Source: Nostoc sp. GT001 (GTDB lineage: Bacteria > Cyanobacteriota > Cyanobacteriia > Cyanobacteriales > Nostocaceae). Taken from it: DNA of 40,031 bases. This document shows, piece after piece, positions 1 to 40,031 of the stretch; positions within the stretch are counted from its first letter, which is position 1, and every line of letters begins with the position of its first letter. The DNA is taken from the NCBI RefSeq assembly GCF_030382115.1, contig NZ_JAUDRJ010000003.1, positions 3,033,932 to 3,073,962 on the forward strand, written 5' to 3'. The notes below the pieces were generated by a model that did not search any database, was not told the origin of the DNA, and saw nothing but the letters and a program-made list of their open reading frames with translations. The position numbers were made by a program, and so were the translations under genes.

Positions 1-129
1 TTTTTAGATGTGAGCGAATTAGCATCAGTGCTAGATTCAGTAGTTTCACAATTTACGATCGCAAATTTGGTCTATAAGATTGGCGAATATGAGGCATCGG
101 CTAAGGGGTGGTTTGCAACTGGAAACTGA
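1..129 (+). CDS. C-terminal end of an unidentified protein (partial)
   Basis: The frame is open from the left edge of the window to a TGA at 127-129, giving 42 visible residues that end in KGWFATGN. Composition looks like real protein, with a mix of hydrophobic and charged residues and no low complexity. The start lies outside the window. I do not recognise the family, and too little is visible to assign a role. The next gene begins 51 bases downstream on the same strand. Confidence 0.5.
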   Translation, partial: FLDVSELASVLDSVVSQFTIANLVYKIGEYEASAKGWFATGN

Positions 130-180
130 CGCTGAATTTAACAATATTTTTCTTGTTCCTAGTTCTGCGAGCCAGAAATC

Positions 181-735
181 ATGAATTTACTAGAAACAAT
201 TGATACTCCCGTTGGGAGCTACGCACCGGATTTTGAACTGCCAGGAATTGATGGTCAAGTACACCATCTCAGGCGTTATCTTGAGAAGTTCCGAGCAGTC
301 GGCGTTATTTCTATGTGTAACCACTGCCCTTATGTCGAGCGGTATTTAGGCAGGCTAAAAAACATTCAAGCCGAATTTGCTCTAAAAGGCTTCACACTAA
401 TTGGACTAAATGGTAGTAATGTTGACTACGACACTAGGTCAAGCTTTGAAAATATGAAAGCTTTTGCCCTGCGTCACCAGTTGAATTTCCCCTACCTGTG
501 GGATTCAACGCAAGATGTGACCGGTAGTTTCGGCGCAACAAAAACCCCAACGGCCTTTCTCATAGACACAAATGGTATAGTCCGTTACAAAGGTAAAATT
601 GATAATCATCCCCAAGATCCATTATCAGTGGGAGAGGATTATTTGAGAACTGCGATCGCTTCCCTATTTAAAGGTGAAGAAATAGCCATACCACAAACAG
701 AACCAGTAGGGACTACATTGATTTGGCGTAACTAG
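181..735 (+). CDS. Thioredoxin-like (AhpC/TSA redoxin type) protein
   Basis: A 184-residue protein with a thioredoxin-fold redoxin domain over nearly its whole length. Visible marks are the N-terminal [11 protein letters not shown] segment typical of AhpC/TSA/redoxin proteins and a CxxC pair, Cys46-Asn-His-Cys49, in the SMCNHCPYV segment. A later KTPTAFLID stretch matches the cis-proline region of thioredoxin folds. No signal peptide is seen, so it is probably a cytoplasmic thiol oxidoreductase or peroxidase-like protein; the substrate is unknown. The ATG at 181 is the first good start and keeps the redoxin N-terminus intact; the ribosome site is weak. pyrH lies about 70 bases downstream on the same strand. 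Confidence 0.85.
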
Positions 736-806
736 ACAAAGATAGTCCCTGTAACTGTTATCTTAAATTGGAGGCAATTGCAACTTTTTTGATAAAGCGG
801 AACTTC

Positions 807-1535
807 ATGGGAACGAATTACCGACGGGTTTTACTCAAACTGAGCGGTGAAGCCTTAATGGGCAACATGGGCTATGGCATTGATCCCGAAGTGGTCAAAG
901 GAATAGCAGAAGAATTAGCAGAGGTGATAGCCACTGGTACTCAAATCGCCATAGTTGTTGGCGGCGGCAATATTTTTCGTGGCGTCAAAGCAGCGTCGGC
1001 GGGGATGGACAGGGCAACCGCTGACTATATCGGGATGATTGCCACGGTAATGAATGCCATGACGCTGCAAGATTCGCTAGAACGCATAGGAGTACAGACG
1101 CGAGTACAAACCGCGATCGCTATGCAAGAATTAGCAGAACCATATATCCGTCGTCGTGCCATCCGTCATCTTGAAAAAGGACGGGTGGTAATTTTTGGTG
1201 CTGGTTCTGGAAATCCCTTTTTTACTACAGATACGACTGCGGCATTAAGAGCCGCAGAAATCGATGCTGAGGTGATTTTTAAAGCCACCAAAGTAGATGG
1301 AGTCTATGATGCCGATCCTCATATTTATCCTGACGCCAAGCGTTACAATAGCTTAACCTACGCGCACGTTTTAGCCCAAGATTTGCGGGTGATGGATAGT
1401 ACTGCGATCGCCTTGTGTAAAGAAAATAATATCCCAATTCTGGTATTTGACCTAACGGTGCGAGGAAATATCCACCGAGCAGTCTTGGGAGAATCCATCG
1501 GCACCCTTGTGGGAGGTTCTTGTGAAATTAGCTGA
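807..1535 (+). CDS. pyrH: UMP kinase
   Basis: Phosphorylates UMP to UDP with ATP in pyrimidine nucleotide synthesis; cytoplasmic, usually hexameric. The protein is 242 residues from the ATG at 807, the normal length. It begins [19 protein letters not shown], the amino-acid-kinase phosphate-binding start, followed by the glycine-rich [10 protein letters not shown] segment and a [13 protein letters not shown] segment near the middle. A TTG at 768 would add 13 residues that precede the conserved start, so I prefer 807. The end overlaps the start of frr by 14 bases, so pyrH and frr are probably cotranscribed and translationally coupled, a common arrangement in bacteria. Confidence 0.95.
1511..1516 (+). 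promoter_or_regulatory. Ribosome binding site deciding the frr start
   Basis: GGGAGG lies inside the end of pyrH, five bases before the GTG at 1522. It supports that GTG as the frr start over the GTG at 1507, which would place the Shine-Dalgarno inside the coding region. Confidence 0.75.
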
Positions 1536-2070
1536 AGCTGAAAGTACGATGCAAAAAACCGTTGAGGCAACTCAACGAGCTTTTAACTCGATTCGCACTG
1601 GTCGCGCCAATGCGAGTCTATTAGATAAGGTATTGGTGGACTATTACGGTTCGCCTACTTCCTTAAAATCACTGGCAAATATTAGCACGCCGGATGCTAC
1701 GACGATCTTAATTCAACCCTACGAGCGCAACACCCTAAACATCATTGAGAAAGCTATTTCCCTCTCAGATGTGGGTTTAACACCCAGTAATGACGGTTCT
1801 GTAATCCGATTGAATATTCCGCCCTTAACCAGCGAACGCCGTAAAGAATTCGTCAAAATGGCATCCAAGTATGCTGAAGAAGGTCGTGTTGCTATTCGTA
1901 ACATTCGCCGCGATGCCATAGACGCCATTCGCAAACAGGAGAAAGCCTCCGAAATCTCCAAAGATGAATCAAAAGACCAACAAGACAACTTGCAAAAACT
2001 AACAAACGAATACACTGCCAAAATAGACTCACTGTTGGCAGAAAAAGAAAAAGACATCACGACTGTTTAA
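1522..2070 (+). CDS. frr: Ribosome recycling factor
   Basis: Releases ribosomes from mRNA after termination, together with EF-G. The 182-residue product starts at GTG 1522 ([18 protein letters not shown]) and spans the whole RRF family. Recognisable parts are the [11 protein letters not shown] segment, the [15 protein letters not shown] loop, the ILIQPY strand and the helix SERRKEFVK. The start is set by GGGAGG at 1511-1516 and lies within pyrH, so translation is probably coupled to it. A strong hairpin terminator follows 16 bases after the stop. Confidence 0.95.
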
Positions 2071-2086
2071 AGTCTCAAGTCTGAGT

Positions 2087-2127
2087 ATAAAGGCTGAAGA
2101 ATGATGGATAAATTCTTCAGCCTTTAT
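2087..2127 (+). terminator. Hairpin terminator after pyrH-frr
   Basis: A perfect 16-bp inverted repeat (2087-2102 with 2112-2127) around a 9-base loop, directly after frr. The 3' side is only moderately T-rich, but position and stem strength fit the end of the pyrH-frr transcript. Confidence 0.75.
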
Positions 2128-2206
2128 CATTTATTAGGTATTTAACAAAAATTGATTGAGTATCTCAATAGAAAATAAACTAATTCTGGAGCAAAAATTC
2201 AGCCTT

Positions 2207-3328
2207 ATGTACGACTGCATCATTGTCGGCGCTGGGCTAGCTGGTGGAACAGCCGCATATCATTTAGCCAAACAAGGTCGCTCAGTATTAGTCTTAGAAA
2301 AAGAATCCCTGCCAAGATATAAACCTTGTGGTGGTGGTGTATCTCCAGCGATCGCTCAATGGTTTGACTTTGATTTTAGCCCAGTAATTTCTGTAAAAGC
2401 CGACTCCCTTCGCTTTACCTGGAAATTAGGCGACCCCGTGGAGGCAAAGATCGCCACCAAAGAACCAATCTGGATGGTGCGACGAGATATTTTTGACCAT
2501 TTCCTAGTGCAGCAAGGACAGAAGCAAGGCGCTGAACTACGAGATAATACGGAAGTAACGGGTATTGAATTTAAAAGTGACTATTGGCAAGTTAACACAC
2601 CCAATGGCCCAGTTACAAGTCGCTACTTAATTGCGGCTGATGGTGCTAAAGGACCAATGGCAAAATGGCTCGGCTTTAAAGACCGTAAACGGCGTTTAGC
2701 AGCAGCTTTGGAGGCAGAAATTCCCGCAACTGTCAAGGATAAATCTACAATTCACTTCGAGTTTGGCTTGGTAAAAAATGGCTACATTTGGAACTTCCCG
2801 AAGGCAGACGGTTATTCCATTGGTGTTGGTACGTTTATTGGTGGTCAATCCCAGGACTTTAAGAAAATTTTAGATGAGTACGCGCGATCGTTTAATGTAG
2901 ATATCAAAACTGGTAAGCAGTATGGTTATCCCCTTTGCTTGTGGGATGGCAACCAAAAGTTGCATACTCAAAATGCAGTTTTAGCTGGGGAAGCTGCTTG
3001 TGTAGTCGATCCAATGACAGCAGAAGGCATTCGTCCGTCAATTTTTAGCGGTTTGATTGCAGCAGGAGCCATTAATGAAGCACTTTCCGGTGATACCAAC
3101 GCTTTAGAAAAATATAGCGAAGCCATTAATGAACAATGGGGTACTGAGATGGCTTGGGCGCAAAAATTAGGTGGAGCATTTTATCGCTTTCCAGGCATTG
3201 GCTACAAAGTTGGTGTTAAGCGCCCCTCTGGTGCGAAAATCATGGGTAAGATTCTGTGTGGAGAACTGCGCTATGGCGATGTTGCTAGTCGCGCTCTCAA
3301 GCGTTTAATTCCTGGTTTTGGAGGTTAA
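2207..3328 (+). CDS. Geranylgeranyl-reductase-family FAD oxidoreductase
   Basis: A 373-residue flavoprotein of the geranylgeranyl reductase / digeranylgeranylglycerophospholipid reductase family. It opens with a Rossmann FAD-binding site, MYDCIIVGAGLAGG, then the family's PRYKPCGGGVSP segment and, in the second half, GEAACVVDPMTAEGIRPSIFSG, which matches the second FAD contact (GDAAGxxxPxxGEGI-like). The family reduces isoprenoid double bonds; the substrate here cannot be read from sequence, and it differs from the better-known ChlP only by judgement. A TTG at 2156 would add 17 residues before the Rossmann strand, so ATG 2207 is preferred. A hairpin follows at 3336-3359. Confidence 0.85.
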   Translation: MYDCIIVGAGLAGGTAAYHLAKQGRSVLVLEKESLPRYKPCGGGVSPAIAQWFDFDFSPVISVKADSLRFTWKLGDPVEAKIATKEPIWMVRRDIFDHFLVQQGQKQGAELRDNTEVTGIEFKSDYWQVNTPNGPVTSRYLIAADGAKGPMAKWLGFKDRKRRLAAALEAEIPATVKDKSTIHFEFGLVKNGYIWNFPKADGYSIGVGTFIGGQSQDFKKILDEYARSFNVDIKTGKQYGYPLCLWDGNQKLHTQNAVLAGEAACVVDPMTAEGIRPSIFSGLIAAGAINEALSGDTNALEKYSEAINEQWGTEMAWAQKLGGAFYRFPGIGYKVGVKRPSGAKIMGKILCGELRYGDVASRALKRLIPGFGG

Positions 3329-3335
3329 TTAACCA

Positions 3336-3359
3336 AACAAGTTGCTTGAGCAACTTGTT
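3336..3359 (+). terminator. Hairpin after the GGR-family gene
   Basis: A perfect 10-bp inverted repeat (AACAAGTTGC, loop TTGA) begins eight bases after the stop codon. No T-run follows, so it may be a weak terminator or an mRNA 3' stabiliser. Confidence 0.5.
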
Positions 3360-3404
3360 AAAGGTGGGCAAACTTCCACCACTGTTTAATAGGGATTTCT
3401 CAAT

Positions 3405-3830
3405 ATGGCAATTTACTTGACAAAACGGCTATCTGTGTTCGCTAATATTCTTGCTCTTGTCCTGTTGATACCGGGAATTGCCTTAGCTGCACCCCTTCAA
3501 ATCAATACTACTTCTGGTGTTATTTTCGCCCAAACTACAAAAACTGCAAGCTACTCCACCTCCTCGGAGATTAACCTGACTCCCCTACAACGCCAAGAAC
3601 TCCAGGCTGTGTGTCAGAGAAGAAACAGGGAACTTGCGGCAGTGCTAACTTCATCCCAGCGTGACCAACTTAATCACAATCTCCGGGCTGGTAATAATAT
3701 CAATCAAGCCCTAGAAAAGCTAAATTTGCAACCAGAACAGCAAGATTTGGTAAAGGCGATCGTGCAATTTACTAACTTGAAAATAAAGGCTGTCTCATCT
3801 AGACATTTGCTAAAAATAGGAGATAAGTAA
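3405..3830 (+). CDS. Small exported protein of unknown function
   Basis: A 141-residue protein with a clear Sec signal peptide: KR near the start, a hydrophobic core (residues 12-26) and an ALA-AP signal peptidase I site after about residue 28. The mature part is mostly helical and polar. It has an LTPLQRQELQAVCQRRNRELAAVL helix and a later LTSSQRDQL segment, reminiscent of the LTxxQ repeats of Spy/CpxP periplasmic proteins, but I cannot claim membership. One cysteine remains in the mature part. An AGGG about ten bases before the ATG may be its ribosome site. It is probably periplasmic. Confidence 0.65.
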   Translation: MAIYLTKRLSVFANILALVLLIPGIALAAPLQINTTSGVIFAQTTKTASYSTSSEINLTPLQRQELQAVCQRRNRELAAVLTSSQRDQLNHNLRAGNNINQALEKLNLQPEQQDLVKAIVQFTNLKIKAVSSRHLLKIGDK

Positions 3831-3831
3831 A

Positions 3832-3939
3832 GGGTTCAATAATACTGGTAAATCGAGACTTAAACATTTTCAAGGGAGAAAGAAGCCTCAAACTTATGTA
3901 TGGGTAAGAGAAATACAGCAAATGCTCAAAAATGGCTGA
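3832..3939 (+). pseudogene. Possible remnant of a C-terminal coding region
   Basis: Shifted relative to the preceding gene, this plus-strand frame reads GFNNTGKSRLKHFQGRKKP and continues QTYVWVREIQQMLKNG before TGA at 3937-3939. The composition looks like a real protein C-terminus, but no start or family can be given. It overlaps the end of the minus-strand gene at 3926, so one of the two readings may be fortuitous. Confidence 0.25.
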
Positions 3940-4821
3940 AACTCATATATATCAAGAAACTCAGCAAAACGATGTCCAAATCATTCTGTGTATAGTTTTT
4001 AGGCTCTTTTTTGGTTATTTTTCGTCTGAGTCCCATTAACTTCTGCTCATAAGCTTCCCGTTGCTGCTGCTGAATTTCTTGTAAACTGTTAATGTACGGT
4101 TTCACCAAGTCTCTTGTTAAACCACCCGATACAAAAGCTGACTCTAGATGAAATAATTGTGGTTCATAAGTTGGGTTGAGATTTAGGTAATACCAATCAG
4201 CAATGAAAGCTGCTAAAAGTTGTTGAACTGTGACAATAATTTGCCGAATGATGCGGATAGCTTGCGTCTCGTTATTACCTACCGCTTGTAAAGATTCCTT
4301 TGCGTCTTCCCAGTTCCAAGCTGCTATAGAAAACTTCGCAATATCGCTGCTTTGCGGATTCCAAAAATTGACGTGAAAGTAAACTTCATAATCAGTAACT
4401 TTGCTATGTAATATAACTGTTGGCACGGGAGCTAAAATTGTCTGTAACTGACGAATATCTGCATCCCCAATTGCACGGTTAAAATAGTCGCCAAAACATT
4501 CAACAGGGCATAAATCACTATCCAAACTATAATACTGATTCAAGAAAGTTTTTAACTTCTCTGGTAGTTCTATTTGTAGGTCATGTTGTAAAGATGATGG
4601 GCAACTTGGACTCACATTTGGCGGTGAAACTAATACTAATAAACGGTGTTTTCTCTGCCCCTCTACCAAAATGTTATAGCTTTCTTCTCGACTAAAAATA
4701 GTTGCTAAGTTTTTCTGGTCAAAAATTGCCTGAATTTCTTTGAGCTTGCCCTGAATTTGATTTGCTTGCCATTCCCGCAACAGTTCCAAAAGTTGTTTAC
4801 TAAACTCCTTCTGCTGTTGTA
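3926..4821 (-). pseudogene. 3' part of a gene split by the IS630-type element
   Basis: About 298 codons read on the minus strand from the element edge (QQQKEFSKQLLELLREWQAN) to a stop at 3926. An artificial TTG start at 4834 lies inside the insertion element, so the apparent N-terminus is not original. The body has a helical, glutamine-rich start, a mixed alpha/beta middle (HRLLVLVSPPN, YEVYFHVNFWNPQ), a hydrophobic helix (VTVQQLLAAFIADWYYLNLN) and a charged coiled stretch (LQEIQQQQREAYEQKLMGLRRK). I do not recognise a family. Removing the element plus one TA joins it in frame to the 5' part at 5513-5749. The hydrophobic tail (VLLSFLIYMSFSHF) may be altered by a frameshift. Confidence 0.7.
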
Positions 4822-5512
4822 TAGCAATCGCCAAGGTGGTTAGGACAAACAGTATAATCTATGAGTAAAGTAATACTGGATACTGCTGAAGCCTTCAGCA
4901 CAAAAACAGATCATGCCAAAACCCTACAGTTACGACTTACGTCAGAAGGTAATTCAGGCAATTGAGTTAGACGGGATGAAGAAGAGTGAAGCGGCTCAAG
5001 TTTTTCAAATCAGTCGAAATACAATCAACCTTTGGCTTCAACGAATAGATGAAGCTGGAATGGATAATAGAGAAGATTATGGCTATGGTTGGAATGAAAA
5101 AGGTCAGCGATTTCATGCACTTAAAAGTGGGAGGAGACAAGGACGAGTTAATATGATTGCTGCCTGTTGTAATGGGAAATTATTCGCTCCATTTACTGTG
5201 GAGGGTGCTTGTAACCGAACTGTCTTTGAAACTTGGCTTGAAACTTGTTTAATACCATCGTTAAAACCTGGACAAATAGTGATTGCAGATAATGCCACAT
5301 TTCATCGAGGTGGACGTATTCAAGAATTAATTGAATCGGCAGGCTGTCACTTAAAATACTTGCCATCCTATTCACCTGAACTTAATAAAATTGAGCAATG
5401 TTGGTCATGGTTGAAGAGTCGAATTCGTAAACAACTAATTCAATTTGACTGTCTTCGGAATGCTATGGAAGATGTGCTTCGCACAGCGTCCTAATCGCCT
5501 TGTCCGTTGCTA
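4822..5512 (+). mobile_element. IS630-type element, 691 bp, internally deleted
   Basis: The ends are TAGCAA...TTGCTA, flanked on both sides by TA (4820-4821 and 5513-5514), the target duplication typical of the IS630/Tc1/mariner group. Terminal inverted repeats over 27 bases including the TA (4820-4846 against 5488-5514) match at 22 positions. The element carries one transposase gene lacking its middle section. It has inserted into a minus-strand gene whose frame is restored when the element and one TA are removed, which supports the boundaries. Confidence 0.85.
4913..5494 (+). pseudogene. IS630-family transposase with internal in-frame deletion
   Basis: The 193-residue product has the N-terminal helix-turn-helix of IS630 transposases (MPKPYSYDLRQKVIQAIE ... 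SEAAQVFQISRNTINLWLQR) joined directly to the catalytic domain (IDEAGMDNREDYGYGW). Family members are usually much longer, with the rest of the DNA-binding region between these two parts; here it is missing without loss of frame. The catalytic residues are still visible: Asp in IDEAGMD, Asp in ADNATFH and Glu in ELNKIEQCW. The DNA-binding part is probably too short to work, so the element is likely immobile unless helped in trans. Confidence 0.8.
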
Positions 5513-5749
5513 TAATTCTTGTTCTTTAAGTTGATTGGCATGAGTAAGACTTTGCTCATATTTTTTTAACGCTTCCACATAACGAGGGTCTTCTTTCACT
5601 GAAGATGGCAACAAAGCAGAAATACTCGAACGCTCAACTTTGGAGCCGATATAGTCACCAGCAACTTCTCCAAGTTTTTGCCCAAGGCTATAAGCAGCAC
5701 TGTTCAGCAGGGTAAAGAGGACATCCAATATAACAGGGGTTAGGAACAT
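5513..5749 (-). pseudogene. 5' part of the gene split by the IS630-type element
   Basis: Minus-strand frame of 79 residues starting MFLTPVILDVLFTLLNSAAYSLGQKLGEVAGDYIG and ending QLKEQEL at the element. The first 25 residues are hydrophobic with small residues, suggesting a membrane-associated or amphipathic N-terminus; a charged helical segment follows. The last codon before TAG uses the TA of the insertion. Joining to 4819 with a single TA gives ...KEQELQQQKEF..., continuing the same glutamine- and lysine-rich helix. The original product would have been about 375 residues. Function unknown. Confidence 0.7.
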
Positions 5750-6006
5750 AGCTATTTATGGCTTCAGCAGAATAAAACAAGTTTCGTTTTATACAATATT
5801 CTGTTGTAACCTGTCATTAGTAAAAGCGTCATTGTTAATTCTGCTGTTGACAAAAGTCTAATTCGGAGTTCATCAAGACTATAGTCAAAATCATTAACCA
5901 ATCGAAAACCCTCTGAGAGATGGCTACAGAGTCGATGGTAGGTTATTACTAGCAATAATGTGTCATTTAGAGGATAGCAAAGTATCACTAAGGGGCAAAT
6001 AAAGGC
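5750..6006. other. Gap without a confident gene
   Basis: This stretch holds upstream sequence of the split minus-strand gene. A weak 84-residue minus-strand frame (5764-6018) exists but has no ribosome site, no recognisable domain and odd composition. No RNA gene or promoter could be supported. Confidence 0.4.
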
Positions 6007-6037
6007 AAATCCCTCCAAGTTGCCTAGAGAGGGATTT
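6007..6037 (-). terminator. Hairpin downstream of the EF-hand gene
   Basis: AAATCCCTC (6007-6015) pairs with GAGGGATTT (6029-6037) around a 13-base loop, about 55 bases after the stop of the minus-strand EF-hand gene. The following sequence is only mildly T-rich on the minus strand. Confidence 0.4.
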
Positions 6038-6090
6038 AGTGCGGGCTAGAAAGAGATTTTGGGGTGAGTGTGGCGTTGATTTTTTGACTG

Positions 6091-6324
6091 CTAGTTTAAA
6101 TTATTTGCTTTCTCAACTGCTTCCTTTAACTCTTCAAAGGTAATACTACCGTCTTTGTCTGAATCATAATTTACTAGTAATTCCTGGGGACTAGTGGTAT
6201 TTGTTTCTGATGAGATGATTGCACTTAAGCCAGGACTTAAAAAAAGATCATTAATGGATACTTTGCCGTCTCGATCGCTATCTAAGGTATTAAAAAGAGA
6301 TTGAAGCTCTTGCTCGGTTGCCAT
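6091..6324 (-). CDS. Small two-EF-hand calcium-binding protein
   Basis: A 77-residue soluble protein made of two EF-hands and little else. Loop 1 runs from Asp15 to Asp26 (DSDRDGKVSIND) and loop 2 from Asp54 to Glu65 (DSDKDGSITFEE). Positions 1, 3, 5 and 6 of both loops fit Ca2+ binding. Loop 1 has Asp rather than Glu at position 12, which usually lowers affinity or changes ion preference. Size and layout resemble the CSE calcium sensor described in Anabaena, thought to link Ca2+ to photosynthetic electron transport; orthology is a guess from memory. No signal peptide or membrane segment is seen. Confidence 0.85.
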   Translation of the reverse strand: MATEQELQSLFNTLDSDRDGKVSINDLFLSPGLSAIISSETNTTSPQELLVNYDSDKDGSITFEELKEAVEKANNLN

Positions 6325-6360
6325 AAATTTCTATCTGAATTGATTTTTCAATTTAATATC

Positions 6361-6736
6361 TCAAAATCTTGACAAATACGCAAGGATACTTAATAAAAAG
6401 ATTTTATTGGGTGCGGAATGGCGATCGATATACTTTCGCGAATCGATACGGATAACAGCGATATCTGGCTCAGGTTCGGAGTATTGGCTCAACTGAATGG
6501 GATTCACCCGAACTAAGGCAACTTCTGCTAGCGATGCCTGCCTGCGGCGGGCTGCGTCAACGCTTGAGGTAGTCAGATGCACAAAGCGTTGTCGCTGCAT
6601 GGGGAGGATTTTTGGCGCTCATCGGGATAACTCGCCCATCAATCAGTTCTACCCGTTCATCCTCTGTAATAATATCCGTCTTCAGCATCAGGTGATATTC
6701 GTTTACAGTCCACAGGCGCACTCTAGTTTGTGTCAT
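6361..6736 (-). pseudogene. Decayed Uma2-family (DUF820) nuclease-like gene
   Basis: The start at 6736 (MTQTRVRLWTVNEYHLM ... ITEDERVELIDGRVIPMS) is a typical Uma2-family N-terminus. The frame breaks near 6560-6600 and the family reappears in another frame as SEPEPDIAVIRIDSRKYIDRH followed by PNKIFLL. Middle and C-terminal parts are missing. The family has a PD-(D/E)XK-like fold and is highly multiplied in cyanobacteria, with no firmly established role. This copy is clearly dead. Confidence 0.75.
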
Positions 6737-6839
6737 TGGACTTTTCCTTTGTCCATCGCACATCACTTTTAGGCGATTATCTCTTACTCTCAACTTTGGC
6801 AGCATCTATAATTAATCTTGCCCTATTTAGTTCGTTACC

Positions 6840-8363
6840 ATGTCGGAAGAAGATATCCGAGCCGCGAGGCTGGAGAAAGTAGAACAACTTAAGCAGCTAG
6901 GAACTAATCCTTATGCCTATCGTTGGGAATCCACCCATCATGCAGCGCAGTTGCAAGAAAAATTTGCCGATTTATCCAGTGGCGAAGAAGCTGATTTAGA
7001 AGTTGCCATAGCCGGACGCATTATGGCGCGTCGCGTTTTTGGTAAATTGGCTTTTTTCACCTTGCAAGACGAAACCAGTACAATTCAGCTTTATCTGGAT
7101 AAAAATCGCATTCAAGAAGGTATGGCAGATATTGATGCCGATGCCTTCAATCACCTGAAGCAACTTACAGATGCAGGTGACATATTAGGAGCTAAAGGTA
7201 CTATTAAACGGACTGAAAAGGGCGAGTTATCTGTCTACGTTAAACAATATACTATCCTCACTAAATCCCTGTTGCCCCTACCCGACAAATGGCATGGATT
7301 AACGGATGTTGCCAAGCGCTACCGTCAGCGCTACGTTGACTTGATTGTAAACCCAGAAGTGCGGCAAACTTTCCGCCGTCGCGCTCAAATTACTGCTGGT
7401 ATTCGCCGCTATTTAGAAGAACGGGATTTTCTGGAAATTGAAACCCCAGTTTTGCAAAGTGAGACTGGAGGTGCAGATGCGCGTCCATTTATCACCTACC
7501 ACAACACTTTAGAAATGGAATTGTATCTGCGAATTGCCACAGAACTCCATCTCAAGCGGTTGATTGTGGGTGGTTTTGAAAAGGTGTTTGAATTGGGGCG
7601 GGTTTTCCGCAATGAGGGAATTTCGACTCGACACAATCCTGAATTTACGACAATTGAAGTTTACCAAGCTTACGCCGACTACAACGATATGATGGCGTTG
7701 ACTGAGGGTATTATTACCACTGTTGCCCAAGAGGTACTCGGCACATTGGAAATCACCTACCAAGGGGAACCTATAAATTTAACACCACCTTGGCGACGGG
7801 TGACAATGCACGATTTAGTTAAAGAATTTACAGGCTTGGATTTTAATTCATTCCAAAGTTTGGAAGAAGCAAAAACAGCAAGTAAAAATGCTGCTATTCC
7901 TGGTATAGATGAAGCCCAATCAATTGGTAAGTTACTAAATTTAGCCTTTGAAGAGAAAGTAGAAGCTAATTTAATTCAACCTACCTTTGTAATTGATTAC
8001 CCTGTAGAAATTTCGCCCCTAGCAAAACCGCACCGTTCTCAACCTGGTTTGGTAGAACGATTTGAGTTATTTATAGTCGGGCGAGAAACTGGGAATAGCT
8101 TTTCAGAACTTACCGATCCTATTGATCAAAGAGAACGCTTAGAAGCACAAGCGGCGCGGAAAGCTGCTGGTGATTTAGAAGCCCAAGGTGTAGATGAAGA
8201 CTTTCTGACAGCTTTGGAATATGGTATGCCGCCTACAGGTGGTTTAGGGATTGGGATCGATCGCTTGGTGATGTTATTAACCGATTGTGCCAGTATTCGG
8301 GATGCGATCGCCTTCCCCTTACTCAAGCCAGAAAAATCAGAATCATCCCCAGAAGAATCCTAA
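6840..8363 (+). CDS. lysS: Lysine--tRNA ligase, class II
   Basis: Charges tRNA-Lys with lysine in the cytoplasm. The 507-residue product has the two-domain layout of class IIb synthetases: an OB-fold anticodon-binding domain (about residues 50-150, with [23 protein letters not shown]) and the catalytic domain. Class II motif 2 is visible as [19 protein letters not shown] and motif 3 as [17 protein letters not shown]. Length is usual for the family. The ATG at 6840 gives the expected N-terminus. It is monocistronic by position, facing purF convergently. Confidence 0.95.
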
Positions 8364-8384
8364 TCTTACACCCCATTCCTTAAT

Positions 8385-8408
8385 CCCCTCCTCGCTTGCA
8401 GGGAGGGG
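8385..8408. terminator. GC-rich hairpin between lysS and purF
   Basis: CCCCTCC (8385-8391) pairs with GGAGGGG (8402-8408) around a 10-base loop, between two convergent genes. The sequence through about 8440 (CTTTGGCGGGGTGGGG) resembles a dispersed cyanobacterial intergenic repeat. It could serve as a bidirectional terminator; there is no clear T-run. Confidence 0.45.
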
Positions 8409-8455
8409 AGACAAAGCGTAGCTTTGGCGGGGTGGGGTTCTTCTGTTTGAAGCCC

Positions 8456-9955
8456 CTACACCACTACCTTTTCTAAGATCAGCTTAGAACGTTTCACTTG
8501 CTCAGGAATCGTTACGGGATAATCTCCGGTAAAGCAGGCAGAACAGAAACTATTGGTGTCTTCTCGTGTCGCTTCTAGCATTCCTTCCCAACTCAGATAG
8601 GCAAGGCTGTCTACTTCCAGTTGCTTGGCAATTTCTGCTACTGACTTTGTAGCAGCAATTAGCTGATCCTGAGAATCAGTATCGATGCCATAAAAGCAGG
8701 GATGAGTTACAGGCGGAGACGAAATTCGCATGTGTACCTCTACTGCACCTGCTTCACGTAAGGTTTTGACTAATTTACGGCTGGTAGTACCCCGTACAAT
8801 CGAGTCGTCTACAATAATTACTCGTTTACCTACTAGCACATCTTTGAGGGGGTTGAGTTTCATCCGCAGACCCGATTCCCGCATGGTTTGGGTTGGTTGA
8901 ATGAAGGTTCGCCCAACATAGCGGTTTTTAATCAGTCCTTCGCCGTAAGCAACACCAGACGCTTGGGAAAATCCAATAGCAGCAGGTATACCAGAATCAG
9001 GAACACCAAAGACAATATCGGCATCTACAAAAGATTCTTTAGCTAGCTGGTGTCCTAATCGCATTCGATAGCTGTACAAACTCTCGTTGTGCATGACGCT
9101 ATCAGGGCGGGCAAAGTAAATCATTTCAAAGATACACAATTTCCGCTCAGATTTTTGACTCCAATGATAAGAAGCCAAACCTTCTTCAGTAATCCAAACT
9201 AATTCACCTGGTTCTACGTCTCGCAGGTATTCGGCTCCAATGATGTCTAAACCACAAGTCTCGGAAGCCAAAACGTAACGAACTGGATTACCAGCCAAAG
9301 TGCCGATTACTAAGGGGCGGATTCCATTAGGATCGCGGACACCCATAACACCGACGGGAGTCCCAATAACTAAACTAAAGGCTCCTTGGCAACGTTGAAA
9401 TGCCTTAATTCCACCTTCTAGCCAATCAGCGCCCGTATCTATGGCTTCTGCGATCGCAAAAGCGATCATTTCTGAGTCTGTTGTTGTAACTAAGTTACAT
9501 TTATTCTCAAGCAACTCTTGACGTAGTTGTACGGTATTGACTAAATTACCATTGTGTGCAAGTGCTAATGAACCTAAACGGGTTTCTAGTACTGCGGGTT
9601 GGGCATTAACTTTGCGGCTAGAACCTGTGGTGGAATAACGAGTGTGACCAACAGCAAGACTACCGGGCAATTGATCCAAGACAGATTCATTGAAAACTTG
9701 AGACACCAAGCCCATATCCTTGTGGAGATGTACTTGTGTACCCTCAAAGGTGGCAATACCAGCTGATTCTTGACCCCGATGCTGGAGGGCATACAATCCA
9801 AAGTAGGTCAGTTTAGCAACGTTTTCTCCTGGGGCGTAGATGCCAAAAACACCACAAGCTTCTTCTGGCTTGTCAGGCTGATTTTCATGACTATTGATTG
9901 GGTTGTTGGTCTGGTCGGGGTATTCATCCGAAGTGACAGAATGAATAGAAATCAT
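8456..9955 (-). CDS. purF: Amidophosphoribosyltransferase
   Basis: First committed enzyme of purine synthesis: makes phosphoribosylamine from PRPP and glutamine. From the ATG at 9955 the product has 499 residues. A propeptide of about 33 residues precedes the catalytic N-terminal cysteine Cys34 (EEACGVFGIYAPGE), the Ntn-amidotransferase nucleophile exposed by processing. The PRPP-binding loop is VIIVDDSIVRGTTS. The C-terminal SFCSACFTGDYP cysteines fit the Fe-S cluster ligands of the Bacillus-type enzyme. Codons upstream to 9985 remain open but add only ten non-conserved residues. purL lies upstream on the same strand, separated by 375 bases, so purL and purF may be expressed together. Confidence 0.95.
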   Translation of the reverse strand: MISIHSVTSDEYPDQTNNPINSHENQPDKPEEACGVFGIYAPGENVAKLTYFGLYALQHRGQESAGIATFEGTQVHLHKDMGLVSQVFNESVLDQLPGSLAVGHTRYSTTGSSRKVNAQPAVLETRLGSLALAHNGNLVNTVQLRQELLENKCNLVTTTDSEMIAFAIAEAIDTGADWLEGGIKAFQRCQGAFSLVIGTPVGVMGVRDPNGIRPLVIGTLAGNPVRYVLASETCGLDIIGAEYLRDVEPGELVWITEEGLASYHWSQKSERKLCIFEMIYFARPDSVMHNESLYSYRMRLGHQLAKESFVDADIVFGVPDSGIPAAIGFSQASGVAYGEGLIKNRYVGRTFIQPTQTMRESGLRMKLNPLKDVLVGKRVIIVDDSIVRGTTSRKLVKTLREAGAVEVHMRISSPPVTHPCFYGIDTDSQDQLIAATKSVAEIAKQLEVDSLAYLSWEGMLEATREDTNSFCSACFTGDYPVTIPEQVKRSKLILEKVVV

Positions 9956-10078
9956 GCTAGCTTTGCTCCTGGTGGGGGGGGTCAATCAGTTTTGGATTTG
10001 AGACTTCGGCTACGCTCAGTCGAACGATTGACGATTTTGATTTTGGATTGATCGCACCGTAGTAAGGATGCGGCTTGG

Positions 10079-10179
10079 GATTTGAGAATGGCTATTTTAG
10101 ATTTTTTGCCCAGTAAGAGCAAGAGATGAACTAGAAGCAACACCGCTAGTCCAAAATCTAAAATTCAAAATCTCAAATC
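10079..10179. repeat. Imperfect 27-bp inverted repeat between purL and purF
   Basis: The arm 10079-10105 (starting GATTTGAGA, ending ATTTTAGATTTT) is the inverse complement of 10153-10179 with only a few mismatches, enclosing about 47 bases. Related phrases (GATTTTGGATTG) occur just upstream at 10033-10050. This looks like a dispersed intergenic repeat. The whole 9956-10330 gap holds no gene that I can see, only this repeat, the probable purF leader and the purL 3' hairpin. Confidence 0.6.
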
Positions 10180-10285
10180 GGTAGTCAAGTTACTGGGATT
10201 ATATAAATGGTTGAGGATTTCTTAACAAATCTTTAACCATCCATTAAAACAGTACCGTAATTTTGCTCAGAGACGCTAATAAAAG

Positions 10286-10329
10286 AGTGAGTAATTAGGA
10301 GTTATGCTTTTTATTCCTAACTCCTCACT
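10286..10329 (-). terminator. Hairpin at the 3' end of purL
   Basis: AGGAGTTA (10297-10304) pairs with TAACTCCT (10318-10325), with flanking GTGAG/CTCAC bases extending the pairing. On the minus strand the hairpin is followed by a T-rich run (CTTTTATT). Position right after the purL stop fits a terminator. Confidence 0.5.
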
Positions 10330-10330
10330 T

Positions 10331-12781
10331 TCAACTCCTAACTTCTTCAGGGATAGTGGTATGGATGGCGAGACGTTTGGCGATCGCATAGGAATAGCGA
10401 TTGTTCATATCTTCGATACTAACTTTGATTAAGGTTTGGTTATCAGTGGTGAAAACCCCCAAACCCGTCTCAAAATTAGCAACTACACCCAGTTTTTGCC
10501 ACTCTTGACCCAGATGTTCCTGTAAATATGATTCCCAAATTCCTTGTTGTGCTGATGCTACAGAAACTAAAATTCTGGCACCACCTTCGGCAAACAACAT
10601 CTCGTCTAAGCGAGGCAGTGCAATCTTGGGGTCTCCCCAAGTGGAGCAACTGCCGTGGTTTAACTGTGTTGGTGCTATTTCTAAATTGATTTCGGCTCCA
10701 AGATTGCCAGCAAGACAACATTCGGCTAGTGCGATCGCCACTCCTCCCTCAGCAGAATCGTGGGCTGAACGTACCCAACCATTACGAATTCCTTCACGAC
10801 AAACTTTTTGTACGCGGCGTTCCAAGTCAAAATCTACCCGTGGTGGTTTTCCGGCAACAGTATTGTGGATAGTGGCTAAATATTCAGATGCTCCCAAACT
10901 GATTTTCGATGCCAAAGGCAATCCGAGAAGATAAATCACATCGCCTACTACTTGCCAACCTTGACCACAAATTTTGGTTATATCAGGAATCAAGCCCACC
11001 ATACCCACCACAGGAGTGGGATAAATGGGTTGTGGGATGCCTTGAGAATCAAGAGTTTCATTGTACAAAGAGACATTTCCGCCCGTGACTGGTGTTGCCA
11101 ATTCTCGGCAACCTTCCGCCAAACCGCGACAAGCTTCTGCCAATTGCCAGTAACCAGTGGGTTTTTCTGGAGAGCCAAAATTTAGGTTATCCGTCACTGC
11201 CAGAGGTTCTGCACCCACACAGCTAAGATTGCGTGCAGCTTCTGCCACCACTGCCTTAGCCCCTTCGTAAGGGTCAAGATATACATAACGAGGATTGCAA
11301 TCTACCGTCGCCGCAACACCGGATTGGGCATTGAGGGTTTCCTTGTCTCCTTGTCCTCCTTGTCCCCTTGTCCTCTTGTCCTCTTCCAAAGGACGCAACC
11401 GGATAACAGCCGCATCTGCACCACCTGGCAGTATTACTGTATTATTTTGTACTTGATGGTCATACTGACGATATACCCAATTTTTAGAAGCGATCGTGGG
11501 TGTATCGAGCAAAGTTAAAAGAATATCATTCCAATTTTGCAGTCCTCCTGGAAGTTCTATTCCAGCAGTTGTGGAAGGAGGTAGGGAATCAGCAGTCCAT
11601 TCCCAAGCTTGACGCGCATATTCTGGTGCTTCTGCCAACAACTCTCGGTTATATAGTGGGGTATTCTCCGCCAAGGCCTCAGCAGGAATTTCTGCTGCTA
11701 CTTCACCCTGAAAGAGAATCCGCACAATCGGTTCAGCGATGACTGTCCCTGCGACAACGGCTTGAAGTCCCCAACGATGGAAAATGTCAATTAATTCTTG
11801 CTCACGCCCTTTATGAGCAACAAACAGCATTCGTTCTTGAGATTCCGAAAGCAGATATTCATAAGGAACCATCCCCATTTCTCTGACGGGAATTTTATCT
11901 AAATCTAGTTCAATTCCCACACCGCCTTTTGCAGCCATCTCTGAAGTAGAACAGGTGATTCCCGCAGCTCCCATATCTTGGGCGGCGACAACTGCACCCG
12001 TTTTAAACGCCTCCAGACAAGCTTCAATTAACGACTTTTCCAAAAATGGATCGCCCACTTGCACAGCAGGGCGATCGTCTATGGATTGATCGCTCAATTC
12101 TGCACTAGCAAAACTCGCGCCTCCCATACCGTCGCGCCCAGTGGTGGAACCAACATAAAGCACGGGGTTGCCTAAGCCAGATGCTCCAGATTTGACGATT
12201 TCTGAGGTTTCCATCAACCCCAATGCCATAACGTTCACTAGAGGATTACCAGAGTAAGCAAAGTCAAAGTAAACTTCGCCGCCAACGGTGGGTACTCCCA
12301 CACAGTTACCATAATGAGAGATTCCTGCCACCACACCAGTGAATAGTCGTTGGGTTTTGGGATCTTCTAAGGAACCAAAACGTAACGAGTTTAATAGGGC
12401 AATGGGACGCGCACCCATTGTAAAAATATCTCTGAGAATACCTCCGACTCCCGTTGCCGCTCCTTGAAACGGTTCGACTGCTGAGGGATGGTTGTGAGAT
12501 TCAATCTTAAAAGCTAGTTGGAGTCCGTCACCCAAATCTACAACACCAGCATTTTCACCAGGCCCCACTAGGATGCGGGGACCATCGGTGGGAAATTGTT
12601 TGAGTAGAGGTCGAGAATTTTTGTAACAACAATGCTCTGACCACATGACGCCAAACATTCCTAGTTCAGCTTTGTTGGGATGACGGCCTAGCCGACGGAC
12701 AATTTCTGCGTATTCTTCTGGTTTAAGACCAACAGCCGCAATTTCTTGGGGGGAAAAGGCTGGTTTTGAGGTTGCAGTCAT
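10331..12781 (-). CDS. purL: Phosphoribosylformylglycinamidine synthase subunit PurL
   Basis: Converts FGAR to FGAM with ATP, using ammonia delivered by PurQ, in purine synthesis. The 816-residue protein is the small-PurL type of PurS/PurQ/PurL systems. It shows the N-terminal [17 protein letters not shown] segment, [25 protein letters not shown], the glycine-rich [17 protein letters not shown] motif and, in the second half, the repeated ATP-binding fold ([23 protein letters not shown]). It is longer than the roughly 750-780 residues I expect. Part of the excess is a repeat-encoded insert near residues 466-480 ([19 protein letters not shown]). The start at 12781 gives the normal N-terminus. 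Confidence 0.95.
11342..11386. repeat. Degenerate CTTGTCCTC tandem repeat inside purL
   Basis: On the plus strand five to six degenerate units of CTTGTCCTC run in tandem. On the coding strand they read as an in-frame hydrophilic stretch containing [12 protein letters not shown], between the two PurL halves. The same family of repeat occurs between genes at 16863-16905, which indicates that a dispersed repeat has entered a coding region without breaking it. Confidence 0.7.
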
Positions 12782-13241
12782 GGAAGTAATGCACTCTGGG
12801 GGGACAGAGCATTATTCTATCGATTTACTTGCCCTGTAAGTGCAGTCCTTAATTGAAGCGCGATCGCTCTTCAATTTAAACTCTAACTAAATATCAGTAT
12901 TTCCATTTTGGTAAATACTGGCAGAAGATGCTTGTGCAGCCTTTCTTACAAGCGAACTTGTTTATCGTATTGAGAGGTAGTACAACCTCAGAATGCAGTC
13001 AACAGGATTATTCTGACCATGAGGTAGAAAGATTGAGATCAATACCACACCAAATGCTTTAGTCTTTAAAGATAACTTGATTTTTTAATCTCAGTGAAAT
13101 TTCTAGCTCCTTTACTTACGTGAATCTAATGTCTACTCAGAGATTATTCGGGTATATGCAGTTTAGATGTAACAATCAAGTGACGAGAATCACACATATC
13201 GATGATTAGGATCGTCTCCTTCATCTCGCTAACTAGGCATA
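12782..13241. other. Gap upstream of purL, with local inverted repeats
   Basis: No protein-coding gene is apparent between purL and apcD. The stretch holds the purL leader. Around 12974-13025 there are pairing segments: GAGGT with ACCTC, and CCTCAGAAT with ATTCTG...ATGAGG. They could belong to an RNA whose terminator is at 13295-13327. No tRNA could be folded here. Confidence 0.4.
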
Positions 13242-13327
13242 ATTAATGACAACTGAACTCTAGCCGAGTCATTAATAGGGAACACACTTAATAGCCGACA
13301 GCCTTAATCAAGGACTGTCGGTTTTTT
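13242..13327 (+). ncRNA. Candidate small RNA ending at an orphan terminator
   Basis: A perfect 9-bp stem ATTAATGAC/GTCATTAAT (13242-13250 with 13268-13276) is followed by an 18-base apparently unpaired stretch (AGGGAACACACTTAATAG) and then a classic terminator. Two hairpins around a single-stranded purine- and CA-rich segment resemble the layout of cyanobacterial Yfr-type RNAs, but the sequence does not match the Yfr1 or Yfr2 motifs I remember. Neighbouring genes are both on the minus strand, so a plus-strand transcript must start inside the gap. A CATAAT at 13239-13244 is a possible -10, but no good -35 is seen. The promoter is uncertain. Confidence 0.35.
13295..13327 (+). terminator. Strong orphan Rho-independent terminator
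   Basis: CCGACAG (13295-13301) pairs with CTGTCGG (13315-13321), followed directly by a run of six T. The orientation is plus-strand, yet no plus-strand gene lies upstream for several kilobases. Confidence 0.8.
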
Positions 13328-13569
13328 GTATTTGTCATCAGTTAAATGCCCAATACCCACTTGCCCTGAGTGAATGCAAGTGCCCCATGCCCATATCCAT
13401 AAAATTTCCCCACAACTGGTTGGTAACTTGACAAAGATTTTGCCACAGCCACTACCAAATGTGGGGAGGGTATGATCAAATTGGGGATCTTATGCCTATC
13501 GAGTGCTAATATTTTGCACTCACTCTAGTAGACCGGAAGTATATTCCTAGAACCAGCACACACTTTGTA
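13328..13569. other. Gap downstream of apcD
   Basis: It contains heptamer-like phrases (TGCCCAATACCCACTTGCCC near 13357) and a CACTTG/CAAGTG hairpin. It also has GAGTGC (13501-13506) pairing with GCACTC (13516-13521), about 50 bases after the apcD stop, possibly an mRNA end. No gene is seen. Confidence 0.4.
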
Positions 13570-14056
13570 TTAAGACATCGCTTGAATGATGTAATCAAAG
13601 TAAGGTGCTGCTTCAGCAGCGTCTTCCGCACTCAGTAAGCTAAGGGAAGCTGTTTTGAGGGAATTAATCGCTTCTACCATTCCAGGCACGGGAACGCCCA
13701 ATGAATTGTACATTTCCCGCACACCAATCAAACCGATTTTTTCAATTGGCTCTTTGTCACTAAGCAAGTACACCATAAGTAATTAAGCGTAAGTACCAGC
13801 CAAAATCACGGATACATAGAGAGCGTTGGCGTTCACCGTAAGCATTACCTCCAGGGGAGATAAAGTCAGGACGCTTCTGCCAAAGTTGTTTGGTTGCTTC
13901 TTGAACTATCTTCTTTTCGTTTTCGGCTAAGGTAGCCGCAATCCGTGTCCGTTGTACGCCGGTTTGCAAAAAGTCTTTGATATTTTTAAGTTCGCCACTG
14001 CTGGGATAACGCAGTTCGTCGTCGGCTTTGAGAATAACTTGGCTAATTACAGTCAT
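13570..14056 (-). pseudogene. apcD: Allophycocyanin alpha-B chain with a one-base frameshift
   Basis: ApcD is a terminal-emitter subunit of the phycobilisome core that passes energy to the photosystems. From the ATG at 14056 the frame gives [20 protein letters not shown] and continues to [12 protein letters not shown] (98 residues), then hits TAG at 13762-13760. In the next frame the family continues at once as [20 protein letters not shown] to IIQAMS. Dropping one A of the AA at 13762-13763 restores a 161-residue protein of exactly normal length. The chromophore cysteine is present (Cys81, in [17 protein letters not shown]). An AGGTGA lies 11 bases before the ATG. Either the gene is newly broken, or the base is a sequencing error, or the site is recoded. 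Confidence 0.9.
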
Positions 14057-14233
14057 GATTATTGAAATCACCTGAAATATTATCTGTTAGTTTAGCGAGT
14101 TGGAGGTACACAAGTGAAGGGATCGGAGTTACTTATGTATTGAATTTATCTATTTAGGGGTGTGGGGACTGAAGAAGGGAATAAGTAACAGGTTACAGGG
14201 TAGAGATTATTCCCTATCACCTGTCACCTAATC

Positions 14234-14276
14234 CCAATGACCAATGACAAATGATCAACGACCAATGACAAATGAC
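14234..14276. repeat. Short tandem repeats (CCAATGAC type) reaching into the rlmD start
   Basis: Four to five degenerate copies of CCAATGACAAATGA stand directly before rlmD, and the last AAATGAC supplies the rlmD start codon at 14272. The same phrase recurs at 16913-16945. This is the heptamer-type repeat common between genes of heterocyst-forming cyanobacteria. Confidence 0.7.
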
Positions 14277-15678
14277 TAAAATAATTTGGCAACAGGGTGA
14301 ATTAATTGAAGTGACGATCGCTAACCTGAGTGATACAGGTGATGGTGTGGGGCGTGCTGATGAGCGTGTAGTGTTTGTCCCAGATACTGTCCCAGGCGAT
14401 CGCGCCATTGTCCGCTTAGTTCATGTTAAACCTAAATACGCCCACGGGAAGCTCCAGCAGCTATTGTCACCATCCGCCCACCGTATCCGACCCAGTTGTA
14501 TTGTGGCTGACAAGTGCGGTGGTTGCCAGTGGCAGCATATTAATTATGATTACCAGCTAGTAGCCAAGCAAAATCAAGTTATCCAAGCAATGGAGCGCAT
14601 TGGCGGTTTTATCCAACCACCAGTAGATCCGGTACTCGCTGCCCCTTCTGCTTTCGGCTACCGTAATAAATCTACATATCCTCTCTCGCTATCGGCAACA
14701 GGACAAGTACAAGCTGGTTACTATCAAAAAGGTAGTCACCAATTAATTAACTTAAATCAATGTCCAGTCCAAGATGCGCGATTAAATCCCTTGCTTGCCG
14801 AAGTTAAGCAGGATATTCAACAGCAAGGTTGGCAAATTTACAACGAACACCGCCACCAAGGAAAAATTCGCCATCTCGGTTTACGCATTGGCCGACACAC
14901 TGGAGAAATGTTGCTGACTTTGGTAGTAAAGGACTGGAATTTATCAGGAATTGAAACCCAAGCCCAGGAATGGTTAAAGCGCTATCCGCAGTTAGTGGGA
15001 GTGTCGCTCAATCGCAATAGCGATCGCACAAATGCTATCTTTGGATCAGAAACCCGTTGCATCGCTGGAGTACCCCACCTGCGTGAAAATTTTGCTGGAC
15101 TGGAATTTCAAGTACGCCCAGATACATTTTTCCAAGTGTATACCGAAACAGCAGAGGCACTATTAGAGGTAATTCAATCAGAACTCAATCTTCAAGGGCA
15201 TGAGTTCCTAGTTGATGCCTACTGTGGTATTGGGACTTTAACTTTACCTCTCGCCAAAAAAGTACGTATTGCTACAGGATTAGAAGTGCAATCAGCAGCA
15301 GTAGAACAAGCAATTTTAAATGCCCACCGCAACGGAATTGATAATGTGACTTTCCTTGTCGGCGCAGTAGAGAAATTGCTTCCCCAAATGGGCACAATAC
15401 CAGAAGTAGTAATACTCGATCCGCCACGTAAGGGGTGCGATCGCGCAGTCATAGATACTTTACGGCAATTGAAACCATCTCAGATCGTTTACGTCAGCTG
15501 TAAAGTAGCTACCCTCGCCCGCGACCTGAAATTGCTTTGTCAAGATGGGCAATATACCATCACACGGGTACAACCTGCTGATTTTTTTCCTCAAACTGCT
15601 CATGTTGAAACTGCCGCCTTTCTTGTGCTATCACATTTTGACAAGGGTAGTAATTCCTTCAAAAAAACTGAAATTTGA
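14272..15678 (+). CDS. rlmD: 23S rRNA (uracil-5-)-methyltransferase, RlmD/RumA type
   Basis: SAM-dependent m5U methyltransferase acting on 23S rRNA. The 468-residue protein starts with a TRAM RNA-binding domain (residues 1-63, GELIEVTIANLSDTGDGVGRAD). Fe-S cluster cysteines follow at C76, C82 and C85 (CIVADKCGGCQW) plus a later Cys in NQCPVQDARLN. The SAM-binding motif is VDAYCGIGTLTLPLA, the DPP motif is VVILDPPRKGCD, and the catalytic cysteine is in VYVSCKVATLARDL. Whether it modifies U1939 (RlmD) or another site cannot be decided from sequence. The start codon overlaps a tandem repeat and no clear ribosome site is present. Confidence 0.88.
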   Translation: MTKIIWQQGELIEVTIANLSDTGDGVGRADERVVFVPDTVPGDRAIVRLVHVKPKYAHGKLQQLLSPSAHRIRPSCIVADKCGGCQWQHINYDYQLVAKQNQVIQAMERIGGFIQPPVDPVLAAPSAFGYRNKSTYPLSLSATGQVQAGYYQKGSHQLINLNQCPVQDARLNPLLAEVKQDIQQQGWQIYNEHRHQGKIRHLGLRIGRHTGEMLLTLVVKDWNLSGIETQAQEWLKRYPQLVGVSLNRNSDRTNAIFGSETRCIAGVPHLRENFAGLEFQVRPDTFFQVYTETAEALLEVIQSELNLQGHEFLVDAYCGIGTLTLPLAKKVRIATGLEVQSAAVEQAILNAHRNGIDNVTFLVGAVEKLLPQMGTIPEVVILDPPRKGCDRAVIDTLRQLKPSQIVYVSCKVATLARDLKLLCQDGQYTITRVQPADFFPQTAHVETAAFLVLSHFDKGSNSFKKTEI

Positions 15679-16068
15679 AAATTTTAGTCTAGGGCATACT
15701 AAAGATGCTAAAATTGAATTAAGCCAAAAATAAAAATTCATTTTGTTTAAATAAATTCAAGTTGCATCGGTTCTTAAAAACATGAAGAAGATTGTGTAAA
15801 TGATAAATCGGCAACTAACTAGAGTATGCCAATACTCTCTAAAATTAACAGCATATTCTTAATCTGCTGACTTCATTATCAAATTTATTACAGCCGATAT
15901 ATACCTAAACAATCCGAATTCAGACTATAGAGCTAATGCTCCCTAGCATTTTCAAAATTTAGTTTTAAAGACGCAAGTTTGAAGGCAGCATGACCACCTC
16001 AAGTTTTATCAGGGTGACTGTAATAGCAAACTGATGTCTAGCTAACTGAAAGCTATGGGGTTTCTCTT
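15679..16068. other. AT-rich gap between rlmD and the RsbW-like gene
   Basis: About 390 AT-rich bases without a convincing frame. Only short dyads such as AATGCTCCCTAGCATT (near 15934) were noticed. It presumably holds the rlmD 3' end and the promoter of the next gene; no promoter stands out. Confidence 0.4.
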
Positions 16069-16518
16069 GTGATTACTATTTCACTCCGTCCAGTTGGACG
16101 TTATTGGGGCACTATTAGTTTTGCCTCAACCCTCTACCTTTGTCCCATATTAGACTTATTGTTGGCAGAAATTCCAACAAGATTACAAGCAGAACTGCGG
16201 CTAGGACTTCAAGAAGCCCTAGTCAACGCAGCTAAACATGGTAATAATCTCGATCCGAGTAAAACAGTTGTAGTTCGTTTTTCCGTAATAGATAATCAGT
16301 ATTGGTGGATAATATCAGACCAAGGTAGTGGCTTTACTCCTTCATCTACTATTAATGAAGAACCAACAGACTATCTTCCACCAGATGAGTCAGAAAATGG
16401 TCGTGGTTTATGTCTTCTACATCAAATTTTTGATCAAGTAGAGTGGAACCGTAAAGGCACAGAATTGAGGCTTTGTAAACAAATGGAAAATCGTCGGGGA
16501 TTATCTCTGCGACGTTAG
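16069..16518 (+). CDS. RsbW-like ATP-binding protein (HATPase_c anti-sigma type)
   Basis: A 149-residue stand-alone GHKL/HATPase_c domain of the anti-sigma-factor serine kinase type. Visible boxes are the N-box LGLQEALVNAAKHGNN, the G1 box ISDQGSGF and the G2 box ENGRGLCLLHQIFDQVEW. Such proteins phosphorylate an antagonist or bind a sigma factor in partner-switching pathways; the partner is not in this window. Start is GTG 16069, which gives MITISLRPVGRYWGTISF; an in-frame ATG would cut the first strand. The gene stands alone between rlmD and a convergent small gene. Confidence 0.82.
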   Translation: MITISLRPVGRYWGTISFASTLYLCPILDLLLAEIPTRLQAELRLGLQEALVNAAKHGNNLDPSKTVVVRFSVIDNQYWWIISDQGSGFTPSSTINEEPTDYLPPDESENGRGLCLLHQIFDQVEWNRKGTELRLCKQMENRRGLSLRR

Positions 16519-16534
16519 GGTAGTTAGGGGTTAG

Positions 16535-16561
16535 GAGTTAAAAATTTAAAACTTTTAACTC
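16535..16561. terminator. Hairpin between convergent genes
   Basis: GAGTTAAAA (16535-16543) pairs with TTTTAACTC (16553-16561). Its A- and T-rich sides would allow termination in both directions, between the RsbW-like gene and the small minus-strand gene. Confidence 0.55.
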
Positions 16562-16575
16562 ATCACTTCTAATTT

Positions 16576-16854
16576 CTAACTTTTTCCGTGAGTCGGACAG
16601 GGAGGTGCAGAAATAGAGCGATCTAACCAACCAATTGCCTGTTCTAATCTAGCTTGAGCTTCTTGTGGCTGATTCTTTAAAAGATACACAATCGCTGCTG
16701 CCACTTGTTCATTAGCGCGGGAATTGCGGTTAGACTTGAGGCGATGCCAATCGTTAGGGGAAATACTCAGTCTTTCCATCAGGGCTTGAGCTAGTTCCAG
16801 AGTACTAAGTTCATTCAGTTGACTGGTTTTCGGCAAGCGGGTAGATTGAGACAT
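16576..16854 (-). CDS. Small conserved cyanobacterial protein of unknown function
   Basis: A 92-residue soluble protein starting MSQSTRLPKTSQLNELSTLELAQALMERL and ending WLDRSISAPPCPTHGKS. It looks like a helical bundle, with a tetratricopeptide-like AAAIVYLLKNQPQEAQARLEQAIGWLD helix pair near the C-terminus. I believe close relatives occur throughout cyanobacteria, possibly as the DUF6439 family, but that is from memory. The frame stays open upstream to 17169 on the minus strand, but that part runs antisense to the next gene and through repeats, so the ATG at 16854 is chosen. Confidence 0.7.
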   Translation of the reverse strand: MSQSTRLPKTSQLNELSTLELAQALMERLSISPNDWHRLKSNRNSRANEQVAAAIVYLLKNQPQEAQARLEQAIGWLDRSISAPPCPTHGKS

Positions 16855-16862
16855 AATTATAA

Positions 16863-16945
16863 GTCCTTTGTCTTTTGTTCTTCGTCCTTTGTCCTTCGTC
16901 CTTTGAAAAATTACCAATGACAAATGACTAATGACTAATGACAAT
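16863..16945. repeat. Two blocks of heptamer-type tandem repeats
   Basis: 16863-16905 is a run of degenerate CCTTTGT / CTTCGTC units. 16913-16945 is a run of CAAATGACTAATGACTAATG-type units. They fill the divergent gap between two small genes. The first block is related to the repeat found inside purL, the second to the one before rlmD. Confidence 0.7.
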
Positions 16946-16979
16946 TGGTTAAGATTTAATCTTAGTTTACTACCTGTAC

Positions 16980-17342
16980 ATGAAGCCGCCAAAACAATCA
17001 CAGTCGTCAGCAGAAAATCAAGAACCAGATTTTGAACAAGAACTAGAGGAAGTAGAGCGATCGCTCCTATCCTTAAAAGAACGTTACGATCAAGTGCAAC
17101 GCGATCGCCAACAACAGGCACAATGGCAACAGCGTCGGGATCAATTAAAGCACAATAAATCTCAGACACCAGAAATCAAAGCAGAGTTACGGCAAATTCA
17201 ACGACAGTTGGAAATGCTAGAACTAAACTTAGAAAGCCAGTTATTTTCTTGGCGTAGTCTCAAAAAACCTTTCTGGCAAGTCGTCCGCTTTGGTGGAATG
17301 GGCGTTATCATAGGCTGGATATTAAAGTCTTATGCTGGGTAA
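16980..17342 (+). CDS. Coiled-coil protein with C-terminal membrane anchor
   Basis: A 120-residue protein. Residues 18-88 are strongly charged and heptad-like ([20 protein letters not shown] ... [23 protein letters not shown]), predicting a coiled coil. Residues about 98-116 ([19 protein letters not shown]) form a single transmembrane segment near the end, so it is probably a tail-anchored protein facing the cytoplasm. I do not recognise a named family. The stop lies 2 bases before the asnS ATG, so the two genes are almost certainly cotranscribed; whether they are linked in function is unknown. Confidence 0.75.
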
Positions 17343-17344
17343 AT

Positions 17345-18736
17345 ATGGTAAATCGACGGATTGCAGAAATATTGCGAAGTGGCCAACCTGATGAGTCCCT
17401 CCAAGTGCAAGGCTGGGTGAGGACAAAGCGTGAGTCTAAGGGATTTGCTTTTATTGAAGTCAATGACGGCTCATCACTAGCTAATTTGCAAGTCGTCATT
17501 AATCAGGATTTGCCAGATTACGAAGCTATATTGAAAAAACTGAATACAGGTGCTGCTGTTGAGACTACAGGGGTACTGGTGGCTTCTCTGGGTAAAGGAC
17601 AGCGAATTGAGTTGAAAGCCGAGTCCGTGAAAGTTTACGGAGAAGCTGATCCCGATACATATCCTCTGCAAAAGAAACGCCATTCCTTTGAGTTTCTGCG
17701 AACCATTGGACATTTGCGATCGCGCACTAATTCCTTTGGTGCAGTTTTCCGCGTCAGAAATGCTTGTTCGGCAGCAATTCATCAATTTTTCCAAGAAAGA
17801 GGCTTTTTGTGGGTACATACACCCATCATCACCGCTAGCGACTGCGAAGGTGCGGGTGAACTGTTTAGCGTCACCAGTTTGGATTTAAAGAATATTCCGC
17901 GCACAGAAAACCAAGCAGTAGATTACAGCCAAGATTTTTTTGCTAAACCGACATATTTAACAGTTAGCGGCCAGTTGGAAGCGGAAGTGATGGCGATGGC
18001 GTTTAGTAACGTCTACACCTTTGGCCCTACCTTCCGTGCAGAAAATTCCAACACCTCCCGTCACTTAGCAGAATTTTGGATGGTTGAGCCGGAAATGGCT
18101 TTTTGTGACTTAGAAGGCGATATGGATTTAGCTGAGGCGTTTCTCAAACACATCTTTAAATATGTGTTGGAAACTTGCCCAGAAGACATGGAATTTTTCA
18201 ATGAACGCATTGATAAATCTGTGTTGTCAACAGCCGAAAATATTATTAATAATCAGTTTGAACGGTTAACTTATACAGAAGCCATCAAAGTTTTAGAAAA
18301 AGCTGATGTTAAATTTGAATATCCTGTGAGTTGGGGTTTAGATTTACAATCAGAACACGAACGTTACTTGGCTGAACAACAGTTTAAAAAGCCAGTAATT
18401 GTCACAGATTACCCAGCGCAAATCAAAGCCTTTTATATGCGTTTGAACGACGATGAAAAAACCGTCCGTGCAATGGATATTCTTGCACCGAAAATTGGCG
18501 AAATTGTCGGCGGTTCCCAACGCGAAGAACGCCTAGAAGTATTAGAACGCCGCGTGTTAGCGCAAGGATTAAAGCCAGAAGACTTGTGGTGGTATCTGGA
18601 TTTGCGTCGTTATGGTACTGTTCCACACGCCGGTTTTGGGTTAGGTTTTGAACGACTTGTACAATTTATGACGGGTATGGGAAATATTCGTGATGTGATT
18701 CCGTTCCCGCGTACACCACAAAGTGCTGAGTTTTAG
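17345..18736 (+). CDS. asnS: Asparagine--tRNA ligase
   Basis: Charges tRNA-Asn with asparagine. The 463-residue class IIb synthetase has an N-terminal OB-fold anticodon domain ([24 protein letters not shown]) and a catalytic domain. Motif 2 is visible as [30 protein letters not shown] and motif 3 as [18 protein letters not shown]. The Asn-type signature (residues around [29 protein letters not shown]) separates it from aspartyl-tRNA synthetase. The start is 2 bases after the preceding coiled-coil gene. A clear terminator follows at 18796. Confidence 0.95.
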
Positions 18737-18795
18737 TTTGGGAATTTCAATCAGGTGATTAGAAATCGCGTCTGCACGGACTTATAAAAACTTTG

Positions 18796-18817
18796 AAACC
18801 CGCATTAGCGGGTTTTC
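18796..18817 (+). terminator. Rho-independent terminator after asnS
   Basis: AAACCCGC (18796-18803), loop ATTA, GCGGGTTT (18808-18815), then a short T-rich stretch. It lies 60 bases after the asnS stop. Confidence 0.8.
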
Positions 18818-18847
18818 CTTGTATAGGCACGTAGTTTTATAAAGCGA

Positions 18848-19043
18848 TTAATTAAAATTAATAATTTTGAATGTCCCTTCACTCGATACATCTTGATTGG
18901 CAATACAGTCTAAAATGAAAGTTTTATCAGAACTACCAAATAAGGTTGCTAACACTCCAACAATAACAGAACCAGGATATCCAGGCAGTATTTCTCCTGT
19001 TGAATCAAGCCAAGGATATTTAGTCAATACTAAGGAGTAATGA
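18848..19043 (-). pseudogene. C-terminal gene remnant cut by IS630 copy 1
   Basis: On the minus strand the frame reads LVLTKYPWLDSTGEILPGYP, then GSVIVGVLATLFGSSDKTFI and LDCIANQDVSSEGTFKIINFN, ending with TAA at 18850-18848. The composition is that of a folded protein. Upstream the frame meets the insertion element at 19046. Beyond the element (20185 upward) the same frame closes quickly, so the rest of the gene is lost or shifted. Family not recognised. Confidence 0.4.
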
Positions 19044-19056
19044 TAAGTAGGTCAAC

Positions 19057-19596
19057 CTAATTAAACATAAAACGTTCAACTTGGTACTGACCTTGCACGG
19101 CTCTATTTTCTATACCCTCAATAATAGCGATCGCTAATTCATATTCATCGTCAAAAACTCGGCCGGCAAGCTCATCACGTTTGAGATGCAACCATTCGTC
19201 TTCAATGCGATTCATTTGTGGGCTATAAGGAGGTAGAAAAAAAATGTACAATCCTTGCTGTTGCCAACGTTGATGCTGCTGGCGAGCCAAAAGACTTTTG
19301 TGAACAGAGGCATTATCGTGAATGATGACGGTAATTTGTCCAGTTTCCAATAAGCGGTGTGCAGCAATTTGAGCCTGCCAATCCATGAGTTGGACATAGG
19401 TCGGTGCTTTCAATGTTCCAAGCATCAAAGCGTAATTAAAACTAGATTTCGGCTCCCAAATACCGAAGATGTTGATCCGCCTACCGCGTCGTCTATTTTG
19501 TCGAATACGTTTTTGCTCTCCCCTACGCCCATAAGTATAATCAGTGGGACTAGTGCAGTAACAACCAGATTCATCCAAGTACTTTAAACAAACCAA
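19057..19596 (-). CDS. IS630 transposase orfB (DDE catalytic domain), copy 1
   Basis: A 179-residue frame that is intact here: MVCLKYLDESGCYCTSPTDY through ERFMFN. The catalytic triad is visible: Asp8 in LDESG, Asp in IIHDNASVHK, and Glu in the MNRIEDEW motif. In another frame upstream, in phase with orfB, KGWCWKRIRYCPALNLNAGY bridges to orfA, so the full transposase is probably made by a frameshift at an A7-G4 tract near 19711-19721. Because orfA of this copy is broken, this copy is unlikely to make a full enzyme. Confidence 0.8.
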   Translation of the reverse strand: MVCLKYLDESGCYCTSPTDYTYGRRGEQKRIRQNRRRGRRINIFGIWEPKSSFNYALMLGTLKAPTYVQLMDWQAQIAAHRLLETGQITVIIHDNASVHKSLLARQQHQRWQQQGLYIFFLPPYSPQMNRIEDEWLHLKRDELAGRVFDDEYELAIAIIEGIENRAVQGQYQVERFMFN

Positions 19597-19667
19597 TCCT
19601 AATTTTGCCCATAGCTTGAGTAATTCCCAATCTTGGCGTTTAGCTTTTAAATATCCTGCATTCAGAT

Positions 19668-20130
19668 TTAAAGCCGGACAGTAGCGGATACGTTTCCAAC
19701 ACCACCCCTTTTTTTGAGTAGTCGCCTGATTTGTTCGGCTCCTAGTTCGATTTGTCGTTCCTCAAATAGCTTTTGACTTAGCTGCCGAGCACTGTAACGG
19801 CGATTTTGTCCCAAGCATTCTTCTACTACTTGCCAATCTTCTTCCTGCCAAGTTCTTTTTTTTCCACGTCCTGGCGCTTCCCATAAACCTCCTAACCCCT
19901 GAAATTCCCAGCGTTTTATTGTTTGCCTCACCGTTTGTTGTGCCCAACCTCACCGTTTGTTGTGCCCAACCTAAATACTTTGCAATCTGAGGTACATTCC
20001 ATCCGTGGGCATTGAGGCGCAAAGCGATCGCTCTAAGTTTGGTTCGACGTGGTACTTTATCTGCACAAGTGAGTTCTTTTAGTGTCAGGTCTTCTTCAGC
20101 AGTTAGTATTATTCTTAACGCGCTAGGCAT
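19668..20130 (-). pseudogene. IS630 transposase orfA (DNA-binding part), copy 1, frameshifted
   Basis: It starts MPSALRIILTAEEDLTLKEL and carries the helix-turn-helix (LRLNAHGWNVPQIAKYLGWAQQTVR). The frame then breaks because a 22-bp unit is duplicated at 19926-19969 (22 is not a multiple of 3). The second part continues in another frame as RQTIKRWEFQGLGGLWEAPG to QIRRLLKKRGG. Without the duplication the reading would be continuous, as in copy 2 at that site. Confidence 0.8.
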
Positions 20131-20478
20131 CAGCTATCACTTAATTTCTGCACTCTATCTTACGTTTTTTTTGGTTGACCTACTTATCGAGAATATATAC
20201 AAATTTTTCACTTCAGTATTAAATTTCATACACAATAAATTAGGGTTACAACACCCTACAGATTGGCTATATTCAATTTGCTCGAAAATCACTATATAAT
20301 AACAATTAACCTCATAACTAGCTGATTATGAGCAATCATTCACATTTACTATCTTTAGATTAATGGTTTGGCAAGGTAAATACTTTCTTGCTTGCCTGCG
20401 TGGGATAAGTGACGCTAGTGTTAAAAGAATTGTGCAAAGCGAAACCTCCCCATCCCAGAAGTCGAGCAGGAAGCTAGA

Positions 20479-20787
20479 ATGGTAATTCCAAATAAACAAG
20501 TAAAATCTAATACAGATATTTTAGATAATAGACGCACCCAAACTCGTATCCAAGTTCTCATTCCTAAAGATTTGCATGAGGAACCAGTCATTTCACGACT
20601 GGTTTCTCACTATAGTGTCACAGTCATTATTGCTGATGCTCAGGTAAGCGCAAACGTGCCACAACATAGCTGCTTCGATCTGGAACTGCAAGGTACTGTT
20701 TCTCAGATTGAAAGCGCCCTAACTTACCTGGATGAACTGGATTTAGAAGTTTTGCACCGAGCCAGCCCTGAAGAAGATGGTTGGTAG
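20479..20787 (+). CDS. NIL-domain protein
   Basis: A 102-residue cytoplasmic protein. After a polar N-terminus, residues about 22-95 form an ACT-like NIL domain (RIQVLIPKDLHEEPVISRLVSHYSVTVIIADAQVS ... FDLELQGTVSQIESALTYLDEL). NIL domains occur at the C-termini of methionine ABC-transporter ATPases and in stand-alone cyanobacterial proteins and usually sense small ligands; the ligand here is unknown. AGGA eight bases before ATG 20479 is a plausible ribosome site. A strong hairpin follows the stop. Confidence 0.8.
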   Translation: MVIPNKQVKSNTDILDNRRTQTRIQVLIPKDLHEEPVISRLVSHYSVTVIIADAQVSANVPQHSCFDLELQGTVSQIESALTYLDELDLEVLHRASPEEDGW

Positions 20788-20806
20788 ATTTGGTTAGGAG
20801 TTAGGA

Positions 20807-20837
20807 GTTAGGAGTTATGAATTTTTTAACTCCTAAC
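20807..20837. terminator. Bidirectional hairpin between NIL and rre1-like genes
   Basis: GTTAGGAGTTA (20807-20817) pairs perfectly with TAACTCCTAAC (20827-20837). The stem lies within a tandem of TTAGGAG units and their complements (20793-20860), between two convergent genes. Confidence 0.65.
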
Positions 20838-20863
20838 TTTTAACTCTTAACTCTTAACTTTGT

Positions 20864-21544
20864 TTAAGCCATTTGATTTTCAATCGCCCACCGCGCTAGT
20901 TCAGTGCGGTTATGGAGATTGGTTTTGCCCAACATATTGGACACATGACTTTCAACCGTGCGCTGACTAACATTTAGTTCTTCAGCAATTTCCCGGTTAG
21001 CTAAACCCCTAGCGACGAACTGGACTACTTTCAGTTCGGTTGGGGTTAATTGCACATCGAAGGGAACCTGGATACGGGAACCGTTTTCGCCTCCTTTAGC
21101 TTGGTGTTCTTTCCAACGGATAGTTTGTTTCAGCGAGGATTCAACTTGCGCTACGAGTTCTTCTGGTTCAAAGGGTTTGACCATATAAACATCAGCACCT
21201 TTATTCAGACCCTTAACTCGGTCTGCACTTTGTCCCTTAGCTGAAAGGAAAAGAACCGGAATCCAGCTGGTGCGTTCGTTTTGCCGGACTTGTTCCACAA
21301 AAGTATATCCGTCCATTTCCGGCATCATCACATCGCAGATGATCATGTCTGGAACATCTTGCTCTAAAATTTCCAGAGCTTCACGTCCATTTTCAGCGGT
21401 GATGACTTCATATCCCCGGAATTCTAAGTAATCCTTCACCAGCAAGATGAGGTTAGGGTCATCATCAATCAATAGAAGTCGTTTGTGATCTTTCATGCTG
21501 GGCTCTTTCATAGCAGTGGCACTTGTCGCGCTTCGGTCCATCAA
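20864..21544 (-). CDS. Response regulator, NarL/LuxR type, Rre1/Ycf29-like
   Basis: A 226-residue two-domain regulator. The receiver domain covers about residues 20-140, with the acidic pair in LLLIDDDPN, phospho-acceptor Asp71 (MIICDVMMPEMDGY) and the KPFEP lysine. The LuxR-type helix-turn-helix covers 165-225 (LTPTELKVVQFVARGLANREIAEELNVSQRTVESHVSNMLGKT). It resembles the cyanobacterial Rre1 / plastid Ycf29 group. In Synechocystis and Synechococcus, Rre1 acts with Hik2/Hik34 on heat-shock and stress genes including groESL; the identification here is by recall. Several start codons exist (21544, 21511, 21496). The ATG at 21496 (MKDHKRLLLIDDD) gives the tightest receiver start and may be the real one. 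groES lies 1.1 kb away, divergently. Confidence 0.75.
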   Translation of the reverse strand: MMDRSATSATAMKEPSMKDHKRLLLIDDDPNLILLVKDYLEFRGYEVITAENGREALEILEQDVPDMIICDVMMPEMDGYTFVEQVRQNERTSWIPVLFLSAKGQSADRVKGLNKGADVYMVKPFEPEELVAQVESSLKQTIRWKEHQAKGGENGSRIQVPFDVQLTPTELKVVQFVARGLANREIAEELNVSQRTVESHVSNMLGKTNLHNRTELARWAIENQMA

Positions 21545-21869
21545 AGTCTTGAATATTTATCCTCTATGGTGGGTTATTCGAGATGTTGTCCTTTTTCCTA
21601 CTTAACTTGCCTTTGCTGTCTCGAAGTCTCAAAAATGCCGAGCACTTTCAATAGACTAGTAGCTCGATAGCAAAAGTCCAGCAAGGATACGTATAGCAGT
21701 AGTATCTATAATGCGCTATTATATATCGCTTTGAAAGGGGCGGGGTAAAAAACACTGATTAAATAATAATCTTTCGGACTCACAAGTAAGTATTGGCTTA
21801 AAGATAACCCTACCTCAAAACCAACCCGCACTTTCTTAAAGCTTACTGCTATACCATATCCTTTAGTTG

Positions 21870-22328
21870 TTAAGCCTCTATGAGGTGTTCACAAGAAACT
21901 AGGGAAGTTTCTGGCAAAAGATGGATTGAAAACGCATATTCTTCTACCACCTTATTGCCTATTCAGTGTTCTCGGATAATCCGCAGGGTAACTTCCGGGT
22001 TTGCTTGGCGATACCAGACACCATCAGGGTAAACCACCATTATCGATCTAGAACAAGAAACACGCAAGCAATTGGCTTTAGTTTTGATAGACGCAAATAG
22101 AATAACTTTAGTGCGGCTCATTGAGTTTTAAATCTTTAAGTCGCTTTTTTAAGTAATCCCAGAATTCCAGACTAGCTCCTTTTGGGCAGCAATTGCCTGG
22201 TCAGCGCAAATAAAAATGTATTGCTGAATTTTTGCAAGTCCTAAGCTTTCTACACAATTACTCAGGGTCTTATGTTCCAGAGACTTAGTAGTTTTGGGGA
22301 TTTGATGGCTGGACTGGCTCGCTGTCAC
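21870..22328 (-). pseudogene. Decayed (2Fe-2S) ferredoxin-domain protein
   Basis: In three minus-strand frames a thioredoxin-like [2Fe-2S] ferredoxin protein can be pieced together. From GTG 22328: MTASQSSHQIPKTTKSLEHK ... ESLGLAKIQQYIFICADQ; then, shifted, CCPKGASLEFWDYLKKRLKD; then KTKANCLRV...IMVVYPDGVWYRQANPEVTLR; then an in-frame TGA at 21965-21963; then IGNKVVEEYAFSIHLLPE, to a stop at 21870. Known relatives carry cysteines in CADQxKPKCC and in NCLRVCxxGP. Here the ADQ-CC spacing is deleted and the last cysteine region is scrambled. It is clearly inactive, with at least two frameshifts and one stop. A 52-codon piece (21963-22121) remains open. Confidence 0.75.
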
Positions 22329-22523
22329 TGTATTGTTACTTATCGAGTGGCTCCCTGATTACAGTTCTATAAAAATTTGCAAGCTTTGCAAATAAAGTTG
22401 ACTGGGGAGTGGAGAAGAATTCTCATACCTCCCTACTCCCTACTCTCTTCGTAACTTACAGAACAAAACCCGCAAAGTAGAAATAATTAAGCATTTATAC
22501 TTAAGTACATCTATGACCCTCTA

Positions 22524-22539
22524 GTTCGGGAACCCGTAC
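22524..22539 (+). promoter_or_regulatory. K-box of the groESL operon
   Basis: GTTCGGGAACCCGTAC fits the cyanobacterial K-box pattern GTTCGG-NNAN-CCNNAC exactly. K-boxes upstream of groESL have been tied to light-dependent expression. It lies about 55 bases upstream of the CIRCE element. Confidence 0.8.
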
Positions 22540-22550
22540 TCAAGGCATTC

Positions 22551-22580
22551 TTGCCATTAGACGCCACTTTTCGGTAAATT
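22551..22580 (+). promoter_or_regulatory. Likely groESL promoter
   Basis: TTGCCA (22551-22556) and TAAATT (22575-22580) are spaced by 18 bases and fit sigma-70-type -35 and -10 boxes. The -10 box runs into the left arm of CIRCE, so HrcA binding would block transcription start. A second TATACT at 22496-22501 may be an upstream -10. Confidence 0.5.
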
Positions 22581-22605
22581 AGCACTCAGGAGTTGAGAGT
22601 GCTAA
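22579..22605 (+). promoter_or_regulatory. CIRCE operator (HrcA site)
   Basis: TTAGCACTC-N9-GAGTGCTAA, a perfect match to the CIRCE consensus, ends 18 bases before the groES start. HrcA bound here represses groESL until heat stress. Confidence 0.97.
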
Positions 22606-22623
22606 ACTCTGGAGAAAATAATT

Positions 22624-22935
22624 ATGGCAGCTTTATCTCTAAGCGTTTCTACAGTTAAACCTTTGGGCGATCGCGTTTTCGTAAAAGTGAGCGCCTCTGA
22701 GGAAAAGACCGCAGGTGGTCTGTATTTGCCCGATACCGCCAAGGAAAAGCCCCAAGTAGGGGAAGTAGTGGCCCTTGGTCCTGGCAAGCGTAATGACGAT
22801 GGAAACCGTCAGGAATTGGAAATTAAAGTCGGCGATAAGGTGCTGTACTCTAAGTACGCTGGCACTGACATCAAGCTCGGCACCGAAGAATATGTACTGC
22901 TTTCTGAAAAAGATATTTTAGCAGTTGTTATCTAG
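22624..22935 (+). CDS. groES: Co-chaperonin GroES
   Basis: A 103-residue co-chaperonin that caps GroEL. It contains the family start [34 protein letters not shown] with the mobile loop, and the C-terminal [25 protein letters not shown]. It is the first gene of the groESL operon, with CIRCE, K-box and promoter directly upstream. Relative to the classical GroES the N-terminus has about eight extra residues (MAALSLSV), usual in cyanobacteria. Confidence 0.97.
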
Positions 22936-22974
22936 TGGGGAGCGGGGAATAAGCAATAGGGAACGTCAAAGACA

Positions 22975-23004
22975 ATGCCCGATGCCCAATACCCAATACC
23001 CAAT
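22975..23004. repeat. TGCCCAATACCCA-type heptamer repeats between groES and groEL
   Basis: Degenerate units (GCCCGAT, GCCCAAT, ACCCAAT, ACCCAAT) lie in the 107-base gap inside the operon. A related phrase is at 13355-13375. Confidence 0.6.
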
Positions 23005-23036
23005 TCAAAAAAAATTGACTTACTCCCGGAATTTAG

Positions 23037-24677
<1,641 letters not shown>

Positions 24678-24705
24678 TAGTTTGTAGTTACATAAGTTGA
24701 AAAAT

Positions 24706-24738
24706 AGCTGCTTCCCTTGTGGAGGCGGCTGTTTTTTT
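24706..24738 (+). terminator. Rho-independent terminator of groESL
   Basis: AGCTGCTTCC (24706-24715) pairs with GGAGGCGGCT (24721-24730) with two G-U pairs and a 5-base loop, followed by GTTTTTTT. Confidence 0.85.
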
Positions 24739-24760
24739 GTGTCAAAAGAAGAGGAAGAGG

Positions 24761-24876
24761 GTGAGTTACGACAACGCTTGTAAATATTTAGCTGAACAAG
24801 TACCCAGCCGAGTTTGTGCGTTGGTTACTTGGGGTAGAGGTGCAACAAATTGAAGTCTTAAAAACGCAGAAGTGTT
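24761..24876 (+). pseudogene. Truncated Rpn-family (PD-(D/E)XK) gene remnant
   Basis: After a GAGGAAGAGG ribosome site, GTG 24761 opens VSYDNACKYLAEQ. One extra base then shifts the frame, and YPAEFVRWLLGVEVQQIEVLKT follows before a stop at about 24876. This is the N-terminus of the cyanobacterial Rpn-type nuclease/transposase-like proteins. Everything beyond is gone, replaced by IS4-like sequence. Confidence 0.55.
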
Positions 24877-24951
24877 GAATATTAAGAAAAATCCTATAAA
24901 AATAACCCAAAATATGGTAATTTTGGGCGAAGGCTTAAAATATATTAGTTT

Positions 24952-25079
24952 GATTATGATTATAAATTCATTTACCAAAATTGTCAAAGATATCCTGAAA
25001 AGCCTACCAAAAAAACGATTATCCAGTATTAAATAGTCGTCTATTCTTTGAGTGCTGGCTGCTTCTTTTGCTCTGGATA
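24952..25079 (+). pseudogene. 5' remnant of an IS4-like transposase
   Basis: ATG near 24957 gives MIINSFTKIVKDILKSLPKK. After frameshifts the sequence continues as NDYPVLNSRLFFECW and then AASFALD at the edge of IS630 copy 2. Beyond that element (26199 onward) it continues as NSLTSMRDLFPRLNNTGFKV. The order and phrases fit the N-terminus of an IS4-family transposase as found in Nostoc. Several small indels make it inactive. Confidence 0.55.
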
Positions 25080-25090
25080 AGTAGGTCAAC

Positions 25091-25629
25091 CTAATTAAAC
25101 ATAAAACGTTCAACTTGGTACTGACCTTGCACGGCTCTATTTTCTATACCCTCAATAATAGCGATCGCTAATTCATATTCATCGTCAAAAACTCGGCCGG
25201 CAAGCTCATCACGTTTGAGATGCAACCATTCGTCTTCAATGCGATTCATTTGTGGGCTATAAGGAGGTAGAAAAAAATGTACAATCCTTGCTGTTGCCAA
25301 CGTTGATGCTGCTGGCGAGCCAAAAGACTTTTGTGAACAGAGGCATTATCGTGAATGATGACGGTAATTTGTCCAGTTTCCAATAAGCGGTGTGCAGCAA
25401 TTTGAGCCTGCCAATCCATGAGTTGGACATAGGTCGGTGCTTTCAATGTTCCAAGCATCAAAGCGTAATTAAAACTAGATTTCGGCTCCCAAATACCGAA
25501 GATGTTGATCCGCCTACCGCGTCGTCTATTTTGTCGAATACGTTTTTGCTCTCCCCTACGCCCATAAGTATAATCAGTGGGACTAGTGCAGTAACAACCA
25601 GATTCATCCAAGTACTTTAAACAAACCAA
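25091..25629 (-). pseudogene. IS630 transposase orfB, copy 2, frameshifted
   Basis: It reads MVCLKYLDESGCYCTSPTDY as in copy 1 up to QQQGLYIFF, then loses the frame at a 7-base A run (8 in copy 1) and stops as YLLIAHK. The final part, LPPYSPQMNRIEDEWLHLKRDE to ERFMFN, with the third catalytic residue Glu, survives in the next frame. The catalytic domain is therefore not produced whole. Confidence 0.82.
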
Positions 25630-25700
25630 TCCTAATTTTGCCCATAGCTTGAGTAATTCCCAATCTTGGCGTTTAGCTTTTAAATATCCTGCATTCAGAT

Positions 25701-26143
25701 TTAAAGCCGGACAGTAGCGGATACGTTTCCAATACCACCCCTTTTTTTGAGTAGTCGCCTGATTTGTTCGGCTCCTAGTTCGATTTGTCGTTCCTCAAAT
25801 AGCTTTTGACTTAGCTGCCGAGCACTGTAACGACGATTTTGTCCCAAGCATTCTTCTACTACTTGCCAATCTTCTTCTTGCCAAGTTCTTTTTTTCCACG
25901 TCCTGGCGCTTCCCACAAACCTCCTAACCCTTGAAATTGCCAGCGTTTTATTGTCTGCCTGACCGTTTGTTGTGCCCAACCTAAATACTTTGCAATCTGA
26001 GGTACATTCCATCCGTGGGCATTGAGGCGCAAAGCGATCGCTCTTTGTTTGGTTCGATGTGGTACTTTATCTGCACAACTGAGTTCTTTTAGTGTCAGGT
26101 CTTCTTCAGTAGTTAGTATTATTCTTAACGCGCTAGGCATCAT
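25701..26143 (-). pseudogene. IS630 transposase orfA, copy 2, frameshifted
   Basis: It starts MMPSALRIILTTEEDLTLKEL and runs unbroken through the helix-turn-helix and RQTIKRWQFQGLGGLWEAPG, where copy 1 is broken by its duplication. The frame then fails at a 7-base A run after PGRGKK (8 in copy 1) and ends ELGKKKIGK. The remainder (TWQEEDWQVVEECLGQNRRY to RRLLKKRGG) lies in another frame. Confidence 0.82.
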
Positions 26144-26198
26144 CTATCACTTGATTTCTGCACTCTATCTATCTTACGTTTTTTTTGGTTGACCTACT

Positions 26199-26406
26199 TA
26201 ACAGTTTAACAAGTATGCGAGATTTATTTCCAAGATTAAATAACACCGGATTTAAAGTAGATATTTCTACCTTTTCCAAAACCAGTTCTCACCACGCACA
26301 AAAACCCTTTCAAGAAATTTATCAGAAATTGAATGAGTTAGTACAGAAGAAAATTCATAAAAAATTACACAATAAATATTCAATATTTCTGGGTATAGAT
26401 ATCTAA
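26199..26406 (+). pseudogene. 3' continuation of the IS4-like transposase remnant
   Basis: In frame with the TA at the element edge: NSLTSMRDLFPRLNNTGFKV, DISTFSKTSSHHAQKPFQEI and YQKLNELVQKKIHKKLHNKY, then SIFLGIDI and a stop. Intact relatives continue from about here into the catalytic core (..IDSTIITLTSKLL in my memory). Here only the N-terminal DNA-binding part remains. Confidence 0.6.
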
Positions 26407-26412
26407 CCTCAA

Positions 26413-26574
26413 CAGGTTCAAGAACATCTTTGCCCGGTGCTGAATTTGCTAAGTTTGCTCAAGAGAAATTACCAAAAAAGCTGTATATGAGTCCAATACT
26501 GCAACAGTATTTTGGTCAGAAGCATCAGTCAAGCTATACATTAGATGATTATGTAATATTGGCGAAAAAATCAT
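26413..26574 (+). pseudogene. Unidentified coding remnant before ureD
   Basis: One plus-strand frame reads GAEFAKFAQEKLPKKLYMSP, then ILQQYFGQKHQSSYTLDDYV and ILAKKS before TGA at about 26574. It has protein-like composition but no start codon or ribosome site of its own. It could be the tail of an older gene displaced by the IS elements. The following 76 bases to ureD are AT-rich and probably hold the urease promoter, which I cannot pinpoint. Confidence 0.3.
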
Positions 26575-26650
26575 GATAAATTGCAAGTAAAGTACCAAAG
26601 AATGCATTAAATCAATATAAGATATCTGAACTTTAATCTTGAATTTATAA

Positions 26651-27490
26651 ATGACCTGCAATTCACAAATAGCAGAAGGTTGGCATGGCAAACTTAATTT
26701 AGTCTATACCGATCGCCAGGGTAAAACCCAATTAATTTACAATCACCAACAAGCACCCCTGAAGGTACAACGCCCATTTTACCCAGAAGGTGAAAAAGTT
26801 TGTCATAGCGTAATTTTACACACGGCTGGGGGAATGGTAGGAGGCGATCGCTTATCCTCTAATATTCACCTCCAACCCCAAGCCCAAACCTTAATCACCA
26901 CGGCGGCTGCAAGCAAAATATACCGCAGTAATGGCTTACAAGCTAGACAAACCATACAGATGCAGGTTGACGCTGATGCTTGTTTAGAATGGTTGCCGCA
27001 AGAGACAATTTTATTTAACGACGCGATTTATCGGCAAGATTTACGGGTAGAATTAGCAACCGGGGCTAGCTTCTTAGGCTGGGAAATTACCCGATTTGGT
27101 CGCAGTGCTAGAGGAGAGAAATTCTTGCAAGGAGAATGGCGATCGCACACGGAAATTTGGCAGCAAGGTGTTCCTTTATGGATTGATCGCCAATACTTAC
27201 CGGGTAGCGAAGACATTTTCCACAGTCCCCACGCTTTGGCTGGAAAACCAATCGTAGGTAGTCTAGTTTGGGTTGGTAGTGCCGTTTCAGCAGAAATTGT
27301 CGAAAAAACGCGAAATTTATGGAATGGGGTAGGAGAAGCGGGTGTTAGCCGATTACAACATGGATTATTGTGTCGATATCGCGGTGCTTCCACATCTGAG
27401 GTGAGAAACTGGTTTATTGATGTTTGGCAATTGCTGCGAATTTCTTTTTTGAATCGTGGTAATTGTATACCAAGAGTATGGCAGGTTTGA
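26651..27490 (+). CDS. ureD: Urease accessory protein UreD (UreH)
   Basis: Chaperone that, with UreF and UreG, delivers nickel to apo-urease. The 279-residue product has the typical [40 protein letters not shown] core, the [18 protein letters not shown] segment and the C-terminal [19 protein letters not shown]. It is the first gene of a urease cluster: 25 bases separate it from ureA, which has a strong ribosome site. No ureE, ureF or ureG is present in the window, so the remaining accessory genes must be elsewhere. Just upstream is IS-derived debris, so its promoter may have been reshaped. Confidence 0.93.
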
Positions 27491-27500
27491 GCTAATCAGC

Positions 27501-27510
27501 GAGGAGGAAG
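27501..27510 (+). promoter_or_regulatory. Strong ribosome binding site of ureA
   Basis: GAGGAGGAAG ends five bases before ATG 27516. It decides that start over upstream in-frame codons at 27456, which lie inside ureD. Confidence 0.8.
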
Positions 27511-27515
27511 TACGA

Positions 27516-27818
27516 ATGCAACTTACGCCGCAGGAAAAAGATAAGCTATTAATTTTTACTGCTGCTTTATTAGCAGAAAGGCGAAAAGGAAGGGGTTTAA
27601 AACTGAATTATCCCGAAGCGATCGCTTATATTTCTGCTGCCATTTTAGAAGGTGCAAGAGATGGGCAAAGTGTAGCTGAATTGATGAGTTATGGTACAAC
27701 TCTCTTAACGCGGGATGATGTCATGGAAGGAATACCTGAAATGGTGCATGATGTACAGGTAGAAGCAACTTTTCCTGATGGCACAAAGTTAGTAACAGTA
27801 CATAATCCAATTCGTTAA
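27516..27818 (+). CDS. ureA: Urease subunit gamma
   Basis: Small structural subunit of nickel urease. From ATG 27516 the product is 100 residues, the standard length. It starts [39 protein letters not shown] and contains the family signature [13 protein letters not shown] and the C-terminal [18 protein letters not shown]. ureB follows after 21 bases. Confidence 0.97.
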
Positions 27819-27839
27819 GTTTGGGAATTTAAATATATT

Positions 27840-28145
27840 ATGATTCCTGGGGAAATTATCACACCAGCAGGTGAAATTGAACTAAATGTTGGCCGTCCAA
27901 CTATAAAATTGCAAGTGTCAAATACAGGCGATCGCCCCATACAAGTTGGGTCCCACTATCACTTTTATGAAGTCAACACCGCCTTAAACTTTGACAGAGA
28001 ACAAGCGCGAGGAATGCGCCTCGATATCCCCGCAGGAACCGCAGTCCGCTTTGAACCAGGCGACGAAAAAGAAATCATATTAGTCCCCTTAGTTGGTACT
28101 CGCCAAGTCTACGGTTTCAATGCCAAAATTAACGGTTCTCTGTAG
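27840..28145 (+). CDS. ureB: Urease subunit beta
   Basis: Second structural subunit, 101 residues. It has the family start [42 protein letters not shown] and [25 protein letters not shown]. The subunit surrounds the UreC active-site region in the trimer. The next gene begins two bases after its stop. The ribosome site is weak, so translation may depend on ureA. Confidence 0.97.
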
Positions 28146-28147
28146 CT

Positions 28148-28690
28148 ATGAAAATGGAATGGTACAATGAACCGCCTGTTTGGGAAGTGAAAGATGAAGC
28201 GATCGCTATCACTTCCGGCGCAAAAAGAGATTTCTGGCGGGAAACTCACTACGGTTTTATTAGAGATAATGGTCACTTTTTTTATCAAAAGATTCAAGGT
28301 GACTTTATTGCTGAAGTGAAAATCAGCGGACAATATCAGGATTTATACGATCAAGCGGGCTTGATGGTACGTTTAGATGATTTGAATTGGTTGAAATGTG
28401 GTATTGAATTTGTCAATGGTGTGCAACAAGTTAGCGCAGTAGTAACACGCAATTTTTCAGATTGGTCTGTTATTCCAATGCCGCAAAATCCATCTGCAAT
28501 TTGGGTGCGTGTAACTCGACGCGGCACAGCAATAGAGGTGGAATACTCTTTGAATGGAACTGAATATACAATGCTGCGGCTCGCTTATTTGACTCCAGCG
28601 GAAACAGTAAGTGTAGGTGTGATGTGTGCCTCACCTGAAGGGAATGGTTTCCAGATGAGGTTTGAAAAATTCCAAATTCGCAGTTTGTGA
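28148..28690 (+). CDS. DUF1349 protein inside the urease operon
   Basis: A 180-residue soluble protein of the DUF1349 family, which has a concanavalin-like jelly-roll fold. It contains MKMEWYNEPPVWEVKDEAIAITSGAKRDFWRETHYGFIRDNGHFFY, the DLYDQAGLMVRLDDLNWLKCGIEF core and WVRVTRRGTAIEVEYSLNGTEY. No signal peptide is seen. It lies 2 bases after ureB and 9 bases before ureC, so it is certainly in the same transcript. The family's biochemical role is not established; carbohydrate binding is often guessed. I recall a similar gene order in other Nostoc genomes, which would argue for a conserved link with urease. Confidence 0.85.
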   Translation: MKMEWYNEPPVWEVKDEAIAITSGAKRDFWRETHYGFIRDNGHFFYQKIQGDFIAEVKISGQYQDLYDQAGLMVRLDDLNWLKCGIEFVNGVQQVSAVVTRNFSDWSVIPMPQNPSAIWVRVTRRGTAIEVEYSLNGTEYTMLRLAYLTPAETVSVGVMCASPEGNGFQMRFEKFQIRSL

Positions 28691-28699
28691 GGAACAGTT

Positions 28700-30415
28700 A
28701 TGAGTTACAGAATGGATCGCCGCGCTTATGCCGAAACTTACGGGCCAACAGTAGGCGATCGCATCCGACTTGCAGATACAGAATTATTTATTGAAGTTGA
28801 ACAAGATTTCACCACCTACGGCGACGAAGTTAAATTCGGCGGCGGTAAAGTCATCAGAGATGGTATGGGACAATCCCCAATTTCTAACGCCGATGGTGCT
28901 GTAGATTTAGTAATTACCAATGCCTTAATTCTCGATTGGTGGGGTATTGTCAAAGCAGATATCGGCATTAAAGATGGCAAGATTTTCAAAATTGGTAAAG
29001 CCGGAAATCCTTATATTCAAGACAATGTAGATATTATTATTGGCCCCGGAACTGAAGCCTTAGCTGGTGAAGGAATGATTCTCACTGCTGGCGGTATTGA
29101 TGCCCATATTCATTTTATTTGCCCCCAACAGATTGAAGTTGCGATCGCTTCCGGGATTACCACCATGCTCGGCGGCGGTACTGGCCCAGCTACAGGTACA
29201 AATGCCACTACCTGCACCCCAGGCCCTTGGAATATTTACCGGATGCTGCAAGCTGCTGATGCTTTTCCCGTCAACTTAGGATTTATGGGCAAAGGTAACG
29301 CCAGCAAACCCCAAGGACTTGTAGAACAAGTAAATGCTGGTGCAATGGGGTTAAAACTTCATGAAGATTGGGGAACCACACCCGCAGCAATTGATACTTG
29401 CCTCAGTGTTGCCGATGAATATGATGTGCAAGTAGCAATTCATACTGATACCCTGAACGAAGCCGGATTTGTCGAAGATACGATCGCAGCTTTCAAGAAT
29501 CGTGTAATCCACACTTACCACACTGAAGGCGCAGGTGGTGGACACGCGCCAGATATCATCAAAGTTTGCGGACAAGCCAACGTTCTCCCCTCTTCCACCA
29601 ATCCCACACGCCCTTACACCCTCAACACCTTAGACGAACACCTAGATATGTTGATGGTATGCCATCACCTTGATCCTGCGATCGCTGAAGATGTCGCTTT
29701 TGCCGAATCTCGCATCCGCCGAGAAACCATTGCCGCCGAAGACATTTTGCACGACTTAGGCGCATTTAGCATGATTTCTTCCGACTCCCAGGCAATGGGA
29801 AGAGTGGGAGAAGTAATAATTCGCACTTGGCAGACATCTCACAAAATGAAGGTGCAACGGGGAAGTCTTAACCCACAAGGGACAGAGCAAAAAGCAGATA
29901 ATTTTCGCGCGAAAAGATATGTTGCTAAGTATACAATTAACCCTGCGATCGCTCACGGAATTGCTCAATATGTGGGTTCAGTGGAAGAGGGAAAATTAGC
30001 AGATTTATGTTTGTGGCGTCCTGCGTTTTTTGGCGTGAAGCCAGAAATAGTTATTAAAGGCGGAATGATTGCATGGGCGCAAATGGGCGATGCTAACGCC
30101 AGTATTCCTACACCTCAACCAGTGTATATGCGATCGATGTTTGGTAGTTTTGCAGGGGCGCGTCATGCCACATCATTAACTTTTGTTTCGCAAGCAGCTT
30201 TAGAGAAAGAAATTCCCAGTCAGCTAGGTTTACAAAAGGTAGCAGTTGCAGTTTCTGGGACACGCCAATTGAGTAAGCGGGATATGAAGCTGAATGATGC
30301 ACTACCCCACATTGAAGTAGATCCAGAAACATACCAAGTTAGGGCTGATGGTGAGTTGCTGATTTGTGAACCTGCGACAGTTTTACCAATGGCACAGAGG
30401 TACTTTTTGTTTTAG
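28700..30415 (+). CDS. ureC: Urease subunit alpha
   Basis: Catalytic subunit that hydrolyses urea to ammonia and carbon dioxide. The 571-residue protein has all expected active-site residues: the nickel ligands His136 and His138 ([14 protein letters not shown]), carbamylated Lys219 ([12 protein letters not shown]), His248 (AIHTDTLNE), His274 ([15 protein letters not shown]), flap Cys321-His322 (MVCHHLDP) and Asp362 ([14 protein letters not shown]). The length is normal. The ATG at 28700 sits 9 bases after the DUF1349 gene. The Rpn-like gene follows after 3 bases and may ride on the same transcript. Confidence 0.98.
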
Positions 30416-30418
30416 TTC

Positions 30419-31372
30419 ATGACCGAGCAACTTACTGATTACGATAGTCCTTGGAAAGAAGTCATTGAGCTATATTTTCCCCGCTTTTTAGAGTTCTTTT
30501 TCACCCAAGCTTATGCCGAAATCGACTGGACGCGACCTTATGAATTTCTGGACACAGAACTGCAACAGCTAGAACCGGATGCAGAAATTGGGCGGCGTTT
30601 GGTCGATAAAGTCGCAAAAGTTTGGCTACTGGATGGAGAAGAAGCTTGGGTATTGGTTCATGTGGAAGTCCAAGGGCAATATGACAGCCAATTTGCCGAA
30701 CGGATGTACACATATAATTACCGCTTGTTTGACCGCCATAAAAAGCGAGTCATTAGTTTAGCAGTGTTAGCGGATGAACAAGCGAATTGGCGACCTTCCA
30801 GCTACAGCTATCAACTGGGCGGATGTCGCGTCAGCTTAGAGTTTCCTGTGGCGAAACTGTTGGACTATGAGCAAAGGTGGGAAACCTTAGAGCAAACTAC
30901 CAACCCCTTTGGTGTAATTGTGATGGCGCATCTCAAGACCAAAGCAACGCAACGAAACCCACAAAATCGGCTACAGTGGAAACTAAGCCTAGTCAGACGG
31001 CTGTATGAACGGGGATATAGCCGGGAAGATATTCGGGAACTATTTCGGTTTATCGACTGGATAATGGTTTTGCCAAAAGAGTTGGCGCTTAGTTTTAAAA
31101 CAGAAGTTAGAAGTTACGAGGAGGCAGATAGAATGCGGTACGTAACTAGTATTGAAAGGCTAGCAAAAGAAGAAGGAATTGTCGAAACTGCTAGAGAAAG
31201 CATCATTACAGTCCTAGAAACGCGATTTGGAGAAGTGCCAAGCTCCATTGTCGAAGTTATCAATAAGATAGAAGAACCATCTGTGCTAAAAATGCTTTTC
31301 AAAAATGCGATCGCAATTCCTTCCACAGCAGAATTCCAGCAAGTTTTAGATAATCTCGCTTCTAGAGAATGA
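30419..31372 (+). CDS. Rpn-like PD-(D/E)XK nuclease / transposase-related protein
   Basis: A 317-residue protein of the large cyanobacterial group annotated as Rpn-family recombination-promoting nuclease or putative transposase. The nuclease core shows Asp63 (RRLVDKVAKVWLLDGEEAWVL) and Glu83-x-Gln85 (VHVEVQGQYDSQFAERMYTYNYRL), a PD-(D/E)XK-like pattern. The C-terminal part is helical, with SYEEADRMRYVTSIERLAKEEGIVE and a RFGEVPSSIVEVINKIEEPSVLKML tail of the DUF4351 kind. It begins 3 bases after ureC, so it is probably a mobile newcomer fused to the end of the urease transcript. Target unknown. Confidence 0.75.
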   Translation: MTEQLTDYDSPWKEVIELYFPRFLEFFFTQAYAEIDWTRPYEFLDTELQQLEPDAEIGRRLVDKVAKVWLLDGEEAWVLVHVEVQGQYDSQFAERMYTYNYRLFDRHKKRVISLAVLADEQANWRPSSYSYQLGGCRVSLEFPVAKLLDYEQRWETLEQTTNPFGVIVMAHLKTKATQRNPQNRLQWKLSLVRRLYERGYSREDIRELFRFIDWIMVLPKELALSFKTEVRSYEEADRMRYVTSIERLAKEEGIVETARESIITVLETRFGEVPSSIVEVINKIEEPSVLKMLFKNAIAIPSTAEFQQVLDNLASRE

Positions 31373-31441
31373 GCGAATCGCCTACTTTCTGGTGAAAGTG
31401 CGATCGCAGCTACCTCAATAACCTTTGTTTCTCAATTGAAG

Positions 31442-34333
31442 TTAAAATCTTTCGCTTTTTATATCTCGGAGACTAATACCATAAAATTCCTGAGCTTGTT
31501 TAATCGCTCGCTTAGTATCATCTCCCATAATACCGTTCAATTTACCTTTATAAAAACCCCGCTCCCGTAGTCGCGTTTGGATTTCTAGGGTATTAAATTC
31601 GCTTTTGCTAGCAGTATTAACTGAGCTATATAACTTAGCTCTAGTAGTTGGGCCAGCAACGCCACTTGCTGCTAAGAAATTAGCTGCTTGGAATCTCCTT
31701 ACAGCATCGGCAGTATAGGGGCCATAGTAACCATTTGGCTCTCCCTCTAAATATCCTGCCTGCATTAATTGTTCTTGAAGTAGTCTAACTGGCTCACCGC
31801 GATCGCCTACACGAAGTTTATCTCGATTGACTACCTTTTTGGGAGCCTCTTCTCCATCACCAATGCCAACTCCCGGCAATTTATCTAATGTTGCTCGGTT
31901 CGCAATTCCATCAACGCTTAATTTATAAGCATCTTGGAACCGCTTGACAGCTTCTTCGGTAATTGGGCCAAATATCCCTGTGGCGTTCCCGTAATAAAAG
32001 CCTGCAACTCTTAACCGTTCTTGCAAAACCCTGACATTTTCACCTTCATCTCCTTTTCTTAGAAAATCTTTGGAAAGATTAGAAGTGGAACTATTAGTTT
32101 GTATTATATCTATATAATCATTATTTATATAATCACTAATAGTTTTAATAGAAATAATCTTAGCATTGATACCTAAAACTTTTAATTTATTGACCCTCTG
32201 TTCAGCCTCAATTTTCTTATCAAAGCTTCCAGCAAAGATTAGCCTTTGTATTTGGTTAAACCATAAAAAGGCTGCTGGTTCTACCTTTGTGACTTGTTCT
32301 AGAACTGAAGACCTATCACTATTGACTATAACTAGGTAAATTGGGCGATTTCTATTTGATGGCTGCTTAAATATCCTTTTAAAGCTGTCATCGGAATTAT
32401 CTTCCTCTTGAGCTTCACCAGATGTTATTTTGCTCAATAATTTTCCCGCTGTATTGCTAAGGACTTTTAGTTTTTTCTGCTCCTTAAATATCCCTTCTTG
32501 CAAAACTCTTTTTTGATTAATAACGGCTTTAAATTGCTTAACTACTTGTGTTAATTCTGTTGTTTTTTTGTGAAAATCTACATTGAGATTTTTTAGACGA
32601 ACCTGCATATAGTCAAAATATTTTTGCTTGTCTTTAAGTTTTGAGTTTGCAGCAGCCTCTTTTGTACTTATAGTTTGAAGTTGATCCTGTATATATTGAT
32701 TATATTTTTTAAGATTTGTCTGTTCAGTCCTTGCTTCTTTAAGAGCTTTCTGTGTATGTTGAAGGTCTTTTTGTGATTGTTGCTGTTTATTTTCTAGCTT
32801 CTTCTGCTCATACTGTACTTGTTCCAAAGCCTTATTTGATTTCTCAAAAGCTTTACTGGACTTATCTGCCTTTAATCCTACCGTTATTGCCACAAATGAG
32901 ATAAGAGCCAGTCCAGCAAACCCTACACGAATCGTCTGCTTAGTCTTTTTTTGCGTTTCAGTTAACCTTTGATTCGCCTTTTTCTCTTGCTGTAGAGCTG
33001 ATTCTGCTTTTCGTTGTGCCTCAGCTAAAATCTGCTTTGCTTGCTTTTCCGCATCCAATGCAATTTGCACTTCTTGCCTATCTAACTGCTGGCTAGCAGT
33101 TAAAAATTGATAATCGTGATCGCCCAAACTTTTGCTTCCTGCCCATATCTGGGCATCCCGCAATGCTTGCCCCCGTAACAGACGCGATTCATCCTGGCAA
33201 TTAGAAACTAACCATGCTGATAATGTTTCTGCATAGGGACGCAGATCAGCTAATGCTTTATCAACCCAGATTTGATTAAAAACAGATTCGTAAATGCGGC
33301 TATAAATTCTTAACTTTCCCTGCTGCTTAACTACCAACCCTGACAACCGTAGTTCCATTTGTTCGGGACTGTTATCATCGGCAACTTCTCTTTGTTGTAA
33401 AATTTGCTGATATAGGCCCAGTCGCCGTCCCGCGTGTTGCTCATCCCTGAGAATACGATCGCGTATCGTCCTTAAATGCTCCGGTTCGTCTTGTGATTCC
33501 CAATTTTCGATGATGCGCGATTGCACCAATTCCCCAACCCCTGCTGCTTCAATTTCAGTAAAGATGAGTTGACAAAGCTTTTGAGTAAGAAATGGTTGTC
33601 CACCCGTCCAAACCAAAACCTCTCTTAGCACTGCTTGGGGATTGCTAACTTTTCCCACTAATCCTTGGGCTAATGATTCGGCTTCATTCAATTGGAAACC
33701 GTTGAGTTCAATTGCTCTACCAATATTAAATGGTGTGCGGTTTTTATCTTGAATCAAGTCGGAGGGAGTGGCCACTCCCAACAGCGTGAAGGTAAGACGC
33801 CTATATTGTGGTTTGTCAGCACGCTGGTTATAGCAATCTCGAATTAACGCAAAAAAGTCGTCAGTCGAAAAGTTCAGACTGAGAACGCTATCGATTTCAT
33901 CTATAAAAATCACAATGGGTTGAGAAACTTCAACCAGCAAAACTTCCTCAATAAACTCACTCAGCCTATGTACTGGAGAAAGATGATCGTGATCGCGCCA
34001 CCAATTCCGTAAATTAAACTTTCCTGAAAGCTCAAAACTACTCACTAAAATACGCACTACACCTGCATACCACTGATTTGGCGTCAGGTACTGGCTACCA
34101 ATCTTCGTCAAGTCGATCACCGCACAGGCAATGTCTTCATTTTGCAGTCGTTGCATTGTTTGCACTCGCAAACTAGACTTGCCCATCTGCCGTGAATTTA
34201 AAACATAACAAAATTCTCTAGTCTTCAACGCTTCATACAAATCTGTATCTGCTTGTCGCAATACATAACTAGGAGCATCAGCTGGCAGACTGCCACCGAC
34301 TTGATATTCATAAGCTGGGTTTTGTTCTATGTT
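31442..34333 (-). CDS. Membrane AAA-like ATPase with coiled coil and peptidoglycan-binding repeats (stop side to 34333; ATG at 34336-34334)
   Basis: A 964-residue protein starting at ATG 34336. Domains in order: an AAA-like (AAA_35 type) ATPase, about residues 15-360, with Walker A-like SRQMGKSSL (48-56) and Walker [11 protein letters not shown] (D146, E147); a helical region; one membrane segment, residues 470-488 ([19 protein letters not shown]); a long charged coiled coil, about 490-640; a SPOR-like stretch, 664-730 ([31 protein letters not shown]); and three PG_binding_1-like repeats at 759-820, 840-902 and about 914-955 ([68 protein letters not shown]). An internal membrane segment puts the ATPase in the cytoplasm and the repeats in the periplasm. 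It overlaps the upstream TIR gene by one base (TGATG). Family members more often end in WD40 repeats; this ending is unusual. Confidence 0.85.
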
Positions 34334-34335
34334 CA

Positions 34336-35919
34336 TCAGCTAACTCTCAGGCGATCGCAAAAATATTGACGATACAAATCACAACGCGGCTTTACATCAT
34401 TTCCTTGCTGTTGTAATAAGCCCATACTGAGTAATTTAAAGCATTGTATCGAATCCAACCGAACTGGGCTAGTATTGGCAACTACCTTTTTGATAGCAGC
34501 AGCTAATTCCGGGCGCTGTTCTAAATTCCACAAATGCCGACGTAAATGATCGCTATAAGGGCCAGCTTCTGTGGGGGCTGTTTGCAAAAGCAGATTGAGC
34601 GTAGTATCCTGCTTGGCAATGTGATAAAGTGCCACTCGTACAAGATAGGGATGTCCTCCCACCATTGTCATTAGTTGTTCAACTTGGGTAAAACTCCAAT
34701 TGAGTCCATGTCTTTGTGCCAAATCTAGAACCTGTTGGGCGTTAAACTCTGGTAACTCAATCGGCAAGCCTACATTAAACGGCGATTGATTGATATTCAT
34801 TGGAATATAAACTTCTGTGGAATGCACTACTACCAACCGCAGTTTTTTCCAAATATCCCGGTTTTTAGCATCTTCATGCCAAGCACGTAACAGCCCAAAA
34901 AAGTCTGCGGCAATTTCGGGATGTTGAAATATACGATCAACTTCATCCAATCCCAATGCTAGGGGTTGATTGATTTCTGGTAACAAATATTCCTCGAAAT
35001 AAGCGGTGCAATTGTCTTTACTGCCAAAAATCACATCCCAGTAATCTGCTAACTTGTTGGGTAGCCTCAACCTCCTTCCGACACTGGCACAAAACCACTG
35101 AAGGAACTTATCCAAATCTGCAAAAACCTTTCCATCTGCTAATTGAAAGCTCAAAGGCACGGTTAGATAATCTTGTTGTGACGCTTGATGAAGAATCCGC
35201 GCCATGAGTGAAGTTTTACCCATCTGCCGGGGCGCTTTGATCCGAATCAAAGATCCTGGCTTCAAAATTGCCTCGTAGCAGCGAGATTCGATGGGAGGGC
35301 GATCAATATAAAACGCCGAAGCCAAATCCACCTGCCCTTCAGGCAATTCTGGTTCTGCCACTGGCACAGGCGGTGAAAGAGTCAGAGGGTGGAGGGGTGA
35401 TGAAGGGAAAGAATAACTACTTTCTTCTCTCCCCATCTCCCCATTTGCCAATCTTTTTGTATCTCCATCTGTCAGTAAACTAAAAATTTCCTGTAAAATT
35501 CTGGGAGTATCGACAGGTGAATTCCACTCTCGCTGCTGAACCTGTTGTAAATAGCCCCGCAAATCATAGTTCAGTGGCTTACTCCAAGGGAAGTTAACGC
35601 GAATAGGCAAAATCACTGGCTTATAATGATTACTGCCATCCCGTAACTCTTTAGCCTGTCTCACCTCTTCTGTCACCATCTCGCTAGTTGCCGATCGCTC
35701 AGACAACAGCAACAAAAAGTAATCACATAGTTTTAATTCTTCATCAATGCGCTGGGGCCATTTTTCTCCCAAGCGAATACTCTCACCTGCCATAAATGCT
35801 TCGTGCCCAGCAGCTTTAAGAGCTTCATAAAAATTATGGGCAAGGCTCAAATCTGGATCTTGACTGCGATAGCTGATGAAAAATCTGGCATTTTTGCTGG
35901 CTGCTGGCAAAGTTGGCAT
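34336..35919 (-). CDS. TIR domain - AAA-like ATPase
   Basis: From ATG 35919 ([21 protein letters not shown]) the product has 527 residues. The N-terminal TIR domain covers about the first 150 residues: [11 protein letters not shown] (strand A and BB-loop start), [22 protein letters not shown], and [23 protein letters not shown], where the Ser-x7-10-Glu pattern contains the catalytic glutamate position of bacterial TIR NADases. A low-complexity linker with [20 protein letters not shown] follows. Then comes an AAA_35-type ATPase with [14 protein letters not shown] and [12 protein letters not shown] (Walker A- and B-like). Such TIR-ATPase fusions resemble STAND-type signalling or anti-phage proteins. 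A TTG at 35949 would add ten residues. Its stop overlaps the next gene's ATG, so the two are coupled. Confidence 0.85.
35390..35480. repeat. Low-complexity CTCCCCATCTCCCC-type stretch coding the TIR-AAA linker
   Basis: The plus strand shows GGGTGGAGGGGTGATGAAGG and CTTCTCTCCCCATCTCCCCA, phrases otherwise common between genes in Nostoc genomes. They encode, in frame, the poorly conserved linker between the TIR and ATPase domains. Confidence 0.45.
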
Positions 35920-35954
35920 AGTCGAATCAATATCCAGAAATTTTGACAAATTTG

Positions 35955-35985
35955 ACTATAATTTTCTTGCAATGTACAGCATCAA
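35955..35985 (-). promoter_or_regulatory. Possible promoter of the TIR-AAA pair
   Basis: On the minus strand TTGATG (35985-35980) and TATAGT (35960-35955) are spaced by 19 bases. A start about seven bases further would lie downstream of TTG 35949, favouring ATG 35919 as the start codon. The spacing is slightly long. Confidence 0.3.
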
Positions 35986-36304
35986 AGCTGATTTTTACTT
36001 TGTTTTACAGGTAAATCGTCAGTAGCCAATATCTGACCTACTGATATATCTATTTACTAAACTGATACTAAAATCGTGTCGCTATCCTCTGTATTCAGTT
36101 CTATAAATTTACGAGCCATAATTCAATTAGCTTGTGGCTATCTGCTAAAAAGGTAAGTGAAGTAGTTTTTAAAACACATTTATATAAATTTCTTGGTCAA
36201 CAATTTTTCTTCGGAAGAAGTTTATCTAAAGGGAATACCTACAAAACTATACCAATAAACCAGTTTTCCTAAAAATTTACTTTTACCCCGTACCTTGCAT
36301 CTAT
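35986..36304. other. Divergent control region between TIR-AAA and the hybrid kinase
   Basis: AT-rich sequence without a coding frame. It holds a small dyad TTCTTCGGAAGAA (about 36208-36220) and presumably the promoters of both divergent transcription units. No known operator motif is recognised. Confidence 0.4.
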
Positions 36305-37453
36305 ATGACTTCACAATCTTCTCGCTCTGACAAAATTCTGGTTGTTGATGACTCTCCTGATAACGTGTTTTTGATCAAAACTATTTTGGAGGAAGAAGGT
36401 TACACAGTTAGCACCGCAGAAAATGGGATTTCGGCTTTGGCAGAATTGAAAGCTTCTCCTTGTGACTTGGTTCTACTGGATCTGATGATGCCAGGTATGG
36501 ATGGGTACGAAGTCACAAAGCATATTCGCGGTGAGATGAAATTGCCGCAATATATCCCCATATTGCTGATAACTGCCCACGATGCGCCAAACGTCGCCCA
36601 CGGTTTAGACTTGGGGGCTGATGATTTTATCCGCAAACCTGTAACAGTAGATGAATTGCTGGCACGAGTGCGATCGCTCTTACGTTTGAAGCATAGTATG
36701 GATGAACGTGATGAAATTGCCCGTCAGCGAGAAGATTTTGTCTCCCGCCTCACCCACGATTTACGCACTCCCTTGGTAGCCGCCGATCGCATGTTGATGC
36801 TATTTCAGCAAGGCGCGTTGGGAACATTATCAACGCAAATGCAGGAAGTAATCGCCATCATGGCCCGTAGCAATATCAACCTGCTTTCTATGGTCAATAC
36901 CTTACTGGAAGTTTATCGCTTTGAAGCAGGTCGCAAAAGTTTGGCATTTCAACCAGTCAATCTGAGACAACTGCTAGAAGAAGTAATGGGAGAATTATCA
37001 CCTCTAGCCCAAGAGAAAGCACTCTCCCTAAATTTGGACTTTACTGAAGAGTCAAACACAGTGATGGGCGATCGCTTAGAACTGCATCGTCTATTCACCA
37101 ATCTCATAGGCAATGCGATCAAATTTACCAACTCTGGCTCTATTACTATTCGTTTTACTTCTCAACGCCAGTTCGACAACAGTAGTCAATCTCAGTTATC
37201 TGGAAAATCCAATTCTGGTGACTACATTAGAATTGAGATAGCGGATACTGGCCCAGGTATTCCCACTGAAGAACAAGCCACCATATTTGAACGATTTCGC
37301 CAAGGCAGTCACAAAACTTCTGGTAGTGGCTTAGGATTGTACCTTGCTCGTCGAATTGTCGAGGCACATCAAGGCATAATTCTCCTTAATTCTGAGTTAG
37401 GTAAAGGTAGTGTGTTTATTGTGCTTCTACCCAGCAAAACAGAAGAAACTTAG
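36305..37453 (+). CDS. Response regulator - histidine kinase hybrid
   Basis: A 382-residue cytoplasmic signalling protein. An N-terminal receiver domain (residues 9-125) has acidic residues in ILVVDDSPDN, phospho-acceptor Asp59 (LVLLDLMMPGMDGYEV) and the IRKPVT lysine. It is followed by a HisKA dimerisation helix with His151 (FVSRLTHDLRTPL) and a HATPase_c domain with N-box HRLFTNLIGNAIKF, G1 IADTGPGIP and G2 GSGLGLYLARRIVEAH. There is no membrane segment or sensor domain, so its input probably comes through phosphorylation of the receiver. It is transcribed divergently from the TIR-AAA pair; a functional link is only a possibility. Confidence 0.92.
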   Translation: MTSQSSRSDKILVVDDSPDNVFLIKTILEEEGYTVSTAENGISALAELKASPCDLVLLDLMMPGMDGYEVTKHIRGEMKLPQYIPILLITAHDAPNVAHGLDLGADDFIRKPVTVDELLARVRSLLRLKHSMDERDEIARQREDFVSRLTHDLRTPLVAADRMLMLFQQGALGTLSTQMQEVIAIMARSNINLLSMVNTLLEVYRFEAGRKSLAFQPVNLRQLLEEVMGELSPLAQEKALSLNLDFTEESNTVMGDRLELHRLFTNLIGNAIKFTNSGSITIRFTSQRQFDNSSQSQLSGKSNSGDYIRIEIADTGPGIPTEEQATIFERFRQGSHKTSGSGLGLYLARRIVEAHQGIILLNSELGKGSVFIVLLPSKTEET

Positions 37454-37456
37454 TAA

Positions 37457-37508
37457 TTATAAATTATGAATTGTAGAGTTATTTATCCTGAGAATTCATA
37501 ATTTATAA
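37457..37508 (+). terminator. AT-rich hairpin after the hybrid kinase
   Basis: A perfect 16-bp inverted repeat: 37457-37472 (TTATAAATTATGAATT) with 37493-37508, loop 20 bases. No T-run follows, so it may be a dispersed repeat with some terminator activity. Confidence 0.5.
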
Positions 37509-37627
37509 CCTTACTAATATTTACTTGATAACTTAAATAAAATATTCCAATTAGAAAATGAAACAATAAAAATATGCTGATCTAGCAGCAATATTATTAA
37601 ATAAACAGTTTTTTATCGGACAAGCAA

Positions 37628-39010
37628 ATGATTACCACTGAATTATCTAACGTTGGCGAAATTATCCAGAATCAGCGAGAGTTTTTTCAAACTGGCAAAA
37701 CAAAAGATGTCACTTTTCGGATTGAACAACTTAAAACTCTCAAGCAAGCAATAATTGAGCATGAACAAGCAATAGTTGAGGCATTACAAGCGGATTTACA
37801 TAAACCAGAAGTGGAGACTTACCTTACAGAAATAAGTGTAATTAAAGAAATTGATTACGCTATAAAACATCTTCAAAACTGGAGTAAGCCCAAAAAAGCA
37901 GCCGTTTCTTGGGATTTCTTTTCATACTCAGCAAAAATTTATCCAGAGCCGTTAGGGGTTGTGTTAATTATCGGCCCTTGGAACTATCCATTTCAGTTAA
38001 TTATCTCACCTTTAATAGGTGCGATCGCAGCTGGGAATTGTGCAATTCTCAAACCTTCAGAAATTGCTTCTCATACGTCTGATATTGTTGCTAAGATTAT
38101 TGCCAAATATTTTGACCCTGCTTATATTGCAGTGGTTGAAGGAGGCGTGGAAGCCAGTCAAAAACTACTTGCAGAAAAGTTTGACCATATCTTTTTTACT
38201 GGTGGCACAGCCGTCGGCAAAATCATTATGGCAGCAGCGGCAAAACATCTCACACCAGTGACTTTAGAATTGGGCGGTAAAAGTCCTTGTATCGTAGATA
38301 CTGACATTAAACTTGAACACACTGTTAGACGAATTACTTGGGGTAAATTTATTAATGCTGGACAAACTTGTATCGCTCCCGACTATCTTTTAGTTAATAA
38401 AAAAATCAAAAAAGATTTAATAGATGGTCTGGCAAAATCCTTAAAAGAATTTTATGGCGATAATCCTGTAAACAGTCCTGATTATGCCAGGATTATCAGT
38501 GAAAAACACTTTGATAGATTGGTTAATTTTCTCAAAGACGGTGAAGTTATCATTGGTGGAGAAAATCAACCTTCAGAGCATTATATCGCCCCCACAGTGA
38601 TTGATAATGTCTCTTTGGAAGATCCTGTAATGCAGGAAGAAATTTTTGGCCCTATTCTACCAATCATTGAATATACTGACATTGCAGAAGCGATCGCCTT
38701 GATTAACTCTAGACCCAAGCCCTTGGCGTTATACTTATTTTCTCAAGACAAAAACCTGCAAAAGCGGGTTTTGCAGGAAACTTCCTCTGGTGGAGTCTGC
38801 ATTAACGACACAGTGATGCAGGTTGGTGTCCCGTCTTTACCATTTGGTGGAGTAGGAGATAGCGGTATTGGCAACTATCACGGTAAAGCTAGTTTTGACA
38901 CCTTTTCTCATAAGAAAAGTGTATTGAAAAACTCTTTCTGGCTAGATTTAAAATGGCGATACGCTCCTTATCAGGGCAAATTGCCACTCATAAAGAAACT
39001 TCTGGGTTAA
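37628..39010 (+). CDS. Aldehyde dehydrogenase (class 3-like)
   Basis: A 460-residue NAD(P)-dependent aldehyde dehydrogenase oxidising aldehydes to acids. Catalytic residues are visible: Asn119 (GPWNYPF), Lys142 (LKPSE), Glu214 (LELGGKSP) and Cys248 (NAGQTCIAPDY). The C-terminal GGVCINDTVMQVGVPSLPFGGVGDSGIGNYHGKASFDTFSH is typical of the ALDH3/fatty-aldehyde subgroup. In cyanobacteria such enzymes remove fatty and other reactive aldehydes, but the substrate here is inferred only. The hydrophobic C-terminus is short, giving no clear membrane anchor. It stands alone by spacing. Confidence 0.93.
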   Translation: MITTELSNVGEIIQNQREFFQTGKTKDVTFRIEQLKTLKQAIIEHEQAIVEALQADLHKPEVETYLTEISVIKEIDYAIKHLQNWSKPKKAAVSWDFFSYSAKIYPEPLGVVLIIGPWNYPFQLIISPLIGAIAAGNCAILKPSEIASHTSDIVAKIIAKYFDPAYIAVVEGGVEASQKLLAEKFDHIFFTGGTAVGKIIMAAAAKHLTPVTLELGGKSPCIVDTDIKLEHTVRRITWGKFINAGQTCIAPDYLLVNKKIKKDLIDGLAKSLKEFYGDNPVNSPDYARIISEKHFDRLVNFLKDGEVIIGGENQPSEHYIAPTVIDNVSLEDPVMQEEIFGPILPIIEYTDIAEAIALINSRPKPLALYLFSQDKNLQKRVLQETSSGGVCINDTVMQVGVPSLPFGGVGDSGIGNYHGKASFDTFSHKKSVLKNSFWLDLKWRYAPYQGKLPLIKKLLG

Positions 39011-39020
39011 AAAAATTTAT

Positions 39021-39060
39021 GAGTTAGGAGTGAGGAATAAAAATCTACAACTCCTAACTC
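39021..39060. terminator. Hairpin between convergent aldehyde dehydrogenase and SorA-like genes
   Basis: GAGTTAGGAGT (39021-39031) pairs perfectly with ACTCCTAACTC (39050-39060), placed 10 bases after the aldehyde dehydrogenase stop. Confidence 0.6.
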
Positions 39061-39066
39061 TTGTAC

Positions 39067-39086
39067 AGACGCGATTAATCGCGTCT
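39067..39086. repeat. Perfect 20-bp palindrome, dispersed-repeat type
   Basis: AGACGCGATTAATCGCGTCT is a perfect palindrome next to the 3' end of the minus-strand molybdoenzyme gene. I recall this phrase as an abundant intergenic repeat in Nostoc genomes. Confidence 0.6.
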
Positions 39087-39089
39087 CTC

Positions 39090-39695
39090 CTAAAACCCAA
39101 AAGCGTTGCTGTAACGCTCCTCAGCCCAGGGTTCACCACGGCGATGGTAGCCATTGCGCTCCCAAAAACCAAGTTCTTCACCAGGTAAAAATTCTAAACC
39201 ATTAATCCACTTAGCACTTTTCCAAGCGTAGAGGTGGGGAACAACTAGCCGCATCGGGCCACCGTGTTCAGTTGAAAGGTCTTCACCAAAAACTTTAAAG
39301 GCAAAGAAGTTTTCTTCGCGGATGAAATCTTCTACAGAGATATTGGTAGTGTAGCCACCATAGCAGTGTTCCATAATGTAGGCTGCCTTGGGGTCTAACT
39401 CAACCAGACCCATAAAATCTGTAACTTTAATGCCAGTCCATTTGACATCGAGTTTAGACCAGCGCGTTACACAGTGGAAGTCTGCTGTGAATTCGTGTTG
39501 AGGTAGCGCCATAAAGTCTGACCAACTAAAGGTAGCAGGTTTTGCTAAACCCCAAACTTTAAACTCCCATTCCTCAGTGCTGACTTGGGGAGTTGCACCG
39601 TAAGTTAATACGGGGAAACCTTTAGCTAAGTGTTGACCAGGAGGAACGCGATCGCTTTCTTCCTTCCCTGGTTTCTGAAAAAATTTTCCTAGCAT
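39090..39695 (-). CDS. Sulfite-oxidase-like molybdopterin enzyme
   Basis: A 201-residue protein made of just the molybdopterin-binding domain of the sulfite oxidase family (YuiH/MsrP-like short type). The molybdenum ligand is Cys75 in FTADFHCVTRWSKLDVKWTGI. Further family marks are IMEHCYGGYTTNISVEDF, HGGPMRLVVPHLYAWKSAKW and the C-terminal FWERNGYHRRGEPWAEERY. There is no heme domain, dimerisation domain or signal peptide, so it is probably cytoplasmic with an unknown electron acceptor and substrate. Transcribed towards the aldehyde dehydrogenase. Confidence 0.88.
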   Translation of the reverse strand: MLGKFFQKPGKEESDRVPPGQHLAKGFPVLTYGATPQVSTEEWEFKVWGLAKPATFSWSDFMALPQHEFTADFHCVTRWSKLDVKWTGIKVTDFMGLVELDPKAAYIMEHCYGGYTTNISVEDFIREENFFAFKVFGEDLSTEHGGPMRLVVPHLYAWKSAKWINGLEFLPGEELGFWERNGYHRRGEPWAEERYSNAFGF

Positions 39696-40031
39696 AGTTG
39701 GAGAAAACTTATTTTTCTCAAGGTATTTACAAGTTTCTTTGTGGAGTTGCCAACAGCACCAGATGTTTTACTTTTTATAAGAAGAATTCAGAACTCAGGA
39801 GTCAGAATTCAGTATGAGTTCTGTACGAGTGGGTGACGAATATTGCTGAAAAGTGAGTGTTTAGTGGGCGAAAAAATTAAAATATTCTCGCCTTAAAACT
39901 CTATCTTTTTATGGGTAGAGTATTCTGAATTCTGAATTCTGACTCCTATTTTATAGGATGACTTAATCATTACTTGTGAATGATAGGTAATGGGTAATGG
40001 ATGTTCCCAATTACTCACTACCAATTTTTTT
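39696..40031. repeat. Intergenic end of the window with long-range inverted repeats
   Basis: AGGAGTCAGAATTCAG (39797-39812) is the exact inverse complement of 39932-39947, and both sit among further GAATTC-containing copies. No gene is visible; the sequence probably holds the promoter of the molybdoenzyme gene (minus strand) and dispersed repeats. Confidence 0.5.

Follow-up and report, generated by a model that had tools for sequence, protein, structure and literature searches.

Two paired AAA_35 ATPases, one with a TIR domain and one with an exchangeable tail, as a candidate split STAND switch in Nostoc

Why should a protein with a TIR domain share an overlapping gene pair with a protein predicted to cross the membrane and bind the cell wall? 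The question is raised by two minus-strand genes, here termed A and B, in the window, a stretch of 40,031 nucleotides from Nostoc sp. GT001 (contig NZ_JAUDRJ010000003.1). The initial annotation coupled a TIR output to a wall-reaching ATPase, an interpretation that is partly supported by the present analysis. We believe, with a probability of roughly 0.6, that A and B together make up one STAND (NLR-like) switch split over two proteins, with A as the executor and B as a membrane sensor. Such a switch would probably serve in phage defence or programmed death, and wall sensing is best read as one exchangeable variant of it.

Gene A (34336..35949, minus strand) encodes 537 aa from a TTG start, with a TIR domain followed by a STAND-like AAA_35 ATPase (Pfam TIR_2, 65.6 bits; AAA_35, 529.6 bits). 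It had been annotated as beginning at 35919, which is an in-frame ATG and an alternative start, but the open reading frame extends ten codons further, to the TTG at 35949. The TIR domain covers residues 23-139 (35533..35883) by Pfam and in the structural model, and E95 (codon 35665-35667) sits at the Glu of the W-x-x-x-E pattern, which we take to be the TIR catalytic residue. With a modelled TIR fold and this putative catalytic Glu, A has the fold and the key residue expected of TIR NADases. The equivalent position is E in 63 and Q in 10 of 81 TIR-bearing A ORFs, or E in 60 of 78 once three repeated loci are removed (L084, L085 and L128 appear to repeat L074, L071 and L079, as L102 does L182); the 18 of 81 with another residue than E count against our preferred explanation. 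The ATPase occupies residues 202-531 (34357..35346), with Walker A around K245 and Walker B around D335.

Gene B (31442..34336, minus strand; 964 aa) was rightly described as carrying a related ATPase, since Pfam assigns both proteins to AAA_35 (116.1 bits in B). In B this domain spans residues 15-354 (33275..34294), with Walker A around K53 and Walker B at D146/E147. A single transmembrane segment is predicted by Kyte-Doolittle hydropathy from about residue 468 (32879..32935), and the annotated coiled coil appears as a long helix at residues 493-630 (32447..32860) in a low-confidence model. Three peptidoglycan-binding repeats follow at about residues 765-820, 838-893 and 902-955 (31472..32044; PG_binding_1, 164.3 bits over three stretches), seen by Pfam and in the model; AAA_35 and PG_binding both score above the Pfam cut-off in B. 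The SPOR-like part that had been placed between helix and repeats (residues 666-730, 32147..32341) was not confirmed: no Pfam SPOR match was obtained at E<=0.1, and the model of residues 661-740 is weak.

Both ATPases have intact motifs, as expected of STAND NTPases: the P-loop Lys and the acidic Walker B residues are kept in each. In A, G244, K245 and D335 are invariant and E336 is present in at least 90% of a 45-row alignment (the window protein and 44 of the 59 listed TIR-bearing A); in B, G52, K53, D146 and E147 are invariant in a 24-row alignment. The first P-loop Gly is substituted in both, by A239 in A and N47 in B. The model of A matches best the plant TIR-NLR RPP1 and archaeal STAND-type structures, and the best fold matches are 2qen and 2fna (SSO1545), presumably MNS relatives. 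Sequence and models thereby support a STAND-type assembly of ATPase, helical and winged-helix parts, against which we count the high scores of Orc/Cdc6 structures with the models of both proteins.

The two genes overlap by one base at TGATG (34334..34338, minus strand), the stop of A and the start of B, as the initial annotation had stated. Neighbour conservation had been set as a check on whether the ATPases are a real couple, and it was found: of 80 cyanobacterial loci, chosen as those most similar to a TIR-type query, 55 have a B downstream of A, and within the genome of this strain seven of 11 type-A genes do. By chance, a given A would have a B on its own strand in the next 3 kb downstream about 0.2% of the time (11 type-B genes in 7.9 Mb). 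The pair also occurs on a plasmid from another phylum. Because it recurs across loci and within its own genome, a chance one-off overlap is ruled out. A and B form two well-separated AAA_35 subfamilies and are encoded side by side, like the executor and sensor STANDs of paired NLR-like systems; one natural A-B fusion was found. Frequent fusion is rejected: a fusion query of 291 genomes, scoring at most two candidates in each, gave at least 43 matches that cover the two ATPases, from 39 genomes, and since each of those listed contains at least one stop codon they are tandem genes or decayed copies, with no second stop-free fusion among them. Adjacency is not obligatory, as 18 of the 80 loci have at least 1.2 kb of downstream sequence (15 of them more than 3 kb) and no B, so A can stand alone or use a distant partner. 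This counts against the split switch, as does the co-divergence of A and B within this genome, which falls to P=0.056 when the window pair is excluded.

What varies at this site is the tail of B. Twelve Nostoc genomes share A and the flanks in conserved form, the latter being a response regulator/histidine kinase gene (36305..37453, plus strand) and a urease alpha-subunit-like gene (28700..30415, plus strand), named from its sequence and which we take to be ureC, while the C-terminal part of B is replaced. Five C-terminal types occur next to the window-type A, and 37 of 45 comparable tail pairs are without detectable similarity (the B of L079 and L083 in this comparison are fragments). The exchangeable cassette can be delimited at 31376..33090 (minus strand), where the DNA does not match the syntenic locus in genome G015 although the sequence on either side does, at 94% and 97%. 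An exchangeable domain on one partner, as in paired NLR-like systems, is thus present here. Of the 12 B at the site 10 lack the wall part, as do most of the B relatives listed and the majority of 66 paired B, a set that leaves out L084, L085, L128, L028 and L035-L039 together with low-scoring genes, opposite-strand genes (L029) and genes running off a contig end. Since the wall part is one of five tail types, the annotated sensing of envelope damage fails as a constant feature and is possible for this variant only.

These replacements bear on the suggestion that B works by itself at the cell wall or septum and has no more than an operon in common with the TIR-ATPase. Its transmembrane segment, coiled coil and PG_binding repeats, and the similarity of its C-terminal part to PG-binding proteins devoid of AAA_35, would fit such a role. 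However, the constant part of B is the ATPase, the wall part is mostly absent, and both adjacency and overlap with A persist where the tail has been replaced; we consider this explanation highly improbable.

Elsewhere in Nostoc the same site is occupied by a different A/B pair, by a NACHT STAND protein or by neither. NACHT scores above the Pfam cut-off in L164, L166, L186, L187 and the fragment L172, and BLAST gives 83-94% identity to these Pfam-supported proteins for L167 and L183 and for fragments found in L168 and L191. Presence and absence, decay and turnover of the pair genes are therefore visible at one fixed site.

AAA_35 passes the Pfam cut-off in at least 81 of the 244 genomes sampled from the phylum, with at most eight candidates scored per genome. 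Across the family, the two partners carry different kinds of domain. A bears TIR, trypsin, CHAT, kinase, cyclase, HTH (GerE/HTH) or GGDEF outputs, among which TIR is over-represented since the 80 loci were chosen by similarity to a TIR-type query. B bears mostly input domains: WD40, TPR, GAF, CHASE2, periplasmic-binding (Peripla_BP), GUN4, PAS and PG_binding. WD40 tails were labelled by BLAST on 25 of the 66 paired B and GAF-type tails on 12, of which Pfam supports L120, L135 and L142; the labels rest on a few tails, and 26 of the 66 were at first unlabelled, 12 of these being GAF-type. No transmembrane segment is predicted beyond residue 380 in 15 of the 66 (two of them truncated), which counts against a membrane sensor.

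Some B C-termini are catalytic (histidine kinase, amidase, CHAT) and fit a pure sensor poorly. They would suit a scheme in which the tails are effectors or decoys and the TIR or protease of A is a trigger or processing step, and PMC7159879 reads comparable variable tails, including peptidoglycan-associating ones after a transmembrane segment, as effectors. We regard this as improbable, as the tails that could be recognised mostly bind ligands or proteins and the TIR, protease, kinase or cyclase sits on A.

A more serious, though still unlikely, contender is a general environmental or developmental switch outside immunity, in which B would read the wall, light or tetrapyrrole, metabolites or stress and the output of A would be regulatory (kinase, cyclase, GGDEF, HTH, protease or a TIR second messenger). 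Several sensor domains of B are well-known environmental types (GAF, CHASE2, periplasmic-binding, GUN4, PAS), several outputs on A are regulatory, and paralogues are many, with 26 AAA_35 matches in this genome. In contrast, the fast replacement of sensors, the presence/absence and decay, and the alternation with NACHT proteins at one site are more conflict-like, as are the CHAT, TIR and trypsin outputs, the last in company with Trypco1. Trypco1, a marker of conflict systems, is encoded upstream of trypsin-type A in 16 of 17 cases, where the 17 include close relatives and the comparison set of 100 others includes three repeats.

The genomic surroundings are suggestive only as to defence. The window pair lies between urease and histidine-kinase genes with no evident defence island, and A had no match in 50,697 phage records, which we count against the defence reading. 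Of 36 matching plasmid records 13 were examined; B directly follows A in eight and, by HMM class, not in L209, L210, L213, L214 and L216. NACHT or NB-ARC is annotated near A in four of the 13 (L205, L210, L211 and L215), restriction genes in one (L206) and an AIPR gene in one (L210), counts that are anecdotal as they have no control set. The earlier statement that no described defence system has this pairing stands: every NCBIfam match of A and B lies under its cut-off, and PADLOC matches are confined to the TIR or the coiled coil, apart from a single weak match to an ATPase, so no named system fits. Thoeris, retron-TIR and SAVED-TIR systems were rejected as candidates, the TIR part alone matching far under the NCBIfam cut-offs and, in PADLOC, with a best E of 5.7e-7.

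For the split switch we infer a topology, a complex, a direction of signalling, a trigger, an enzymatic activity and a defence role that would combine as follows. A would be the executor, with an N-terminal TIR output and a STAND ATPase and lacking a sensor of its own; B would be the sensor: its STAND ATPase would lie in the cytoplasm and its anchor in the membrane, and a long helix in the periplasm would lead to the exchangeable C-terminal module, which in the window is the three peptidoglycan-binding repeats. Co-produced, the two may rest as a hetero-complex held through their related ATPases. A change in the wall, caused for instance by a phage lysin, by incoming DNA or by damage, would shift the wall-bound arm of B. 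The altered nucleotide state of B would then permit A to oligomerise and gather its TIR domains, which could halt or kill the cell by cleaving NAD or producing a signal. Extending this, we tentatively propose that cyanobacteria may be rich in NLR-like immune receptors that work in pairs, an executor STAND with TIR, trypsin, CHAT, kinase or cyclase beside a sensor STAND whose tail is swapped as a cassette at fixed chromosomal sites. The window sensor would be tethered to peptidoglycan and convert phage attack on the wall into NAD loss; we regard this wider proposal as somewhat doubtful.

In the open-access literature searched we found no described function for the AAA_35 family and no paper on the AAA_35 pair, the latter a weak negative. 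A family of MNS-clade STANDs, Npun2340/2341, was reportedly described by Leipe in 2004. PMC8195603 names it too, as cyanobacterial STANDs to judge by the name, which would agree with the best folds found here; if AAA_35 is this family, what the present analysis adds to a known family is its pairing and swapping. The same paper describes nSTAND2, a two-gene counter-invader system in which the NTP-binding motifs of one partner are eroded and that partner carries mostly GT4 or HEPN effectors (PMC8195603). Like A and B, nSTAND2 as presented there is a two-gene operon with two STAND NTPase cores and a variable module on one partner. Unlike it, the present pair is of the AAA_35 family, keeps Walker residues in both proteins and so has no eroded partner, carries neither GT4 nor HEPN in the window B, and has recognised variable tails that are mainly sensor-like.

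The iSTAND/VMAP MoxR-vWA ternary systems and the two-gene EACC1 system, which in PMC7159879 combine a constant core with hypervariable modules, share TIR, trypsin or caspase, Trypco1 and transmembrane segments with peptidoglycan-associating domains. They differ from the pair in that its cores are two AAA_35 ATPases, and Pfam scans of its two direct neighbours, the response regulator/histidine kinase gene and an ORF that matches Transposase_31 below threshold, gave neither MoxR nor vWA. Single-chain antiphage STANDs (Avs, bNACHT) follow the same logic of effector, ATPase and sensor, and NACHT-NCH2 proteins occupy this chromosomal site in other Nostoc, whereas executor and sensor are here two proteins, each with an ATPase. 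An Avs5 structure was present in the structural comparison.

The division of NLR-like receptors into executor and sensor is known as a principle in plants, where paired NLRs with integrated domains include RPS4/RRS1 and RGA4/RGA5. The two-gene arrangement described here resembles these immune receptors in its adjacent STAND-type genes, its output-bearing executor, whose model is closest to the TIR-NLR RPP1, and its sensor with an exchangeable integrated domain. It differs in being bacterial, built on AAA_35 ATPases, usually in tandem, with a sensor that may cross a membrane, and in being known from sequence and models; no LRR was seen in the AAA_35 proteins scanned. The tails of B suggest triggers that can be tested, namely the wall, tetrapyrrole and periplasmic ligands, and cassette exchange at one cyanobacterial locus would allow sensor evolution and executor activation to be studied in bacteria. 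If the wider proposal of a cyanobacterial immune repertoire is true, bacteria would have their own equivalent of the plant pairs.

Both genes of the window pair, A (34336-35949, minus strand) and B (31442-34336, minus strand), their coordinates and their TGATG overlap are as first described. Pfam recognises TIR_2 and AAA_35 in A, and AAA_35 followed by PG_binding_1 in three stretches in B, which agrees with the TIR, ATPase and peptidoglycan-binding assignments of the initial annotation; a membrane segment is likewise predicted after the ATPase of B, while the label of a SPOR-like part found no confirmation. An adjoining ORF of 317 aa (30419-31372), whose Transposase_31 match of 12.9 bits lies below the cut-off of 21, has relatives at many syntenic sites.

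The pair is flanked by a urease gene on one side and by a response regulator/histidine kinase gene on the other. Among 12 Nostoc genomes with window-type A at this site, median identity is 92-97% for the four flanking proteins and 92% for the AAA part of A, against 72% for the N-terminal part of A and 76% (range 68-98) for B residues 1-430; five of the 12 A have an additional trypsin domain. The C-terminal tails of B differ far more: 45 of the 66 comparisons were feasible, and 37 of these gave no similarity at E 1e-5. B ends in PG_binding in the window and L070, TPR in L071, WD40 in L072, a histidine kinase in L073 and L074, and a part with several TM segments, itself unmatched in Pfam, in L075, L076, L077 and L078; what is left of the broken L079 indicates the multi-TM type too, and the tail of L083 is truncated. 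The multi-TM tail recurs in L090, L156 and L205; it has no Pfam match in L075, L156 or L205, and in L078 the sole match is 3keto-disac_hyd, at the far end. Compared with genome G015, whose flanking proteins are 97-100% identical to those of the window, the DNA match stops at 33091 and restarts at 31375, so that the two differ in a cassette of about 1.7 kb. B of G015 matches that of G049 (98% and 91%) better than that of the window (75% and none), a closeness that the flanks do not share, which points to exchange between lineages. Some Nostoc also carry accessory genes among the urease genes (L165:6290-8124 and L071:11617-13451), one ATPase-like by eye; this is possibly a second variable site.

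The flanking kinase gene is present in 52 of 53 Nostoc genomes. Next to it we found the window-type pair in 12, an A at a contig end in one (L169), a different A/B pair in six (L171, L177, L180, L181, L182 and L185, with L177 and L180 irregular), remnants in two (L165 and L174), a NACHT-type protein in six and fragments of one in three; eight lack a STAND gene (in L178 and L184 other genes intervene), and in 14 the surroundings differ or are not contiguous. Thus, one address is occupied in turn by different STAND systems. The second A/B group is 53-55% identical to the window in the AAA part of A and 63-65% in B 1-430 (four checked), and its B tail is of periplasmic-binding type in L171, L177, L181, L182 and L185. 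Its output is trypsin in L171, L177 and L181, and in L182 and L185 a TIR 93% and 86% identical to that of the window, although the ATPase of L182 is only about 54% identical. Since one A lineage carries either TIR or trypsin, output domains seem to be exchanged as well.

In the window's own genome, a PF14516 (AAA_35) profile search gave 26 matches. Eleven are strong (359-531 bits, type A), 11 genes score lower (about 93-131 bits, type B), and there are fragments besides. In type A the ATPase is joined to TIR, trypsin-TIR, CHAT, GerE or HTH-like domains, or to GGDEF at the C-terminus, and Pfam leaves some of the N-terminal parts unmatched. In type B it is combined with PG_binding, WD40, GUN4 or CHASE2, with nothing recognised beyond the ATPase in L027. 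Seven pairs are tandem and one is divergent (L029); A of L031, L035 and L036 appears broken (frame or stop). The genes around an AAA_35-WD40 gene on the main contig (L038, C3:4647500-4660500) are duplicated on a short contig (L039, G000:C4:1-10279), either an assembly duplicate or a recent copy.

Two HMMs built from these proteins, one for A and one for B, separated the types clearly in nearly all cases, the exception being a fusion. In a sample of 80 cyanobacterial A loci, skewed towards TIR-type A, B was encoded in the same orientation no more than 3 kb away in 55; B was absent near A in 18, the sequence ended within 1.2 kb in six, and one (L150, Iningainema tapete) encoded both in a single ORF of 962 residues. 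In this fusion (L150:5272-8160) the second ATPase reads GSRQMGRSS, with the P-loop Lys replaced by Arg. In 42 of 66 collected pairs the two genes overlap or stand no more than 60 bases apart. Of 244 genomes sampled across the phylum, 81 have AAA_35 above its cut-off, and of 14 control genomes none; a plasmid from a different phylum (Abditibacteriota bacterium) encodes TIR-AAA_35 and AAA_35-PAS-GAF with an 8-base overlap. On a plasmid of Nostoc sp. HK-01, CHAT-TIR-AAA_35 adjoins AAA_35-GUN4-3xPG_binding, with a caspase-FGE protein and restriction genes annotated as NspV and type III close by, and on that of Nostoc TCL26-01 (L205) a gene annotated NACHT precedes two consecutive A-B pairs. Ten TIR-AAA_35 proteins align Q with TIR E95 (L101, L103, L104, L106, L107, L108, L110, L111, L137 and the possibly misaligned L152) and are perhaps non-catalytic.

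Reading A as executor and B as sensor has several points against it: A without adjoining B, catalytic B tails, B proteins without a TM segment, TIR domains without the Glu, a resemblance to Orc/Cdc6, and an A-B co-divergence signal that depends on few pairs. Contact between A and B is favoured by the fusion seen in nature, by how closely the two genes are linked and by their co-divergence. As the window's B has a predicted membrane anchor and an end that would bind the wall, a wall event would be the likely trigger; we infer the steps from there to TIR activity, and a role in defence. Trypco1, described as co-occurring with trypsin in conflict systems (PMC7159879), lay immediately upstream of A in 16 of the 17 cases labelled as trypsin-bearing (by Pfam for L171, by HMM for the others) and of none of 100 other A. 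In the simplest reading, A would be an NLR-like executor that has no sensor, and B would be the NLR-like sensor, equipped with an ATPase of its own.
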